Positions 1-64,000 of a stretch of 64,000 nt of DNA are shown here, piece after piece. This DNA is from Cohaesibacter marisflavi. GTDB taxonomy: Bacteria; Pseudomonadota; Alphaproteobacteria; Rhizobiales; Cohaesibacteraceae. How positions within the stretch are numbered: the first letter of the stretch is position 1; each line of letters begins with the position of its first letter. The DNA is taken from positions 1 through 64,000 of the forward strand of contig NZ_FOVR01000007.1 of NCBI RefSeq assembly GCF_900115225.1, given 5' to 3'. The translations under genes and the position numbers were made by a program. The notes under the pieces were generated by a model that was not told the DNA's origin, did no database searches, and was given only the letters and a program-made list of their open reading frames with translations.

Positions 1-56
1 GCGGTAACGTGCGAAGCTTACTGATACTAATAGCTCGATAGGCTTGATTACTCTCA
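1..56 (+). rRNA. rrl: 23S rRNA, 3' end (partial)
   Basis: The first bases contain the conserved 3' end of alphaproteobacterial 23S rRNA (tactaatagctcgatagg, then cttgatt). The gene enters from the left edge and only its last 50 or so bases are present. The exact mature 3' end is estimated from homologues. 5S rRNA follows on the same strand, as in a normal rRNA operon. Confidence 0.9.
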
Positions 57-79
57 TTTGTCTATATTCATTCAAGGCT

Positions 80-98
80 ACTTTTGCTCCGCAAAAGT
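80..98 (+). other. 23S-5S spacer processing hairpin
   Basis: A perfect 8-bp inverted repeat, acttttgc-tcc-gcaaaagt, lies in the spacer. A second stem-like stretch rich in gctttttgc/gcaaaacgc follows at about 117-142. Such paired spacer segments are normal cleavage substrates for rRNA maturation. Their role here is inferred from position only. Confidence 0.5.
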
Positions 99-172
99 GC
101 TAAAACTAAGCGATAGGCGCTTTTTGCTCTAGCAAAACGCCGGTAGCTCAACCAGCTTCTCTGTTTGTTATT

Positions 173-297
173 CGCCGGCCCGGTGGTTATGGCGAGGACA
201 CCAAACCCGATCCCATCCCGAACTCGGCCGTTAATATCCTCTGCGCCAATGGTACTCCGTCTTAAGACGTGGGAGAGTAGGTCGCTGCCGGGCCTGC
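173..297 (+). rRNA. rrf: 5S rRNA
   Basis: The sequence has the alphaproteobacterial 5S core, including gatcccatcccgaactcggc and gggagagtaggtcgctgccg. The ends pair (gccggcccgg with ccgggcctgc), which sets the length at about 120-125 nt. No tRNA-fMet follows. A strong terminator begins 16 bases later, so 5S is the last gene of this operon. Confidence 0.95.
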
Positions 298-312
298 TAA
301 TAACAAACATTC

Positions 313-348
313 AAAAACCCCCCGTGCTCCATAAGCCGGGGGGTTTTT
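313..348 (+). terminator. rRNA operon terminator
   Basis: A perfect 12-bp stem, aaaaaccccccg with cggggggttttt, is separated by a 12-base loop and ends in T residues, directly after 5S. It is a classical intrinsic terminator for the rRNA operon. Confidence 0.95.
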
Positions 349-845
349 GCGTATATGGACAATATATATATATATGCTAGCACTAAAGTGGTGCGACGTC
401 CGTAATTCTCCGATTTTCCTAAATTTCAAAAAATCGTTCTAATTGATTTCAATGAATTAAGAAACTAGCGGTTTTTGAAACAGAATATATTTCTTAATTT
501 ATATATTAAGACAATATTAGACAAATTAGGGCCTGAAAGTGGGCAGCGTTGTGCTTTGTAAAATGGCGTGTCTAAGGACATTGGAACATCGTTTTGAATA
601 GTTAAATTATTGATTTAATTGGTGAAATTAAATTTACATAAGAACCTGATTGTGTTCTGAAATATATTATCTAGTATTTATTTGTATCGTAATGCGATTA
701 AATTGCATTATAATGTGGGCATTCTAATGACCTCCTCTTAGATCGGGCGACTATAAAGAGTAAGATTATCAGTATCTTGCCGCGCTTGTGGACTGAAATC
801 TACAAAGTGCATCGCATTGTGGTTAATCATAAAGGGAGGAACTTT
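349..845. other. AT-rich non-coding stretch before atoE
   Basis: About 500 bases with no credible gene. The stretch is far richer in A/T than its surroundings, with a run of TA dinucleotides at 361-375. A palindrome CTTAAT-N6-ATTAAG lies at 493-510. The right end holds the likely promoter and leader of the transporter gene that follows. I see no tRNA and no riboswitch that I recognise. Confidence 0.7.
690..714 (+). promoter_or_regulatory. Putative atoE promoter with overlapping operator
   Basis: A perfect -10 hexamer TATAAT lies at 709-714. An inverted repeat TAATGC-N9-GCATTA (690-710) overlaps its left edge, where a repressor would block RNA polymerase. I see no convincing -35 element at standard spacing. 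The regulator is not identified. GntR-family fatty-acid regulators bind sites of this general shape, but that is inference. Confidence 0.4.
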
Positions 846-2204
846 ATGGAGCACGCCAAAAGTACGGATCACGGATCCTTTTTGTGGCGCTTTTCGAAAA
901 AATTCAATTTTGCAGCAGATAAGTTGATCCCGGAATCCTTTGTTTTCGCTCTTATCCTGACTGCTATTGTTTTCGTACTTGCCTTTTTCCTGACTGACTC
1001 TGGTCCGATGAAGATCGTAAACGCCTGGTACGGTGGTCTCTGGTCTATGATCTCGTTTGCTTTTCAAATGACGATCATGGTCGTTTTGACCAGCATGGCG
1101 GCTAAATCGCCGCAGTTGGAAAAGATTCTTTCTTCTATCGCCAGTACCCCGAAATCGGCTGCCAGCGCTTATGTCATCTTGATTATATTTGCAACGGTCG
1201 CCAGTTGGATCAACTGGGCGTTCGGAACCATTCTATCGCCTGTATTGGCGATGTATCTGTCCAAGAATATCAAGAAGGTGCATTTCCCTCTGATGATCGC
1301 GGCTGGATATGCCTGCATGATCATGGTTCAACCGATTTGTCCAAGCATTTCGGCTGTAGCTCTGCTAGCTTCTCCTGACCACTTTATGGTCGATCAGGTG
1401 GGCGTGATGCCTGTGAGTGAAACCGCGTTCAACCCGCTTGGCTTGATCATGGTTGCTATCCTGTTTGTTGTGACTTTGATGGTTACTATCAAGACAACTC
1501 CACCGGAGGATGAGGTTGTTTCTTTTGATGGTGAAATCAACCTGCAGGTAGAGGGAAAAGATGAAGCGAATGAAACTTTCGCGGATAAAATGAATAACAG
1601 CCGGTTGGTGCTGGGTGTCTTTTCGCTCATAGGAATCGTCTATTTCATCTACCATTTCATGACAGGCAATGGCCTGACGCTTAACTTCATCATCTTTATC
1701 TTCCTGATTGCCGATCTTATTCTCTATAAGACACCGAAAAAGTTTGTTGATGCCGTCAAACATAATATGGTGCTGGCAGCTAACGTTATGATCCAGTTCC
1801 CCTTTTATGGTGGCATCATGGGGGTCATGGCAAAGACCGGCCTGACGGGGGTTCTCGCCAATGGCCTCATTTTTCTTGCCAGTGAACACACCATTTATTG
1901 GTTCTCCTATGTTTCCGCTTCGATTGTGAACCTGTTCGTACCGTCTCAGGGCGGTCAGTGGATTGTGCAGGGGCCAATTCTGGTTGAAGCTGCCCAGGCG
2001 TTTGATGCACATATGCCATCTATCGTAACGGCTTTCATGATGGGGGATGAAGCAACCAACCTCATTCAGCCGCTCTACATCATTCCGGCATTGGCGCTGG
2101 TTGATATCGAGCTGAAGAAGGTTTGGGGCTTTATGGCCTTTATTTGGTTTATCTGGTTCATAACATCCACAATCGGACTGATTTTGTTTCCGATGATTTT
2201 ATAG
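846..2204 (+). CDS. atoE: Short-chain fatty acid transporter, AtoE family
   Basis: 452-residue polytopic inner-membrane protein of the short-chain fatty acid transporter family (SCFA_trans; E. coli AtoE is the type member). The N-terminal stretch with KLIPESFVFALILT, the GGLWSMISFAFQMTIM segment and the C-terminal half with PSQGGQWIVQGPI and GDEATNLIQP match that family. A hydrophilic loop rich in acidic residues sits near residues 220-245. The frame is open from 777, but ATG 846 is preferred because AAAGGGAGGAAC lies just upstream and the family N-terminus fits. It likely imports acetate, propionate or butyrate-type acids. Two acyl-CoA ligases at 43.9-48.6 kb could act on them. It is a single-gene unit with its own terminator. 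The exact substrate is not determined by sequence. Confidence 0.88.
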   Translation: MEHAKSTDHGSFLWRFSKKFNFAADKLIPESFVFALILTAIVFVLAFFLTDSGPMKIVNAWYGGLWSMISFAFQMTIMVVLTSMAAKSPQLEKILSSIASTPKSAASAYVILIIFATVASWINWAFGTILSPVLAMYLSKNIKKVHFPLMIAAGYACMIMVQPICPSISAVALLASPDHFMVDQVGVMPVSETAFNPLGLIMVAILFVVTLMVTIKTTPPEDEVVSFDGEINLQVEGKDEANETFADKMNNSRLVLGVFSLIGIVYFIYHFMTGNGLTLNFIIFIFLIADLILYKTPKKFVDAVKHNMVLAANVMIQFPFYGGIMGVMAKTGLTGVLANGLIFLASEHTIYWFSYVSASIVNLFVPSQGGQWIVQGPILVEAAQAFDAHMPSIVTAFMMGDEATNLIQPLYIIPALALVDIELKKVWGFMAFIWFIWFITSTIGLILFPMIL

Positions 2205-2230
2205 AAGAGCACCCTCAACATACGATCGAT

Positions 2231-2263
2231 AGGGCTCTCGAATTGGTTTTCGGGAGCCCTTTT
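2231..2263 (+). terminator. Terminator after atoE
   Basis: The stem agggctctcg / cgggagccct (one G-U pair) has a 10-base loop and a T-rich tail, 27 bases after the atoE stop codon. Confidence 0.85.
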
Positions 2264-2524
2264 AGGTTGTTTTATAGTTTTGGCTGATTCTGAAGAGGCT
2301 TTCCCATAAGGTGTCTTTTGCTCGTATCCTGGCCGATATCTATGCGAGCGGTGAAGAACTGACTCAATTTTTCGTGGATTTTGGCGTAGTATTGCCATAA
2401 AGCAGATGATTTTTTAACGGGACCCAAACGGAGCATTGCGAAAATAGCAAAAGCAGAAGACACTTTTGGTTAAGTTGTTACATTGCGTGTTTGTTGAACG
2501 CTTCGATGGGAAGAGGGAGAAGCT

Positions 2525-3307
2525 ATGAGTTTGTTTTTCGTAAAAAAGGCTGCCAAACTGGCTCAGGTTGGTGCTGCTGCATTGTTGGTTCCTGCGGTTT
2601 TCTCCGGTCCCGTTCTGGCGGCAAGTGATACGCCTTTTTTCACCGGCGTGTGGGAGCTGAATGACGGCAAGACCGTTCGGCCTTTGGTCATGAGCGACTG
2701 GCTTATCTTTGACGGCAAATTGCCCAACACGTGGCTCTATATGGCAAAGGGTTCTGTTCCTGGGCAGCAATATCGCTTTCTGGCGCGCAATGTTGGCGTC
2801 AATGGCGTTTCGGCTGCCTTGGTCGATGTAGCCCGTGTCGATGATACACATATGACCTATCGGGTGAGTGCCAAGGGGGCGATCATCGAGCAGGGCGAAG
2901 CCACGCGTCTAAGTGTACCCAATGCCAATGACTCCTGTCTGGCCGTTGATACCGAGCTGCAAGATCTGCTTGGCAACTGGGTTGTGGCGACAGATAAGAA
3001 GAAACGGGTTAAATTGAGTGAAGCGGAGCTGAATTTTGATGGTCAAAAGCAGGCTGTTGAACTGCGCCCCATCCGCACAGGACAGGTTGGCCTGGTTGTG
3101 AATGGCGCGCCTTATGCGCTCTTTACTGATGCAGGCGGCGATTATGCGGTCTTGCAAGTTTTGCCAACCGGTACTGCATCCTTTGCAGGCGGCCCGATCG
3201 GGCAGCATGTGAATTTCGCTCAAGAGGTTGTTTTGCGTCGGACCAATGGTCGGTGTGATGCTGCGATAGCAGGACGTCTCAAGCTGCTTGGCAAGCCGCA
3301 TAAATAA
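2525..3307 (+). CDS. Exported protein of unknown function
   Basis: 260 residues. The N-terminus has positive charges (KKAAK) and a hydrophobic core, and ends in a signal-peptidase-like GPVLA-AS site near residue 32, so the mature protein should be periplasmic. It starts at ATG 2525 behind a GAAGAGGGAGAA ribosome site. The mature part is a mixed polar beta-type sequence with two cysteines (in NDSCLAV and NGRCDAA, roughly residues 135-140 and 245-250) that could form one disulfide. I recognise no domain. It stands alone between atoE and fghA on the same strand, with room for its own promoter in the 260 bases upstream, so context gives no function. Confidence 0.75.
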   Translation: MSLFFVKKAAKLAQVGAAALLVPAVFSGPVLAASDTPFFTGVWELNDGKTVRPLVMSDWLIFDGKLPNTWLYMAKGSVPGQQYRFLARNVGVNGVSAALVDVARVDDTHMTYRVSAKGAIIEQGEATRLSVPNANDSCLAVDTELQDLLGNWVVATDKKKRVKLSEAELNFDGQKQAVELRPIRTGQVGLVVNGAPYALFTDAGGDYAVLQVLPTGTASFAGGPIGQHVNFAQEVVLRRTNGRCDAAIAGRLKLLGKPHK

Positions 3308-3430
3308 GTGAAATCTCGCCTTTGCTAATTCTGCGCTGTCAGTGGTTGCTGGGCCTTGGCCTGTCATGAAACCGACAGCCGCAGTATTTAGCATGTCCTC
3401 TTTCATCTGCTGTGCAAAGGAAGGTCCGTT

Positions 3431-4264
3431 ATGAAACTGATTTCAAAGGCCAAAGCATTTGGTGGAGAGCAGCGGCTCTATCGGCACCAGTCCAAGGTCA
3501 CTGGAACCGAGATGGAATTCTCGGTGTTCCTGCCGCGTGAAGCGTTGGAGGGTTTCGTGTGTCCAACTCTCTTCTATCTGTCGGGGCTGACCTGTAGCTG
3601 GGAAGAAGTGGTAACCCAAGGCTTGCCACAAATGCATGCGGCCAAGCATGGGCTTATCTTTGTTGCGCCGGACACCAGTCCGCGGGGCGATAATGTTGCT
3701 GATGATGATGCCTATGATCTGGGACAATCTGCCAGCTTCTATCTTGATGCAACAGAAGAGCCTTGGTCGGACCATTTCAAGATGGAGACCTATCTGACAT
3801 CTGAATTGCCCAAGCTTCTAATGGGGGCCTTGCCGGTGGATGAAGATGCAATGGGCATAACCGGCCATTCCATGGGCGGACACGGCGCCTTGACGCTGGC
3901 CTTGCGTCATCCGACACTGTTTCACTCGGTTTCTGCGCTGGCACCGATCTCCAATCCGGTTTCTGGCCTTTGGGGACGCAAAGCCTTTGAGGCTTATTTG
4001 GGCGAAGAAGAAGCCCATTGGGACGATCACGATGCCTGCGCGCTGATCGCCAAACTAGGCTGGGAAGGGCAGATCCTCATCGATCAAGGGCTGGCCGATG
4101 AATATCTGGAAGACCAACTGAAGCCATGGGCTTTTGAAAAAGCCTGCCGCCTGGCAAATGTCGATCTGACCATGCGGCTTCATGGTGGCTATGATCATTA
4201 TTATCATTTCATCGCCAGTTTCATGGCCGATCATATCGAATGGCACGCGAAGCGCCTCGAGTGA
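3431..4264 (+). CDS. fghA: S-formylglutathione hydrolase
   Basis: 277-residue esterase-D family alpha/beta hydrolase. It hydrolyses S-formylglutathione to formate and glutathione in glutathione-dependent formaldehyde detoxification. The nucleophile elbow GHSMGGHGA places the catalytic Ser at about residue 147. The LFYLSGLTCSWEE and APDTSPRG stretches are typical of the family, and the Asp/His of the triad lie in the C-terminal third (DQGLADEYL, HGGYDHYYHF). Length and N-terminus match the family, and AAAGGAAGG precedes ATG 3431. Its usual partner, glutathione-dependent formaldehyde dehydrogenase, is not in this window. Confidence 0.93.
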   Translation: MKLISKAKAFGGEQRLYRHQSKVTGTEMEFSVFLPREALEGFVCPTLFYLSGLTCSWEEVVTQGLPQMHAAKHGLIFVAPDTSPRGDNVADDDAYDLGQSASFYLDATEEPWSDHFKMETYLTSELPKLLMGALPVDEDAMGITGHSMGGHGALTLALRHPTLFHSVSALAPISNPVSGLWGRKAFEAYLGEEEAHWDDHDACALIAKLGWEGQILIDQGLADEYLEDQLKPWAFEKACRLANVDLTMRLHGGYDHYYHFIASFMADHIEWHAKRLE

Positions 4265-4408
4265 TCCGGGCCGAGTGCGCTCGTCGTTGTTGCAATCCTG
4301 ACGCGATGCTGAGACTGCCTGCCTGAGGGGAACTACGCACATTTTGCGGGTTATCCTCAAGCGGGAGCAGATTCCTAACGAATTGCTAATTTTTTTCTCC
4401 CCTTTGAC

Positions 4409-4438
4409 GATCAGAATCAGGCACATGTGATTCTCGAT
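4409..4438 (+). promoter_or_regulatory. Leader hairpin upstream of the nucleobase permease
   Basis: The paired arms GATC-AGAATCA and TGATTCT-C-GATC enclose an 8-base loop, about 170 bases before the permease start. The 342-base stretch 4265-4606 contains no other recognisable element. A purine riboswitch core was looked for by eye and not seen. The hairpin may be a leader structure or a protein-binding palindrome. Confidence 0.35.
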
Positions 4439-4606
4439 CCATATATCCTGATTTCAACATGGACCAGCTGTCATCATGGGCTGGATCATCTGCGGCTGGT
4501 CGACCGTATGCTGCGAGGTGTGAGGCCTTTGCTTTTGGGGCATATGGGTAGAACGAGCCGTTCATTTGTCGCAAGGCTATTTGAAAAGGCTCCGAGGGAG
4601 ATAATA

Positions 4607-5887
4607 ATGTCCGAAGAGTCTACTTCGGTTGGCAATCAGGCCCAAGAGGGTCTTGGTCGCCAAGTGCTGTTGGGTGCGCAAATGCTGTTCGTGGCATTTG
4701 GGTCGTTGGTTCTGGTTCCACTCCTAACCGGTCTGAGTTCGTCGGTTGCACTGTTTACTGCAGGGGCTGGCACGCTGGTTTTCCAACTTGTCACAAAGCG
4801 TTCTGTACCGGTCTTTCTGGCTTCGTCCTTTGCCTTCATCGCGCCGATTATTTACGGCACCGAGCAATGGGGCGTTCCAGCCACGATGTCGGGCCTGTTT
4901 GCAGCCGGCTTGGTGTATGTGGCGCTGTCTTTCCTCGTGCGCTGGAAGGGACAAAAGATCATTGACAGGGTGTTGCCGCCCATCGTGATTGGTCCGGTCA
5001 TTATGGTCATCGGGCTTTCGCTTGCTCCTATTGCGCTTAATATGGCGCAGGGCAAGACAAGCGATGGGGCGGTACAGTTGGTGCCCTTTGATCAGTCTGT
5101 CATCATCGCGCTGGTATCGGTAAGTGTAACGGTGCTTATCACTCTGCTGGGCAAAGGCATGTTCAAGCTGGTGCCGATCCTGTCTGGTATCCTGTCTGGC
5201 TATGCGGTTAGCGTAATGTTCGGCGTGGTGGACTTTTCTGCCATTTCTGCCGCTCCTGTCGTGGCCGTTCCGCCGTTCGTCTTCCCGGAGTTCAATCTGG
5301 AAGCCATTCTGTTCATTCTGCCTGTTGCCATCGCTCCGGCGATTGAGCATATCGGCGATATTGCGGCAATTTCCGGTGTCGCCAAGAAAGACTTCTTCAC
5401 CAAACCTGGCCTCAAGAACACGTTACTTGGTGATGGTCTGGCCACCAGTCTGGCTGCCTTGTTTGGTGGACCGCCGAACACCACCTATTCGGAAGTGACC
5501 GGCGCTGTTGCCCTGACCAAGGCTTTCAATCCAGCCATCATGACATTCGCTGCAATCTGGGCTGTTGTGCTGTCTTTCTCCGGGACGCTTGGCGCTGTTC
5601 TGGCGACCATTCCGGTGCCTGTCATGGGCGGCATTGAGGTGATCCTGTTTGGTGCCATCGCCGTGGTTGGCGTTTCGACGCTTCTCAAGGTCGGGGATGA
5701 GCTAACCGAAGCCCGCAACCTGATCATTGCTTCTGTTGTTCTGGTGATCGGCATTGGCGGATTGGAAGTCGGTATCGGCGATTTTGCGATCAAGGGCATT
5801 GGCCTCTGCGCAATCGTGGCCATTCTACTCAACCTGATTCTGCCAAAGCAGAGATCTGAAGAAGCCAAGGTTGAAGCGGCTGAATAA
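4607..5887 (+). CDS. uraA: Uracil/xanthine permease (NCS2 family)
   Basis: 426-residue inner-membrane nucleobase:cation symporter of the NCS2 (UraA/XanQ) family. The signature region AIEHIGDIAAISG is followed by GDGLATSLAALFGGPPNTTYSE. This holds the conserved Glu of the substrate site and the PNTTYSE stretch of uracil permeases, which favours uracil over xanthine. About twelve to fourteen hydrophobic segments are present. The frame is open from 4427, but ATG 4607 follows CCGAGGGAGATAAT and gives the family N-terminus, so the upstream 60 codons are taken as non-coding leader. It is a single gene that converges on the LysR gene across a shared terminator. Confidence 0.88.
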   Translation: MSEESTSVGNQAQEGLGRQVLLGAQMLFVAFGSLVLVPLLTGLSSSVALFTAGAGTLVFQLVTKRSVPVFLASSFAFIAPIIYGTEQWGVPATMSGLFAAGLVYVALSFLVRWKGQKIIDRVLPPIVIGPVIMVIGLSLAPIALNMAQGKTSDGAVQLVPFDQSVIIALVSVSVTVLITLLGKGMFKLVPILSGILSGYAVSVMFGVVDFSAISAAPVVAVPPFVFPEFNLEAILFILPVAIAPAIEHIGDIAAISGVAKKDFFTKPGLKNTLLGDGLATSLAALFGGPPNTTYSEVTGAVALTKAFNPAIMTFAAIWAVVLSFSGTLGAVLATIPVPVMGGIEVILFGAIAVVGVSTLLKVGDELTEARNLIIASVVLVIGIGGLEVGIGDFAIKGIGLCAIVAILLNLILPKQRSEEAKVEAAE

Positions 5888-5921
5888 AAGGGGCCCGCTC
5901 CCCTTGCTCTAAAACGAACAC

Positions 5922-5952
5922 AAAAGGCCGCGTCGGACGATGCGGCCTTTTT
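5922..5952. terminator. Bidirectional terminator between uraA and lysR
   Basis: The stem aaaggccgc / gcggccttt is flanked by A on the left and T on the right, so it can stop transcripts from both converging genes. Confidence 0.85.
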
Positions 5953-5957
5953 GCTTG

Positions 5958-6893
5958 TCAGCATCCCACATGGTTTGCCTTGTCGGTTTCGTTATAAAAG
6001 CGGGCCAAGGTTTCTGAAACCAAGGCCTGAAGCCGGTCTTTTACATGGCGCTTGACCGGGTGGGCCTTAAGGTCCGGATGGTAGACAAGCCAGGCTTCCT
6101 GCGGGTGATAAATCGTATCGCTCACTTGAACAAAGCCTTCCTCATGGCCAATCCAGGCTGGAAGGATACCCATGGCATTGCCCTTCTTGATCATGTCGAT
6201 GAGGCCTTCCTGCTGGTTGGCGATAAAGCGCGGAGATTTCCCTTCAAGGATTGAGGCAATTGCCTTGTTTGAACTGGAATGGGGGCGGGTGTGGCCAAAG
6301 CCGACCCAATTCTGTTGTTGCCAACTGGCGGGATCGAAGGCGTCGGGATGGGTCTTGCAATAGTCCTGCGAGCCGAAAATACGATAGGTGAGATAGCCCA
6401 GCTTGACCGAGATGAGATTGCCCTGTTTGGGCACCTTGTTTCGAATGGCAAGGTCTGCTTCAAGGCGCGATATGCTGAGATATTCATCCTGAGACAGAAA
6501 GGTGAAATTGACGGGCGGCGTGTCTTCCGTATGAGGCATGGACGGTGTCAGGCGCTCGATATGTCTTGATGCTAGCCGCAGGGACCATGGCCGCACCTCG
6601 ATCGTCAGGCGAACGGATTCCCGGGCCGGATTGGCTGCACTGGCGCGGCGCTGCAGGTCTGCCGCAGACAGGGCCATATTGTTGGCAGCTTCGAGCAATT
6701 GCTCGCCGGCCTGGGTCAATTCAAAACCCTGCTGATTATGGTCGAACAGGCGGAGGCCCAAATTGTCCTCAAGGCGAGAGATATGCCTCCCCACCGTTGG
6801 CTGCGAGAGCCCCAGATCGGCGGCGGCTGCGCTGAGGGTTCCCGTTTTCGCAACACGCAAAAAGCTTCGGATGGCGTTCCAGTCAAAATCCAT
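5958..6893 (-). CDS. LysR-family transcriptional regulator
   Basis: 311 residues. The N-terminal winged helix-turn-helix (about residues 4-63) carries the LysR pattern AAADLGLSQPTVGRHISRLE, followed by a linker helix and a substrate-binding domain up to about residue 295. The domain order and length are normal for the family. It is divergent from the small ORF at 7006-7140, and a palindrome sits just before its start, which suggests autoregulation and control of that ORF. No effector can be read from the sequence. Confidence 0.9.
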   Translation of the reverse strand: MDFDWNAIRSFLRVAKTGTLSAAAADLGLSQPTVGRHISRLEDNLGLRLFDHNQQGFELTQAGEQLLEAANNMALSAADLQRRASAANPARESVRLTIEVRPWSLRLASRHIERLTPSMPHTEDTPPVNFTFLSQDEYLSISRLEADLAIRNKVPKQGNLISVKLGYLTYRIFGSQDYCKTHPDAFDPASWQQQNWVGFGHTRPHSSSNKAIASILEGKSPRFIANQQEGLIDMIKKGNAMGILPAWIGHEEGFVQVSDTIYHPQEAWLVYHPDLKAHPVKRHVKDRLQALVSETLARFYNETDKANHVGC

Positions 6894-6909
6894 ATTGCTT
6901 GCTCCTCGC

Positions 6910-6925
6910 TATTCAAAAATGAATA
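6910..6925. promoter_or_regulatory. Putative LysR-type operator
   Basis: A perfect inverted repeat TATTCA-AAAA-TGAATA lies 17 bases upstream of the LysR start codon in the divergent promoter region. It contains a T-N11-A core as expected for LysR-type sites. Confidence 0.5.
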
Positions 6926-7005
6926 ACAAGATAGGATATTATTGGATTATTTTTGATTGGCAAGGGCGTAAAAGGAAGAGGGTCCAACAGATACAGGAGG
7001 TCTTC

Positions 7006-7140
7006 ATGCTTGTCTGGATTGGCACGAAATTCGGCATTAATTGGTTTGGCAAGGCCCGCGCGGCGAAGCGGCGACCAAAGGCGGATCAGCTTCCCGATTG
7101 CGAAGCTATGCGCGATTTGATCAAGGGGCTCTATTTTTAA
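7006..7140 (+). CDS. Small basic 44-residue protein, unknown function
   Basis: ATG 7006 follows a near-perfect ribosome site (ACAGGAGGTCTTC), and the frame runs 44 codons to TAA. The product starts hydrophobic (MLVWIGTKFGINWFG), has a basic middle (KARAAKRRPK) and ends in DLIKGLYF. That is the pattern of a small membrane-associated peptide. It is divergent from the LysR regulator and is followed by a very strong terminator, so it forms its own short transcription unit. I do not recognise a family. The strong Shine-Dalgarno, the terminator and the divergent regulator make a real gene more likely than chance. Confidence 0.55.
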   Translation: MLVWIGTKFGINWFGKARAAKRRPKADQLPDCEAMRDLIKGLYF

Positions 7141-7181
7141 ACGCGGGTTTTGTCGCTCCTGCGTTGATTGCTGACGTTGAA

Positions 7182-7233
7182 AAAAATCTGGCCAAACCGC
7201 CTGCTCACGGAGCGTCGGTTTGGCCAGATTTTT
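7182..7233. terminator. Bidirectional terminator, 18-bp perfect stem
   Basis: The arms at 7182-7199 and 7216-7233 are perfectly complementary and start with A and end with T runs. It serves the small ORF on the plus strand and the converging aminotransferase gene on the minus strand. Confidence 0.92.
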
Positions 7234-7249
7234 GTTTTCTCACAGCAAT

Positions 7250-8428
7250 TCAGGGGCGGTTCTTTTCCAGAAAGGCGCCCATGCGCTCCACGGCCTTGAG
7301 AATATTTTCAAGGCTGTTGGCATAGGAAAGCCGGATATAGCCTTCGCCATAAACGCCAAAGTCCGGCCCGCCAATGGTGGCGACACCTGCTTCTTCGAGT
7401 AGACGCGAAGACAGCTCCTTTGCCTTGAAGCCTGTTTGCGTCACATTCGGGAAGGCATAAAAGGCTCCTTTGGGCATGACGCAGGAGACATTGGGCAGCT
7501 CATTGAGCGCTGCGACCACGGCTTTGCGGCGCGTGTCGAACTCAACCATCATCGCGTCGGCTGCGTCCTGAGGGCCGGTTATGGCGGCGATGCCTGCGAA
7601 CTGGGCGGCGGAGTTGACGCAGGAATAGGAATTCACTGCCAGCTTGCGGACATGATCATAAAGGCTTTCAGGCCAGACCGAGAAGCCCAACCGCCACCCT
7701 GTCATGGCATAGGTCTTGGACCAGCCATTGAGCAGGATCAGCCTGTCTTCCAGTTCAGGATAGGAGGAGAGGCTCTGGTGTTCGAGGCCGTCAAAGGTCA
7801 TGCGTGAATAGATTTCATCGGACATGATGGCCACCTCCGGCCAATCGGCGAGGCCCTTGACCAGTTTGTCGATCTCGCCTTTTGGCGTAACGCCGCCCGT
7901 CGGGTTGGACGGGCTGTTGACGATGATGAGGCGGGTATCCTTGGTGATCAGAGACAGCAACTCATCGGCCGAGAAAGCAAAGCCGTTTTCCTCGCGCAAC
8001 GGTACTGGAATGGGCCGGGCGCCGGTGAATTCGATCATCGAGCGATAGATGGGAAAGCCCGGATCGGGATAGAGAATATCAACGCCGGGTTTTCCGAATA
8101 GCGTGATGGCCATATACATGGTGACCTTGCCGCCGGGCATGATCATGATGCGGTCTGGCGAAATATTAGCGCCATGGTGGGCCTTGAGATCTCCTGCCAC
8201 CACCTCTCTGAGGCGTGGAATGCCAACGGCGGGGGTATAGCCGTGCTCTCCGGCCCTCAACGCCTCAATGGCGGCTTCGACAATATGGTCGGGGGTTTTG
8301 AAATCCGGTTGCCCGATGCCGAGATTGATGATGTCTTTGCCCTCGGCTGCCAACTGATTGGCGCGAGCGAGCACGGCAAAGGCATTTTCGTCACCGAGAT
8401 TGAGGAAATTGTCGACGGGGTGGAGCAT
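7250..8428 (-). CDS. PLP-dependent aminotransferase, class I (AspC-like)
   Basis: 392 residues, fold-type I aminotransferase (class I/II). The pattern NSPSNPTGG (about 171-179), SDEIYSRM, and GWSKTYAMTGWRLG with the PLP-binding Lys near residue 238 are all present. The C-terminal Arg that binds the substrate carboxylate lies in GEGYIRLSYA. The sequence resembles the bacterial aspartate/aromatic aminotransferase Ib group, but substrate cannot be set from sequence. Adjacent genes are divergent (creatininase family, 8582) and convergent (small ORF), so it appears monocistronic. Confidence 0.9.
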   Translation of the reverse strand: MLHPVDNFLNLGDENAFAVLARANQLAAEGKDIINLGIGQPDFKTPDHIVEAAIEALRAGEHGYTPAVGIPRLREVVAGDLKAHHGANISPDRIMIMPGGKVTMYMAITLFGKPGVDILYPDPGFPIYRSMIEFTGARPIPVPLREENGFAFSADELLSLITKDTRLIIVNSPSNPTGGVTPKGEIDKLVKGLADWPEVAIMSDEIYSRMTFDGLEHQSLSSYPELEDRLILLNGWSKTYAMTGWRLGFSVWPESLYDHVRKLAVNSYSCVNSAAQFAGIAAITGPQDAADAMMVEFDTRRKAVVAALNELPNVSCVMPKGAFYAFPNVTQTGFKAKELSSRLLEEAGVATIGGPDFGVYGEGYIRLSYANSLENILKAVERMGAFLEKNRP

Positions 8429-8581
8429 TGGGTCTCTCTCCGAGGCTGAATTGCTTTATGGTTGGCAACAGGATAGGGGCTGGGCAAAGGCGCGTAAAGT
8501 CTGTTGAGATACTGGTCTTTGCGCAAGCAAGCCGCTAACTTGGGCAGGACCAAATCAGTTTGACGATTAAGGGAGCCAACC

Positions 8582-9367
8582 ATGATCAAAGCTATGTGGA
8601 GTGAGATGGGGCGCGATGATTTCGCCGATCCTGCGCTGGCTGATGCGGTGGCCGTGCTTCCCATTGCGGCGATTGAACAGCATGGTCCGCATTTGCCTAC
8701 CGGTACGGATGCTATTTTGGCTGAGGGCTATATCGAAGCGGTTCTAGCGGAAAAGCCTGATGATCTGCCGATCATATTCCTGCCCGTGCAACAGGTAGGC
8801 TGGTCCGAGGAGCATCTGGATGGGGCTGGTACCCTGACGTCGAACTGGAAGCATCTGCTCCCGCTCTGGACGGACATTTGCCTTTCCGTGAAAAGGGCCG
8901 GTGTCAAGCGGCTCATCATCATCAACAGCCACGGCGGCAATGTGCCTTTGATGGATATTCTCATTCAGGATCTGCGCGTGCATCATGGCATGGTGGCTTC
9001 GGCTACCAACTGGCTGCGGCTGGGCTATCCGGAAGGGCTGTTCGAGCCGGACGAGATCGCCTATGGCATTCATGGTGGCGATGTGGAAACCTCCATGATG
9101 CTGGCCTTGCGGCCTGATCTGGTTTGCCTTGATGAGGCCGGGGTGTTTCCATCGCGCCAGCAAGAGATGGCAGAAGGCAACGAGCATCTGCGTTTTTATG
9201 GGCGCAAGCAGTTGGGCTGGATGGTGACGGATCTGAACGAAGCCGGCGTTGTGGGTGATGCTGCTCGGGCAAACGCTGAGAAGGGCAGAAAACTCATAGA
9301 GTATATTGCAGGGCAGTTTGTTTCCTATGCCAGAGAGGTTGTGAAAGTGGCGCCTTTCAGCTCTTGA
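8582..9367 (+). CDS. Creatininase-family amidohydrolase
   Basis: 261 residues. The metal-binding motif of the creatininase family is clear: EQHGPHLPTGTD (about 32-43), then INSHGGN near 116-122 and HGGDVETS near 160. Family members are di-metal amidases, including creatininase, mycofactocin peptidase-like proteins and the FAPy/ArfB deformylases. Which reaction applies is not evident. The start has GGGAGCCAACC upstream. It is divergent from the aminotransferase gene and ends inside the copA promoter: its TGA overlaps the -35 box of that promoter. Confidence 0.88.
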   Translation: MIKAMWSEMGRDDFADPALADAVAVLPIAAIEQHGPHLPTGTDAILAEGYIEAVLAEKPDDLPIIFLPVQQVGWSEEHLDGAGTLTSNWKHLLPLWTDICLSVKRAGVKRLIIINSHGGNVPLMDILIQDLRVHHGMVASATNWLRLGYPEGLFEPDEIAYGIHGGDVETSMMLALRPDLVCLDEAGVFPSRQQEMAEGNEHLRFYGRKQLGWMVTDLNEAGVVGDAARANAEKGRKLIEYIAGQFVSYAREVVKVAPFSS

Positions 9368-9394
9368 CCTTCCTGTTACTGGAACCCCTATATG
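9364..9394 (+). promoter_or_regulatory. CueR-type (MerR-family) copper promoter of copA
   Basis: The -35 TTGACC (9364-9369) and -10 TATATG (9389-9394) are separated by 19 bp, the over-long spacer typical of MerR-family activated promoters. The spacer carries the half-site ACCTTCC-N7-GGAA, closely resembling the E. coli copA operator. The right half-site diverges (GGAACCC). Copper-bound CueR would activate here. No cueR gene is in the window. The -35 overlaps the stop codon of the upstream gene. Confidence 0.8.
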
Positions 9395-9439
9395 TATTCT
9401 TGACTTTAAAATTCCTGTTAAAAGCTGGTCTTGATACTC

Positions 9440-11683
9440 ATGTCTGAAACGGTTCTTTCTTCCCCAAGGGATGCTGCGCAAGCGGCGTCCGATACGCTTG
9501 TTTTTGATGTTAGCGGCATGCATTGTGCTGCCTGTTCGGCCCGTGTCGAGCGGGTGTTGAACGCCAAGCCCGGCATTGAGGCGCATGTGAATCTGGCGCT
9601 GGAACGCGCCGATGTCTCTGTGAGTGGAGGCCAGAGCGCCGATGACATCAAGGCGATGATCGAGAAAACCGGCTTCGGGGCCAGCCTCCGCCAAGGCAGC
9701 CTGTCTGAACGGCAGGCTCAGGCCGAACAGGTGGATGAAGGGCGCGAACGGGAAGAACGGCACTCTTTCTATCTTTTCCTTTTCTCCGCCCTTCTCACGT
9801 TGCCGCTCGTCGCACCCATGGTTGCTCACTGGTTTGGCGCAGCCTGGCACATGCCGCCATTTGTGCAGTTTGTGTTGGCGGCTGTCGTGCAGGTGGTTGT
9901 CGGGGCGCGCTTTTATCGTGGTGCGGCCAGCGCGCTTTCCAGCGGTGCTGCCAATATGGATGTGCTGGTCGCCATGGGCACCAGTTCGGCCTTTCTCTTC
10001 TCGCTTTATCAGATTTTTGCGCTTGGTGAAAACGCGGTCGGGCATCTCTATTTTGAAGCCTCGGCGGCTATCCTGACGCTGATCGTTTTTGGCAAATGGC
10101 TTGAAGGGCGAGCCCGGCGCAGCGCTGCCGATGCTTTGCGGGCGCTCATGGGGTTGCGTCCGCGTGAGGCACGTCTGGTGTCTGGTGACGGAGCCGGTGA
10201 TCAGATGGTGCCGATTGAACAGGTCAAAACAGGAGATCACGTGCGTGTGTTGCCCGGTGAGGTGGTTCCCGTTGATGGACTGATCCTTGAAGGCCGTAGC
10301 GAATTTGACGAAGCCCTGCTTTCTGGCGAAAGCGAGCCGGTGTTGCACGAAGAAGGCGAGAAGGTCATCTCCGGCGCGGTGAATGGTGAGGGGGCCGTGG
10401 TGCTGGATGTGGTCGCGCTTGGCGATGATACGGTGCTGGCGCGCATCATTCGTCTGGTCGATCAGGCTCAGACCGGCAAGGCCAAGATGCAGAATCTGGC
10501 GGACCGGATTTCGGCCGTGTTCGTCCCGATCGTGATCGGGCTGGCGCTGCTCACCTTCATCGTCTGGCTCGCCATGGGCGGTGGCTTTGAGGCGGCGGTT
10601 GTGGCTGCCGTATCTGTTCTCGTGATCGCCTGCCCCTGTGCGCTTGGTCTGGCGACGCCGACGGCGCTGGTCGCCGGAACGGGAGCGGCTGCCAAAAATG
10701 GTGTGTTGATCCGCGATATCGATGTGCTCGAAGTGGCCGGCAAGGTGACTCATGTGGTGTTTGACAAAACCGGAACGCTGACTGAGGGCAAGCCAAGTCT
10801 GGTGGGCATCAATATGCTTGGTGCATCCAATGATGAAGCCGAGCTTGTGGGGGCAGTTGCCGCCGTGCAATCGGGCAGTGAGCATCCGTTGGCCAAGGCC
10901 TGCGTTGATGCCGCCAAGGAAAGAGGCGCCCGTATGCCGCAGGCAAGAGGTGTGACGGCCCATGTGGGCGAAGGCGTTGAAGGAACAATTGACGGGAAAA
11001 CCGTTCTGATCGGAACGCGCGCCTTTCTGGACCGGAATGGCGTTGATCTTGCCGCCTCCGAAGATGCTTTTGCCGGGATGGAACAGGAGGGGCTATCGGT
11101 CTCGGCGGTCGCCATGGATGGAGCACTGGTTGCTCTGCTCGGGTTCCGCGATGAAGTGCGCGCTGAATCAAGAGGGGCGATAAAGGCGCTGAAGGCGCGT
11201 GGCTTGAAAACGGTTTTGCTCTCTGGCGATGCACCCGAAACGGTGCGTCGGGTAGGTGAGGCGCTTGGCCTTGATGATGTCAAAGGCGGCGTAACGCCCA
11301 AGCAGAAGCTTGATTATCTGACTGACCTGCAACAAGAGGGGCATGTGGTTGCCATGGTCGGGGATGGTCTTAACGATGCTCCGGCACTGGCTCAGGCCGA
11401 TGTTGGCATCGCTATGGGGTCGGGCACAGATGTGGCCATCGGCGCGGCGGCCATTACGCTAATGCGCGAGGATGTCGGATTGGTTGGCGCTGCCTTTGAA
11501 ATCGCGCGCCATACCTATCGCAAGATCTGGCAGAATCTGTTCTGGGCCTTTGTCTATAACGTCATCGGTATTCCGCTGGCCGCCTTGGGGTTGCTCAATC
11601 CGGCGATTGCGGGTGCTGCCATGGCCTTCAGCTCGGTGTCGGTGGTCTCCAACGCCCTGTTGCTAAGGCGCTGGAAAGCGTGA
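9440..11683 (+). CDS. copA: Cu(+)-exporting P1B-type ATPase
   Basis: 747-residue inner-membrane ATPase that exports Cu(I) from the cytoplasm. One N-terminal heavy-metal domain is present with GMHCAAC (Cys 29 and Cys 32). Then come the transmembrane region, the CPC metal site (about Cys398-Pro-Cys400) in ACPCALGLATPTA, the phosphorylation site DKTGTLTEGKP (Asp442), the SEHPLAKA nucleotide motif and the GDGLNDAPAL hinge. ATG 9440 is chosen over the in-frame TTG 9431. The 5' UTR is short and follows the CueR-type promoter. It is monocistronic, with a terminator 26 bases downstream. Family members with a single metal domain are common. Confidence 0.95.
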   Translation: MSETVLSSPRDAAQAASDTLVFDVSGMHCAACSARVERVLNAKPGIEAHVNLALERADVSVSGGQSADDIKAMIEKTGFGASLRQGSLSERQAQAEQVDEGREREERHSFYLFLFSALLTLPLVAPMVAHWFGAAWHMPPFVQFVLAAVVQVVVGARFYRGAASALSSGAANMDVLVAMGTSSAFLFSLYQIFALGENAVGHLYFEASAAILTLIVFGKWLEGRARRSAADALRALMGLRPREARLVSGDGAGDQMVPIEQVKTGDHVRVLPGEVVPVDGLILEGRSEFDEALLSGESEPVLHEEGEKVISGAVNGEGAVVLDVVALGDDTVLARIIRLVDQAQTGKAKMQNLADRISAVFVPIVIGLALLTFIVWLAMGGGFEAAVVAAVSVLVIACPCALGLATPTALVAGTGAAAKNGVLIRDIDVLEVAGKVTHVVFDKTGTLTEGKPSLVGINMLGASNDEAELVGAVAAVQSGSEHPLAKACVDAAKERGARMPQARGVTAHVGEGVEGTIDGKTVLIGTRAFLDRNGVDLAASEDAFAGMEQEGLSVSAVAMDGALVALLGFRDEVRAESRGAIKALKARGLKTVLLSGDAPETVRRVGEALGLDDVKGGVTPKQKLDYLTDLQQEGHVVAMVGDGLNDAPALAQADVGIAMGSGTDVAIGAAAITLMREDVGLVGAAFEIARHTYRKIWQNLFWAFVYNVIGIPLAALGLLNPAIAGAAMAFSSVSVVSNALLLRRWKA

Positions 11684-11708
11684 TCTGAAGGGTAGGGATT
11701 CTGGAAAC

Positions 11709-11740
11709 AAAAAAGCAGTTCTGAAAAGGACTGCTTTTTT
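11709..11740 (+). terminator. Terminator after copA
   Basis: A perfect 11-bp stem, aaaaaagcagt / actgctttttt, with a 10-base loop. Confidence 0.93.
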
Positions 11741-11901
11741 GGTATTTTGTTGCCTTTGTGATCGAGTAGATCTGACTGGCTATGGTCAATTTGCCATCTT
11801 CCTGTCTTAGTCGCGATTTAATACCCTCAATGCTGAATCATTTCTGCGGTACAGATACCTGCTCTGGACCACCCAACCCGTGATCACTGAGGATGTCTTT
11901 C

Positions 11902-12567
11902 ATGCCTTTCCGCCTTTGGTTTCTCCCAGCCGCTCTTGTGGTGTCATGTGGCCTTTATACTACTGCTCAGGCGCATCCCCATGTTTGGGTCTCTGTTCAG
12001 AGTGAGCTGGTTATGGACGGGCAAAAGATCACGGCGATCAATCACCGCTGGACCTTTGATGAAGCCTTCAGCGCCTTTGCGAGCCAGGGGCTGGATGAAA
12101 ATGATGATGGTGTGCTTTCGCGTGAAGAGCTGCAGCCGTTGGCACAAGTGAATGTGGAATCCTTGTCCGAGTATGGCTATTTCTCAGAGCTGTACCAAAA
12201 GGGGGCTCCTGATACCGGCGAGACGGCCTTCGGTGACCCTTATGATTATTGGTTGTCTGTTTCCGGTGATCAGCTTGTGTTGCACTTCACATTGCCGGTG
12301 GTTGCAGATGTCGACACCCATCAGGAAGCCGTTCTCGACGTCTATGATCCCAGTTTCTTCGTCGACTTTACCTTTGCCGACAAAAGCCCTGCCAAACTTT
12401 TGAATGCTCCCGCCAATTGTCATGCCCGTGTCGAGCGCCCCAAGGGGCTGGATGATGATGTGGCCAGCCAGCTGGCGGCGATCCCGGCTGATCAGCGCGC
12501 TATTCCTTCCGATCTGATGCAGTTTACGGTCGCCATGGCCAATCAGGTATATTTGAAATGCGATTAA
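11902..12567 (+). CDS. DUF1007 periplasmic protein with EF-hand-like loop
   Basis: About 221 residues with a signal peptide ending at AQA-HPHVWV. The mature N-terminus starting with His-Pro-His is typical of DUF1007 (COG3683) proteins, which are found next to nickel/cobalt or zinc transporters. A canonical EF-hand calcium loop, DENDDGVLSREE, follows near residue 70. Two starts are possible (ATG 11893 and 11902); the second is spaced correctly (8 bases) from CTGAGGA, while the first overlaps it. The stop codon overlaps the next start (ATGCGATTAA), so the two genes are translationally coupled. It is inferred to present metal to the NiCoT permease. Confidence 0.85.
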   Translation: MPFRLWFLPAALVVSCGLYTTAQAHPHVWVSVQSELVMDGQKITAINHRWTFDEAFSAFASQGLDENDDGVLSREELQPLAQVNVESLSEYGYFSELYQKGAPDTGETAFGDPYDYWLSVSGDQLVLHFTLPVVADVDTHQEAVLDVYDPSFFVDFTFADKSPAKLLNAPANCHARVERPKGLDDDVASQLAAIPADQRAIPSDLMQFTVAMANQVYLKCD

Positions 12568-13631
12568 GTCTCGGGCCGTTCAGGCCTTCTGTCGGCACGC
12601 TGTTTGCTGGCTTTGCCCTTGTTATGCTGAGCGCGGCCTTTCTGTGGGTGGCAATGCCCCTCGCTGCTCATGCAACGCCGTCGCCATTCGGAGTGGCCTT
12701 GCCGGATACGACTGGTCCTATGGCAACCTCTGGCTTATGGGCCGATATCCAGCGCTGGATTTTGGCGCGGCAGTCTGATTTCTATATGGCACTCAAGGAT
12801 GCGGTGAAGCTGGTGCGCACGAGTTGGCCCGCCTTGTTTTTGCTGCTCGGGCTTTCCATGGCCTATGGGCTTTTTCATGCTGCTGGTCCGGGACATGGCA
12901 AGGTGGTTCTGACAACCTATTTGTTTGCCAGCGGAGCCTCGGCGCGCAAGGGGGCAATTCTGGCTTTGGTGGCGGCAATGGTGCAGGCCAGCGTCGCTGT
13001 TCTGTTGATCGGCATCGCTGCGGTTCTGCTCAATCTCACCTCCATCGTGATCACCCAGACAGCCCAATTGCTTGAATTGGCCTCTTACGCCATGTTCGTC
13101 ATATTGGGAGGCTGGCTTATCCTGCGGGCGATGCGTTCGGCGAGTCATGAATGGGGGCGTTTGAAAGGTAATGAGCCTGCCGTTGCGCATCATGTTGATC
13201 ATCATGACCATGACCACCATCACCACCACCACCATGACCATCATCATGATGAGGCATGTGGCTGTGGCCACAGTCATGCGGCTCCGCTGGAGGTGATAGA
13301 GCAGGCCAAAGGTGTGCGCGGCATGGCGCTGGCAGTCATTTCCATGGGGCTGCGCCCTTGCTCAGGCGCGTTGATCGTTCTGGTCTTTGCCTTGTCGCAG
13401 AAAGTTTTCTGGGCCGGGGTGCTCTCTGCTTACGCGATGGGGCTTGGCACGGGATTGACGGTGGCTGCACTGGCTCTGATCGCGGTTTATGCGAGATCAT
13501 TTTCGCAGGTGCTCGCCAACAGGGGGCTTCCCAGCAAAGCTCTGGACTGGTTCGGCGTGATCATTCTGTTTCTCGCCGGTGTCATCGTGTTGATGTTTGG
13601 TGGCATTCTGCTGCTTGCCAATCTGCTTTAG
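12558..13631 (+). CDS. NiCoT/RcnA-type nickel-cobalt transporter
   Basis: 357-residue membrane protein of the HoxN/NixA-RcnA group (COG2215). The conserved HAAGPGHGKVVLTTYL segment is at about residues 107-122, and GLRPCSGALIVLVFAL lies in the second half. A cytoplasmic or periplasmic loop at about residues 210-235 is almost entirely His and Asp, as in nickel exporters such as RcnA. It overlaps the DUF1007 gene by 10 bases. Direction of transport (uptake or efflux) and metal (Ni, Co or Zn) cannot be decided; pairing with DUF1007 is known from both settings. No metal-regulator site was recognised upstream. Confidence 0.85.
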   Translation: MRLSLGPFRPSVGTLFAGFALVMLSAAFLWVAMPLAAHATPSPFGVALPDTTGPMATSGLWADIQRWILARQSDFYMALKDAVKLVRTSWPALFLLLGLSMAYGLFHAAGPGHGKVVLTTYLFASGASARKGAILALVAAMVQASVAVLLIGIAAVLLNLTSIVITQTAQLLELASYAMFVILGGWLILRAMRSASHEWGRLKGNEPAVAHHVDHHDHDHHHHHHHDHHHDEACGCGHSHAAPLEVIEQAKGVRGMALAVISMGLRPCSGALIVLVFALSQKVFWAGVLSAYAMGLGTGLTVAALALIAVYARSFSQVLANRGLPSKALDWFGVIILFLAGVIVLMFGGILLLANLL

Positions 13632-13681
13632 CGACATAGAGGCGTCAAACCTATCGCCCCGGTGTGGGGGGGGGCGAACAG

Positions 13682-14344
13682 TCAGGGTGCAAGTGTGCTT
13701 GATGTTGATTTGTCGACCAAGCCAAGTTCCATGGCCATGTGCGTCAATTGAGCCGCATTGCCTCCGCCGAGCTTTTCACGCATGCGCTGTCTGTGGCTTT
13801 CGACGGTTCTGACGCCGATGCCAAGGTCACCGGCGATCTCCTTGTTGGCCTTGCCCAAGGCGATGCCCCTGAGTACCTCAATTTCTCTCTCTGTCAGGTT
13901 GAAGGGGTTCTCGGGCTTTTCTTTCGCAGGCTTGAGGGCGTCAACGGAGATATTCTTGGAAAAATAATAGCCCCCTTGCGAAATGGTCTCGATCGCTTTC
14001 ACCATGTCGCTGGCGCCAATATCCTTGAGCAGGAAACCCGAGGCGCCTGATTTGACAGCGGCACGCACGTATTCGGGATTGTCATGCATCGACAGGAACA
14101 GAATGCGACTGTCTGGCGATACGATATGGATCTGCTCCGCCGCTTCCAAGCCGTTGCAGTTGGGCATGGAGATGTCGAGCATCAGGATGTCTGGTTGAAA
14201 ATCCCGTGCTTTCTCGATCGCCTGAAAACCATCTTCGGCCTCAGCGACGATTTCGATAGTCTCTTCAAGCTCTAGACGTGCGCGAATGCCGTCTCTAACC
14301 AGAGCATGGTCATCGGCGATGACTATACGAATTTTTTCTTTCAT
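13682..14344 (-). CDS. NarL/FixJ-type response regulator
   Basis: 220 residues. The receiver domain (1-120) has the acid pair ADD (10-12), phospho-acceptor Asp at about 57 (LMLDISMP) and conserved Lys in GFLLKDIGA. A LuxR-type HTH follows (about 145-205: LTEREIEVLRGIALGKANKEIAGDLGI in pieces). It lies downstream of the sensor kinase gene at 14491 with 146 bases between. The two form a two-component pair, probably controlling the divergent TRAP transporter genes. Confidence 0.92.
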   Translation of the reverse strand: MKEKIRIVIADDHALVRDGIRARLELEETIEIVAEAEDGFQAIEKARDFQPDILMLDISMPNCNGLEAAEQIHIVSPDSRILFLSMHDNPEYVRAAVKSGASGFLLKDIGASDMVKAIETISQGGYYFSKNISVDALKPAKEKPENPFNLTEREIEVLRGIALGKANKEIAGDLGIGVRTVESHRQRMREKLGGGNAAQLTHMAMELGLVDKSTSSTLAP

Positions 14345-14490
14345 TTTTCGAACGCTGTTGGGAGATGCTTTGTAAAACGGGAGTGATTCCAGCCTTGGTT
14401 TGTTTCTCCGTTAGGATATAGTCACATTGTGGCAATTGAAAGCACACAATGTTCTGATTTGTACTTAATGAGTCATTTAAGGTATGGTTC

Positions 14491-15897
14491 TTAAGCTTGT
14501 GGTATCTTGATTGTGATTTTTAATCCACCCAACTCTCCTTTTGCAAATGTAAGGGCACCACCATGACTTTCAACCCTCTCGACCATGTTGCGCAGGCCAA
14601 GGCCGGAATCTGTGGTCAGTGAACTGGGGTCCGTGAAGCTCGTACCATCGTCTTCAATCGACAGTGTGATGGTCTTTTTTCCTTTTGTTCTTTCTTCAAT
14701 GCAGAGGAAGATTTGTAACCGCTTGGCATCCGTGTGACGGACAACATTGGTGAGAGCTTCCTGGGTTATTCTGAACAAGGCTATCTTGGCCGCTTCAGGC
14801 AGCAGATAATCAACGCGGGTTGCTATGACATTTGTCTTGATCAGCGTGCTGTCTTCAAAATCCTGTCCCAATTCCCTGATTGCTTCGCTTAGGCCGATAT
14901 TGGCCAGAGCCGAAGGGTGCAGTGCTTTTGAGATGCGGCGCACATCGGCAATCGACGTATCCAGAATTGCCAGACTCTTTTCCATGAGTGGTTGAGCCAC
15001 TGCAGGTTTTGATATCTGCTCCACGGCCAGCTCAAGCCTGTGTCGGATGCTGACCAAGAGCTGGTTGAGACCATCATGCAGGTCATTTGATACGCGCTTG
15101 CGTTCCTCTTCCTGCACATCGATGATGCGTTGCGTTAAAGCCTTGAGCTTTTCATCTGCTAGTTTGTGTTCGTTGAAATGCAGTGCGGCGATGGAAAGGG
15201 CTGTGATGCCTATAATCAGCAAGGACATGATCAGGAATGTGATTTCCGTATGGCGTGCCGTCGCGCGCATATCTTTGTTCAAAACCGAAATTTCCTGCTT
15301 GATGTCGTCAAGGTAGGACCCGGTTCCGATCATCCAGCCCCAGTCCGGCAGAAAAGTTGCGTAGCCCAGCTTGAGGGTGTCCATTCCCGTTGATGGTTTG
15401 GGCCATTTGAAAGTGTAGTAGCCGCCACCATCGACGGCTCTTTTCATCAGTTCCTGAAGAAAAAAACGTCCTTGATCGTCGCGCTTGTACCAGAGATTTT
15501 GACCCAGAAGATCCGGGTTGGGGGCATTGACCAGATTGGTGCCGGCACGGTCATAGGCGAAAAAGTAGCCGTCTTGTCCGTAATTGAGATTGTGCAATAT
15601 CTGGCGTACGGCCTCTCGGGCTTGTGGCGTCTCCTCGCCGTTGTTTGCATATTCATGGCGAATGGCGGTCAGGGCGAGTGAGGTATAGTTTTTCAGCTCC
15701 TGGCGACGAACCTCAAGGATTCGGTTCTCAACCAACTCGACTTCTTTTGAGATGAGGCGATTTGCCTCAGTGTGGATCATCCATCCTGTCAGTCCTGACA
15801 CCAAAATGATAGGCAAGATAGCAATCAGCAAAATTTTGAGCTTAAATGCTAATTTTCCGTTGGCATTCGGGCAGTTTTGTGGTTGTTTCTTGCTCAT
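14491..15897 (-). CDS. Cache-domain sensor histidine kinase (HisKA_3)
   Basis: 468 residues. TM1 lies at about 20-40. A periplasmic single-Cache-type sensor domain at about 45-210 has GQDGYFFAYD and DWGWMIGTGSYLDDI, typical of small-carboxylate sensing Cache_2 domains. TM2 is at about 218-238. The dimerisation domain has ERKRVSNDLHDGLNQ (phospho-His near 274), and the HATPase has a GLGLRNM box. This is the NarX/LiaS-type kinase class that partners with NarL-type regulators, matching the gene next to it. It is divergent from dctP with a 146-base intergenic region. The ligand is probably the substrate of the TRAP system (inference). Confidence 0.92.
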   Translation of the reverse strand: MSKKQPQNCPNANGKLAFKLKILLIAILPIILVSGLTGWMIHTEANRLISKEVELVENRILEVRRQELKNYTSLALTAIRHEYANNGEETPQAREAVRQILHNLNYGQDGYFFAYDRAGTNLVNAPNPDLLGQNLWYKRDDQGRFFLQELMKRAVDGGGYYTFKWPKPSTGMDTLKLGYATFLPDWGWMIGTGSYLDDIKQEISVLNKDMRATARHTEITFLIMSLLIIGITALSIAALHFNEHKLADEKLKALTQRIIDVQEEERKRVSNDLHDGLNQLLVSIRHRLELAVEQISKPAVAQPLMEKSLAILDTSIADVRRISKALHPSALANIGLSEAIRELGQDFEDSTLIKTNVIATRVDYLLPEAAKIALFRITQEALTNVVRHTDAKRLQIFLCIEERTKGKKTITLSIEDDGTSFTDPSSLTTDSGLGLRNMVERVESHGGALTFAKGELGGLKITIKIPQA

Positions 15898-16043
15898 GTT
15901 CCGACCCCGGACTGTTGTCTTGCATAGTGATACAGTATCTGGCTTTCTGATGCTATCATCGCAGCTTTTCGTTTTTTACATATTCGAACAAAATTGGCTA
16001 AGGCAGTCTGAAAATTAGAAAACAGCTCAAGGAGGAATCCTAA

Positions 16044-17132
16044 ATGGATCGTCGCGATTTCTTGAAAAAAGCCAGCCTCGTGTCTGGCGGCGCCGCTGCA
16101 AGCACGCTCGCAGCTCCAGCTTACGCTCAGGGTAAGCGCACTTTGAAAATGGTCACGAGCTGGCCGAAAAACTTCCCCGGCCTTGGCACCGGTGCTCAGC
16201 GTTTGGCTGATAACATCACCGCCATGACCGATGGCCGCCTGACCGTGAAAGTCTATAGTGCTGGCGAATTGGTTCCTGCTTTTGAAGCCTATGATGCCGT
16301 GATGACCGGCACCGCCGACATGTATCACGCATCCGAATATAACTTCGTGGGCAAAAGCAAGTCTCTGGCTTTCTTTACCACCGTGCCAATGGGCATGACG
16401 GCAACCGAGTTTGACGCCTGGATTCATCATCAGGGCGGTCAGGAACTCTGGGACGAACTGGCAGCATCATTCAATGTCAAATCCTTCCCTGCTGGCAACA
16501 CCGGCGCTCAGATGGGTGGCTGGTTCAACAAGGAAATCAAGTCTCTTGACGATATCAAGGGCCTGAAAATGCGTATGCCGGGCATGGGGGGTGAAGTGCT
16601 TCGCCGTCTGGGTGCATCCGCTGTTTCCCTGCCGGGTGGCGAAATCTTCCAGGCTCTGCAGTCCGGCGCAATCGATGCGACCGAATTTGTTGGCCCTTGG
16701 AACGATCTGGCTCTGGGCTTCTACAAGACCACCAAATTCTACTACTATCCTGGCTTCCATGAGCCAAGTGGCGGTATCTCCGTTGGTGTGAACCTGGATG
16801 TCTTCAACGACTTCTCGAAAGCTGATCAGGCCATGTTGAGAACTGCCTGCATCGCAGAAAACAACCTGCTGTCTTCTGAATACAACGCTCATAACGGTGC
16901 TGCTCTGGAGCAGTTGGTCAACAAGCATGGCGTCGTACTCAAGAAGTTCCCGGATGACGTTTTTGACGCCATCGGTAAGGTTTGCGAAGAAGTGGTTGCT
17001 GAATTCGGCGCTCAGGACGAATTGTCCGGTCGTATTTATGAAAGCTATCTGGCTGCCCGCAAGAATGTTGGCGACTGGATGCGTATTACCGAGCGTCCGT
17101 TCCTGGATGGTCGTGACCGCGTTCTTGGCTAA
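16044..17132 (+). CDS. dctP: TRAP transporter solute-binding protein (DctP/TakP type)
   Basis: 362 residues. The N-terminus MDRRDFLKKASLV plus a hydrophobic stretch ending at AYA-QG is a twin-arginine signal, so the protein is exported folded. The mature part is a DctP-family (TAXI-unrelated) binding protein with WPKNFPG, LPGGEIFQALQSGAIDATEFVG and WNDLALGFYK. This is the arrangement of the TakP group that binds 2-oxo acids such as pyruvate, and the RM(P)G region supplies a carboxylate-binding Arg. AAGGAGGAATCCTAA precedes ATG 16044. A hairpin separates it from dctQM, and the divergent two-component genes probably regulate it. Confidence 0.92.
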   Translation: MDRRDFLKKASLVSGGAAASTLAAPAYAQGKRTLKMVTSWPKNFPGLGTGAQRLADNITAMTDGRLTVKVYSAGELVPAFEAYDAVMTGTADMYHASEYNFVGKSKSLAFFTTVPMGMTATEFDAWIHHQGGQELWDELAASFNVKSFPAGNTGAQMGGWFNKEIKSLDDIKGLKMRMPGMGGEVLRRLGASAVSLPGGEIFQALQSGAIDATEFVGPWNDLALGFYKTTKFYYYPGFHEPSGGISVGVNLDVFNDFSKADQAMLRTACIAENNLLSSEYNAHNGAALEQLVNKHGVVLKKFPDDVFDAIGKVCEEVVAEFGAQDELSGRIYESYLAARKNVGDWMRITERPFLDGRDRVLG

Positions 17133-17153
17133 AGCTTCTGAAATGCTTGCTCC

Positions 17154-17180
17154 GCTCTCCCCAGATTTGGGGGGAGCATC
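17154..17180 (+). promoter_or_regulatory. Intercistronic hairpin after dctP
   Basis: The stem gctctcccc / ggggggagc (one G-U pair) has a 6-base loop and ends in ATCTTT. It lies 21 bases after the dctP stop and about 200 bases before dctQ. It may partly terminate transcription or protect the dctP transcript, so that binding protein is made in excess over the permease. Confidence 0.6.
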
Positions 17181-17377
17181 TTTATGCCTGAAATTTGTTC
17201 TGGTTTATTTCAACATTTTCAGGTTCTCACACATAAGACCTTCACATCCGGGTTGAAGCGCTCGACCGGGTTGTGTATGCCAAACAACAAAAGTTCCGAC
17301 CTCCCTTTGAGCGAACAAAATGGGTTTGTTTGCTTTTGTCTTATTGTTTGTTTTCGGTCGTGGACAGGAGTTAAACG

Positions 17378-17914
17378 ATGCGCGCTCTGGCAGACCTGAT
17401 TGATCGGGTCAATGTAGCGACGGGCAAAGGACTTGCCTGGTTCGCTCTTATCGTTGTTCTAATACAGTTTGTTGTCGTGTTGATGCGCTACATCTTTGGT
17501 GTTGGCTCCATCTGGGCCCAGGAACTGATTGTATACGTACACGCTTTTCTTTTCATGCAGGCTTCGGCCTTCACTCTTTCCAGAGACGGCCATGTGCGCG
17601 TGGATATCTTCTATCGTGAAGCGCATCCGCGCACGAAGGCCAAGATCAATATGTTTGGCGCAGTTGTTCTGCTTGTTCCTGTCTGTGTTCTGCTCGTCTT
17701 TGTCTCCTGGGATTATGTCTATAATAGTTGGGCGATTCTGGAAGGCAGTGCCGAAACATCCGGTATTCAGGCGCGCTTCCTGCTTAAGAGTGCCATCATC
17801 GTGTTCGCTATACAGATGGCCCTGCAGGGCTTTGTGATGTTCATGAGATCATGGTGTGCCCTTCAGGGTGATGAGATTGAATTGCAGCGCTTGCAGCAGA
17901 TGGGAGAAGGCTGA
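17378..17914 (+). CDS. dctQ: TRAP transporter small permease (DctQ)
   Basis: 178 residues with four predicted membrane helices, the usual DctQ topology. The conserved WAQELIVYVHAFLFMQASAFTL and HVRVDIFY stretches identify the family. The ribosome site ACAGGAGTTAAACG precedes ATG 17378. The stop codon overlaps the start of dctM (TGATG), giving translational coupling, as expected for two subunits of one complex. Confidence 0.93.
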   Translation: MRALADLIDRVNVATGKGLAWFALIVVLIQFVVVLMRYIFGVGSIWAQELIVYVHAFLFMQASAFTLSRDGHVRVDIFYREAHPRTKAKINMFGAVVLLVPVCVLLVFVSWDYVYNSWAILEGSAETSGIQARFLLKSAIIVFAIQMALQGFVMFMRSWCALQGDEIELQRLQQMGEG

Positions 17915-19500
17915 TGGAAGCGATTGCGCATTCTCTTGACCTGATGATGTTCGCTGCGGCTTGTGTCGTGCTCATGCTCGGCTTTCCGGTGGCTTTCAGC
18001 CTTGCTGGCGTTGCTCTTATCTTTGCTCTGATCGGTTGGGGCTTTGGTGCCTTTGAAATGTCGTTCCTGTCGGCCCTGCCGCAGCGTATTTTCGGCACCA
18101 TGACCAACGAGACCCTCGTGGCTGTTCCTCTGTTCGTCTTTATGGGCGTTGTTCTGGAGCGCTCGAAGGTTGCTGAAGAATTGCTCGATACGATGGGGCG
18201 CATGCTCGGGTCGGTCAATGGTGGTCTCGGTATTGCCGTGTCCATCGTGGGGGCCCTGCTGGCAGCGTCTACCGGTATTGTCGGTGCGACGGTTGTCACC
18301 ATGGGGCTCTTGTCTCTGCCGAGCATGCTCAAGCGTGGTTATTCTGCTGAACTGGCCTGTGGCTCGATCGCCGCTGCCGGTACCTTGGGGCAGATCATTC
18401 CGCCATCTATCGTGCTCGTCATTCTGGGCGACCAGCTCTCCAACGCCTATCAGAAAGCGCAGCTGGATATGGGTATTTTCTCGCCGGATCCGATTTCGGT
18501 GGGCGACCTTTTTGCTGGTGCATTGATACCGGGCTTGATGCTGGTTGGTTTCTATATCATCTATCAGATCGTCATTGCGACGGTGAAGCCGAGTGTTGCG
18601 CCTTCTATCCCGAAAGAAGAACGTGAGAAAGTGACTGTAACGGAAGTTTTCCACGCGCTGCTGCCACCACTCATCCTGATTCTTGCTGTTCTCGGCTCCA
18701 TTTTGGGTGGTGTTGCCACGCCAACCGAAGCGGCCGCTGTTGGTGCCGTGGGTGCCATTTTGCTCGCTGGCTACCGTTTGGATGAAAAACGCGGCAAGAG
18801 CATCATTGCTGCCGCAGTTGGCCTTGTTGTTGCTCTGTTCCTGTCAGAATTCATGGATCTGCGCATTGCACGGGATCATATCGAGCCAATGGATCTGGCG
18901 GCCATTATCGTGGCCGCGATCTGCGTATTGCTTTTGGGCTGGGGTATGCTGACCGCGCTGATCCGGACCTATAAGAACGGTGTTCTGAGAACCGTCATGG
19001 AAGGCACCACTGAGGTGACAACCATGGTGTTTCTCATTCTGATCGGTGCTTCGCTCTTCTCGCTGGTGTTCCGAGGACTTGGCGGCGAAGAGATGATTCA
19101 GGAAGCCCTGGCCAGCATGCCGGGAGGCGCTGTGGGGGCTATGATTGCGGTTATGCTGCTGATGTTCTTCCTCGGCTTCTTCCTCGATTTTCTTGAAATC
19201 GTGTTTGTGGTTGTGCCGATGGTTGCGCCTGTGTTGCTGCAGATGGAAATGCCAAATGGCGATACCATGAGCCCGATCTGGTTGGGTATCATGATGGCGG
19301 TCAACTTGCAGACCTCCTTCCTGACGCCACCATTCGGCTTTGCGCTGTTCTATTTGCGCGGTGTGGCGCCTGCCTCCGTGCGCACGGGCCAGATTTATCG
19401 CGGTATCATTCCGTTCGTCTTCATTCAGGCGTTCGCCCTGTTGATCCTGTGGTACTTCCCGGAATTGACTACATGGTTGCCGCATCTGATCTATCGATGA
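17914..19500 (+). CDS. dctM: TRAP transporter large permease (DctM)
   Basis: 528 residues, at the long end for DctM (typically about 425-600). The family stretches VPLFVFMGVVLERSK, LLAASTGIVGATVVTMG, GTLGQIIPPSIVLVILGDQ and NLQTSFLTPPFGFALFY are present. An insertion around residues 215-260 and another near 295-330 account for the length. It forms the sodium-coupled translocation channel together with DctQ. The start overlaps the dctQ stop. The operon ends with a strong terminator at 19526. Confidence 0.94.
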   Translation: MEAIAHSLDLMMFAAACVVLMLGFPVAFSLAGVALIFALIGWGFGAFEMSFLSALPQRIFGTMTNETLVAVPLFVFMGVVLERSKVAEELLDTMGRMLGSVNGGLGIAVSIVGALLAASTGIVGATVVTMGLLSLPSMLKRGYSAELACGSIAAAGTLGQIIPPSIVLVILGDQLSNAYQKAQLDMGIFSPDPISVGDLFAGALIPGLMLVGFYIIYQIVIATVKPSVAPSIPKEEREKVTVTEVFHALLPPLILILAVLGSILGGVATPTEAAAVGAVGAILLAGYRLDEKRGKSIIAAAVGLVVALFLSEFMDLRIARDHIEPMDLAAIIVAAICVLLLGWGMLTALIRTYKNGVLRTVMEGTTEVTTMVFLILIGASLFSLVFRGLGGEEMIQEALASMPGGAVGAMIAVMLLMFFLGFFLDFLEIVFVVVPMVAPVLLQMEMPNGDTMSPIWLGIMMAVNLQTSFLTPPFGFALFYLRGVAPASVRTGQIYRGIIPFVFIQAFALLILWYFPELTTWLPHLIYR

Positions 19501-19525
19501 TCGGACGTCACTGACGAGAATGCAT

Positions 19526-19561
19526 AAAAAGGCCCGCTGGATGAATCCGGCGGGCCTTTTT
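19526..19561 (+). terminator. Terminator after dctM
   Basis: A 15-bp stem, aaaaaggcccgctgg / ccggcgggccttttt, with one G-U pair, 26 bases after the dctM stop. Confidence 0.92.
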
Positions 19562-19614
19562 CATGGACATGACTATATGTTGCTGCGCATTGGGCTGTTT
19601 ATGCGTTCGTCAGA

Positions 19615-20364
19615 TCAAATCTTCTTCATATTGACCCGGTCGATCAGCTGTTGGCCGGTTTCGACCCGTTCTGAATATCGGTCAACCAGATAGTCGGAAC
19701 GACTGCGGGTCATCCATGTGAATTTCATCAGCTCTTCGCAGACATCGATGATGCGGTTGTAGTAGGGCGATGGCTTGATGCGATCATCCTCGCCAAATTC
19801 GGTAAAGGCCTTGGCTATGGAGGATTGGTTCGGGATGGTGATCATTCGCATCCAGCGCCCTAGAAGCCGCATCTGGTTGACGGCATTGAAGCTTTGGGAG
19901 CCGCCTTCCACCTGCATCAGTGCAAGGGTCTTGCCCTGTGTCGGGCGCACTGCACCCAGCGATAGGGGAATCCAGTCGATCTGCGCCTTCATGATGCCTG
20001 TCATGGCACCGTGGCGCTCTGGTGAAACCCAGACCATACCTTCGGCCCAGGATGAGAGGTCTCGCAATTCCTGCACCTTGGGGTGGCTTGCATCGGCATC
20101 ATCGGGCAGGGGGAGCCCTGAGGGGTCAAACAGGCGGCATTCCGCGCCAAGTGCCGTGAGCAGTCGGGCTGCCTCATAGGCAACGAGACGCGAGAAGGAG
20201 CGTTTGCGCAGGGAGCCATAGAGTAGCAGAATGCGAGGCGGGTGGCCATCGTCACTCGGGCTGGCCAGATAGCTGTGGTCTATGGCATGCAAAAGCGCAG
20301 GATCGGCAAGGTGATCCTGTGCATCAAGTGCGATGCCGAAGGGCTTGTCTGTCGTGATATCCAT
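19615..20364 (-). CDS. arsH: ArsH, NADPH-dependent FMN reductase / organoarsenical oxidase
   Basis: 249 residues. The flavodoxin-like fold starts with [14 protein letters not shown], the FMN phosphate loop, followed by [20 protein letters not shown] and the [18 protein letters not shown] region that is diagnostic of ArsH. ArsH proteins oxidise trivalent methylarsenicals and reduce quinones or metals using NADPH. It is the third gene of arsR-arsC-arsH, 10 bases after arsC. No terminator is evident between it and the end of the operon. Confidence 0.93.
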
Positions 20365-20374
20365 GACGGTTCGT

Positions 20375-20782
20375 CTAGCTCTTATCGGACGTTACCACTT
20401 CACCATCTTCCTTGGTGAAGCTGCCGATATCAGTGGGAAGAAGCTCCATGACCTTTTCTGACGGGCGGCACAGATTGACTCCCTTATCGCTGATGACGAT
20501 TGGTCTGTTGATGAGGATCGGATGGTCCATCATGGCATCAATCAGATCATCGTCAGTGAGCTCTGGATCAGCCAGCCCCAGTTCATCATAGGGTGTACCC
20601 TTCTGGCGCAAAAGGTCTCTGGCCGTGATGGGCATGGCATCGAGCAGCGCAACCAATTCGTCGCGTGTCGGTGGCGTTTTGAGATATTCAATGATGGTCG
20701 GCTCGATACCGGCTTTGCGGATCATCTCAAGGGTGTTGCGTGATGTGCCGCAGGCAGGATTGTGATAAATGGTGATGCTCAT
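20375..20782 (-). CDS. arsC: Glutaredoxin-coupled arsenate reductase ArsC
   Basis: 135 residues. Cys 11 in [16 protein letters not shown] is the catalytic Cys of the E. coli R773-type reductase, and the Arg triad positions are represented (ILINRPIVI with its Arg, and [12 protein letters not shown]). It reduces arsenate to arsenite with glutathione and glutaredoxin. ATG 20782 overlaps the arsR stop by one base (TGATG); the in-frame TTG one codon earlier is not favoured. Confidence 0.93.
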
Positions 20783-21159
20783 CAAAATGGTTCGCTCAAT
20801 TCACTGGTTCTAGATGGAATTGGGGTGCAGCCGAGGCTACAGGTTGCTTCGATAATCGGTGCGCATTGTTCGGCATTGCCTCCGCAGCAGTCTTCAAGCA
20901 AGAAGCTGACGAGCGCGCCAATGCCTTCCATGTCAGCAAAATAGCGCACGGATCGTCCCTCCCGCTCGTTGCGGATCAGGCCCGCCCTGAGCAGAATGTT
21001 GAGATTTGTCGACATGGTGTTCTGCTTGACGTCAAGCATCTGTCCCATCTCTCCGGACAAAAGGCCGTCAGCACCCGCCTTGATGAGCAGGCGGAAAACG
21101 TCGAGCCTTGTGGGCTGGCTTAGAGCCGAAAATGCAACCGTTGCTTCATTAGTATCCAT
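20782..21159 (-). CDS. arsR: ArsR/SmtB-family repressor
   Basis: 125 residues with a winged HTH at about 15-90 (LSQPTRLDVFRLL, then KQNTMSTNLNILLRAGLI as recognition region). The C-terminal part is Cys-rich (DCCGG, EQC, ATCSLGC). This differs from the ELCVCDL site of the R773 ArsR and resembles the C-terminal As(III) sites of several alphaproteobacterial ArsR proteins. Loss of repression by arsenite would induce arsRCH. A TTCATGAA palindrome at 21162-21169 lies immediately upstream and may be the operator. Confidence 0.92.
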   Translation of the reverse strand: MDTNEATVAFSALSQPTRLDVFRLLIKAGADGLLSGEMGQMLDVKQNTMSTNLNILLRAGLIRNEREGRSVRYFADMEGIGALVSFLLEDCCGGNAEQCAPIIEATCSLGCTPIPSRTSELSEPF

Positions 21160-21161
21160 AT

Positions 21162-21169
21162 TTCATGAA
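21162..21169. promoter_or_regulatory. Possible ArsR operator
   Basis: The palindrome TTCATGAA, flanked by ATAT on both sides, touches the arsR start region. ArsR-family operators are AT-rich imperfect dyads at this position. Support is weak. Confidence 0.3.
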
Positions 21170-21281
21170 TATTTGATATAATTTAATCTGTCAAGAATGA
21201 CCGGGTCTATCGGTGTGGGCGACATAATGATTTGTTGCTTGCATCCGCTTGGTGGCGGGAAAACTGATGAAACGAGGGGAG

Positions 21282-21926
21282 CTAGATCAGGAATGCATCT
21301 GCTTCGGCTTTGGTTTTTTCTTTCTCAGACTGGCCACTAGCGGTTCGTCTTTGAAAGATTTCGTCATAATCATCGAACATGTCATTTTCGAAAAAGTCAT
21401 CCTGCTGGATAGGGCGCGATGATGAGGTTATGCTGGTGAGAGAAACAGGATCAAGATCGCGATTGGCAATGCGGGCTGCCTGTTGTGCCTGATTGTCTTT
21501 GAGCGATCTGGCCACTGGGGCGTTGGTATCCAGATGGTCCGGATTCATCACAGCTCTGATTCTGGCATTGAGGGCATTCGTCGAGAAGGGGCGAGAAATG
21601 ATCCAGTGCGCGCCATGGGCGATAGCGCTGGTGACACGATAGCGGGTTGGATTCTCCATGATAAAAATCAGGTAGGTCGCTTCTCCTAAATAGGTTTTGC
21701 TGATATCCGGCCGCCCTCTGAGTAATTCGGAACTGGAAGCTGTGTTGTAGTCAAGAAAGAGAAAATTCGGAAACGTACGTTTGGCTTCATCAAGGCCGAA
21801 TTCGAGTTTGTCGAATTCCGCAACGCGAATGAACCCCGACGTGCGCAAGACCGAGCGCAGCAGCTTGCGCTGAAACGTGTTGCCATCGACAATCACGGCA
21901 GAGCCATGTTGAACAGCAGTCGGCAT
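21282..21926 (-). CDS. Degenerate receiver-domain protein
   Basis: About 214 residues from ATG 21926, which follows GTGGGGACG; the frame is open further upstream. The N-terminal half looks like a CheY-type receiver: VIVDGNTFQRKLLRSVLRTSGF, then LFLDYN with the phospho-acceptor-like Asp, then a C-terminal WIISRPFSTNAL. Two of the usual catalytic positions deviate: there is VDGN instead of the acid pair DD, and Arg replaces the invariant Lys before Pro-Phe. The C-terminal 80 residues are polar and acidic (DDFFENDMFDDYDEIF) with no known output domain. It stands alone. Confidence 0.7.
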   Translation of the reverse strand: MPTAVQHGSAVIVDGNTFQRKLLRSVLRTSGFIRVAEFDKLEFGLDEAKRTFPNFLFLDYNTASSSELLRGRPDISKTYLGEATYLIFIMENPTRYRVTSAIAHGAHWIISRPFSTNALNARIRAVMNPDHLDTNAPVARSLKDNQAQQAARIANRDLDPVSLTSITSSSRPIQQDDFFENDMFDDYDEIFQRRTASGQSEKEKTKAEADAFLI

Positions 21927-22323
21927 CAGTCGTCCCCACTTTCTGTTTGTGAGCAGACCCCCATCTGCTCTCTTGTCATAATTTACAATGACAACTAAAA
22001 ATCGGTAAATTATTTGATGTGTCATCAAGATTGTTTCTAATATCGGAATTTTTGAATGATTTGTTGGTTTCAGTAAACCTGAAGGTCAGAGAGCCGAGGC
22101 TTTTGCTTTTGTTGGTATGGTTCTGCCAAACAATTGGAACCAATGGGGCTTGTTCAGGCATTGGAGCTCGTTAAACAGGGAAGGGCATTTTTTCAAAGCC
22201 ATTGCTTTGTCAACCTGCTACAACACTCGGAATTGGCAAGTGCGTCGTTTGTAATTCAGGCGTAAGATACAATCTTCATAATGGTCGCATCTTTTGTCTT
22301 CCTCTCACATCGGAGATCGTTCA

Positions 22324-23295
22324 GTGGATATTACGGGATTTGATATTTTTGTTATCGTCCTAGTGGTGTTGTTCATTCTCATCCTGCTTGCAGGGGTGAA
22401 GACCGTACCTCAGGGATATAATTTTACCATCGAGCGGTTTGGCGCCTATAAGCGGACGTTGAAACCTGGGCTGTCGCTGATCGTGCCGTTTATCGACCGG
22501 ATTGGTGCCCGGATGAATATGATGGAGCAGGTGCTTGATGTGCCCAGCCAAGAGGTTATCACGCGCGATAATGCCAGCATCACCTCGGATGGCGTGGCCT
22601 TTTATCAGGTGATGAATGCCGCTGATGCCGCCTACGAGGTTAATAATCTCGAACAGGCTCTGCTCAACCTGACCATGACCAACATCAGAACCGTGATGGG
22701 CTCGATGGATCTGGATGAATTGCTCTCCAATCGCGATGAGATCAATTCCCGTCTGTTGCATGTCGTTGATGAAGCGGCAGCTCCATGGGGCGTCAAGATT
22801 TCCCGCATCGAGATCAAGGACATCAACCCGCCTACAGACCTTGTGGAAGCCATGGGACGTCAGATGAAGGCAGAGCGCGAAAAGCGCGCATCCATTCTTG
22901 AAGCTGAAGGGGATAGACAGTCTGCCATTCTGAGAGCTGAAGGGGAAAAACAGGGCAAGATCCTGCAGGCTGAAGGCGAGCGACAAGCACAGTTTCTGGC
23001 TGCTGAAGCCAGAGAACGTGTTGCCGAGGCGGATGCCAAGGCGACTGAAGTGGTCAGCAAGGCTATTGCCGAGGGGGACATTCAGGCCATCAACTATTTT
23101 GTTGCCAGCAAATATGTCGATACTTTGGGCGAAGTGGTCAAGGCTCCGAACCAAAAGGTCGTCATGCTGCCGCTTGAGGCGACATCCATTCTGGGCGCTC
23201 TTGGTGGCATAGGTGAATTGAGCAAACAGGTGTTTGGCAAGGATGGCACGCCACCTGCGCGTTCTGGACGCGTGCCCACGGTCAAGGAAGACTGA
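22324..23295 (+). CDS. qmcA: SPFH/stomatin-like membrane protein (QmcA type)
   Basis: About 323 residues. A membrane segment at about 6-28 is followed by the Band-7/SPFH domain ([23 protein letters not shown]-type turn, [24 protein letters not shown]) and a long coiled coil of Glu/Ala/Gln repeats ([19 protein letters not shown] and similar) at about 190-245. GTG 22324 is preferred because GGAG lies 8 bases upstream. These proteins scaffold membrane microdomains. The NfeD gene directly downstream is the known partner. Confidence 0.9.
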
Positions 23296-23346
23296 TCGGA
23301 TGGCTGCATCGGGGCTTTACGGGCTCGGCAATTGAAGGATGGATCA

Positions 23347-23814
23347 ATGATTGCACATTGGATGGTGGTGCTGGGGCCATGGTTCTGGGTTGTTGTGGGC
23401 GTGATATTGCTGGTGCTGGAAATATTGGCGCCGGGGACCATGTTCCTCTGGTTTGGCGTGGCGGCACTGATCGTGGGCGGCTTGTCATTCGTGATCGATT
23501 TCGGGTGGCAAAGCGCGCTCATTCTGTTTGCAGTCCTGTCGCTGCTTTCTGTCATCGTGGGGCGTTTCATTCTGAGCAAGACGGCCAAGAGTGGCACGGA
23601 CAAGCCACTGCTCAATGATCGGGCCCAAGCGCTGGTTGGTGATGTCTATCAACTGGACGAACCGATTGTGAATGGCCATGGCCGGGTCAAGGTACGCGAC
23701 AGCTACTGGCGTATCTCCGGCCCTGATTGCCCCGCCGGGAGCCGCATCAAGGTGATCGGCGGAGAGGGGACGGAACTCGAGGTCGTCCTTGTCGGTCCTG
23801 ACAGTCAAAGCTGA
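23347..23814 (+). CDS. NfeD-like membrane protein
   Basis: 155 residues. It has two or three N-terminal helices (about 5-75) with LEILAPGTMFLWFG, then a C-terminal OB-fold beta domain containing GDVYQLDEPIVNGHGRVKV. This is the short NfeD1b type encoded next to SPFH proteins and thought to assemble with them. ATG 23347 follows AAGGATGGATCA. It starts 51 bases after qmcA. Confidence 0.9.
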   Translation: MIAHWMVVLGPWFWVVVGVILLVLEILAPGTMFLWFGVAALIVGGLSFVIDFGWQSALILFAVLSLLSVIVGRFILSKTAKSGTDKPLLNDRAQALVGDVYQLDEPIVNGHGRVKVRDSYWRISGPDCPAGSRIKVIGGEGTELEVVLVGPDSQS

Positions 23815-23856
23815 TAAGTCAGAGAAGCTCGTTAAGTCAGACAAGGTCGTTGAATA

Positions 23857-23899
23857 AAGAAAGCCCCCGAAGAGCATGGTCTTTTCGGGGGCTTTCTTT
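23857..23899. terminator. Bidirectional terminator after nfeD
   Basis: A perfect 16-bp stem, aaagaaagcccccgaa / ttcgggggctttcttt, with a 11-base loop, between converging nfeD and the dmeF-like gene. Confidence 0.92.
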
Positions 23900-23919
23900 C
23901 TTTGGCTGTGTTCGCAGGG

Positions 23920-25002
23920 TCAGGCTCTGCGATCTTGCGGGCTCACCTCAATGCAAGATTCCCCTTCGCATTTGTGTATTTCCACTGTGGTGTGGGCGAG
24001 TTCGGGAATGGTGGCCAGCATTTCTTTATAATGCTCCACCGCTCTTGGATAGTGGGTGACCAGTGCCACGATCGCGGCATATTTGTTGGCGCCGACATAC
24101 CAGACATGGAGGTCAACAACACGGTTGTCGGCTCTGTTTTCAATCTCTGCTTTGATCCTGTCGGCAAGATCCATTTTGCTGACGCGATCCAGCAGGATGC
24201 CGCCGGTTTCCTTTATCAGCAGGAAGGACCAGCGGCCGATGAGAGCCGCGCCAACCAATCCCATGAGAGCGTCGGTCCATGTCCAGCCGAAAAGCTTGCC
24301 CATGAGCAGCGCCGCAATCGCCAGAACAGAGGTCAGCGCGTCGGCCAGCACATGAAGATAGGCGCCCTTGAGATTGCGATCATGGTTTTTACCGTGGGCG
24401 TGTTCATCGTGGCTGTGATGGGCAGCCGCATGGCTGTCGTGGCTATGGTGGTGATCATCGTGATCATCATGCGTATCATGATGGTGGTGGTGATGATCAT
24501 GGCTATGATCATGCGAATGACCATGACTATGCCCGTGATGATGATTGTCACCCAATAACCAGACGCTCGCAACGTTAACCAGCAAGCCGACGAAGGCCAC
24601 CAGCATGGCTTCGTTGAAGGCAATAGCGCGTGGGTTGATCATGTGATCGATGGATTCATAGGCCACAAACAAAGCTACGATGCCGAGCAGAATGGCGTTC
24701 GTGTAGCCGCCCAGAACTTCCACCTTTCCTACCCCGAAGGTGAATTTCCGATCTTTCGCGTGATTTCTGGCATAGCGATAGGCAAACACCGTAAGGCCAA
24801 GCGCTCCCGCGTGGGTGGCCATATGCCAGCCATCTGCCAGAAGAGCCATGGAATTGAAGATGATGCCCGCCGATATCTCGATCAGCATCATGACGAACGT
24901 CAGAAGGACAACATAGAATACGCGTTTTTCGTTGGCCGCGCTGGCTTTGGCGTCCAGAAAGACGTGATCATGCTTCCATTGGTTCAGATGATGAATATGC
25001 AT
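23920..25002 (-). CDS. dmeF: CDF-family cation exporter with His-rich loop (DmeF-like)
   Basis: About 360 residues, cation diffusion facilitator. Six membrane segments carry the metal site residues in ALLADGWHMATH (TM2) and HVLADALTSVLA (TM5). The cytosolic loop between TM4 and TM5 (about residues 155-215) is dominated by His and Asp. The start MHIHHLNQWKHDHVFL is characteristic of DmeF, a Co(II)/Ni(II)/Fe(II) efflux protein. A C-terminal cytoplasmic domain follows. ATG 25002 is preferred over TTG 25017. The usual neighbour, the RcnR-like regulator DmeR, is absent from this window, so regulation is unknown. Confidence 0.88.
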   Translation of the reverse strand: MHIHHLNQWKHDHVFLDAKASAANEKRVFYVVLLTFVMMLIEISAGIIFNSMALLADGWHMATHAGALGLTVFAYRYARNHAKDRKFTFGVGKVEVLGGYTNAILLGIVALFVAYESIDHMINPRAIAFNEAMLVAFVGLLVNVASVWLLGDNHHHGHSHGHSHDHSHDHHHHHHDTHDDHDDHHHSHDSHAAAHHSHDEHAHGKNHDRNLKGAYLHVLADALTSVLAIAALLMGKLFGWTWTDALMGLVGAALIGRWSFLLIKETGGILLDRVSKMDLADRIKAEIENRADNRVVDLHVWYVGANKYAAIVALVTHYPRAVEHYKEMLATIPELAHTTVEIHKCEGESCIEVSPQDRRA

Positions 25003-25089
25003 GGGACCAGAGTGCAAGTAGGTGTCAGTATCAGTGTCAGTTTATATCTGTATCTAATACTCAGAATAATTGCAAATCTGGTCTAACGC

Positions 25090-25944
25090 TTAGGGCTGGT
25101 GCGTTGGCGGCAGAGGAGGGGCCTCGCTCATCAACAGAATGGAGATGCGACGGTTGGCTGCCAGATAGGGATCATTGGGGAAGAGAGGCTCGGAGTCGGC
25201 CTTGCCGACCACGCCGAAGATCTGATCTGCCGGAAGCCCGTGTTCCATCAGAATGGAGCGCACAGCATTGGCCCGATCCGCGGAAAGCTCCCAACCGGTA
25301 TAGCCGGTGTTAACCGGTACGTTGGAGGCGGTCGTGTGGCCGGTGATCTTGATCCGGTTTGGCATGTTGGCCAAAACGGGCGCCATGGCTACGATCAGTC
25401 GACGGGTGAAGTCATACGGGAACTTAGACCCTTCGGCGAACATGGAACGGCCATCCTGATCCACCAGCTGGATGTTCAGGCCATCTTCCTGCTCTTCGAT
25501 GATGATATGCTTGGAAAGCTCGGAGATTTCCGGCAGCTCCTGCCATGCCTGCCGCAAGGAGGCTGCGGCCGTGGCAAACATGCGAGGCTTTTCAATTTCG
25601 GTCTTTTCGATATCGTGGGTGTTGGCTTCCGGTCCCTGCTTGGTGCGCTGATCATGGCGTTCCTGGGAATAGTCGGAGTCATTCTCCTGCGGGACGGCGG
25701 CCACTTCCTTGATATATTGGCGCACCGGCATGCCTTCGATCTCGATCATGCCGGCTTTCCGCATGACAGGCTTTACGCCGAACGCGTCTTTCATGGAGCC
25801 GGCAACGACCTGCAGCTTTTCATTGTCCTGAATGGAAAAGGAAATGATGAGCACGAAAAAGCAGACGAGCAGAGACATGAGGTCGGAGAAAGTCACCAAC
25901 CAATCGGGAGCACCGCCTCCGCCTTGTGGTTTTTTCTTTGCCAT
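25090..25944 (-). CDS. pomB: MotB/PomB-like stator protein
   Basis: 284 residues. The short N-terminus is followed by one membrane helix (about 15-38: WLVTFSDLMSLLVCFFVL) with the ion-binding Asp at about residue 21, then a linker and an OmpA-like peptidoglycan-binding domain (about 150-275: ITGHTTASNV, GWELSADRANAVRSIL, ADSEPLFPN, ANRRISILL). It lies downstream of a PomA-type protein. This is the arrangement of Na+- or H+-driven flagellar stators. No other flagellar gene is in this window. Confidence 0.88.
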   Translation of the reverse strand: MAKKKPQGGGGAPDWLVTFSDLMSLLVCFFVLIISFSIQDNEKLQVVAGSMKDAFGVKPVMRKAGMIEIEGMPVRQYIKEVAAVPQENDSDYSQERHDQRTKQGPEANTHDIEKTEIEKPRMFATAAASLRQAWQELPEISELSKHIIIEEQEDGLNIQLVDQDGRSMFAEGSKFPYDFTRRLIVAMAPVLANMPNRIKITGHTTASNVPVNTGYTGWELSADRANAVRSILMEHGLPADQIFGVVGKADSEPLFPNDPYLAANRRISILLMSEAPPLPPTHQP

Positions 25945-26004
25945 CGCCTTGCTCTTTTCTCGTCTCGGTTCGCTTCGTTATGCGGTCTTTAGGGACGGGC
26001 TGCC

Positions 26005-26775
26005 TTAAGCGGCCTCGTCCAGAAGTTCGTTGCGTGCTTTTTCTGGCAGATAGGCCAGTAGCATTTCGCGGATGAGGTTCGGGCTCTTGTTTTCTCGGAT
26101 CTGCATGACGCCATCAATGATCAGCGTCTGATTGAGGTCTTCCCCGTCCAGCTTGGCGTCGAGCTTGTCGGTAATGGGAATGCAGATGATGTTGGAAATC
26201 AGGGAGCCATACAGGGTCGTCAACAAGGCAATCGCCATGGCCGGGCCAATGGCCGACGGGTCATCCATGGCGGCGAGCATCTGCACCAGACCGACGAGGG
26301 TGCCGATCATGCCAAAGGCTGGTGCGGCGTCGCCCAACTGTTTGTAGAAGCGTTTGCCTTCCTGCAGGCGTTCGATGTAGAGATCGCGCTCCCGTTCCAT
26401 GCTTTCACGGATGAAGTTCGGTTCGTATCCGTCGGCGATGAACTGCACTCCCTTGGCCAGCACGGGGTCGTCAACGTCGACACCTTCCAAGCCAAGAGGG
26501 CCGCTTTTGCGGGCAACGTCAGCGAGCTCGGTGATTTTTTCAATCATCTCACGGGGATTGGCAGATTTGCCGCTGAAGGCAACCTTGCCGCCGGTCATGA
26601 TCGCTCCGCCGATGCCGCCGAGTGTAAAACGGATGAGAGTCGCAGCCAATCCGCCCCCAACCACGATGAGGACGGATGGAATATCAATGAACTGCCCGAG
26701 TGTGCCGCCCAGAAGGATAGCGGTTACAACGACGCCACATGCCGCAACCATACCGATAAGCGTTGCAATATCCAT
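26005..26775 (-). CDS. pomA: MotA/PomA-like stator protein
   Basis: 256 residues with four membrane segments. It resembles sodium-type PomA more than E. coli MotA: MDIATLIGMVA, PSVLIVVGGGLAATLIRF, APAFGMIGTLVGLVQML and AMAIALLTTLYGSLISN. Pro residues and charged residues in the cytoplasmic loop (ESMERERDLYIERLQEGKRF) correspond to the region contacting FliG. It and the MotB-like gene are separated by 60 bases. The ion used cannot be decided by eye. Confidence 0.88.
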   Translation of the reverse strand: MDIATLIGMVAACGVVVTAILLGGTLGQFIDIPSVLIVVGGGLAATLIRFTLGGIGGAIMTGGKVAFSGKSANPREMIEKITELADVARKSGPLGLEGVDVDDPVLAKGVQFIADGYEPNFIRESMERERDLYIERLQEGKRFYKQLGDAAPAFGMIGTLVGLVQMLAAMDDPSAIGPAMAIALLTTLYGSLISNIICIPITDKLDAKLDGEDLNQTLIIDGVMQIRENKSPNLIREMLLAYLPEKARNELLDEAA

Positions 26776-26999
26776 TGCTGTTTCCTGACTAATTTGAGGA
26801 CCTTGGGTCCACTGCCATTTTTCTTATCTGGCAGTCTATGGAAACAGCTCTAATGGATTGCTAATGGATTGCTGAAAAACGCGAGTTTAATGATTAATTT
26901 CTATTAGGGTTACCAAAGAGATAACACGGTTGCAGACGCTCCGGATTCATCCATTTATGCAATGGTTTGGCCGTAGCGTCGCTGCGAGAAATCCACAGG

Positions 27000-27989
27000 T
27001 CAGGCGACGCCTGCACGCAAGAAATCGTGCATATGCACAAGACCGACAGGTCGTTTGTCTTCAACCACGAAGATAGACATGATGGCCGCGCTGTGCAGCA
27101 TTTCGATTGCGGTGGGCACCAGAATGTCTGGCGTCAGGGTTTTGGGATCTTTGGTCATGACGTCGCAAACCGGGCGCGTCAACAGATCGTCTCTAAGATT
27201 ACGACGCAAGTCACCATCTGTGACCATGCCTTGCAAATGCCCGTTGTCGTCCAGCACACCCACACAGCCAAAGCCTTTTTGCGACATGATCAGAATGACT
27301 TCGCTCATACGGGTGTCTGCTGCGATGAGGGGCAGTGCGTCGCCGGTATGCATGATGTCGCGGACATATTGCAGGCTCGCACCCAGGCTACCACCGGGGT
27401 GGAAGATTTTGAAATCATGGGCCGTGAAGCCGTGGCTTTCCAGAAGGGCAATGGAGAGTGTATCGCCCAAGGCGAGCTGCAGAATGCAGGATGTGGTTGG
27501 CGCCAGACCATGGGGGCAGGCTTCTTCCACTTTGGGTAAGCAAAGGTGGATATCTGACTGTTTGCCCAACGTGCTGTTCGGATTGGCCGACATGCCGATC
27601 AGTGGAACCTTGAAGCGGCGGGTGTAGGAAATGATGCTCGCCAATTCGGCTGTTTCGCCGGACCAGGACATGGCCAGAACAACATCCATGTCGCGGATCA
27701 TGCCCAAATCACCGTGGCTGGCCTCTCCAGGATGAACGAAAAAGGATGGGGTGCCGGTTGAGGCCATCGTGGCGGAAATCTTGCGTGCAATATGCCCGCT
27801 CTTTCCCATGCCGGTGACGATGACGCGTCCTCTGGCTGCCTGAATAATGGAGATCGCTTCCTGAAAGGGCGCCTTCAGAGGGCCATTCAGAGCATCGCGC
27901 AGGGCGCTCAATCCTTCGATTTCGTTGTTGATGGTGTTATGGGCCGAATTGATTGGCGAAATCGTCTCGCCTTGCGACTGGGTAAACAT
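27000..27989 (-). CDS. kdsD: Arabinose-5-phosphate isomerase (KpsF/GutQ family)
   Basis: 329 residues. It has an N-terminal SIS sugar-isomerase domain (about 40-185: VIVTGMGKSGHIARKISATMAS, HPGEASHGDLGM, AMSWSGETAEL) and two CBS domains (about 210-325). It converts ribulose-5-phosphate to arabinose-5-phosphate, the first step of Kdo synthesis for lipopolysaccharide. Length and domain order are standard. It is followed by the pomA/pomB genes on the same strand, 224 bases away, and is not obviously co-transcribed with them. Confidence 0.94.
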   Translation of the reverse strand: MFTQSQGETISPINSAHNTINNEIEGLSALRDALNGPLKAPFQEAISIIQAARGRVIVTGMGKSGHIARKISATMASTGTPSFFVHPGEASHGDLGMIRDMDVVLAMSWSGETAELASIISYTRRFKVPLIGMSANPNSTLGKQSDIHLCLPKVEEACPHGLAPTTSCILQLALGDTLSIALLESHGFTAHDFKIFHPGGSLGASLQYVRDIMHTGDALPLIAADTRMSEVILIMSQKGFGCVGVLDDNGHLQGMVTDGDLRRNLRDDLLTRPVCDVMTKDPKTLTPDILVPTAIEMLHSAAIMSIFVVEDKRPVGLVHMHDFLRAGVA

Positions 27990-28171
27990 GGATTGTCCTG
28001 ATGGTTCAGCTGAGTATGGGTCGTGTTCTATACCATCGAGATGCTGAAGAAAAGGGAGTCTAAGGTTTGTTCGCGGTATCCTTTTTACCAGAATTGGGTG
28101 CTTTTAAGGCAACCTTGTTGGCAAGGAGTTGTTAACCAAATTTCTTTACGATCTGGAAAGGTTTGAAAACT

Positions 28172-28202
28172 CTTTTCAGGCGTTTGGTGCCTGCCTGAAA
28201 AG
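28172..28202. promoter_or_regulatory. 10-bp perfect inverted repeat upstream of the barrel gene
   Basis: The arms cttttcaggc and gcctgaaaag are separated by 11 bases, in the 289-base divergent region between kdsD and the outer-membrane barrel gene. It could be an operator or a leader hairpin; it has no T tail. Confidence 0.45.
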
Positions 28203-28278
28203 GACCGTGAAAAGCATGTGACTGCGGCTTCGGTGGCAGGTCCAGTAACTCGGCACACAGGTAGCAGGGCGCTCAGGC

Positions 28279-29628
28279 ATGCGGCAAATACTCATCTCCG
28301 GCTTGTTGGTTTCGGCCTGTTTGCCTTTGTCTCCGGCTGTGGGGCAGAGCCTCTCTGATTCTGTGTCCAATGCAGCGCTCCGCACCGGCTACAAGGACAA
28401 TGGGGCTGTCGACGCTGAAGGAGCCGGTTTTCTGTCAGGTGAAGATGCCACGGGCAAGGAGGCTGTGCCTGAGCCCTCTCAACGTGTCAACCGTCCGGTT
28501 CAGAGAGAGCAGGGGCGCACAGGCCCCACCAGTCAGACTGTGGGGCCTTATGACCCTCTTGGTGTGCGTGTCGGGCAATTCCTGTTTTATCCATCTCTCA
28601 CCCTTTGGGGGGAGCTGACCGATAATGTCGATGCTTCTGCTGTCGGGCAGGAAGGACGGACGGTCAATCCCGAATTCGAATTGCGGGTTGAATCCGACTG
28701 GATGCGGCATTCCCTCTCGCTTTCCGGCCGAGCTGGCATGACCGCCTATGACACCCCTCAGAGGAAGCCGGAGAGTGATCAGTCGTTGAGCGCCGCACTG
28801 GGGCTTGAGCTGGCTTCTGAAACCGAACTGACACTGGATGGTTCATTTTCCCGTCTGCAGGAAGACAGCAGTGTGGAGTTGAACGCCACCGGACAGGCGG
28901 CGACCTATGAAACCAGTCTTTCCGCTGGTGCGACCCTTGATCAGCGGCTGGGGCAGCTGGATCTGCAATTGCGCGGATCTGTGGGGGCCTTGCGCTATGA
29001 AGGGGAATCCAGCCGTGACTATGACACCTATCGTCTGGGCGCGCGCATCGGTGTGCCCGTTACCGATCAGGTAAAGCCCTTTATCGATGCAGAGATCTCT
29101 CACCGCCAATATAGCGATACAAATAATCGTCAGAATGGGAATAGCCTACGCGGTGCCATCGGTATCGAGGTTGTCAATCGCGAGAAGCTCTCGGGCGAGA
29201 TTTCTGCCGGACTTGTCGCTTGGGATCCCGAACAGGCTGGCCAGTCCGGCGATACAACCCTGTTTGCCGACGCCAGTCTGGTCTGGTCACCCAACGGGCT
29301 ATGGACCATTCGTGGTGGGTTGGAGACAGAGCTGACCTCTACGGCAACAGCAGCCCGCAGCGTTGCCACACATCGGGTGAGCGCTTCTGCCGAATATGCT
29401 GTTTTGCGTAACCTGACCTTTACCGCAAGCGGTGACATCAGCCGCGAGAGCTATAACGGGTTAAGTCGGCGTGACTGGGTGTTTGACGCTACGCTCAATG
29501 CGACCTACTCCTTCAATCGCAATCTCCAGCTCATCGCCAGTATTGAGCGCTCCCAACGCGAAAGCAACTGGGTGGGCGAAGACACCGAGACCAACACTGT
29601 TCGCGTTGGTCTCAAGCTTCAGCGCTGA
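28279..29628 (+). CDS. Outer-membrane beta-barrel protein (DUF2320/BBP2-like)
   Basis: 449 residues with a signal peptide (LLVSACLPLSPAVG). After a low-complexity linker (30-95), the remainder is alternating amphipathic strands with Tyr/Ala/Gly-rich repeats (LSLSGRAGMTAYD, ELTLDGSFSRLQED, YDTYRLGARIGV), ending in RVGLKLQR. A C-terminal beta-barrel of about 16-18 strands is likely. This matches rhizobial outer-membrane beta-barrel proteins of the BBP2_2 type, which are often linked to polysaccharide secretion, though no such genes are near. The start has only a weak ribosome site. Confidence 0.8.
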   Translation: MRQILISGLLVSACLPLSPAVGQSLSDSVSNAALRTGYKDNGAVDAEGAGFLSGEDATGKEAVPEPSQRVNRPVQREQGRTGPTSQTVGPYDPLGVRVGQFLFYPSLTLWGELTDNVDASAVGQEGRTVNPEFELRVESDWMRHSLSLSGRAGMTAYDTPQRKPESDQSLSAALGLELASETELTLDGSFSRLQEDSSVELNATGQAATYETSLSAGATLDQRLGQLDLQLRGSVGALRYEGESSRDYDTYRLGARIGVPVTDQVKPFIDAEISHRQYSDTNNRQNGNSLRGAIGIEVVNREKLSGEISAGLVAWDPEQAGQSGDTTLFADASLVWSPNGLWTIRGGLETELTSTATAARSVATHRVSASAEYAVLRNLTFTASGDISRESYNGLSRRDWVFDATLNATYSFNRNLQLIASIERSQRESNWVGEDTETNTVRVGLKLQR

Positions 29629-29650
29629 GAAGACATTCTTTCTTTCCGGA

Positions 29651-31636
29651 TCAATTGAACCGACGCACAGCGAGCCGGGCGATGGCCGGGCCTTCAAAAT
29701 GCATGTCATCAAGTCTGTGGGCCAGTTGATGTCCAAAGCCCTGATTGATCATGCTATGCGGCTTGTAGACCAGCGCGCGCAGATTGTTTGGCGTCGGGCG
29801 TGACAGGCGTGCAAATGTTGCCGTGCTGGTTGGCTGTTTGATATGGGCAAAGTGAGCCATGCCCGACGGGCCATAAGCAAAGGTCAGGCGTGCCAGCTGA
29901 TCGGATTCATCGTCTGACGGGGTGGCATCAGAGCGGGAAACCTGTGCGCGCGGCTCTGGCAGAGGCGCTGCATCAAGCGCGCTGGCAAGGCTTGCCTGTT
30001 GCTGCTCGATTGCTTGGGCCGGACCGGATTTGTTAGTATTTTCTCTTGGGCTGTCCGATGGCAGTGTGGAGAGGAATGTGTTGCCAGCTGAAGCGTATGC
30101 AAAGCGGTTTGGCGTAGGCTCTTCCTTGCTGCCAACCATTTGGGCAAGTACTGCTTTTGAATTTTGTGTCTGTGCCTGTTGTTGGGGCAGGGCTGCGACG
30201 CGTGTTGCGTCGGCTTGCGGCTGCGGTGAGAGCTGGGTGCGTGCCCGCGGGAGCGAAGCCATCTGAACCTGTTCAGGCGCTTCAGCCGGTGAGGACCCGC
30301 TTTCCTGTGCTGGCTCCTCGGTCACAATCCCACTCGGCGCGTTGGTGCTGACGGTGTTGTCTGTTTGCTGCGCATCCATCTGTTGCTCAGCTGGTAGCGG
30401 CGCTGTTTCTGCGCTGGCAAGCTGATAGCGGACGCCGAAAAGGGTGTCCGGTCTGGTGCGCGGCAGGGACGCAAACTGGATTGGCGCACTGTCTGGCGTC
30501 TGGTCACTCTCGGCCGATGTTTGATCAATCGCCGCGTCTGCATTGGCTTCAGCTGTTGGTTCTGCTTGGGCCAGATTGATGGTTGTGCTTTCAACAAGGC
30601 GCACTCTTGGCAGGGTGGAGAGGCTTTGCGGCAGGAGCAGGGCCTGCGCCGATGGGGATTCCTCAAGCAATTCGTCAGCCACGGCTTCCGGATCGGAATC
30701 GCTCAAAGGTTCATCGTTAGAGAATTGTGGCTTTGGCGGCTCCTTGGGTGTTTGCCGAAGGAGCGTTTGCAAGAGGCCGCCTTTGCTTTCCTCTTCCTTG
30801 CGCGCCAGTGAGGCCACTTGCGTGCGGGTCAGGTTTTTTTTCGGTGCCGCAGGGGCTGCCGAGGCATATTGCGTAAAGCGCCGGACCGAACGCGTCGAAC
30901 GGGCCATTTCCGCCTTGCGCTTATCCACCTGTATCTTAGCTTGTTTATAGCCAGAGAAGGGCTTGCCATCGGTAGGCACATGCACGGTTACCCCGTCCGG
31001 GAAGACCTTGGCCAACTGTTTGCGCGTCATGCGGGGCCAGTGGCGCACATTGCCAGTATCGATATGGATAAAGCGGGAGCCGGGGTAATACCCAACGCCA
31101 CCAGCCTGCATTTGCAGGCCAACGCGGCGGATGGTCGCCAGTGGTACGCCGGGCAGGTAGAAGTCCATTGCCTGCCCCATGGTGTGGCGGCTGTTTTTGG
31201 CTACGCCTTTGCTGCGCGAGCGCAACATGCCGTTTGTCGCGGGTGAACGGTAGCCTGAGAAAACGGTGATCGGCTGCTTGGCTCCGGTTTTCTTGTAGAC
31301 CTCCCAGATCAGATCAAAGAGGGCCGGATCCATTTCGGTTTTCTCGTTACGGCGCCAGTCGCGCAGAAACTGGTTGAGCTTGCGCAGGCCATCAGCATCA
31401 AACTTGCCATTGCGCTTATAGGTGATAGTGGCTGTTTCCTTGGTGTGGGCGTTGGACAGGCGTAGACTGCGCGATGAGGCGTTGGCTTGTGACGCCATCA
31501 TCAGCATAAGCACACTGAGCAGCACAAACAGGCCTGTCAGGGCATGGCCTGAAAGGAGGCTGAACGGGCTCTTGGCTGAATGGCTGGCCTCGGTTGCAGG
31601 CTGGCTTCTTGTTAGGAATGATGCTTGTCTGGCCAC
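29651..31636 (-). CDS. DUF882 (M15-like) peptidoglycan protein with long disordered tail
   Basis: 661 residues, GTG start at 31636. A signal/anchor lies at about 25-55. The DUF882/YcbK-like domain (about 55-240) contains TVFSGYRSPATNG, SRHTMGQAMDFYL and SRFIHIDTG, with His and Asp residues in the zinc-peptidase pattern of M15 peptidases. The remaining 420 residues are Gln/Ala/Pro/Ser-rich and lack a fold, with three copies of LPR-x-R (STLPRVR, ASLPRTR, ASLPRAR). DUF882 proteins usually have about 200-500 residues; this tail is long. Downstream of an L,D-transpeptidase gene on the same strand, it is inferred to act on the cell wall. Confidence 0.85.
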   Translation of the reverse strand: MARQASFLTRSQPATEASHSAKSPFSLLSGHALTGLFVLLSVLMLMMASQANASSRSLRLSNAHTKETATITYKRNGKFDADGLRKLNQFLRDWRRNEKTEMDPALFDLIWEVYKKTGAKQPITVFSGYRSPATNGMLRSRSKGVAKNSRHTMGQAMDFYLPGVPLATIRRVGLQMQAGGVGYYPGSRFIHIDTGNVRHWPRMTRKQLAKVFPDGVTVHVPTDGKPFSGYKQAKIQVDKRKAEMARSTRSVRRFTQYASAAPAAPKKNLTRTQVASLARKEEESKGGLLQTLLRQTPKEPPKPQFSNDEPLSDSDPEAVADELLEESPSAQALLLPQSLSTLPRVRLVESTTINLAQAEPTAEANADAAIDQTSAESDQTPDSAPIQFASLPRTRPDTLFGVRYQLASAETAPLPAEQQMDAQQTDNTVSTNAPSGIVTEEPAQESGSSPAEAPEQVQMASLPRARTQLSPQPQADATRVAALPQQQAQTQNSKAVLAQMVGSKEEPTPNRFAYASAGNTFLSTLPSDSPRENTNKSGPAQAIEQQQASLASALDAAPLPEPRAQVSRSDATPSDDESDQLARLTFAYGPSGMAHFAHIKQPTSTATFARLSRPTPNNLRALVYKPHSMINQGFGHQLAHRLDDMHFEGPAIARLAVRRFN

Positions 31637-31997
31637 TGGACATCCAATATCTGGTCAACAGGAAGGAGCATCAACCGGCTCAATCACCTGGCCTTGCGGT
31701 CCTTTCCATGTCAAAATGCGCTCACCCCACAAGAGCTGCTTTTCATCAGCTGCCCCGGAACGTGAACGCGTCTTGCTTCTGCCAACACCCAAACAGGTTT
31801 AGCAGAAAATCAGCTCTACTTCGACAATATTATGCTTAGCAATTGGTAAATGAAACCGAAATGGAAGCGAATATTGATGTGAAATGCTGATGTCTTGATG
31901 GTGTTTTCGCCAGTATGTTGTTGAAATGCGGCAAAACAAAGCAAAGGCGCACTGAAAAGCGCGCCTTCCTGGTCATGATTAACAAAGGTTTAAAGGC
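31637..31997 (-). other. Intergenic stretch between DUF882 and L,D-transpeptidase genes
   Basis: 361 bases without a gene. At its right end lie a terminator-like stem for the L,D-transpeptidase (31938-31967: aaggcgc / gcgcctt, followed on the minus strand by T-rich sequence) and a perfect TTAA-N7-TTAA box at 31979-31993. The left part is AT-rich and should contain the DUF882 gene promoter. Confidence 0.6.
31979..31993. promoter_or_regulatory. CtrA-type box TTAA-N7-TTAA
   Basis: A perfect match to the CtrA half-site arrangement (TTAACAAAGGTTTAA), 343 bases upstream of the DUF882 start and only a few bases past the L,D-transpeptidase stop. The position is too far for a typical -35-centred activation site unless a start site lies nearby. 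Confidence 0.35.
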
Positions 31998-33749
31998 TTA
32001 CAGGCCCAGAGCTGCTTTGACTTTTGCATTGTGCCCATAGATATCCGAGCGCAGCTGCAGGGTGCCTTCATGAGACATCCATGTGGTGAAATAGGCCAGA
32101 TGCACCGGTATCTTCTTAGTCAGATTAACCCGCCGTTCATTGGAGCCCAGCATCGCCTTGATGCGGGAGGCATCCCATTTTGAAGTCTGGGACAGAATCA
32201 CATCGGCAAATTCAAATGGCTTGTTCACTCGGACGCAGCCGTGGCTGAAGGCACGATAATCGCGATTGAACAGGCTTTTGGATGGGGTGTCATGCAGATA
32301 GACCGCATGCTGGTTGGGGAACATGAACTTGATGTTCCCCAGAGCGTTGCGTGTTCCCGGAGTCTGGCGCAGGCGCACCATATCGGCTTCCACGCGATCC
32401 CAGTCCAGTTTGGAAGGATCGATGACCTGAGTGCGGCCTTTGACGCTGGCCAGAACCTGATAATTCTGGTTGGAGAAAAAGGCTGCCGGATTTGCCTTGA
32501 TCTTGGGAAGCAGTTCCTTGGACGCGATAGAGCGTGGCACGTTCCAGTATGGATTGACGACCACATATTCCATCTCATCGGAGAAAACCGGTGTCTTATG
32601 CGCCTTCTTGCCAACGACAACGCGGGTTTCATGAATGGTTTTGCCATTCTTGACCACTTCAAGGTTGTAGGTGGGGATGTTCACCATGACATGGAAGTCG
32701 CCCAGATCGCGGGGCAGCCAGCGCCAGCGCTCCATGTTCGCAATGATGTCGGCAATCAGATCCCTGCGATTGTTGTTGAGCACGCTAAGGGTTGCGTTGC
32801 CTACGATGCCGTCTGCAATGAGGCCGTTGTCGGACTGATAGGTTTCGACGGCCTTGGCCAGCTCCTTGCTGTAGAGCGTGTTTGACGATTCATCTTTAGC
32901 GGCAGCAAGGCCCAGCTTGCGGCGCAACAGGGGCACGCGATCATCGCGCATGCCAACCCGCAGGCTCTTGCCGGAGGCAATCGGCGGCGTGTCATCTTCG
33001 CTGCCCTGTGCCCTGAGGTGATTATATTCCGCGCGTAGGGCAAGGAAGCCCTTGTGCTGGGGGTTATAGCTGCGCATTTTTGCCACCGGATTGTCGGCTT
33101 TGACAATCTGGTTCAGGGCATCAATGGAATCAGGATAATGCGGTTTGATCGTCACTTCTTTTTTGGAGAAGATACGCGGATCAACCCGGCCCGCATAAGC
33201 GTGGCGCGTATAGCGCGTCAGAGCCAGAGAAAGGGCAAGATCGGCTTTGGCTATGGCGCCCGCACTCGTGCCTTTTTTGCGGGAAGTCGCTAACGAAGGC
33301 GTTTTATAATCGGATGGATCAAGTCCATCGCGTTCTGCGCGGGCGAGATTGAAAATCAGCTTGCGGGCTTTGGCTGTCCATTCGCCATTGTTGAACCACG
33401 CAGGCGCGAAGGCGCGCTCTTCATAGAAGGCGACAAGGGCAGCATTGTCTCTCTTTGTCAGAAAGTCCGGCGCCTGAGGCATGGTGTCGATGGCGGCGGA
33501 GATCGCATCGGCCAGATCCTGATCGGCCTGCTGATCAATCGCGCCCAGTGTGACGCGGTGCATATTATCAATGACGCTTTGGATTCTGATCTGATCCTGG
33601 ATCTGCGTGGCAACGGGATCGGCAGGTTCTTCTCCAAACAGAACCACCGGCTGGGCCGTGGGTTCATTGGCTGTCGGCGTTGCCAGAGCTGCGCTCGTCG
33701 GGCAAATGGCACATGCCAGAAGAGCTGCAAGAGTCGGTTTCATCATCAT
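31998..33749 (-). CDS. ldtD: L,D-transpeptidase, YcbB type
   Basis: 583 residues. A signal peptide (LLACAICPTSAALA) precedes a YcbB-like scaffold region (about 50-290), a peptidoglycan-binding helical domain (about 280-335: LAKAVETYQSDNGLIADGIVG) and the YkuD catalytic domain (about 340-560). The catalytic motif SHGCVRVNKP contains Cys 505, and HDTPSKSLFN precedes it. These enzymes form 3-3 cross-links in peptidoglycan, which are prominent in alphaproteobacteria. It lies between the sigma-54 response regulator gene and DUF882 on the same strand, so all three may respond to the same signal. Confidence 0.92.
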   Translation of the reverse strand: MMMKPTLAALLACAICPTSAALATPTANEPTAQPVVLFGEEPADPVATQIQDQIRIQSVIDNMHRVTLGAIDQQADQDLADAISAAIDTMPQAPDFLTKRDNAALVAFYEERAFAPAWFNNGEWTAKARKLIFNLARAERDGLDPSDYKTPSLATSRKKGTSAGAIAKADLALSLALTRYTRHAYAGRVDPRIFSKKEVTIKPHYPDSIDALNQIVKADNPVAKMRSYNPQHKGFLALRAEYNHLRAQGSEDDTPPIASGKSLRVGMRDDRVPLLRRKLGLAAAKDESSNTLYSKELAKAVETYQSDNGLIADGIVGNATLSVLNNNRRDLIADIIANMERWRWLPRDLGDFHVMVNIPTYNLEVVKNGKTIHETRVVVGKKAHKTPVFSDEMEYVVVNPYWNVPRSIASKELLPKIKANPAAFFSNQNYQVLASVKGRTQVIDPSKLDWDRVEADMVRLRQTPGTRNALGNIKFMFPNQHAVYLHDTPSKSLFNRDYRAFSHGCVRVNKPFEFADVILSQTSKWDASRIKAMLGSNERRVNLTKKIPVHLAYFTTWMSHEGTLQLRSDIYGHNAKVKAALGL

Positions 33750-33891
33750 TATCCCGCACGTAAGTGAATCAAGCTAAGCAAGGTTATTGAGTCCAATATA
33801 CGTTTGATGCAATCTTTTTCTCATCACATTTGCGACATGAACATGATCGCGTTGACGTGTGTAGCCTTCCTGCAACGATCCCGATGATCGG

Positions 33892-35511
33892 TCAGGACGC
33901 GGCAGCGTTATCATCAGCCTGATCCAGCCCATATTCCTTGAGCTTGCGATAGAGCGTAGAACGGCCGATTGCCAGGCGGCGCGCAACATCGGACATGCGG
34001 TAGTCGTGGTGTTCGAGCGCTCGTTTGATGATCTCCGCTTCCAGTTCGGCCAGAGGGCGTATGTTCCCCTGTTCATCGAGCAGCCTGAGAAAGCCCCATG
34101 GGTCTTGCTGCTGGGCTGATGGTGCTGGAGAGGGCGCGGCGTGGCGCGGATCTGGTGCCGTGGGGTCGATAGGTCTGGTCAGTATGGTTTCATGGCCGCC
34201 CGCCTCCGGCTGGGAGGCCGGTGATGCGGGCATTGACGGGGCTGATTGAGGCTCTGTCTGCTCCACATAGGCCAGTTCGGAAGGGTTGGGCGAACGGGCC
34301 TTGACGATGGACGCACTGAAGGCGCTGACCTGACTGGCGATCTGCGGGAATTCATCCACAGTCAGTTGATTGCTGTCACACAACACGACGGCACGGAAGA
34401 CCGTGTTTTCCAACTGGCGGATGTTGCCGGGCCAGTCATAGCTTTGCAGCAGGGAGAGGGCCTCGGGCGTCACATGCGTCAGATTCTTGCGGCCTTCCTC
34501 GGCGGCAAAGCGCGCAAGGAAATTGCGGGTGAGGGCGGGGATGTCATCCTTACGGTCACGCAGAGGCGGCACCCGGATGGGGAAGACATTGAGCCGGTAA
34601 TACAGGTCTTCGCGGAATTTGCCATCCTTGACCAACTGGATGAGATCTTTGTTGGTCGCCGAGATCAGGCGAAAATCGACCTTCACCGGCTTGGCGGCAC
34701 CGACCGGGTCGATCTCGCCTTCTTGCAAAGCCCGCAAAAGCTTGACCTGCGTGTCGAGTGGCAATTCCCCCACTTCATCCAGAAACAGCGTGCCGCCATT
34801 GGCTTCGACGAACTTGCCGATATGCTTGTCGTTGGCGCCGGTAAAGGCCCCCTTCTCATGGCCAAAAAGAATGCTTTCGACCAGATTGTCGGGAATGGCG
34901 CCGCAGTTGACCGTGACAAAAGGTTTGCTGGAACGATCAGAGGCATGCTGGATTGCCTTGGCTATCAGTTCCTTGCCGACGCCGGATTCCCCTTCGATGA
35001 GAATGGGGATATGGGATTTTGCCGCGCGCTGGCCAAGATTGATGACGCGCCCCATCGTATCGCTTGAAGAGATGATGCTCTTGAAGCTGAGATTGCCGTC
35101 GCGCTTGGAGCGGATGCGGGTGATTTCATCCTCAAGGGCATTGACCTTGAGGGCATTGCGCATGGCAACTTGCAGGCGCTCGGGGGCAACCGGCTTGATG
35201 ACAAAGTCAAAGGCCCCTGCGCGCATGGCATTCACCGCAGTGTCGATTCCTGCATGGGCTGTTTGTACGATGATCGGTGCCTTGATGTCTGTCTTTTGCA
35301 GAGCCTGAAGCACCCCCATGCCGTCCAGATTGGGCATGACCAGATCCAGAATGATCAGATCAAAATGGGTGGAAGGATTTTCTTGCAGAATGGCAAGTGC
35401 CTGTTCGCCATTTTCAGCACAGGCCGTCTCAAAGCCGCTCTTCTCGACCACAGCTTCGAGCAGGCGTCTTTGCACCGGGTCATCGTCAACAATCAGGATG
35501 CGTTCGTTCAT
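33892..35511 (-). CDS. Sigma-54-dependent response regulator (NtrC/NtrX-like)
   Basis: 539 residues. The receiver domain (1-120) carries acid pair DD at 9-10 and Asp 56 as phospho-acceptor. The AAA+ domain (about 150-380) has Walker A GESGVGKE (174-181) and the GAFTGA loop (221-226) that contacts sigma-54. A linker rich in Pro/Ala/Gln (about 410-480) leads to a Fis-type HTH at the C-terminus (VARRLAIGRSTLYRKLKEYG). It activates sigma-54 promoters. A cognate kinase is not adjacent. Spacing to the L,D-transpeptidase gene is 142 bases. Confidence 0.94.
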   Translation of the reverse strand: MNERILIVDDDPVQRRLLEAVVEKSGFETACAENGEQALAILQENPSTHFDLIILDLVMPNLDGMGVLQALQKTDIKAPIIVQTAHAGIDTAVNAMRAGAFDFVIKPVAPERLQVAMRNALKVNALEDEITRIRSKRDGNLSFKSIISSSDTMGRVINLGQRAAKSHIPILIEGESGVGKELIAKAIQHASDRSSKPFVTVNCGAIPDNLVESILFGHEKGAFTGANDKHIGKFVEANGGTLFLDEVGELPLDTQVKLLRALQEGEIDPVGAAKPVKVDFRLISATNKDLIQLVKDGKFREDLYYRLNVFPIRVPPLRDRKDDIPALTRNFLARFAAEEGRKNLTHVTPEALSLLQSYDWPGNIRQLENTVFRAVVLCDSNQLTVDEFPQIASQVSAFSASIVKARSPNPSELAYVEQTEPQSAPSMPASPASQPEAGGHETILTRPIDPTAPDPRHAAPSPAPSAQQQDPWGFLRLLDEQGNIRPLAELEAEIIKRALEHHDYRMSDVARRLAIGRSTLYRKLKEYGLDQADDNAAAS

Positions 35512-35648
35512 CTTGCCCTCGATGGCTGATTTCTGTCTGATCGCCTTGCTCTTTTGGGGGGCGATAATACATGGGCCCCGACTGTGCTATCTGGCAGCGG
35601 CGATTCTCGCATCATGAATGCGATCTGTTTCATTTTGAACCACGATGA

Positions 35649-35673
35649 GCGCAATCGGTTAATTGCGCGTTAA
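35649..35673. promoter_or_regulatory. Palindrome and CtrA-type box upstream of the sigma-54 regulator and pepF
   Basis: GCGCAAT-N6-ATTGCGC (35649-35668) overlaps a perfect TTAA-N7-TTAA box (35659-35673), within the 300-400 bases between the divergent regulator and pepF genes. The box is about 150 bases from the regulator start codon. No other gene is seen in 35512-35817. Confidence 0.45.
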
Positions 35674-35922
35674 TGCGAAGGCGGAGGGAGAGATATGTTC
35701 ATATTTGATTAAATGATTGATTGCGCGGCCTCTGCGCCGACATTCGGACCGATATCTGGCCTGTATCTGGGAGTGAATGCGGGTTATACGCCTTTATCCT
35801 GATTTCTTACGATTTAGATGTTTGACCTTGAGGCAGGAATTCCTATCTTAGAGAAGTCGGTTCTTCGACTGCCGGAGCTTGATCCGGTTTCAGACACTTT
35901 CACTTTATTGCTGGATGCCCTT

Positions 35923-37791
35923 ATGATCTCTGAACGCTTATTTCGATCTTCGCTTGACGCCCATCTCGCCACTTCCGACGCAGCCGCTGCTGACAAGACA
36001 GGAGAAGTCCTGCCGGAATGGTCTCTGGATGATCTCTATAAGGGGCTCGACGATCCGGCGATCGAGGAAGACTACAAGCTGGCGCAAAGCGAAGCCGAAG
36101 CGTTTGCTGCCGATTATCAGGGCAAGCTGGCGGATGGACTGGCCGAGGGTGGTGAGCAGCTTGCTGAAGCGCTCAAACGCTACGAAGCGATGCAAGAGCG
36201 CATGGGCAGGCTGATTTCCTATGCTGGCTTGATGTATAACGGCAACACCACCGATCCGAAAATTGCCAAATTCTACGGCGATGCGCAGGAGCGCCTGACA
36301 ACGATTTCCACCTTGCTGCTTTTCTTCGAGCTGGAGCTCAACCGCGTTGAGGATGCCGTACTGGACAAAGCCATTGCCTCAAGCGCAGCGCTTGCCCATT
36401 ACAAGCCGTGGCTTGATGATCTGCGCATGGAAAAGCCATATCAGCTCTCTGACGAACTGGAAAAACTCTTCTATGAGAAGTCCGTGACCGGCGGCATGGC
36501 CTGGAACCGATTGTTCAATGAAACCATGGCCGGCTTGCGCTTCACTGTTGAGACTGACGGTGAGAGCAAGGAGCTGGCCATTGAGCAGACATTGAACCTG
36601 ATGTCTGACAGTGATGAAGCCAAGCGCAAGGCTGCCGCTGAAGCGCTGGCCGTGACCTTCAAGAAAAATATTTCCACCTTCGCACTGATTACCAACACTC
36701 TTTCCAAAGACAAGGCCATTTCTGACAGCTGGCGCGGCTTTGAAGATGTGGCAGACAGCCGCCATTTGGCAAACCGTGTCGAGCGCGAAGTGGTGGATGC
36801 GCTGGTGGCTGCTGTGCAAGATGCCTATCCGCGTCTTTCCCATCGTTATTATGCGCTCAAAGCCAAGTGGTTCGGCAAGGATGTGCTGGATCATTGGGAT
36901 CGCAACGCACCTCTTCCAAAAGTGCCAATGCGCACGATCAATTGGCCTGAAGCCAAGACCATTGTTCAGGAAGCCTATGCAGGTTTTGCGCCCGAGATGG
37001 CCGAGATTTCCGAGCAGTTCTTTGACAAGGGCTGGATTGATGCTGCCATTCGTGATGGCAAGTCGCCGGGTGCTTTTGCGCATCCGACCGTTCCAAGCGC
37101 TCACCCTTATGTGCTGCTGAACTATATGGGCAAGCCACGCGACGTGATGACCCTTGCCCATGAGCTGGGCCACGGTGTGCACCAGGTTCTGGCTGGCAAG
37201 CAGGGCGCCCTGATGGCACCAACGCCGCTGACATTGGCAGAAACGGCCAGTGTGTTTGGTGAAATGCTGACCTTCCGCTCATTGCTTGCCAAGACCAAGA
37301 CGACAGAAGAGCGCCGTTCCATGCTCGCCAGCAAGGTTGAGGATATGCTCAACACGGTGGTGCGCCAGATTGCCTTCTATCTCTATGAACGCAAGCTGCA
37401 TATTGCGCGCAAGGAAGGAGAATTGACCTCCGATGAGATCTGCGACATCTGGATGAGCGTACAAGCAGACAGTCTGGGGCCGTCCATTCGGCTGGGTGAG
37501 GGCTATGAGACCTATTGGGCCTATATTCCGCATTTCATCCATTCCCCATTCTATGTGTATGCCTATGCATTCGGTGATTGTCTGGTGAACTCGCTTTATT
37601 CTGTCTATCAGGACAGCAATGAGGGCTTTGTCGATAAATATTTCGACATGCTCAAGGCGGGCGGCACCAAGCATCATTCCGAATTGCTGGCGCCGTTTGG
37701 GCTGGATGCGCGGAATCCGGATTTCTGGTCCAAAGGCTTGGCTGTAGTTGAAGGCCTGATCGACGAACTGGAAGCGCTGGAAAACGCATAA
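35923..37791 (+). CDS. pepF: Oligoendopeptidase F (M3 family)
   Basis: About 622 residues from ATG 35923; the frame is open from ATG 35818, which would add 35 residues. Neither start has a strong ribosome site. The later one gives the usual PepF N-terminus (PEWSLDDLYKGLDDP). The zinc site HEXXH is HELGH at about 413-417, followed downstream by a conserved Glu in TLAETASVFGEM. FIHSPFYVYAYAFGD is a typical M3B C-terminal motif. It is a cytoplasmic metallopeptidase that cleaves 7-17 residue peptides. The ABC1 kinase gene follows after 36 bases on the same strand. Confidence 0.93.
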   Translation: MISERLFRSSLDAHLATSDAAAADKTGEVLPEWSLDDLYKGLDDPAIEEDYKLAQSEAEAFAADYQGKLADGLAEGGEQLAEALKRYEAMQERMGRLISYAGLMYNGNTTDPKIAKFYGDAQERLTTISTLLLFFELELNRVEDAVLDKAIASSAALAHYKPWLDDLRMEKPYQLSDELEKLFYEKSVTGGMAWNRLFNETMAGLRFTVETDGESKELAIEQTLNLMSDSDEAKRKAAAEALAVTFKKNISTFALITNTLSKDKAISDSWRGFEDVADSRHLANRVEREVVDALVAAVQDAYPRLSHRYYALKAKWFGKDVLDHWDRNAPLPKVPMRTINWPEAKTIVQEAYAGFAPEMAEISEQFFDKGWIDAAIRDGKSPGAFAHPTVPSAHPYVLLNYMGKPRDVMTLAHELGHGVHQVLAGKQGALMAPTPLTLAETASVFGEMLTFRSLLAKTKTTEERRSMLASKVEDMLNTVVRQIAFYLYERKLHIARKEGELTSDEICDIWMSVQADSLGPSIRLGEGYETYWAYIPHFIHSPFYVYAYAFGDCLVNSLYSVYQDSNEGFVDKYFDMLKAGGTKHHSELLAPFGLDARNPDFWSKGLAVVEGLIDELEALENA

Positions 37792-37827
37792 GGAACGTTG
37801 GGGCCGGAGTTGGAGTGCTTGTGACAA

Positions 37828-39246
37828 ATGGTTGATGACACCCTTCTTGACCCGAATGATGATGATGCATCTTACGATGACCAAAATCGTTTTGGTCGCC
37901 GTTTGAAGCGCTATGCGCGCGTGAATGCAGGCATGGGAGGCTTTGTGGCGCGGGCCGCAGGGTCTCGCCTGTTCGGTGGCAGCTCCAGCGATATCGAGCG
38001 CGAGGCGGCTGATCTGGCGCGGGTGCTGGGTACGCTCAAGGGACCGCTGATGAAGGTGGCACAAATGATTGCCACCGTACCCGATGTGGTGCCGCCTGAA
38101 TATGCTGCCGAGCTGGCGCAGCTTCAGTCCGATGCGCCGCCGATGGGCTGGGCCTTTACCAAGCGTAGGATGCGCTCGGAGCTCGGGGCTGGCTGGCGCT
38201 CAAAATTTGCCGAGTTCGATCATGAACCCTCCGCGGCTGCGTCTCTGGGGCAGGTACATAAGGCCTTGCATGAAGATGGAACGGTGCTGGCCTGCAAACT
38301 GCAATATCCGGATATGGAAAGTGCGGTTGAGGCCGACCTCAAGCAGCTCAATATGGTTTTTGCCCTGCATCGCTCCATGCAATCGGCAGTGGACACGCGG
38401 GAGATGAGCGCAGAAATTGCTGAGCGCGTGCGCGAAGAGCTCGATTATGTGCGTGAAGCCTGGCACATGAGCCTTTATGCCGAGGTCTTCAAAAACGAAG
38501 ATAGTATCCGCGTTCCCAAACTCTACTCTGACCTATCAACGCCGCGTCTTCTGAGCATGAGTTGGCTCAACGGGCGCAAGCTGCTTGATTACAAGCAGCA
38601 TAGTCAGGAAGTGCGCAATTTCATCACCGAACGGCTGTTTCATGCATGGTGGTATCCTTTTGCCCATTATGGGGTGATCCATGGTGATCCGCATTTGGGC
38701 AACTATTCCGCCTTTGAAGAGGCAGGGGAGGTTGGCGGGCTCAATCTGTTCGATTATGGCTGTATCCGCATCTTTACCCCGCGCTTCGTTAAAGGGGTTG
38801 TCGATCTTTATCACGGTCTAGAAAAGGATGATCGCGATCAGATCGTGCATGCCTATGAATGCTGGGGCTTTTCCAATCTCAGTGATGAATTGATTGATGC
38901 GCTCAATCTATGGGCTCGCTTTATTTATGGGCCGATGCTGGATGACCGGGTGCGCTCGATTGCCGATGGTGTCAGTCCGGCTGAATATGGCCGTAAGCAG
39001 GCTTTCAAGGTGCATCAAGAATTCAGGCGGCTGGGTCCGATTACCGTGCCGCGGGAGTTCGTGTTCATGGATAGGGCTGCCATCGGGCTCGGTGGCGTGT
39101 TCCTGCATCTGGGGGCGGAGCTTAATTTCTATAAGCTGTTCAATGAGCAGATCGAGGATTTTACCGAAGAGCGGGTGAGCAATGCACGGCGCCATTTGCC
39201 AGCATCTCCCAACAATCTTGATCCTTCTTTCGGGCCAGAGAACTGA
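37828..39246 (+). CDS. ABC1/UbiB-family atypical kinase
   Basis: 472 residues of the ABC1 (ADCK/UbiB) family. It has an extension with the KxGQ-like motif, here KVAQM in LKGPLMKVAQMIA, the nucleotide-binding AAASLGQVHKA loop, ACKLQYP for the ATP-anchoring Lys, HGDPHLGNY as catalytic loop and NLFDYGCIR in place of DFG. The Gly-to-Ala change in KxGQ is worth noting. UbiB/COQ8 proteins support ubiquinone synthesis by an ATPase-linked activity. This subgroup is also near PepF-type genes in some alphaproteobacteria (inference from this layout only). Ends at a terminator. Confidence 0.88.
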   Translation: MVDDTLLDPNDDDASYDDQNRFGRRLKRYARVNAGMGGFVARAAGSRLFGGSSSDIEREAADLARVLGTLKGPLMKVAQMIATVPDVVPPEYAAELAQLQSDAPPMGWAFTKRRMRSELGAGWRSKFAEFDHEPSAAASLGQVHKALHEDGTVLACKLQYPDMESAVEADLKQLNMVFALHRSMQSAVDTREMSAEIAERVREELDYVREAWHMSLYAEVFKNEDSIRVPKLYSDLSTPRLLSMSWLNGRKLLDYKQHSQEVRNFITERLFHAWWYPFAHYGVIHGDPHLGNYSAFEEAGEVGGLNLFDYGCIRIFTPRFVKGVVDLYHGLEKDDRDQIVHAYECWGFSNLSDELIDALNLWARFIYGPMLDDRVRSIADGVSPAEYGRKQAFKVHQEFRRLGPITVPREFVFMDRAAIGLGGVFLHLGAELNFYKLFNEQIEDFTEERVSNARRHLPASPNNLDPSFGPEN

Positions 39247-39285
39247 TAGACAACGCTCTTGTGGAATACAGGAAATAAGAATGGC

Positions 39286-39313
39286 AACGGGGTCTCACGA
39301 GATCCCGTTTTTT
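39286..39313 (+). terminator. Terminator after the ABC1 kinase gene
   Basis: The stem aacggggtct / agatcccgtt (one G-U pair) has a 4-base loop and a run of six T, 40 bases after the stop. Confidence 0.88.
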
Positions 39314-39399
39314 GTTGCAGCCCCCTTCGATAGGTTGGCTTTGCATGGGGTTTTGGGTGTGCTAATTTGTCGCAATAGGCTTCTTGAGGAGGAATTGAA

Positions 39400-39534
39400 A
39401 TGAACGACCAGACGAACAAGATCATGGACTATCCCGAGCATTATCGCACCTATGATCGATTTATCGGATTAGTCAAATATGGCACCATACTCAGCGTTGG
39501 GGTTGTTTTGCTGATGGCGATTACGCTTTTGTAG
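39400..39534 (+). CDS. aa3-type cytochrome c oxidase subunit IV (small)
   Basis: A 44-residue ORF starting at ATG 39400 behind an ideal TTGAGGAGGAATTGAA site. The protein reads as a short N-terminus with MDYPEHYRTYDRFIGLVKYG followed by one hydrophobic helix to the end. That is the pattern of bacterial aa3-type cytochrome oxidase subunit IV (COX4_pro_2 family). Such genes often lie apart from the oxidase operon. No oxidase gene is present here. Confidence 0.85.
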   Translation: MNDQTNKIMDYPEHYRTYDRFIGLVKYGTILSVGVVLLMAITLL

Positions 39535-39673
39535 GGCAGAAGTGCGATATAGCGATAAAGTCAGATCTGGAAGATGCGGTGCGGCTGCTGTATGGCTGGC
39601 GCGCTTTTCATGTCGGCCCGTTGCATTGACAGGGGTGACTAGCCTTGCTTCTCAAATAGTTGAGCTGAAAGCT

Positions 39674-40513
39674 CTATTTCTTGGCAAAACGCAGCTTGCG
39701 AGTCCGGTTCATGCCGTTCACTGCGGGGGAATAGTTCGGATTGATGACTTTGGCGCGTGAATAGGAATCATACGCCTTCTCATAATTGCCCGCTTTTTCC
39801 AGCGCGATGCCCTGGTTGGTCCAAGCGCGATAATTGTCCCGATCCATGCGGACAGCGTTGGAGAAATCGCCAAGAGCCCCGCGCATGTCGCCTTGTGCGA
39901 GGTAGCTAACGCCGCGCGAGTTGAAGGCATCCGGATTGGAGGCGTCCAAGCTGAGCGCAAAGGTGAAATCTTCGATCGCCTGTGCGTGATTGCGTTGCTG
40001 CTGGAAAATCAGGCCCCTGTGGTAATAGGCGCGCGGGTCGCGCGTCTTGGCAATGATGGCCTGATTATAGTCAGATACGGCGCGGCTCAGCTGATTTTCA
40101 ACCCGGAAAATATCGCCGCGACCAATAAGGGCAACGTCATAAGTCGAGTCGAGCGCAATGGCCTGATTGTAATCAGCCATGGCAGCCTGCATGTTGCCCA
40201 TCTTCTTGTGAATCAGAGCCCGGTTTGCATAGGCCTGATGGAAGTTCGGGTTCAGCTGAATGGCGCGGGTATAGTCTTGCAAGGCAAGATCATATTGTCC
40301 GGAACGCCCATAGGCTGTACCGCGAATGTTATAGGCATTCGGGTCGTTGGGGCTGCCGGCGATCACCCGGTTGAGTGATTCAATATTGTCTGCCGTGCCT
40401 GCATTGCGATCGAAATCTGCGCTGTTTTCCATGCCGGTGGTTTGGCATGCGGCCAGCGCAACACATAGGCTCGTAACGGCAAGGAACGATTTGATATGTT
40501 GCTTGCAAAGCAT
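39674..40513 (-). CDS. TPR-repeat lipoprotein
   Basis: 279 residues. The N-terminus ends in a lipobox LAAC (Cys about residue 23) after a hydrophobic core, so the protein is lipid-anchored, probably in the outer or inner membrane facing the periplasm. The rest is about six TPR repeats with YxxRGxxYxxxGxxxxAxxDYxxAI consensus (for example AYYHRGLIFQQQRNHAQAIED). This resembles the NlpI-like group. It is alone on its strand. The upstream region has no clear regulator. Partner unknown. Confidence 0.88.
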   Translation of the reverse strand: MLCKQHIKSFLAVTSLCVALAACQTTGMENSADFDRNAGTADNIESLNRVIAGSPNDPNAYNIRGTAYGRSGQYDLALQDYTRAIQLNPNFHQAYANRALIHKKMGNMQAAMADYNQAIALDSTYDVALIGRGDIFRVENQLSRAVSDYNQAIIAKTRDPRAYYHRGLIFQQQRNHAQAIEDFTFALSLDASNPDAFNSRGVSYLAQGDMRGALGDFSNAVRMDRDNYRAWTNQGIALEKAGNYEKAYDSYSRAKVINPNYSPAVNGMNRTRKLRFAKK

Positions 40514-40725
40514 TATGAGACCTCGTTCGGTTTTCGCAAATCAGAAGCTTCTAATATCCGGTCCGAAACTTGCAGCCCAGTCTGTCCAAATTGGGGCAGA
40601 CTTCACTGAAATATGTTTCTTCTACAAAATTCAGCATAAAAATGCTTGCAAGGGAGTGGAGCCGGAATGGCATCGCTTTCTCATCAAGCCTTGCTTATGT
40701 CGGCTAGTCAAGCCAATAAAACGAG

Positions 40726-40749
40726 ATCAGGCCCCGTCGGGGACCTGAT
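40726..40749 (-). terminator. Probable rpsU terminator
   Basis: An imperfect stem, atcagg-c-ccc / ggg-a-cctgat, followed on the minus strand by CTCGTTTTA, 140 bases downstream of rpsU. The 377-base stretch 40514-40890 shows nothing else that I can support. Confidence 0.55.
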
Positions 40750-40890
40750 TTCGATTCATCGCACCTGCGCGCTCGTAATATATTACAAGACAGGTTGAGA
40801 CAGCTCTGCAGGCGTTCCAAGATTTGGGACGCCAAATCCGATGAAGACTGTGTCTATCGCATTGCGCAGAGAGGGCTCCGCGCAAGGATA

Positions 40891-41118
40891 TTAATGACCA
40901 CGGCCTTTGGACGGAAGCAGACCTTCGCGCTGAAGGCGCTTGCGAGCCAGCTTGCGTGCACGACGCACGGCTTCAGCTTTTTCGCGGGCCTTCTTCTCGG
41001 AAGGTTTTTCATAGAAATTCCGCATTTTCATTTCGCGGAATACGCCTTCACGCTGGAGTTTCTTCTTCAGCGCCTTCAAGGCTTGATCAACATTGTTATC
41101 GCGGACGAGTACCTGCAC
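40891..41118 (-). CDS. rpsU: 30S ribosomal protein S21
   Basis: 75 residues from a GTG start at 41118, preceded by TAGGGA at 7 bases. The sequence ([20 protein letters not shown], then [16 protein letters not shown] and a C-terminus rich in Lys/Arg) is the alphaproteobacterial S21. It binds the 30S platform near the 16S 3' end. Single-gene unit, normal length. Confidence 0.96.
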
Positions 41119-41274
41119 GCGTCAATCCCTAAGTTCGTGATGTGTGGATTTTCTAAAAAAAATCGGTCACCGCCTCGGCAGCGCCCGAACTTTGATCGGC
41201 GTTCTACCAGACCGATGGATGCTTGTCCATAGTAAGTGGTCTGTTTTGAGGAAAAAACACCGAAAAGTCGGAGA

Positions 41275-42357
41275 TTAGCTGCTCTTTATCGGTTTGATAT
41301 GGTTGCTATGTCCCATTTTTCGACCGTCTCTTGTTTCTGCCTTGCCATAAGAATGGAAAGAGGTTGCCGGATTGGTCAGTAGCTCCTCGCGCCGCTCGAT
41401 GTCATCGCCGATCAGATTCGTCATGACAACATCGCTGTGGCGTGTGGTATCACCCAGTGGCCAGCCCGCGACAGCGCGGATATGCTGTTCGAACTGGGAA
41501 ACCAGACAGGCGCTTTCGGTCCAGTGGCCGGAATTATGCACCCTTGGCGCCATTTCGTTGGCGATCAGCCGCCGTTCGAATGTCTCTGGCAAGAGGAAAA
41601 GCTCCACCGCCAATACGCCGATATAATCAAGCGCCTCGGCCACCTTCTCGCCGATCTTGCGGGCCTCTGCAGCGACACCTTCGCTAATATCCGCTGGTAC
41701 GGTTGTGGTGTCGAGAATCTGGTTCTTATGCACATTCTCGGCAATATCATAAGAGACAACCTGTCCCTTTTCATTGCGCGCGGCGATGACCGAGATTTCG
41801 CGTTCGAATGGCACAAAGGATTCCAGAATCGCCGGTTGCGCCCCGATGGCGTCAAAGGCGCCTTCAACATCTTCTATTTTCTTGAGAAAGACCTGCCCCT
41901 TGCCGTCATAGCCAAAGCGACGGGTTTTCAGCATGGCAGGGAGCCCCATGGCTTCCACGGCTTCTTGCAAACTCTCCTGAGATGCTATGTCGCGGAAGTT
42001 GGCTGTCTTGACATCGATGGACTGGAAGAATTTCTTTTCTGTCAGGCGGTCCTGCGATGTCTTGAGGACATTGTCGTCAGGCAGTACGGGCAAACGTTTC
42101 TTGAGAAATTCCACCGTCGGGGCGGGGATATTCTCGAATTCGTAGGTAACGCGCTGGACGGACTGGGCGAAGGCTTCCAGAGCCTCTTCGTCTTCATAGT
42201 CCGCACAGGTGTGATAAGCAGTGACATCGAAGGCCGGGCTATCCGGGTCCGGGCAATAGATATGGGTCTTGAGCCCGAGTTGGCTGGCTGCCAAAGCCAT
42301 CATACGGCCCAGCTGGCCGCCACCAAGGATGCCGATTGTATCGCCGGGATTAAGCAT
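41275..42357 (-). CDS. purK: 5-(carboxyamino)imidazole ribonucleotide synthase
   Basis: 360 residues, ATP-grasp fold. The N-terminal GILGGGQLGRMMALAA (nucleotide-like loop), FEFENIPA-type segment and C-terminal MAPRVHNSGHWT are diagnostic of PurK. It carboxylates aminoimidazole ribonucleotide with ATP and bicarbonate in purine synthesis. It is directly downstream of purE with 27 bases between, in the standard purEK operon order. Confidence 0.96.
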   Translation of the reverse strand: MLNPGDTIGILGGGQLGRMMALAASQLGLKTHIYCPDPDSPAFDVTAYHTCADYEDEEALEAFAQSVQRVTYEFENIPAPTVEFLKKRLPVLPDDNVLKTSQDRLTEKKFFQSIDVKTANFRDIASQESLQEAVEAMGLPAMLKTRRFGYDGKGQVFLKKIEDVEGAFDAIGAQPAILESFVPFEREISVIAARNEKGQVVSYDIAENVHKNQILDTTTVPADISEGVAAEARKIGEKVAEALDYIGVLAVELFLLPETFERRLIANEMAPRVHNSGHWTESACLVSQFEQHIRAVAGWPLGDTTRHSDVVMTNLIGDDIERREELLTNPATSFHSYGKAETRDGRKMGHSNHIKPIKSS

Positions 42358-42384
42358 GTCATAGGTGCCTTTTTTGTTGAACGG

Positions 42385-42885
42385 TTAAGCCTCTTCGTCG
42401 ACCGGGGCCAGCGCGATGGAATCAGACTGTGCCTTGCGCCATGCGTCCAGCCGGGTCGCCAGATCGTCGTCATGGGTAGCCAGAATGGCTGCGGCCATGA
42501 GGCCTGCATTGACGGCGCCTGCGCGACCGATGGCCAACGTGCCCACCGGGATGCCCGCTGGCATCTGAACGATGGAGAGAAGGGAATCCTGTCCGCTAAG
42601 GGCGCGGGATTGGACCGGAACACCCAAAACCGGTAGGGAGGTCATGGCGGCTGTCATGCCTGGCAGGTGCGCAGCACCACCGGCGCCAGCAATAATGACT
42701 TTGAAACCATCCGCGCGGGCGGCCTTGGCAAAGTCTGCCATGCGATCAGGCGTACGATGGGCGGAAATGATTTTCGCCTCATAGCCGACACCCAAAGTGT
42801 CGAGAATGTCTGCGGCATTTTTCATCGTTGGCCAATCGGATTGGCTCCCCATGATGATCGCTACTGGACAGTCAGAATGTGCCAT
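42385..42885 (-). CDS. purE: N5-carboxyaminoimidazole ribonucleotide mutase
   Basis: 166 residues. The class I PurE motifs are clear: [15 protein letters not shown] at the N-terminus, SAHRTPDRM around 42-50, and [15 protein letters not shown] near 75-90. Together with PurK it makes CAIR in purine synthesis. It is the first gene of purEK. Confidence 0.96.
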
Positions 42886-43152
42886 GAATGGGGCCTCCCG
42901 GGAAATATGCTGTTAAGACTGTAACACCTCAAGGGCAGTCTGGGTTCCCAAGAATGTGCCAAGTCATGGTCGGTGTCATTTAGGACGTTTGTCTATTCCG
43001 GAACCGGAGCATTTCCCTCGGATTTGCCCCCGTGGTGCGGAAGTCGCGCAGTATAGTCAAGTTCATATCAGGCACAAGGCGAAATATGTGTACAAAGATG
43101 TGCGAAATGCTGCTGATCGGGGAGCAATTTGACGAAGATGGGGTGCGCTATT

Positions 43153-43359
43153 TTAGGCGATGATATCTGGAAAAAGTTCATTCTCCAGACGCTCGATTTC
43201 GTCCTTCAAAAGGAGTTTTTTCTTCTTCATGCGCTGTATCGGCAAAGCGTTTCCACCAGGGCGGGATTCAAGGGCCTGAATGGCCAGATCGAGGTCGCCA
43301 TGCTCTGTTCTCAGATGCGTGAGCTTGTTGCGAATTTGAGCTTCTTTTTCTGGTGTCAT
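43153..43359 (-). CDS. DUF465 (YdcH-like) small protein
   Basis: 68 residues, a two-helix coiled coil with Leu/Glu/Lys heptads and the typical end KKKKLLLKDEIERLE. This is the DUF465 family of small cytoplasmic proteins of unknown role. It is divergent from a second DUF465 gene at 43562, an arrangement that suggests shared control. Nothing else was seen in 42886-43152. Confidence 0.85.
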   Translation of the reverse strand: MTPEKEAQIRNKLTHLRTEHGDLDLAIQALESRPGGNALPIQRMKKKKLLLKDEIERLENELFPDIIA

Positions 43360-43561
43360 CGTTTTGTGCCGAGTTGATAATCTTCAATTATTTCAATAAA
43401 TTATATGATATGACAATGCAAGAGCGACGATATGCTACATCGAAAGATGAAATCAAAGGTAAAAATTTATTTTGGCCTATCTGTTTAAAAAATAGAGAGT
43501 CGACAGTATGTAATATGTATGACACAATTAAAGTGTCTCAACCGAACCTATGGAGGTGTTC

Positions 43562-43732
43562 ATGTCGTTAGATTCTCGTATCCAAGAATTGCAGCGTAAG
43601 CATGATGAATTGGATAAGGAAATTGAGGAAGCCATCGCCCACCCTTCTGTCGATGACCTTGAGATAGCGGAGATGAAACGACGAAAATTAAGTATGAAAG
43701 ATGAGATCGCGCAGCTTAGGACTGCCAGCTGA
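43562..43732 (+). CDS. DUF465 (YdcH-like) small protein, second copy
   Basis: 56 residues from ATG 43562, preceded by TGGAGGTGTTC. The same two-helix pattern as the divergent gene (SRIQELQRKHDELDKEIEEA, then EMKRRKLSMKDEIAQL). The two share this fold but differ strongly in sequence, so they are likely old paralogues rather than a recent duplication. Followed by a strong terminator. Confidence 0.88.
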   Translation: MSLDSRIQELQRKHDELDKEIEEAIAHPSVDDLEIAEMKRRKLSMKDEIAQLRTAS

Positions 43733-43756
43733 TCCAGATATTCATCTTGATTGATC

Positions 43757-43786
43757 AAGCCGCGGTTTTCTTCCGCGGCTTTTTTG
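43757..43786. terminator. Terminator after the second DUF465 gene
   Basis: A perfect 9-bp stem, aagccgcgg / ccgcggctt, with a 7-base loop and a T-run. Confidence 0.9.
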
Positions 43787-43922
43787 TTGTCCAGTTTTTC
43801 TGATACTTACCGATAAATTTGTTGAACTTGAAAAGGTTAAGTGCTGGTAAAGATAGCCATCTTGCCAAAAGGGGGAATACATCGCGCAAAGGCGCGTTGC
43901 TTGACCGTGACCTATTGTCACG

Positions 43923-45551
43923 CTATTGACTTCTTGCTCTCTTGCGCAAGACATATTTCTTGATTTTTCCGGTCGGCGTCTTGGGTAATTCTCCGAAAAT
44001 GATGCGTTCTGGTACCTTGTAATGGGCCAGATGATCGCGGCACCAGGTGATGAGATTGTCTTCGCTCGCGTCATGTCCCTCGGTCAATTCGACAAAGGCG
44101 CAGGGGCGTTCTCCCCATTTTGCATCGGGCATGGAAACAACCGCGGCTTCTTCTACGGCAGGGTGCTTGTAGAGGGCATCCTCAACCTCGGTTGAAGAGA
44201 TATTCTCGCCGCCGGAAATGATGATTTCCTTGGATCTATCACGCAATTCCAGATAGCCATCAGGGTGCACAACCGCCAGATCGCCTGAATGGAACCAGCC
44301 GTCATAGAAGGCCTGATGGGTGGCGCCTTCGTTTTTCAGATAGCCCTTCATGAGTGTGTTGCCCCGGAACATCACTTCGCCGGGCGTTTCGCCATCGGCT
44401 GGCACGGGCTGCATTGTGTGGGGAAGCATGACCGATAGGCCCTCAAGAGCAGGGTAGCGTATGCCCTGTCGCTTCATCATGACTGCCTGTTCTTCGCTTG
44501 TCAGGCTATCCCAGCTCTCGTTCCATTCGTTGATGACGGAAGGTCCGTAAGTTTCCGTCAGGCCATAGACATGAGTGAGGCGGAAGCCGAGGGCCTGCAT
44601 GCCTGTCATGACGTCTTCAGGCGGAGGCGCAGCGGAGGTGATGAAATGGACTTCCCGTTCTAGCGGGCGCTTTTCCACTTCTTTGGCGGCAAGCAGAATG
44701 GACATGACAATTGGCGCACCGCAAAGATGGGTTACCTGTTCGGTCTCTATGGCTTCGAAGATCTGTGCTGCCCGCACTTGCCTAAGGCAGATATGCGTGC
44801 CGCCAACCAGTGAGAGCGTCCATGGGAAAGACCAGCCGTTGCAGTGGAACATCGGGAGCGTCCACAAATAGACCGGATGCTTGCCCAGCTCAGCCGTGAT
44901 CAGATTGGAATAGCCCATGAGATAAGCGCCCCGGTGGTGGTAGACCACGCCTTTGGGGTCTCCGGCTGTGCCTGAGGTGTAGTTGAGGGAAATGGCGTCC
45001 CATTCATCCTCGACACCCGGCCAGATGAAATCGGGATTGCCCTCTGCAACCAGATTCTCATAGCTCAGCTCAGCGATGAAGGGAGCCTCCTCCCGAAACT
45101 CGGAATCCTGATATTGAATAATGATCGGGTCTATGTCGACCAGATCTATGGCAGCACGCATGACTGCGGCAAATTCACTGTCGACGATGATAACCTTGGA
45201 GGCGGCATGCTCCAGCTGGAAGGCGATCAGGGCGGCATCGAGCCGCGTGTTGATGGTATGCAGCACAGCGCCGATCATGGGCACACCATAGTGCGCTTCC
45301 AGCATGGGCGGGACGTTGGGCAGCATGACAGAGACAACATCGCCCTGAGCTATACCTCTTGCGCTAAGGGCTGCGGCCAACTGTCTGCACCGTCTGAAGA
45401 AATCCTTGTAGCTTGTGCGCTGTGCTCCGTGCACCCAGGCTGTATGCTCAGGGTAGATCGTTGCCGCTCTCTCCAGAAATGAAACCGGAGAAAGGGGTAC
45501 ATAGTTGGCTGGGTTCTGATCAAGATGCGTTGAAAAGCGTTTGCCAGTCAT
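43923..45551 (-). CDS. Acyl-CoA synthetase (AMP-binding family)
   Basis: 542 residues of the ANL superfamily. The P-loop-like A3 motif is YTSGTAGDPKGV (about 190-202), the adenine site is GLTETYG, the A7 motif YLELRDRSKEIIISGGENIS is normal and the catalytic Lys sits in PTGKIKKY near the C-terminus. It activates a carboxylic acid to an acyl-CoA via an acyl-AMP. The sequence resembles the medium-/short-chain group with plant AAE homologues, but chain length cannot be read off. Start ATG 45551 follows GAGGAGGAATAAGGAC. The gene is convergent with the DUF465 gene and upstream of it a TauE/SafE gene faces the same way. Confidence 0.88.
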   Translation of the reverse strand: MTGKRFSTHLDQNPANYVPLSPVSFLERAATIYPEHTAWVHGAQRTSYKDFFRRCRQLAAALSARGIAQGDVVSVMLPNVPPMLEAHYGVPMIGAVLHTINTRLDAALIAFQLEHAASKVIIVDSEFAAVMRAAIDLVDIDPIIIQYQDSEFREEAPFIAELSYENLVAEGNPDFIWPGVEDEWDAISLNYTSGTAGDPKGVVYHHRGAYLMGYSNLITAELGKHPVYLWTLPMFHCNGWSFPWTLSLVGGTHICLRQVRAAQIFEAIETEQVTHLCGAPIVMSILLAAKEVEKRPLEREVHFITSAAPPPEDVMTGMQALGFRLTHVYGLTETYGPSVINEWNESWDSLTSEEQAVMMKRQGIRYPALEGLSVMLPHTMQPVPADGETPGEVMFRGNTLMKGYLKNEGATHQAFYDGWFHSGDLAVVHPDGYLELRDRSKEIIISGGENISSTEVEDALYKHPAVEEAAVVSMPDAKWGERPCAFVELTEGHDASEDNLITWCRDHLAHYKVPERIIFGELPKTPTGKIKKYVLRKRARSQ

Positions 45552-45695
45552 GTCCTTATTCCTCCTCTTGCTGGTTTCTTATGCTTTTTTCCTACTCTCC
45601 ATCAAAACTGAGGAACGGGTTTGATTCAATTGGCCATTCGGCTCTTTTTGACCGGTTCTTGATCTTGCCCGCGTGGAACGGATTACCACTACCTG

Positions 45696-45722
45696 CAAAA
45701 AAAAAGCCCGCTGGAGCGGGCT
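45696..45722 (-). terminator. Terminator after the TauE/SafE gene
   Basis: On the minus strand agcccgc / gcgggct, loop of 4 bases, is followed by a long T run, 42 bases past the TauE/SafE stop codon. Confidence 0.9.
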
Positions 45723-45763
45723 GTAATGTGGGGGAGGATTTTGGTGACTGATCCTGTCCGTGG

Positions 45764-46519
45764 CTAGAGAAGTTGGGAGACGCTGTCAAAGCACAGCTTA
45801 ATGGCGATCAGGAACATGGCTGCATAGGAGATGCGATAGAAACCATCCTGGCTGATCCGCTTGACAAGAAATATGCCAATCATGGTGCCAATCGGTGCAA
45901 AGGGGATAAGCACCAGCGTGGTCCAGAGATTCTGCGTCGAGAACTGTCCGAGGGCAAAATAGGGGATCAGCTTGACCGTGTTCATCGTGGTGAAGAAATA
46001 GACCGATGTCGCCGCGAACACCAAAGGCTTCATGCCCAAAGGTAGGGTATGGATCTGGTAGGGAGGGCCTCCGGCGTGGGCGATGAAGCTTGTAAGGCCC
46101 GTGACACTGCCCCAGACCGCCGCAGAAACAGGGCCGCGCGTGGCGATGGTCTTCTTGCGTAGCGTACGCCAGGCATAGTCGGCAACGAAGGCAAGGGCCG
46201 TCAGGCCAACCATGAATTTGATGATGTGCTCATCCAGATAGCCCGCCATTAGCCAGCCAAGGGCTATGCCGAACAAAGCAAAGGGGAGCATGGCTTTCAG
46301 GACGGCCCAGTTCGCGTTGCCACGATAGGCTATCAAACCGACAAAATCCATGCAGATCAAGATAGGAAGCAGAATGGCTGCAGCCTGAACAGGAGAGATA
46401 ATCAAGGATAAAATGGGCACGCCGAGCATGGCTACGGGAGTGCAGAAACCGCCCTTGGCAACGCCCACCAGAATGATGGCCGGAATTGCGGCGATGTAGA
46501 ATGAAAGATCGGTAATCAT
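45764..46519 (-). CDS. TauE/SafE-family sulfite or anion exporter
   Basis: About 251 residues with seven or eight membrane segments. The family markers are VGVAKGGFCTPVAMLGVPIL near the start and GSVTGLTSFIAHAGGPPYQIHTLP in the second half. ATG 46519 gives the usual length; the frame continues upstream to 46576, which would add 19 residues of hydrophilic sequence. Family members export sulfite, sulfoacetate or other small anions. It is divergent from prpE across about 160 bases. Confidence 0.85.
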   Translation of the reverse strand: MITDLSFYIAAIPAIILVGVAKGGFCTPVAMLGVPILSLIISPVQAAAILLPILICMDFVGLIAYRGNANWAVLKAMLPFALFGIALGWLMAGYLDEHIIKFMVGLTALAFVADYAWRTLRKKTIATRGPVSAAVWGSVTGLTSFIAHAGGPPYQIHTLPLGMKPLVFAATSVYFFTTMNTVKLIPYFALGQFSTQNLWTTLVLIPFAPIGTMIGIFLVKRISQDGFYRISYAAMFLIAIKLCFDSVSQLL

Positions 46520-46680
46520 GGCGATTCTTGGTTTGCTATGTGATGCAACTGTACCGTTGTAATGCAGATACATCAAAAAGTCGAATGAAATTAAAGACTA
46601 AACCCTTCTTTCGCCGAATAGACCAATTTTAAAGGCGCAGGTAATCATAAGCGAAATGGATTAACCGCTGGGAGGCGTGA

Positions 46681-48579
46681 ATGGCAGCTTACAAGGAAGT
46701 CTATGAGGGATGGAAGCAGAATCCGGAAGAATTCTGGGCGAATGCGGCCAAGAAGATCAGCTGGCACAAACCGGCTGACAAAATATTCGACGCGAATGCC
46801 GGTACCTATGGTCGCTGGTTTGCCGGGGCCGAATGCAACACCTGCTATAATGCGGTGGATCGCCATGTCAATGCGGGCCATGGCCAGAGGGATGCGATCA
46901 TTTATGACAGTCCGATTACCGGTCACAAGGAAACCTACACCTATAATGACCTGAAGATGCAGACACAGGCACTGGCTGCGGTGTTGCTGGATAGTGGTGT
47001 GGAGAAGGGCGACCGGGTGATCATCTACATGCCGATGATCCCTCAGGCAGTGATCGCCATGCTCGCCTGTGCGCGCATTGGCGCTGTGCATTCGGTGGTG
47101 TTTGGCGGATTTGCTGCCAATGAGCTGGCCACGCGCCTCAATGATGCCAAGCCCAAGGCGATTATCTCGGCATCCTGCGGTGTGGAGCCGAACCGGATTG
47201 TTGCCTACAAACCATTGTTGGATGAAGCCATCGAGCTGGCCACGCACAAGCCTGAAAAATGCATCGTCTTCCAGCGCAAGGAACTGGTCTGCGATCTCAA
47301 GGAGGGGCGTGATATCAATTATCATGCTGCCATCGTTGATGAAATCGAGCGTCATCGTGTGGTTGACTGTGTGCCTGTCATGGCTACGGACCCGCTCTAT
47401 ATTCTTTATACCTCAGGCACCACTGGCCAGCCTAAAGGCGTTGTGCGCGATAATGGCGGGCATATGGTCGCCTTGCAGTGGAGCATGGAATATCTCTATG
47501 GCATCAAGCCCGGAGAGGTCTTCTGGGCGGCGTCTGATGTGGGCTGGGTGGTTGGTCACTCCTACATCGTTTATGCGCCGCTGATCTATGGGGCGACCAC
47601 GGTGGTGTTCGAAGGCAAGCCGGTGGGCACGCCTGATGCGGGAACCTTCTGGCGAGTGATCAACGAACATAACGTAGTTGCGCTGTTCACCGCACCAACG
47701 GCTTTTCGTGCCATCAAGAAGGAAGACCCGAACGGGGAGTTCATCAAGAAATATGACCTCTCGATGTTGCGCACCCTGTTTCTTGCGGGTGAGCGGGCCG
47801 ACCCTGATACGGTGCAATGGGCCGAGGATATGCTCAAGGTGCCGGTGATCGACCATTGGTGGCAGACAGAAACCGGCTGGGCAATTGCTGCCAATCCGGT
47901 CGGGATCGAGCTGATGCCGATTGTGCATGGCTCGCCGACGGTTGCCATGCCGGGATATGATGTTCAGATCGTGGGTGCCGATGGGCATCCGGTGCCTGCC
48001 AACGAGATGGGCAATATCGTCATCAAGCTGCCATTGGCGCCGGGCAACCTGCCGGGCTTGTGGCACAATGATGAACGCTTCAAGTCCAGCTATCTTGATG
48101 AATTCCCCGGCTATTACCAGACTGGTGATGCGGGCTATATGGATGAGAATGGCTATCTCTATATCATGTCGCGTACCGATGACATCATCAATGTTGCGGG
48201 CCACCGCCTCTCGACCGGAGCCATGGAAGAGGTTCTGGCGGCTCACCCCGATGTTGCTGAATGCGCCGTGATCGGGATTGCCGATAAGCTCAAGGGGCAG
48301 TTGCCAGCTGGTTTCGTTGTTCTGAAATCCGGTGTGGATCGCACGCCGATGGATATCGAGAAAGAGCTCATCAAGCTGGTGCGCGAGAAGATTGGGCCGG
48401 TGGCTGCTTTCAAGATCGCCGTGACCGTGGATCGCTTGCCGAAAACCCGTTCAGGCAAGATCCTGCGAGGTACGATGCGTGCGATTGCCGACCATGAGGA
48501 ATACAAGATGCCGGCAACAATTGATGATCCGACCATTCTCTCCGAAATTGAGGATGCGTTGCGGGAGCACGGGATCTGA
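46681..48579 (+). CDS. prpE: Propionyl-CoA synthetase
   Basis: 632 residues of the acetyl-CoA-synthetase subgroup of ANL enzymes. Motifs: ILYTSGTTGQPKGVV (about 240-254), the acetyl-CoA synthetase-type WWQTETGWA around 395-403, YQTGDAGYMDENGYLYIMSRTDDIINVAGHRLSTGAMEE and the catalytic Lys in PKTRSGKILRGTMR. The N-terminus and the FGGFA segment are typical of PrpE rather than Acs. It makes propionyl-CoA from propionate, ATP and CoA. It could use acids imported by AtoE at 0.8 kb. The start has only a modest ribosome site (GGGAGGCGTGA). Confidence 0.92.
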   Translation: MAAYKEVYEGWKQNPEEFWANAAKKISWHKPADKIFDANAGTYGRWFAGAECNTCYNAVDRHVNAGHGQRDAIIYDSPITGHKETYTYNDLKMQTQALAAVLLDSGVEKGDRVIIYMPMIPQAVIAMLACARIGAVHSVVFGGFAANELATRLNDAKPKAIISASCGVEPNRIVAYKPLLDEAIELATHKPEKCIVFQRKELVCDLKEGRDINYHAAIVDEIERHRVVDCVPVMATDPLYILYTSGTTGQPKGVVRDNGGHMVALQWSMEYLYGIKPGEVFWAASDVGWVVGHSYIVYAPLIYGATTVVFEGKPVGTPDAGTFWRVINEHNVVALFTAPTAFRAIKKEDPNGEFIKKYDLSMLRTLFLAGERADPDTVQWAEDMLKVPVIDHWWQTETGWAIAANPVGIELMPIVHGSPTVAMPGYDVQIVGADGHPVPANEMGNIVIKLPLAPGNLPGLWHNDERFKSSYLDEFPGYYQTGDAGYMDENGYLYIMSRTDDIINVAGHRLSTGAMEEVLAAHPDVAECAVIGIADKLKGQLPAGFVVLKSGVDRTPMDIEKELIKLVREKIGPVAAFKIAVTVDRLPKTRSGKILRGTMRAIADHEEYKMPATIDDPTILSEIEDALREHGI

Positions 48580-48610
48580 TGTGTCGCATTCCGTCTTTTA
48601 AAGACCAAGA

Positions 48611-48640
48611 AAAAGGCCGGGTTATTAAACCCGGCCTTTT
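48611..48640. terminator. Bidirectional terminator after prpE
   Basis: A 13-bp perfect stem, aaaaggccgggtt / aacccggcctttt, with a 4-base loop, between converging prpE and trcR. Confidence 0.92.
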
Positions 48641-48693
48641 GAATAATGGCTTCTGGATTGAAGCGATGTGCCTGAGAAGCAGAGCTGTCGCTC

Positions 48694-49410
48694 TTATTCT
48701 TCGTCGTCCTCATCTTTGGATGATGGCTGGAAGTTGGCAAAGACCGAAGCGGCATCCGGGATCGCTTCTTCGTCTTCAGCAGGCTTCTGAGTTGGTTTGA
48801 AGTTGCCGAACGGATCAGCTGCAGGCGCCAGAGATTCTTCAGGCGACAACAGGGTCGGATCCTGCTGATATTCCTGCTGGGCAGGGGCATCGGCTGCAGA
48901 TTTCTTCACTTCCAGATCGAGGTCAAGCTGTTTACAGATGCCCAGAGTAACCGGGTCCATCGGTGTCAGCTGGCCGGAGTTCCAATGGGTCCGGTTGCGG
49001 ATGGCTTCAATGGTCGGCTTTGTGGTGCCGACCAGACGCACGATCTGCTGATCTTTCAGTTCCGGATGATTGCGCACCAGCCAGAGAATCGCATTGGGGC
49101 GGTCCTGACGCTTGGATACCGGCGTATAGCGCGGGCCACGACGCTTGGGCTCGGGCACGGTAACTTTCGGTGGTGCCAGTTTCAACCGATATCTTGGCTC
49201 ATTCTGGGCTTTCTCAATTTCTTCACGGGTCAACTGACCGGTCATGATGGGGTCCATGCCCTTGATACCCTGGGCGGCCTCTCCATCTGCGATCGCTTTG
49301 ACTTCCAGTGGATGCAATTTGCAGAAAGCAGCAATCTGGTCGAAAGACAACGCCGTGTTATCGACCAGCCAAACTGCGGTTGCTTTCGGCATCAATGGTG
49401 CATTCGACAT
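48694..49410 (-). CDS. trcR: Cell-cycle transcriptional regulator TrcR (DUF1013)
   Basis: 238 residues. The N-terminus MPKATAVWLVDNTALSFDQIA and the middle stretch PNAILWLVRNHPELKDQQIVRLVGTTKPTIEAIRNR in pieces are the DUF1013/TrcR family core, with a helix-turn-helix-like organisation. The last 70 residues are acidic and Gln/Pro-rich. TrcR is an essential alphaproteobacterial regulator acting in the cell-cycle network. GAGGATGTACC precedes the ATG. Confidence 0.9.
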   Translation of the reverse strand: MSNAPLMPKATAVWLVDNTALSFDQIAAFCKLHPLEVKAIADGEAAQGIKGMDPIMTGQLTREEIEKAQNEPRYRLKLAPPKVTVPEPKRRGPRYTPVSKRQDRPNAILWLVRNHPELKDQQIVRLVGTTKPTIEAIRNRTHWNSGQLTPMDPVTLGICKQLDLDLEVKKSAADAPAQQEYQQDPTLLSPEESLAPAADPFGNFKPTQKPAEDEEAIPDAASVFANFQPSSKDEDDEE

Positions 49411-49528
49411 GGTACATCCTCATTGTAGCTTGACCGGGAATATCCTTCCAGATCAGCCTCTCAAGATTCGTTAGAATTGACAGGGAATGATGGGACTATA
49501 CTTGCATTGGGGTCAATGCGCAAACAAG

Positions 49529-49561
49529 AAAACGTCCCTAATTGTAGTTTAGGGACGTTTT
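49529..49561 (-). terminator. Terminator after the TadG-like gene
   Basis: The stem aaaacgtccctaa / ttagggacgtttt has a 7-base loop, 30 bases downstream of the gene on the minus strand. Confidence 0.9.
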
Positions 49562-49590
49562 GGGTTGTTTTTTACCCTCAATTCTCGCGG

Positions 49591-51213
49591 TTATTCGACG
49601 AGTCTGAGATTGCTCAACTCGGATGCGATATTCTGGAATACCTTGGTTAAGTCCGAGGCATTGCTTACGCTTTTGTACCATTCAGCCTTGCTGGCGCAGC
49701 CCTTGAGCATGTTTGCTGTCGAGACGGAGGGGGAGCCGAAGTAGATTGTGAAGATCTTTATCTTTCTGGCCTTGTCCGAAATGGCATCCTTGGCCGCTTG
49801 GCAAGCCTCGGTGGTGCGCTTGTTCATTTCGGCGACAATTGAGGATGAGCCGGAAATGCGACCGTCACTATACCAGCCATAGGCATGATAATAGTTGTTG
49901 TAATAGGTGTTGTTGCCATCCGTCATGATGATGAGAGCCTTGATATTTTCTTCATCATCATAGGCGCGCCCTTGCGTATAAGGAGCTTGAGGCGAGAGTA
50001 GGCGCAGCCCCCAGATGGTGCCCATATGGATGTTGGTTGCACCGTTGGCCCGCATGGTGGAGATGTGGCTCTCAACAGCGGCCGTGTCATGGGTTAGCGG
50101 CATGATGCGCGGCATGTCGCACCAGTAGTTGGGGCCGTAGTTACTTTTTCTGATCGTCTGATTGAAATAGTAGCCGTAGGCTAGTTTTTCTGCATAGGTC
50201 TGTCCGTTCGCCCAATCGTCGCGCGGCAAGTAATAATCGTTGCTCCAAGTGGAGCGCCTGCTGTTATATTTTTCGCGACGATCCGGGTGGAAAAATGGCA
50301 CGAAATAACTATCTGGCTCATTCGCGTTCGGTGTTGAATCCCTGATATCCAGCGGATGCGGGCGCGCTTCCACACAGCCTGCCCATTTGATCTGTTGGTG
50401 CGTGTAGGGGTCCTTGAGGGTGGCGAACAGAGAAAGGCGGTTGGAGTTGGGCGGATGGTTTTTGCCGTTGATGGAGGAGACGCCATTCTGGTCGATCCAT
50501 TGGACTTGCTTCCAGTCCTTGCCGTCAAGGCCAGCTGTGAGGCGCACCATCTGCGTAAAGGGGACCAATCCGAAGCTCAGGGATTCTTCATCCTGTTTCT
50601 TCTCATCCAGAATTTCGATCAGTTCTTTTGAAGCATCTTTCAGAGCCTCAATTCTGGTCTTTGATCCCGCACTGCTAGCCATGGAACCCGAGTTGTCCAG
50701 TACCATGACGACTTCTAGTGTTTTGTTGCCCGCGACCGTTTTCGACGTGACCGTGAAATCGATATTGTCGATATTGGCGAACTGCATCAGGGTCATTTGT
50801 GTCGAGCCAGATGCCCAGACTTGCAGGGAAGTCGGGTTATCCTGAATATCGATCTTGTCGATTTTGATATTGCTGTCTTTGGGGCCGTTGGCAGACACAT
50901 AGGCCGAGATCAGGTCGGAGATGTCTTTTTCATCCAGCGCACCGATTTGCTTGACCGCTGCGAGGGTTGCCGCATCCAGGGCATCTTGGGCTTCTGAGCG
51001 AGCCAAGGCTGCACGTGCATAGTCGATAGCGGCGCCCAGCATCATGATGATGGGGAGAAGCGAAAGGACGAAGATGATAGCAATCGCGCCGCTCTGGTCA
51101 CGACTGAAAGAGCGTTTGCCTTTCTGTTCTTCTTGCCTCGGGCTGGAGGAAGAGGTGGCAGAAAACAGCGTGTCGAGATGGCAGCGAGAAACGATGCGCG
51201 CAAAAGTATGCAT
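49591..51213 (-). CDS. tadG: TadG-like protein with von Willebrand A domain
   Basis: 540 residues. The N-terminal cytoplasmic piece is followed by one membrane helix (about 47-70: IIFVLSLLPIIMMLGAAIDYARAALARS) with the TadE/TadG pattern, then a vWA domain starting at EVVMVLDNSGSM (about 168-178) with the MIDAS-type D-x-S-G-S, ending in NIASELSNLRLVE. TadG-like proteins belong to Flp/Tad pilus assembly. No other tad gene is in the window. A perfect CtrA-type box lies 132 bases upstream. Confidence 0.88.
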   Translation of the reverse strand: MHTFARIVSRCHLDTLFSATSSSSPRQEEQKGKRSFSRDQSGAIAIIFVLSLLPIIMMLGAAIDYARAALARSEAQDALDAATLAAVKQIGALDEKDISDLISAYVSANGPKDSNIKIDKIDIQDNPTSLQVWASGSTQMTLMQFANIDNIDFTVTSKTVAGNKTLEVVMVLDNSGSMASSAGSKTRIEALKDASKELIEILDEKKQDEESLSFGLVPFTQMVRLTAGLDGKDWKQVQWIDQNGVSSINGKNHPPNSNRLSLFATLKDPYTHQQIKWAGCVEARPHPLDIRDSTPNANEPDSYFVPFFHPDRREKYNSRRSTWSNDYYLPRDDWANGQTYAEKLAYGYYFNQTIRKSNYGPNYWCDMPRIMPLTHDTAAVESHISTMRANGATNIHMGTIWGLRLLSPQAPYTQGRAYDDEENIKALIIMTDGNNTYYNNYYHAYGWYSDGRISGSSSIVAEMNKRTTEACQAAKDAISDKARKIKIFTIYFGSPSVSTANMLKGCASKAEWYKSVSNASDLTKVFQNIASELSNLRLVE

Positions 51214-51344
51214 GGCCTATCCTGTTTGGGCACTCCCCGATGCCCTATGGGGAAAATCGCTTCCTACTAAACCGGACAGGCCTTACCAATTCATTGCAAA
51301 TTGATCGCAATAGATGGTGCGGCGGCGTCTTCTTTCGATTGGCG

Positions 51345-51359
51345 TTAACAAAGGCTTAA
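51345..51359. promoter_or_regulatory. CtrA-type box upstream of tadG
   Basis: A perfect TTAA-N7-TTAA, TTAACAAAGGCTTAA, 132 bases from the tadG start. Tad pilus genes are known CtrA targets in Caulobacter, so a functional site is plausible. Confidence 0.55.
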
Positions 51360-51366
51360 AATAGCT

Positions 51367-51399
51367 TGCCCCCATCGCCAGATGGCAGCGATGAGGGCA
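51367..51399 (-). terminator. Terminator after the quinone oxidoreductase gene
   Basis: The imperfect stem tgccc-catcgc / gcgatg-gggca is followed on the minus strand by AGCTATTTT, 34 bases past the gene. Confidence 0.55.
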
Positions 51400-51432
51400 T
51401 GATTGGTGCAGGCAAAGGGCGGAATTGAGCCG

Positions 51433-52461
51433 TTACAATTCCAGCATGATCTTGCCGATATGGCTGGAGCTTTCCATCAATTCATGCGCTTTTACGGCTT
51501 CTTCGAAGGGGAAGCATTTGTAGATCTGAGGTTTGACCAGACCACACCGGAGCAGCTGCCAAACCTCCATGCGGAGTTCCTTGGCGATGTCAGCCTTGAC
51601 CGCATCGGACCGGGCTCGAAGCGTGGAGCCTGTGTGGATGAGGCGCTTCATCATCAATCGGCGGAAATCTGCTTCCACGACCCCGCCATTGAGGAAGGCA
51701 ATCTGGACGATGCGTCCTTCTTCCGCTGCGACGACGTAGTTTTTAGAGATGTAATCGCCGCCAACCATGTCAAGAATGACATTCACGCCCTTGCGGTTTG
51801 TCCAATTCTTGATTTCGGTGACGAAATCCTGAGTCTTGTAGTTGATTGCGAGATCTGCCCCCGCATCGAGACAGGCCTGACATTTCTCATCGCTGCCAGC
51901 CGTAACTGCGACTTTGGCGCCAAAGGCCTTGCCTAGCTGAATGGCCGTGAGGCCGATGCCTGAAGAGCCGCCATGGACCAGCAGGGTTTCTTCGGCGTGC
52001 AGCTTGCCACGCTGGAATACATTGTGCCAGACGGTGAAAATATTCTCTGGCATGCTGGCCGCTTCGGTGAAGCTCCAGCCCTTGGGGATTTCCAGGGCAC
52101 TGCCTGCATGAGCGAGGCAATATTCTGCATAACCTCCGCCTGAGACCAGAGCCGCGGCGCTATCACCCACTTTCCAGTCTGTGACATTGGCGCCCACTTT
52201 TACGATTTCTCCGGCGACTTCCAGTCCCAGAATGTCGGATGCGCCCGGAGGGGGCGGATAGTTGCCCGCCCTCTGGATGCAGTCAGGACGGTTCACTCCG
52301 GCTGCCTTGACCTTGATCAGTATCTGGTCGTCTGCGGGGGTGGGAACGGGGCGGGTGATGACTTGGAGCTTTTCCGGTCCTCCCGGCTCAGAGGCTATGA
52401 TGGCTTTCATTTCCGTTGCGTCCTGCATGATCATTCCTGTCTGACTGGAGTTTTGTGACAT
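51433..52461 (-). CDS. qor: NAD(P)H:quinone oxidoreductase, zinc-free MDR family
   Basis: Up to 342 residues. This is a medium-chain dehydrogenase/reductase without zinc ligands: the PIG3/QOR-type N-terminus MKAIIASEPGGPEKLQ, VKAAGVNRPDCIQRAGNYPPPPG, the Rossmann loop VHGGSSGIGLTAIQLGKAFG (about 145-165) and a C-terminal typical end. The start is uncertain: ATG 52461, ATG 52428 (which has AGGA at 6 bases) and the later MKAI start are all possible; the family usually begins near the last. It reduces quinones or 2-enones with NAD(P)H. Confidence 0.85.
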   Translation of the reverse strand: MSQNSSQTGMIMQDATEMKAIIASEPGGPEKLQVITRPVPTPADDQILIKVKAAGVNRPDCIQRAGNYPPPPGASDILGLEVAGEIVKVGANVTDWKVGDSAAALVSGGGYAEYCLAHAGSALEIPKGWSFTEAASMPENIFTVWHNVFQRGKLHAEETLLVHGGSSGIGLTAIQLGKAFGAKVAVTAGSDEKCQACLDAGADLAINYKTQDFVTEIKNWTNRKGVNVILDMVGGDYISKNYVVAAEEGRIVQIAFLNGGVVEADFRRLMMKRLIHTGSTLRARSDAVKADIAKELRMEVWQLLRCGLVKPQIYKCFPFEEAVKAHELMESSSHIGKIMLEL

Positions 52462-52682
52462 TGTGTCATTTCTAGCGGATATTCTCTATCTAGGGAATGC
52501 GCTCAATGGCTTAAAGGCTTGAAGCTGCAGGGTTGGCCTAAGGGGTAGGCTGGATCGGAAGTTGAAGTTTTAAAGTATAAAATTTTGATGTCGATGTATT
52601 TATAAGGTTTTATTGAAAATAATTTTGTTTGGTTGTGATTAAATTTGTTCTCTATTTGGTTGTGGGAAGGAAAAATTTTAAA

Positions 52683-52720
52683 TTAACAAAAAATTAATCA
52701 TTATATGTGTAAAGTATAGT
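52683..52720 (+). promoter_or_regulatory. Candidate CtrA box and promoter of the small RNA
   Basis: A perfect TTAA-N7-TTAA box (TTAACAAAAAATTAA, 52683-52697) stands upstream of a TATAGT -10-like hexamer at 52715-52720. That puts the box near position -35 relative to a start at about 52727, the place where CtrA activates. The box lies in AT-rich DNA, so chance is not excluded. Confidence 0.45.
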
Positions 52721-52726
52721 ATCCAT

Positions 52727-52811
52727 GATTTATGGATTTCGAGTGGCTCCTGTCACTCTGTTTGACGCCTCCCTGTTAACTCCTGAGAGCCGCTCTTGCG
52801 GCTCTTTTTTT
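52727..52811 (+). ncRNA. Candidate trans-acting small RNA with anti-Shine-Dalgarno-like segments
   Basis: A stretch of about 85 bases ends in a strong intrinsic terminator (agagccgc / gcggctct with a 4-base loop, then seven or eight T). It lies in a 805-base gene-free region between qor and rcdA. Before the terminator a hairpin (GAGTG / CACTC) shows GCTCCTGT in the loop, and GCCTCCCTG and ACTCCTG are in unpaired DNA. Three CU-rich copies of an anti-SD-like sequence and a rho-independent end are typical of Hfq-dependent sRNAs of Rhizobiales, such as the alpha-r14 and similar families. I cannot assign a family. No ORF of note lies in it. Confidence 0.6.
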
Positions 52812-53266
52812 GTGTGTCGAATTTTATCAACCGGTATTCAGGTAATGCATGGGGTGTCCTTTCTTTTTCTTTCAGGCCCCGCAACTGATGCGTTAGTGAA
52901 TTGTTAACCAATTGAATTAGCTTTTATTTTCTCACCGCCTGTTTTTGCTGGAATCGTGTAAAATCACAACTGTCTCATTATGGAGCTGTTTGTGTCTTGT
53001 TTTGGTGATGCTTGGTGTGACCGGTTAGGCCGTTTGGTTTTATGCGATCGGCGGGAATCATTGGCTCCGTGAGATCGTTTCTGCTAAAGTCAGCACGTTA
53101 CCTGACCAAATTGGCTTGTTTTTAGCGGTCTGGGCATCTGTCAAGATTGCAAAATGTCGATGGCATGGTTTGTGCTTGTTATTCTGCGAAATGACAATTT
53201 GGTGTAATGTCTGTTTGAATTTGACACATCGGACATGGTAGGCATGACCAGGCATTTGGAGGTCAC
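52812..53266. other. Gene-free stretch before rcdA
   Basis: About 455 bases with no convincing gene and no recognised structure. It contains a lone TTAACC half-site at about 52909 and probably the rcdA promoter near its right end. Confidence 0.6.
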
Positions 53267-53815
53267 ATGAACGACAAGCGTAAGCAAACGAATATAACGG
53301 CTCCGGTTTCCTTTGGAGCAAAGCTTGCAGATTCCGATAGTTTTAAAACCCTGTTTCGCGATGGTATGGCGCTGGTAGAAGAAGCCGCCGATTATCTGGA
53401 CGGGGAAGGGCGCGCTGAGGCAAAGAGCCTGCCGAGGGTCGCTTCTCTTGCCTATGCTACCGAATCCATGCGGCTGACAACGCGCCTGATGCAGATGGCA
53501 TCCTGGTTGCTTCTGCAGCGCGCCGTCAATGAAGGCGAAATGACGCTGGAGCAGGCCGGGCAGGAAAAGAACAAGGTTCGCCTGCATGGGCTTTCTTCTT
53601 CCAAGGACAGCCCGGGGTGGGATGAACTGCCGCCGCGTCTGCGCGATCTGATCGAACAGTCCATGCACATGCAGAAACGCATCCGGCATCTTGACGAGGT
53701 TATCTACTCCAAGCGTGATGCGGAAGAGACGAGAGAAGACATTGTACAGGCCAATCCGGTTGGCGACCAGATCGGTATGATCGCGAATGCCTTTGCTGCT
53801 AGAGCTGCCGAATAG
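53267..53815 (+). CDS. rcdA: RcdA-like protein (DUF1465)
   Basis: 182 residues, mostly helical. SKDSPGWDELPPRLRDLIEQSMHMQKRI and the stretch ESMRLTTRLMQMASWLLLQRA match the DUF1465/RcdA family, which in Caulobacter helps the CpdR/ClpXP-dependent degradation of CtrA. ATG 53267 has TTTGGAGGTCAC upstream. It lies next to a candidate CtrA-linked sRNA, but is separated by a long gap. Confidence 0.88.
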   Translation: MNDKRKQTNITAPVSFGAKLADSDSFKTLFRDGMALVEEAADYLDGEGRAEAKSLPRVASLAYATESMRLTTRLMQMASWLLLQRAVNEGEMTLEQAGQEKNKVRLHGLSSSKDSPGWDELPPRLRDLIEQSMHMQKRIRHLDEVIYSKRDAEETREDIVQANPVGDQIGMIANAFAARAAE

Positions 53816-53843
53816 GCCGCTGTTACAAAATCAATAGTAAATC

Positions 53844-53874
53844 AAAAAGGGGTGTCAAATTGGCGCCCCTTTTG
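53844..53874 (+). terminator. Terminator after rcdA
   Basis: Stem aaaaggggtg / cgcccctttt (one G-U pair), with T-rich tail. Confidence 0.75.
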
Positions 53875-53945
53875 TTTTGCCTTGAAACACTGTTCTTTGC
53901 CTGTTGCTGATGGGCCCAGCCTTATCCTGTCTTTCAGACAAAAAG

Positions 53946-53975
53946 AAAACCCGATGCCGGATGACATCGGGTTTT
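53946..53975 (-). terminator. Terminator after rpmE
   Basis: Perfect 11-bp stem aaaacccgatg / catcgggtttt, 30 bases downstream of rpmE on the minus strand, followed by T residues. Confidence 0.9.
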
Positions 53976-54004
53976 CAAATGCACAACAAATGCGGCTGAC
54001 TGGC

Positions 54005-54229
54005 TTAGGCGCCCAGGAAGCCTGCGAATTTGTCTTTGAAGCGGGAAACGCGGCCACCACGGTCGAGCAGCTGGTTGGTAGAACCAGTCCATGCAGGATG
54101 GGAGGTTGGATCAATGTCCAGGTTCAGGGTATCCCCTTCGGAACCATAGGTGGAGCGAGTCATGAATTCGGTGCCATCGGTCATGACAACTTTGATCGTG
54201 TGGTATTCAGGATGGATATCTTTTTTCAT
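54005..54229 (-). CDS. rpmE: 50S ribosomal protein L31
   Basis: 74 residues, [21 protein letters not shown] and [12 protein letters not shown] in sequence. This is the cysteine-free form usual in alphaproteobacteria; it has no zinc ligands. The gene stands alone and is preceded by a structured leader (54255-54289) and an AGGACGTCCT palindrome at the ribosome site (54234-54243). Confidence 0.95.
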
Positions 54230-54254
54230 CGTCAGGACGTCCTTAGGGTCAACC

Positions 54255-54289
54255 GGCCTGCAACAGGATACATCCTTTTGCCTGCGGCC
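54255..54289 (-). promoter_or_regulatory. rpmE leader hairpin
   Basis: On the minus strand the leader folds as GGCC-(bulge)-GCAA-AGGA-loop-TCCT-TTGC-GGCC, an imperfect long stem with matching outer and inner arms, ending 26 bases before the start codon. L31 leader RNAs that regulate the gene are known in other bacterial groups; this one has no named family that I recall for alphaproteobacteria. Confidence 0.55.
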
Positions 54290-54561
54290 AATCTGAATTG
54301 AGGTTCGGAATATGCCTGGCTGAAACCGGCCACCATATTCTATGGTTCCGGTATGATGCGACCACGTGGGCTAAGCGATCAAGCGGAACCAAAAAGCTAG
54401 GCTGCGGGCGGGCTCGCCACACAGCCATCAAAATAATTTGCGTTCGTATACCGCAGTGCGTTGAGTTATACAAGCCTGTTCCCTACTTTGAGGGTGAAAA
54501 AAGCTTATTCCTTCTTCGATTTCCTGCTTGTTGCGAGCATTTCTTTTATGGGAGCGCCTTT

Positions 54562-56355
54562 ATGACCGAGTCCAATTCCCAATCCAGGGTTCGATTCCAG
54601 CCTTTGCGGCGGCTGGCGCCATTTGCCTGGAAATATAAAGGGCTCGTTTTGGCGGCTCTTGCTTCGCTTGTTGTTGCCTCTCTGGCGACGTTGTCCCTGC
54701 CGATTCTCGTGCGGGGATTTGTTGATCGGGGCATCTCCGAGAATAACATCGCCGACGTGAATCATTACACCGCGTTGCTTGTTCTGGCTGTGGTCGTGCT
54801 CGCGCTCATGTCCGCCAGTCGCTATTATTTCGTGATCATTCTGGGGGAGCGCGTGGTCAATGATCTGCGCACGGCTGTTTTCGCCAAGCTGACGCTGCTC
54901 TCGCCGGCATTCTATGATCGGGTGCGCAGCGGCGAGATTGTCTCGCGCCTGACGGCAGACGCCACCCAGATTCGCTCAGCCGTCGGGGCATCTGCCTCCA
55001 TGGCCCTGCGGAATTTCTTGTTGTTTGCCGGAGCGGCTGTGATGATGGTGGTCACAAGTCCGCGCATGTCTCTGCTGGTGCTGGGGGCGATTCCCTTCAT
55101 TGTCATTCCGCTGGTGCTGTTGGGGCGTTGGGTGCGCAGGCGACAGCGCTTTGCGCAGGATCGGTTGGCTGACAGCTCGGCCTTTGCCACGGAGGCTATC
55201 GGGTCCATGCGTATCTTGCAGTCATTCACACAGGAGGAACGGGCCAAATCCGTTTTCAGCAGTAATATTGAAGCCGCCTTCGGCGCGGCGCGGGCTTCTG
55301 TCCGAGCAAGGGCCGTGCTGACGGCTTTTGCCTTTTTTGTCATCTTTACCTCGATCGTGGCGGTGCTCTGGTATGCGGCCCATGATGTGACAGCCGGGCG
55401 GCTTTCTGCTGGCGCGCTTAGCCAGTTCGTTATCTATTCCACCATGGCTGCTGCTGGCCTTGGCGGCATGAGCGAGGTCTGGGGTGAGATATCGCAGGCG
55501 TCCGGTTCTGCCGAGCGGCTGTTTGAGTTGCTGGACGAGCCGGTGCTGGTGAAAAATGCCCAAGTGGTGAGCCCTCTGGTCACGGCATCCAACCTGTCGG
55601 TCGCATTCGAGGGGGTGGATTTTCACTATCCCTCATCAGAAGAGCGGACAGTTCTCTCGGCGCTCTCCTTTGCCATTGCTGGCGGAGAGACGGTGGCCAT
55701 CGTTGGGCCATCCGGTGCTGGCAAGACGACGGTCTTCCAGCTGCTGATGCGCTTTTATGATCCCGAGAGAGGGCGCATTTTGCTTGGTGGACAACCCATA
55801 GGGGGGCTGGATCTCAATGCCCTGCGCAGCGCCATCGCGCTGGTGCCGCAGGAGCCAGTGATTTTCGCCATGTCGATTGCCGACAATATCGCCATGGGGC
55901 GGGAAGGGGCCGAGCGCGAAGCCATTATCGAGGCAGCCAGAGCAGCGCATGCCCATGACTTCATTGCGCAATTGCCCGAGGGCTATGACACCATGGTCGG
56001 GGAGCGCGGGGTGACGCTCTCGGGCGGTCAGAGACAGCGTTTGGCCATCGCACGGGCGATCCTCAAGGATGCGCCTATTTTGCTGCTGGATGAGGCCACA
56101 AGCGCTCTGGATGCGGAAAGCGAGCGCTATGTGCAGTTGGCCCTTGCCGACCTGATGAAAGGGCGCACGACGATTGTCATTGCCCACCGTCTGGCAACGG
56201 TAAAGAAGGCTGATCGTATTCTAGTGCTTGAAGGCGGAGCGCTGGTGGAGCAGGGCACCCATGACAGTCTTGTCACCGCAGGCGGGCTTTATGCCCGTCT
56301 GGCACAGTTGCAATTTGGCATGGATGATCTAGGACATGATCTGGATGCCCCATAA
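54562..56355 (+). CDS. ABC transporter, fused permease/ATPase (MsbA-like exporter)
   Basis: 597 residues from ATG 54562, which follows GGGAGCGCC; the frame is open for 88 more codons upstream but that part is not ABC-like. There are six membrane segments (about 25-320) and a nucleotide-binding domain (about 350-590). Walker A is GPSGAGKTT (about 382-390), the signature LSGGQRQR lies near 484, and Walker B is ILLLDEATSALD. The protein is a homodimeric half-exporter; substrates could be lipids, drugs or peptides. Single gene. Confidence 0.92.
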   Translation: MTESNSQSRVRFQPLRRLAPFAWKYKGLVLAALASLVVASLATLSLPILVRGFVDRGISENNIADVNHYTALLVLAVVVLALMSASRYYFVIILGERVVNDLRTAVFAKLTLLSPAFYDRVRSGEIVSRLTADATQIRSAVGASASMALRNFLLFAGAAVMMVVTSPRMSLLVLGAIPFIVIPLVLLGRWVRRRQRFAQDRLADSSAFATEAIGSMRILQSFTQEERAKSVFSSNIEAAFGAARASVRARAVLTAFAFFVIFTSIVAVLWYAAHDVTAGRLSAGALSQFVIYSTMAAAGLGGMSEVWGEISQASGSAERLFELLDEPVLVKNAQVVSPLVTASNLSVAFEGVDFHYPSSEERTVLSALSFAIAGGETVAIVGPSGAGKTTVFQLLMRFYDPERGRILLGGQPIGGLDLNALRSAIALVPQEPVIFAMSIADNIAMGREGAEREAIIEAARAAHAHDFIAQLPEGYDTMVGERGVTLSGGQRQRLAIARAILKDAPILLLDEATSALDAESERYVQLALADLMKGRTTIVIAHRLATVKKADRILVLEGGALVEQGTHDSLVTAGGLYARLAQLQFGMDDLGHDLDAP

Positions 56356-56372
56356 TGGGGCATCTTTGCCTG

Positions 56373-57401
56373 TTATCGCTGGGTTAGCTTGAATTCGATG
56401 CGGCGGTTCTTGCGCAGGGCTTCGTCCGATTCGCCTTCTTCAAGCGGTTGGAACTCGCCAAAGCCTGCGGCTACGAGACGCTCTGGCGGCACGCCCTTGG
56501 AAATCAGATATTTGACAACCGAAATGGCGCGGGCAGAAGACAGCTCCCAGTTGGAAGGGAAGCGGGCGCTGTTGATAGGGCGGTTATCCGTATGGCCGTC
56601 GACGCGCAACACCCAGTCGATCTCTTCTGGAATATCCTGAATCAGTTCTAGAAGGGCCTCTGCCACATGGTCGAGTTCCTGCTCGCCTTCCGCTTTCATG
56701 CGATCTTCGCCAGAGGAGAAGAGCACTTCGGACTGGAAGACAAAGCGGTCGCCGACGACGCGGATGTCTGAACGCTGGGAAAGGATTTCCCGCAATCGAC
56801 CAAAGAAGTCCGAGCGATAGCGTGACAGCTCTTGCACGCGCTGGGCCAGCGCGATGTTGAGGCGTTTGCCAAGGCTGGCGATTTTGGTCTGACTTTCCCT
56901 GTCGCGGGTCTCAGAGGCTTCTAGAGCGTCTTCCAGAGCGGCGATCTGGCGTCGCAGGGCAGAGATCTGCTGGTTGAGCAGCTCCACCTGAGCCAGAGCG
57001 CGCTGGGAAATGGCTTTTTCACTTTCCAGCTGATTGGTCAGGGACGCAATCTGCCCGCCTGCACTATCCTGATCCCCCTTCTGGGTTTCAAGCTGCATGG
57101 CAAAGCGATCACGCACGGCTTCGGCACTGGAAAGGCTGGCCTGAAGGGTCGCTATAGAGCTTTCCATATCCTGCCCGCTGGCGCGTTCCAGCGCGAGCAA
57201 TTCGGTCAGTTCGGCAATCTGGCTGTTCAGTTCATTGAGCGCCGTGTCCTTGCCGGAGATTTCCTGGCTTAGGAAGAACTGGGCTACCATGAAAACGGTG
57301 AGCAGAAAGATGAGCACGAGCAACAAGGTCGCCATGGCATCGACAAAGCCGGGCCAATAGTCGGCTCTTTGTTCACTGCGACGATTACGGGACAGGCCCA
57401 T
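56373..57401 (-). CDS. MotB/OmpA-like protein with coiled-coil stalk
   Basis: 342 residues. The N-terminal helix GFVDAMATLLLVLIFLLTVF has an Asp at about 21 in the ion-binding position of MotB. A coiled coil (about 50-190; Glu/Leu/Gln heptads) follows, then an OmpA-type peptidoglycan-binding domain (about 210-340: VLRVDGHTDNRPIN, FPSNWELSSARAISVVKYLI, GFGEFQPLEEGESDEAL, RRIEFKLT). The long coiled coil is not usual in flagellar MotB. It is paired with a MotA/TolQ-type gene upstream. The pair has the architecture of ion-driven complexes such as ZorAB, though no defence genes are near. Confidence 0.85.
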   Translation of the reverse strand: MGLSRNRRSEQRADYWPGFVDAMATLLLVLIFLLTVFMVAQFFLSQEISGKDTALNELNSQIAELTELLALERASGQDMESSIATLQASLSSAEAVRDRFAMQLETQKGDQDSAGGQIASLTNQLESEKAISQRALAQVELLNQQISALRRQIAALEDALEASETRDRESQTKIASLGKRLNIALAQRVQELSRYRSDFFGRLREILSQRSDIRVVGDRFVFQSEVLFSSGEDRMKAEGEQELDHVAEALLELIQDIPEEIDWVLRVDGHTDNRPINSARFPSNWELSSARAISVVKYLISKGVPPERLVAAGFGEFQPLEEGESDEALRKNRRIEFKLTQR

Positions 57402-57464
57402 CTTACTTCCTCACACATCAATCATGGGCTCGGTGCTTCACGGTGTGAAGGGAGCCCCTGTTGC

Positions 57465-58502
57465 CTAGTTTTGCCTGTTGGAGCTGGCTTTTGACAGAAC
57501 GTCATTGAGCTTGACCAGCACATCCTTGACTTCTTCCTGCTGGCTTGCCTGTTGGTCGGCCCATTCGCGCATCAACTGCTGTTCGGAGCGCAAATGTTGT
57601 ACAAGCCCCTGAATGCCTTCGGCAAGATTGGCCATGGCCGATGTTGCATTGCGCCCGCCGCCGGTTTTGGCCTCTTCACCGGCCTGATCAATCTTGCGAG
57701 AGAGTTGTTCGAGCACGGCAACGAGCTGCTCATTGTCGCCATTGCCCAGTGCTTCGCCATAGCTGTTGTCGAGATCTTCGAAATTGATGTCGGTAACGGT
57801 TGAGAGCCAGTCTTCCAGATTGGTAAAGAAGCGGGTCTGTGCCTGACTTGCCTGCAGATCAAGGAAACCAAGCACGAGTGAGCCGGAAAGACCAAAGAGC
57901 GAGGATGAAAAGGCGGTGCCCATGCCTTGCAATGGCGCTTCAAGCCCCTGTTTGAGATCTTCGAAGATAACGCCCACATCGCTGGAAGCGACCGACAGAG
58001 AGCTGATGACGTCGCCCACGGAACTCACCGTTTGCAACAGGCCCCAGAAGGTGCCCAGAAGGCCGAGAAACACCAGAAGACCGGTGAAGTAACGCGACAT
58101 GTCGCGCGCTTCATCAAGGCGCATGCCAACCGATTCCAGAATGGATCGCATGGTCGAGGTGTTGATCGCCATGCGGCCTACACGGTCCCCCAGCAGGGTG
58201 GCCATGGGAGCCAGAAGGATCGGTGGTCTGTCCACTTCCAGCCCCGGATCGCCAAGACGGAAATTGTTGACCCATTTGACTTCGCGAAACAGGCGCACAA
58301 CCTGACGCAGTGCAAGGAAGATACCGACGATCAGAACGAAAAAGATCATCGCATTCAGAAGCGGGTTGCTCCAGAAAGCTTCAAGGATCTGGCGATACAG
58401 GATGATGGGAACAAAGGCGGCTGCGCCAATGAAGATGAGCATGCGCCACAAGTAGCGTTGTGGGCTTGAAAGCTTGTAAGGATCGAGTTCGCTAGACATC
58501 AT
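57465..58502 (-). CDS. MotA/TolQ/ExbB-type proton-channel protein
   Basis: About 345 residues from ATG 58502 (a frame start at 58532 is possible). Three or four membrane helices: two near the N-terminus (about 15-65) and two around residues 145-220 (YFTGLLVFLGLLGTFWGLLQTVSS and the MGTAFSSSLFGLSGSLVLGFL region with the MotA/ExbB pattern). A C-terminal polar helix lies at about 280-345. It forms an ion channel together with the downstream OmpA-like protein. The gap between the two genes is 63 bases. Confidence 0.85.
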   Translation of the reverse strand: MMSSELDPYKLSSPQRYLWRMLIFIGAAAFVPIILYRQILEAFWSNPLLNAMIFFVLIVGIFLALRQVVRLFREVKWVNNFRLGDPGLEVDRPPILLAPMATLLGDRVGRMAINTSTMRSILESVGMRLDEARDMSRYFTGLLVFLGLLGTFWGLLQTVSSVGDVISSLSVASSDVGVIFEDLKQGLEAPLQGMGTAFSSSLFGLSGSLVLGFLDLQASQAQTRFFTNLEDWLSTVTDINFEDLDNSYGEALGNGDNEQLVAVLEQLSRKIDQAGEEAKTGGGRNATSAMANLAEGIQGLVQHLRSEQQLMREWADQQASQQEEVKDVLVKLNDVLSKASSNRQN

Positions 58503-58650
58503 CCGATTCCGGTTACGCGAAAAGCTGGTCAAGAGCTTGACGAAGGGTTAACGCCAAGCTCAAGAACTTTGCCCAATTTCGTCCAATAGTAAAAGGGGTC
58601 TTGTGGACTATACACGCAATCAGAGGCAGAAAGATGACGCAAACAAGGGC

Positions 58651-59142
58651 TTATGCGTGATCCTGAATCTCTTCGGTGGTGTCGGTAAGGGAAATCGGGG
58701 TTGCCGCCGAGGCGGAATGTTCGAAGATCCGGGCCTTCTGAATCAGTTGCGCGAGCATGATTCCCGCGATCAGAGCGAGCACGAACAGGAAGCTGGTCGG
58801 GTGCCCCAAACCAAGGGCTGGCAGGGATGCGCCCGGGCAAAATCCGCCGATCCCCCAGCCGATGCCGAAGATAGATGAGCCGATCACCAGTTTGCGGTCG
58901 ATTGTGCGATTGTTTGGGACATTGAAATTCGGCGTAAAGACAGGCTTGCGCAGTTTGCGAAAAATGAGCGCGTAACCGGGCACCGCTATGGTGAGGGCAC
59001 CCGCCATGACAAAAGCAAGGCTCGGGTCGAAACTGCCTGCAAGATCAAAAAAGTTAAGCACTTTGGCAGGGTTTGCCATGCCCGAGGTGATGATGCCGAG
59101 ACCAAAGATGGCCCCGATCAAGCCGGCTACCAGATATCGCAT
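58651..59142 (-). CDS. YeeE/YedE-family half-size transporter, second gene (DUF6691-like)
   Basis: 163 residues with four or five membrane segments. FGLGIITSGMANPAKVLNFFDLAG at the N-terminus and GIGWGIGGFCPGASLPALGLG with the conserved Cys in the middle are signatures of the YeeE/YedE fold, which carries thiosulfate or sulfur. Half-size proteins form a pair, here with the gene upstream. The start is preceded by AAAGGACATCCCC that overlaps the end of the first gene (11-base gap). Confidence 0.87.
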   Translation of the reverse strand: MRYLVAGLIGAIFGLGIITSGMANPAKVLNFFDLAGSFDPSLAFVMAGALTIAVPGYALIFRKLRKPVFTPNFNVPNNRTIDRKLVIGSSIFGIGWGIGGFCPGASLPALGLGHPTSFLFVLALIAGIMLAQLIQKARIFEHSASAATPISLTDTTEEIQDHA

Positions 59143-59153
59143 GGGGATGTCCT

Positions 59154-59570
59154 TTAAAAGATATGACGTGTGAGGAAGACCGTCAGGAAAGCAAAGCTCA
59201 TGAACATGATGACAGCCACGGCTGAGCGGCGCGAAAAGCGCGCAAGGCCGCAGACGCCATGGCCGGAGGTGCAGCCGGAGCCAAAAGTTACGCCGATGCC
59301 GGTAATAACCCCGCCAATGATCAGGGCCTCAAGGGAAACAGGCATTTGATAGGCGATGTCGCTGATGGTTGCCTCATATAAGAGAGGAGCGAGAACGGCA
59401 CCCGTCAGAAAACTTGCTTTCCAGCGCATGTCGCTGCCAAACGGAGGCAGGATACCCGCCAAAATGCCCGTCATGCCCGCGATGCGGCCCCATGAGAGCA
59501 TGAGCAGAACCGCGGCAAGCCCGATCAGTGTGCCGCCTGCAAAGGAAACCAGAGGGGTGAATTCAGTCAC
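59154..59570 (-). CDS. YeeE/YedE-family half-size transporter, first gene
   Basis: 138 residues from a GTG start at 59570 with GGAGTAAATCAA upstream. Three or four membrane segments with GGVITGIGVTFGSGCTSGHGVCGLARF, including the Cys motif GCTSGHGVCG of YeeE/YedE proteins. Together with the next gene it makes a sulfur-compound permease (PmpAB-like pair). In rhizobia such pairs are often controlled by the ArsR-family sulfide sensor BigR; no such gene is in the window. Confidence 0.87.
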   Translation of the reverse strand: MTEFTPLVSFAGGTLIGLAAVLLMLSWGRIAGMTGILAGILPPFGSDMRWKASFLTGAVLAPLLYEATISDIAYQMPVSLEALIIGGVITGIGVTFGSGCTSGHGVCGLARFSRRSAVAVIMFMSFAFLTVFLTRHIF

Positions 59571-59644
59571 TTGATTTACTCCACGAGGGGAAGGGGGAAG
59601 CGAAGCAGATTGGCATTACCATACTTCTTTTATACTTTCTTATA

Positions 59645-59660
59645 TTCGACTTAAGTCAAA
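59645..59660. promoter_or_regulatory. Palindrome upstream of the yeeE pair
   Basis: GACTTAAGTC (59648-59657) flanked by TT and AA, about 75-90 bases upstream of the GTG start. It could be an operator for a sulfur-responsive ArsR-type repressor. The identity is a guess. Confidence 0.4.
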
Positions 59661-59825
59661 TTATCGAGCGTTTCCATGATTATTTCGTGGATTTCGAATA
59701 TTAGTATATTAAGGACCGGTTTGGTGGCATGCATTTCTCTTTGTCACGCTATGAAGGAGGATGGATTTCCATCCTTGACCACCCTTGGGTGTCGAGCAAA
59801 GCGCTTCTTTGTCTGAGGGTGGGCA

Positions 59826-59853
59826 CAAAAAAAGACCGCCGATAAGGCGGTCT
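59826..59853 (-). terminator. Terminator after suhB
   Basis: Minus strand: agaccgcc / ggcggtct with a 5-base loop, followed by seven T; 45 bases past the stop codon. Confidence 0.9.
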
Positions 59854-59898
59854 CTTCTGAATTCTTAAAAGTGAGCTTCGAAATGCGTCCGTGCTGGA

Positions 59899-60684
59899 CT
59901 ATTTCTTCAGGGTCTTTTCAAGGCGCGTGCGGATGAGCTCATTGCCTGCAATGACAGAGCCATTTTCCAGCATTTTGTCGCCGCCGTTAATGTCCGTTAC
60001 AAAGCCACCGGCTTCGCGCACCATGATGATGCCTGCTGCGATGTCCCAGGCGTTGAGTGCCTCTTCCCAATAGCCATCAAAGCGGCCAGATGCCACATAG
60101 GCCAGATCCAGGGATGCTGCGCCGAGACGACGGATGCCGGAGACGTCTGCCATAACCTTTTCCAGCTGTTCCAGATAAGGCTTGTGCTTGCCACGGCCCA
60201 GATGCGGAACGCCGGTGCCGATGACGCAGTCATGGAAGTCGTCACGGGCCGCAACGCGCATGCGACGGTCATTGTAGAAGGCGCCACGGCCGCGCTCTGC
60301 GGTGTAGAGATCATCGGTTGCCGGATTGTAGATCACCCCGGCGATGATGCGGCCTTCATGTTCCAACGCAATGGAAATTGCGAACAGGGGAATGCCGTGC
60401 AGGAAGTTCGTGGTGCCATCCAGCGGATCGATGATCCAGCGATGGCTCTTGTCGATGCCTTCTTCCTCGCCGCTTTCCTCTCTGAGGAAGCCGAAATTCG
60501 GGCGGGCTTTTCTCAATTCATCGGTAATAATTTTTTCCGACTGAAGGTCGGCATTCGAGACGAAATCGCCCGGCCCCTTGCGGGAGACCTGAAGATTTTC
60601 CAGTTCGCCGAAATCTCGAGCCAGTCGGCGGCCTGCCTTGAGGGCGGCTTGAACCATAACATTGAGAAGAGCAGAGCGTGCCAT
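59899..60684 (-). CDS. suhB: Inositol-monophosphatase family protein (SuhB)
   Basis: About 261 residues from ATG 60684; the frame extends 46 codons upstream but the SuhB N-terminus fits the later start (MARSALLNVMVQAALKAGR). Metal-binding motifs are present: EESGEEEG (about 70), WIIDPLDGTTNFLHG (about 84-98) and NAWDIAAGIIMVREAGG (about 208-224). SuhB also acts in rRNA antitermination complexes in some bacteria. Ends with its own terminator. Confidence 0.93.
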   Translation of the reverse strand: MARSALLNVMVQAALKAGRRLARDFGELENLQVSRKGPGDFVSNADLQSEKIITDELRKARPNFGFLREESGEEEGIDKSHRWIIDPLDGTTNFLHGIPLFAISIALEHEGRIIAGVIYNPATDDLYTAERGRGAFYNDRRMRVAARDDFHDCVIGTGVPHLGRGKHKPYLEQLEKVMADVSGIRRLGAASLDLAYVASGRFDGYWEEALNAWDIAAGIIMVREAGGFVTDINGGDKMLENGSVIAGNELIRTRLEKTLKK

Positions 60685-60769
60685 TGTCTTTAAGTTCCCA
60701 GATAAGCGGCTGGTGAATAATCCTTCCTGCCCGTTTGGCAGCGAAGCGGGTATGCACCATGTAAAACAA

Positions 60770-60802
60770 GGCGCGTCGACGATTTTACTCAAGCGACGCG
60801 CC
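60770..60802 (-). terminator. Probable efp terminator
   Basis: Perfect 9-bp stem ggcgcgtcg / cgacgcgcc, followed on the minus strand by TTGTTTTA. It lies between the efp stop and the suhB start. Confidence 0.6.
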
Positions 60803-60850
60803 GTAAGGATTGCAAAGGCCAATCATGATCGGCCAGCTTGACAAGCGAGC

Positions 60851-61414
60851 TTAGTCAGCGCGCTTCACATATTCAATTTCGTTGGTATCCACGACGATCT
60901 TTTCACCGGTGGTGACGAACGGAGGAACCATGCAGCGAACGCCATTTTCGAGCATTGCTGGCTTGTAGGAAGACGACTGTGTCTGGCCCTTGATGGTCGG
61001 CTCGGTTTCGGTCACTTCCAGAGTTACCTGATCAGGCAGGTCGATGCCGATCGGTTTTTCTTCATACAGTTCCACAACAACAGGCATGCCGTCCTGCAGG
61101 AATGCGGCGCGTTCGCCGACAAAATCCTTGTTCAATTCGAGCTGTTCGTAGGAAACGGTATCCATGAATACCAGATTGTCACCTTCTTCATAGAGGAATG
61201 TGAAATCCTTTTGCTCAAGACGCACGCGTTCAACGGTTTCACTGGCGCGGAACCGTTCGTTGAGTTTGCGGCCGTCGAGAAGGTTTTTCAGCTCAACCTG
61301 AGCGAATGCACCGCCTTTGCCTGGCTTGACTGCATTCACTTTCACCGCGACCCAGATCGTGCTCTGATGTTCGATTACGTTGCCAGGACGGATTTCGTTG
61401 CCATTGATCTTCAT
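60851..61414 (-). CDS. efp: Translation elongation factor P
   Basis: 187 residues, three beta-domains as in all EF-P. The conserved loop PGKGGAF holds the Lys that is modified in many bacteria (near residue 34); the sequence [15 protein letters not shown] and [16 protein letters not shown] are standard. EF-P relieves ribosome stalling at polyproline stretches. Modification genes (epmA/epmB) are not in the window. Confidence 0.96.
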
Positions 61415-61657
61415 AACAAACCATCTTGCTGACAGGACGCGAGACGTGAACGGCTGCAGCGATCCTGTAAAAATGCCATAGGGTGAAAAGGCCCCGTACG
61501 GATCAAATCGAGAATGATCTTCGGGGCAGGTGGCCCTGTAGGACCATATTCAGGGGGTATTTGCAAGGCTTTTGGCAGAGTTTCCGGCTAAAAACTACCT
61601 TAAGTCTTTCAATTTTGGTAAATTTGCTCTCATATTTGATGCCGGAAGCGAGAATGG

Positions 61658-62779
61658 CTACCAAAGGGTATGCGTCTTGAGGGCATTTATTGCCAATTGC
61701 TTTTCCTTATCGGGCAGCTCTTGGAAAAACTTCTCGAGCCAATCATCGCTTTTGCCAGCTCGCTTGGACAAAAGATAGTATTTTGCCGCATCGATCGGAT
61801 CTGCCGGCTGGCCATAGCCACGCGCCAGAATGCGAGCAAGGCGGTTCTGCGCAAGAATGCTGCCTGCATCGGCAGCCTGTTTGAGCCATGCTCGGGCGGC
61901 GGAAAAATCTTGGCGAACGCCCTTGCCCTGAAACAGCATCAGGCCAAATTCCAGTTGTGCATCCAGAAACCCGCCCTGTGCGGCGCGCTGCATCCAATAG
62001 GCGGCCTGATCAAGGTTGGGTGCAGGGAAGAAATCGGACTGATAAAGATTGGCCAATGTATATTGTGCAGCTGCGACACCTTGCTGGGCAGCCTTTGTCA
62101 GCAGATCCATCGCCTTTGTGATGTCTCTCTCAACCAGCTGGCCGCGCAGATAAAGTAGCCCCAGATTGAACTGGGCATTTTTCTGGTTTTGCTCGGCTGC
62201 CTTCCGGAAGTAGGTGAGAGCCTTGTCGAGATTTTTCTCAACGCCCTGTCCCTGCGCATAGAGCAGACCGATGTTGAACTGGGCTTCCCTGTCGCCTCGG
62301 TCGGCGGCAAGTTCAAACCAGTTTGCGGCTTCCTTCAGATCCTGCTCGACGCCGGTCCCTTTCAGATATAGCTCTCCGAGCAATGTCTGGGCGTGCATGT
62401 CATCCATACCGGCCAGCTTTGTGGCAAGCGCAAAAGCTGTGAGATAGAAACCACGCTGGTAGGCCGAATAGGCCGACGTTTTCTTCAGCACAAAGCGGGG
62501 CACATCGAACGGATTGCTCGGATCGGTAATCGATGCAGAGCCATCAAACACATAAGGCACTTTCGAGCCGTCTTTCGGTGCGGCCCCGATTGGCGTTGTC
62601 AGTTGCTCGCCGGCTGCAGCTGGAGAGAAGAGCTCCGGGGAAGGGTCTGACGCCCATGCGGGGGTCATACACAGCGTCAGGGCTGATGCAAGCGATGCAT
62701 TCAGACATTTGCGCGAGAAAGCGCGGATAGTCAATCGGCTTGCGCTTGGCGCAGCATTCAGTTTGGAAAGCATGACCAT
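61658..62779 (-). CDS. Exported Sel1-repeat protein
   Basis: About 373 residues from the ATG at 62779 (the frame is open to a TTG at 62842; neither start has a strong ribosome site). A signal peptide (ASALTLCMTPAWA) is followed from about residue 130 by six or more Sel1-like repeats of about 36 residues (AAEQNQKNAQFNLGLLYLRGQ, AAQQGVAAAQYTLANLY). Such proteins mediate protein contacts in the periplasm; the rhizobial ExoR regulator is a related example, but this protein is longer and not clearly orthologous. Confidence 0.85.
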   Translation of the reverse strand: MVMLSKLNAAPSASRLTIRAFSRKCLNASLASALTLCMTPAWASDPSPELFSPAAAGEQLTTPIGAAPKDGSKVPYVFDGSASITDPSNPFDVPRFVLKKTSAYSAYQRGFYLTAFALATKLAGMDDMHAQTLLGELYLKGTGVEQDLKEAANWFELAADRGDREAQFNIGLLYAQGQGVEKNLDKALTYFRKAAEQNQKNAQFNLGLLYLRGQLVERDITKAMDLLTKAAQQGVAAAQYTLANLYQSDFFPAPNLDQAAYWMQRAAQGGFLDAQLEFGLMLFQGKGVRQDFSAARAWLKQAADAGSILAQNRLARILARGYGQPADPIDAAKYYLLSKRAGKSDDWLEKFFQELPDKEKQLAINALKTHTLW

Positions 62780-62890
62780 GTAATCTGACGTCGTTTGCTG
62801 TGGGCTATCCGTGTGCCCGTTAGGCTTTTGTTTGGCAACCAAATTCGGCCATTCTGTGTCGCTCTCATCTTTGCGGGATGAGAGGTTGAC

Positions 62891-63529
62891 TCAGGATTGT
62901 TCCTTGGCGCCTTCTGCAAGCAGGGTACATGCTTCGTTTACTGCAACCTGCGGACCGGCTTCATGGTCCCAGATGGCTTCGCGCAGGGCGATGAACTCAA
63001 TGCCCATGGCCGAGACCTTTGCGCATTCGGAAAGATCAGAGCCGCCGATAATCACCGCGGGCACCTCGAACAGGGTGGACCACCAGTCGGCCATATCCAG
63101 CGACTTTTCATGAATCGTCTCCATGGTTGGCGCGTCCAGGCGGCCAAACATGATATAGTCGATACCGCTTTCGCCAATTTCCATGGCGGTGTGGCGCTTG
63201 TTGCCGCCTTCTGCACCGAGCATGAAGCGATTGGCATAGTCTTCCGCACCATTCTGAATATCGGTAAGATCACCGTCAATATGCAGGCCGTCACATTTGG
63301 TGCGGCCAGCGACGCGGGAATCGCCGCGCAAGACCACGGCGATGTCATGCTTTTGTGCCATCGGTGCGATGGTCTGGGTGATTTTCTGCAGTTCGTTGTC
63401 GTTATTCGTTTCGCAATCGATCAACAAGGCTGCGATGTCGCCCCCATCCATGGCGGCTTGCAATTGGGCCGGGAATGTCTCCAGATCAATGTGCCTTGGG
63501 GTAACGAGATAAATCTGGGTGGGCTCCAT
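62891..63529 (-). CDS. Thiamine-phosphate-synthase-like protein
   Basis: 212 residues of the ThiE/TenI TIM-barrel type. IYLVTPRHIDLETFPAQLQAAMDGG, KCDGLHIDGDLTD and VPAVIIGGSDLSECAKVSAMGIEFIALREAI correspond to ThiE positions, but the usual HVGQxD motif is replaced by HIDGDL, and substrate-binding residues look changed. It may be a degenerate paralogue or have another function. It lies next to pgk, separated by about 160 bases. Confidence 0.8.
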   Translation of the reverse strand: MEPTQIYLVTPRHIDLETFPAQLQAAMDGGDIAALLIDCETNNDNELQKITQTIAPMAQKHDIAVVLRGDSRVAGRTKCDGLHIDGDLTDIQNGAEDYANRFMLGAEGGNKRHTAMEIGESGIDYIMFGRLDAPTMETIHEKSLDMADWWSTLFEVPAVIIGGSDLSECAKVSAMGIEFIALREAIWDHEAGPQVAVNEACTLLAEGAKEQS

Positions 63530-63623
63530 GATGTGACCTATCGATGGTTGGACGGTTTATGCGCTTCGCTTTCATATCTCGCAAAAGTGGGTCTGTTGCA
63601 AGGGCGCGAAAGCTTTGAGAAAT

Positions 63624-63660
63624 AAAAAATGCGCCAATCGCGAGATCGGCGCACCTTTTT
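63624..63660 (-). terminator. Terminator after pgk
   Basis: Minus strand: tgcgcc / ggcgca with an inner partially paired loop, followed by six T, about 35 bases past the pgk stop codon. Confidence 0.8.
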
Positions 63661-63692
63661 GATCATTGGGAACGGGGCAAATACCCCATTAA

Positions 63693-64000
63693 TCAGGCTT
63701 TGAGAACTTCAACACCCGGAAGAGCCTTACCTTCCATCCATTCGAGGAATGCCCCACCAGCGGTGGAGATGTAGGAGAAGTCATCATAAACGCCAGCATG
63801 GTTGAGCGCGGAAACCGTGTCACCACCGCCGGCAACAGAGGTCAGCTTGCCTGCTTTGGTTTCTTCAGCGGCTGCCTGTGCGGCAGCAACGGTTGCGGTG
63901 TCGAATGGTTCGATTTCGAACGCGCCGAGCGGGCCATTCCAGACAACGGTGTTGGCTTTCTTGATCCATGCAACAACGGCTTCAACAGACTTAGGACCAA
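63693..64000 (-). CDS. pgk: Phosphoglycerate kinase, C-terminal part (partial)
   Basis: The last 102 codons of pgk run off the right edge. The translated end contains [39 protein letters not shown] and [21 protein letters not shown], the signature C-terminal part of phosphoglycerate kinase (nucleotide-binding GGGD loop and helix). The stop codon is TGA at 63693-63695. It catalyses the transfer of phosphate between 1,3-bisphosphoglycerate and ADP in glycolysis. Confidence 0.97.

Follow-up and report, generated by a model that had tools for sequence, protein, structure and literature searches.

An sRNA of the BjrC1505 family lies between an oxidoreductase gene and rcdA

All coordinates refer to the window, i.e. 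the whole stretch of positions 1 to 64,000 of Cohaesibacter marisflavi contig NZ_FOVR01000007.1. The 805-base gene-free region reported in the original prediction was confirmed at 52462-53266; it separates the start of an oxidoreductase gene from the start of rcdA and contains the sRNA element. The features of the locus, with the evidence on which each assignment is based, are as follows.

51433-52461, minus strand: gene for a zinc-binding-dehydrogenase-family oxidoreductase, the conserved divergent upstream neighbour (120 of 196 loci)
52683-52697, plus strand: CtrA-type box TTAA-N7-TTAA, 8/8 positions, TTAACAAAAAATTAA (sequence; conserved place in core-selected loci; 129-locus profile)
52710-52715, plus strand: likely -10 element TAAAGT (box-anchored profile of 129 loci; genus sequences)
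52721-52811, plus strand: predicted sRNA of the BjrC1505 family (RF02356), about 90 nt (Rfam match and fold; 5' end deduced from the place of the box and of SL1)
52721-52737, plus strand: stem-loop SL1 (fold; 5 of 6 pairs changed on both sides)
52741-52758, plus strand: stem-loop SL2, with CUCCUG in and beside the loop, not in all relatives (fold; 4 of 6 pairs changed on both sides)
52762-52779, plus strand: weak hairpin SL3, near-invariant UUUGACGCCUCCCUGUU, loop CCUCCC, the predicted seed (fold and alignment)
52785-52811, plus strand: intrinsic terminator with U-run (fold; 95.8% of cells pair, with double changes in 5 of 8 pairs)
53267-53815, plus strand: rcdA (DUF1465, PF07323), the conserved downstream neighbour (167 of 196 loci)

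At the other end of the window, near its start, lies a 5S rRNA (179-293, plus strand).

An Rfam search returned RF02356 (BjrC1505) at 52675-52811, with model positions 1-140 of 140 covered and a score of 88.2 bits (E 2.5e-15), above the gathering cut-off of 50 bits. What had been put forward as a new candidate sRNA is thus already a member of a described family, and it is present in one copy in its own genome. The first ~46 model positions, which span the promoter including the box and not the predicted transcript, align poorly here. The same search had been proposed with alpha-r14 in mind; we found no gathering-level match to that family or to the AbcR families. At E up to 1, the only other match in 52450-53270 was suhB/mmgR, which at 24 bits is under its cut-off of 41, and an identity with MmgR (RF00519) was rejected on these grounds. 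The original BjrC1505 study reportedly contained Northern evidence in Bradyrhizobium. BjrC names are also used in a Bradyrhizobium start-site paper (PMC4842269).

Generic scans were uninformative: one terminator-like site was found versus 2.0 in shuffled sequences, and two promoter-like sites versus 1.9, the originally proposed promoter not being among them. Since these scans do no better than shuffles, the case rests on evidence that does stand above chance, namely the Rfam match, the folding energy, covariation and the conserved box. A mechanical 60-codon ORF (52725-52907) begins within SL1; it is apparently not a conserved gene, because an ATG precedes the core in just 38 of 129 non-redundant representatives and single-base indels occur between the helices, and a small protein is not supported as an explanation. 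Judged by its sequence, the element is a free-standing, well-conserved member of a known, little-studied sRNA family, and it is presumably transcribed in C. marisflavi.

The family is common in the order and extends beyond it

With the window's own genome included in each count, RF02356 exceeds its cut-off in 52 of 61 relatives, in 212 of 297 sampled genomes of the order and in 17 of 385 genomes across the class, the last figure rising to 40 at E up to 0.001. None of 14 control genomes, presumably including Caulobacter vibrioides, has a match. A scan of named genomes with the sRNA core alone returned at least 118 loci, e.g. in Bradyrhizobium, Mesorhizobium, Phyllobacterium, Devosia, Bosea, Roseibium, Stappia and Methylobacterium, and also in Kiloniella and Sneathiella. 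Four of the 118 (one in Lentisphaerae, two in Planctomycetes and one in Rhodopila), all lacking the box, were removed as chance matches and three more for lying too close to a locus edge, leaving 111 core-selected loci. In one genus, loci L026 and L027 carry two sRNA cores 200 bases apart, a tandem duplication, and the two genomes (G378 and G210) have two RF02356 matches each.

Three helices are maintained by compensatory changes and one anti-SD-like segment is near-invariant

The segment 52720-52810 has a predicted folding energy of -34.5 kcal/mol (z -5.92), and none of 200 shuffles folded equally low. From 5' to 3', the predicted fold consists of SL1, SL2, the weak SL3 and the terminator, whose hairpin proper (52785-52806) is followed by the U-run. 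Covariation was assessed in an alignment of 81 distinct sequences drawn from the 129 non-redundant representatives. RNAalifold retained just SL3 and the terminator on this alignment; for the counts, SL1 and SL2 were placed manually according to the window's row. Across SL1, SL2 and the terminator, 92.9% of cells are paired and 14 of 20 pairs show changes on both sides, with 94 double-change cells compared with 23.2 in shuffles. These three helices are therefore maintained by compensatory changes, as expected of a BjrC1505 member, and the intrinsic terminator that had been recognised from the sequence proves to be not only present but co-varying. The pairs of SL3 hardly vary, so that covariation is no test of SL3 pairing.

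The element had been described as carrying three anti-Shine-Dalgarno (anti-SD)-like segments ahead of the terminator. The CU-rich segments are indeed there in the window, but the family does not share all of them: CTCCTG occurs in the SL2 region of 64 of the 129 non-redundant loci and in the linker of 23, and a CU-rich word is present in all three places in just 13. The SL3 segment is present in 128 of 129 loci, a set picked by that very core, and in 82 of 84 Rfam-selected loci, the Rfam model weighing the core too. Among the three anti-SD-like segments, then, the alignments indicate that the one in SL3 is the sole family trait. It and the terminator stem are conserved in relatives, while the segments in SL2 and the linker are kept in only some of them. 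Five loci of Mesorhizobium and relatives have TGGAG in the SL2 loop, which is SD-like and not anti-SD. The only trait of the Hfq-dependent, trans-acting sRNA type that we observed is the terminator with its U-run.

A CtrA-type box occupies a fixed place ahead of the sRNA

The perfect TTAA-N7-TTAA box of the original prediction is present at 52683-52697, over the predicted -35 region. Because the Rfam model covers the promoter, we counted the box in loci selected solely by the core. At a fixed place, 106 of the 111 core-selected loci have a box with at least 7/8 positions (49 perfect; 5 without a 7-of-8 box at the right place), its end lying 60-78 bases ahead of the core; in 20,400 control windows from the same loci the frequency was 0.15%, with none perfect. 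Comparison with dinucleotide shuffles of the promoter segments gave the same picture, with at least 7/8 positions in 105 of 110 segments versus 3.4% in shuffles and a perfect box in 48 of 110 versus 0.18%. Among the Rfam-selected loci, which are biased towards the box because the RF02356 model covers it, 79 of 84 have the box and 5 have no 7-of-8 box in place; outside the order, at least one Rfam-selected locus with the box was found in 11 of 12 family groups.

In the 129-locus profile, the box consensus is TTAAC-N6-TTAA and the -10 element begins 12 positions past the box end. This conserved element occupies box positions 26-31 in the profile and 27-32 here, i.e. within one base, and corresponds to TAAAGT. 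The TATAGT originally taken for the -10 does exist at 52715-52720, but it is less conserved than the element ~5 bases upstream. The two assignments have different consequences for the 5' end: the conserved position places the start near 52721, just ahead of SL1, while with TATAGT as the -10 the RNA would begin inside the co-varying SL1. On the same contig, a CtrA query sequence finds a match with 95% identity. GANTC (CcrM) sites lie near the box in just 30 of 129 loci and were discarded as a conserved feature. Taken at face value, the conserved CtrA-type site would be bound by CtrA, and it suggests that this old and widespread sRNA may be under cell-cycle control.

The sRNA usually precedes rcdA, and persists where rcdA is elsewhere

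The gene downstream of the sRNA and on its strand is rcdA in 167 of 196 loci, with a median of 230 bases from the core to the rcdA start, and the upstream gene on the opposite strand is the oxidoreductase in 120 of 196. These counts omit two loci in which the exact core is missing. The 28 loci without an RcdA match at the E limit of 1e-8 include incomplete loci and at least two weaker matches, L026 and L027, at an E limit of 1e-5; of the 54 matches in the RcdA search, 30 were turned into loci. Synteny and conservation bear out the proposal of an sRNA gene that neighbours rcdA, is driven by a promoter of the CtrA type and has a terminator of its own, each of these three features being conserved.

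The exceptions are instructive. In genome G041 rcdA lies 41 kb from the sRNA on the same contig, the box is perfect and a sulfhydrylase gene, as judged by eye, follows the sRNA; in G080 rcdA is on another contig, the box is below 7/8 and a thioesterase gene follows (again by eye); in G001 the sRNA is present with a perfect box and rcdA was not found. Two further loci without a nearby RcdA match have a 7/8 box and what looks by eye like a 3-hydroxyisobutyrate-type dehydrogenase gene after the sRNA. In L145, from a Bradyrhizobium, the sRNA and its box lie in inverted orientation to rcdA and the usual neighbours; since the contig is metagenome-assembled, an assembly error is possible. As the sRNA stays, mostly with its box, where rcdA is elsewhere or not found, it is not simply a leader of rcdA. 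Between the terminator and rcdA, 61 of 166 loci have a second CtrA-like box, compared with 0.9% of 140-base control windows.

Three genes upstream of the sRNA, the window also encodes TrcR (PF06242, transcriptional cell cycle regulator; 48694-49410, minus strand), which places the sRNA close to other cell-cycle genes; of 196 loci, 38 have an upstream TrcR match, which in 37 of them is on the opposite strand.

A divergent ortholog in Sinorhizobium

A model built from the 81-sequence alignment and run over 36 rcdA loci matched 11 at E < 1e-5 and gave none in the other 25. Some of the 11 are expected by construction: one is the window itself and three come from genomes whose RNA, or a close one, had trained the model. 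Matches beyond the training set came from S. meliloti, another Sinorhizobium and Shinella, loci in which Rfam at E up to 0.01 returned nothing, so that the S. meliloti RNA is without an RF02356 match. Upstream of rcdA in S. meliloti Ak57 we find a perfect box, SL1 in the same place, CUCCCUGUU and a terminator, together with a changed seed flank and a changed SL2. By these features it is a divergent ortholog upstream of rcdA in Sinorhizobium. The Ak57 locus (L234) has two perfect TTAA-N7-TTAA boxes, one before the sRNA (2165-2179) and one in the sRNA-rcdA interval (2339-2353). MmgR (RF00519) had no match in the 30-kb S. meliloti stretch around rcdA. CP090106.1, the 3.7 Mb record of L234 and L321, is named plasmid pSymB; this record, on which rpmE, tkt and the genes for phosphoglycerate kinase and 6S RNA are found, is probably a mislabelled chromosome.

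The Ak57 RNA predicted from the box is 100 nt long, on the plus strand and 13,005 bases from 6S RNA. SmelC671 of S. meliloti 1021 is a sequenced transcript of 100 nt on the plus strand, 14,331 bases from 6S (PMC2873474, excerpts); the two agree in length and strand and differ by 1,326 bases in the distance to 6S. SmelC671 has described relatives as far as Bradyrhizobiaceae and Methylobacteriaceae, where microsynteny is extensive and a terminator is present (PMC3927594, excerpts), and the name Sm84 appears in PMC2573895. The Sinorhizobium ortholog is probably this transcript, SmelC671/Sm84 (ReC71 of Rhizobium etli).

In S. meliloti, CtrA is bound in the rcdA promoter region and its depletion leaves rcdA expression unchanged (PMC4433202, excerpts). 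The sRNA promoter offers one possible reason for this binding without an effect on rcdA; rcdA itself is likewise preceded by a perfect box in this species. Agrobacterial rcdA is transcribed from several start sites, and its CtrA site lies further upstream than that of Caulobacter (PMC10469942, excerpts), a layout that, by analogy, would fit an sRNA-plus-rcdA arrangement.

Discussion

In this study we describe a BjrC1505-family sRNA gene that is probably activated by CtrA through the conserved box and most likely acts in trans through SL3 on ribosome-binding sites. In the model that we favour, phosphorylated CtrA (CtrA~P) would bind the TTAA-N7-TTAA box, which spans the -35 region and ends ~24 bases ahead of the predicted start, and would thereby activate transcription of the sRNA, activation being inferred here in preference to repression. 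Transcription would end at the sRNA's own terminator after ~90 nt, and the RNA would fold into SL1, SL2, the weak SL3 with its CCUCCC loop exposed, and the terminator. Acting most likely in trans, the SL3 seed would pair with ribosome-binding sites of the AGGGAGG type and lower the translation of a set of mRNAs while CtrA is active.

As to the targets, the pattern CAGGGAGG-N2-9-ATG occurs 21 times in the window's own genome versus 4 for the reversed pattern, an excess that may simply reflect ordinary SD sequences. Four of the 11 own-genome CAGGGAGG sites whose frame has 40 or more codons precede transporter-like genes (judged by eye), which makes transporter mRNAs a lead only. A 13-base match in the own genome, CAGGGAGGCGTCATG, was set aside, its 107-codon frame looking spurious. 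Seed pairing with the start regions of ctrA (30), gcrA (29) and rcdA (166) was not outstanding: of 95 background SD-bearing starts, 46%, 49% and 31%, respectively, pair at least as well as the medians, in a test that covered -40 to +15 of script-chosen gene starts. As these start regions are ordinary partners, direct feedback on them is unsupported.

The linkage to rcdA on the same strand and to the oxidoreductase gene makes an rcdA 5' leader a serious rival: a CtrA promoter would feed a terminator that stops most transcripts, regulated read-through (attenuation) would set rcdA expression, and the short RNA would be a by-product. Besides the position of the sRNA upstream of rcdA in the great majority of loci, a possible antiterminator speaks for this reading, since the SL2 strand GUGGCUC (52743-52749) could pair with the terminator arm GAGCCGC (52787-52793), with 86.3% of cells paired. 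However, covariation lends this alternative pairing no support (3 double-change cells versus 2.5 in shuffles), and an attenuator should always lie upstream of rcdA, while the sRNA is kept in G041, G080, G001 and further lineages with other genes downstream and is inverted relative to rcdA in L145. Where rcdA does follow, in over a third of the loci it has its own CtrA-like box after the terminator, both boxes being perfect in S. meliloti. We therefore reject the attenuator as set out above and regard a leader function as quite improbable.

Two other readings accept the sRNA as real and question, respectively, its regulator and its mode of action. SciP and MucR can act at CtrA sites, and the box might serve such a regulator, or might be a site of repression by CtrA. 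The bound S. meliloti rcdA promoter, with rcdA expression unchanged on CtrA depletion (PMC4433202, excerpts), would be compatible with either. Against this stand the exact spacing of 7, the TTAACC half-site and the position over the -35 region, all of which fit activation by CtrA, as well as the recurrence of the box in nearly all family groups outside the order, and we judge a box that does not mediate activation by CtrA to be unlikely. Somewhat less unlikely, in our estimation, is that the RNA mainly binds a protein, another sRNA or one specific mRNA and does not broadly repress through anti-SD pairing: the near-invariant stretch of ~17 bases exceeds what anti-SD pairing needs, two of the three CU-rich segments are no family trait, and the three cell-cycle start regions behave as ordinary partners. 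Yet in Sinorhizobium it is the anti-SD part that remains when the conserved stretch is reduced to CUCCCUGUU.

The sRNA family itself is already known; the new and testable part is the conserved CtrA-type promoter, which stays constant when rcdA is not the neighbour. Among the papers listed from the searchable literature we found, by title, abstract opening and excerpts, no report of a CtrA link for the BjrC1505 family, and PMC5082802 mentions neither BjrC nor CtrA. On a broader view, which we hold tentatively and with slightly more doubt than conviction, BjrC1505, SmelC671/Sm84 and ReC71 would be one ancient sRNA that belongs to the core of the CtrA regulon, both in Hyphomicrobiales and in several other alphaproteobacterial families; active CtrA would make an anti-SD RNA beside the gene of its own degradation adaptor, and the translation of certain mRNAs, possibly for nutrient uptake, would thereby be coupled to the cell cycle. 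If so, the known sRNA family would gain a candidate regulator and a time at which it acts. CtrA, for its part, would have a riboregulatory output, which could be tested in the tractable Sinorhizobium and Bradyrhizobium. Part of the signal in CtrA ChIP ahead of S. meliloti rcdA would also come from the sRNA promoter, giving the peak at that gene a possible second reading.

How does the element compare with other sRNAs? AbcR has an anti-SD design. NfeR1 has anti-SD motifs in its hairpin loops and silences mRNAs most of which are predicted to encode transport proteins (PMC7143759, excerpts). As NfeR1/alpha-r14 carries the motif in all three hairpin loops while here SL3 alone is a family trait, and as alpha-r14 gave no gathering-level match, a three-fold anti-SD design was rejected. 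EcpR1 (SmelC291), a conserved rhizobial sRNA linked to cell-cycle control, lies at divK-pleD/rpmG, has the loop UCCGCCGCAUCU, is stress-induced and, by a section heading, Hfq-independent (PMC4414408, excerpts); UCCGCCGCAUCU is absent from our RNA, whose neighbours are the oxidoreductase gene and rcdA and not divK-pleD, and an identity with EcpR1 was dismissed. CcnA of Caulobacter crescentus is a presumably CtrA-activated ncRNA of 182 nt within the replication origin that has a CCCC loop and targets cell-cycle mRNAs (PMC8959179, excerpts). It is longer than our RNA and differs from it in place and loop, and the control genomes have no RF02356 match, all of which leaves an identity with CcnA unsupported; the two are alike in having a CtrA-type box near the start, and the placement of the family box resembles that at -23 in the CcnA promoter. 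Similarly, the half-site and geometry of the family box resemble the S. meliloti CtrA consensus, TAA-N7-TTAAC (PMC3616915, excerpts). The closest likeness is to BjrC1505 of the Bradyrhizobium/Rhodopseudomonas lineage itself, which the C. marisflavi element matches over the full length of the model, with helices, seed and terminator alike.
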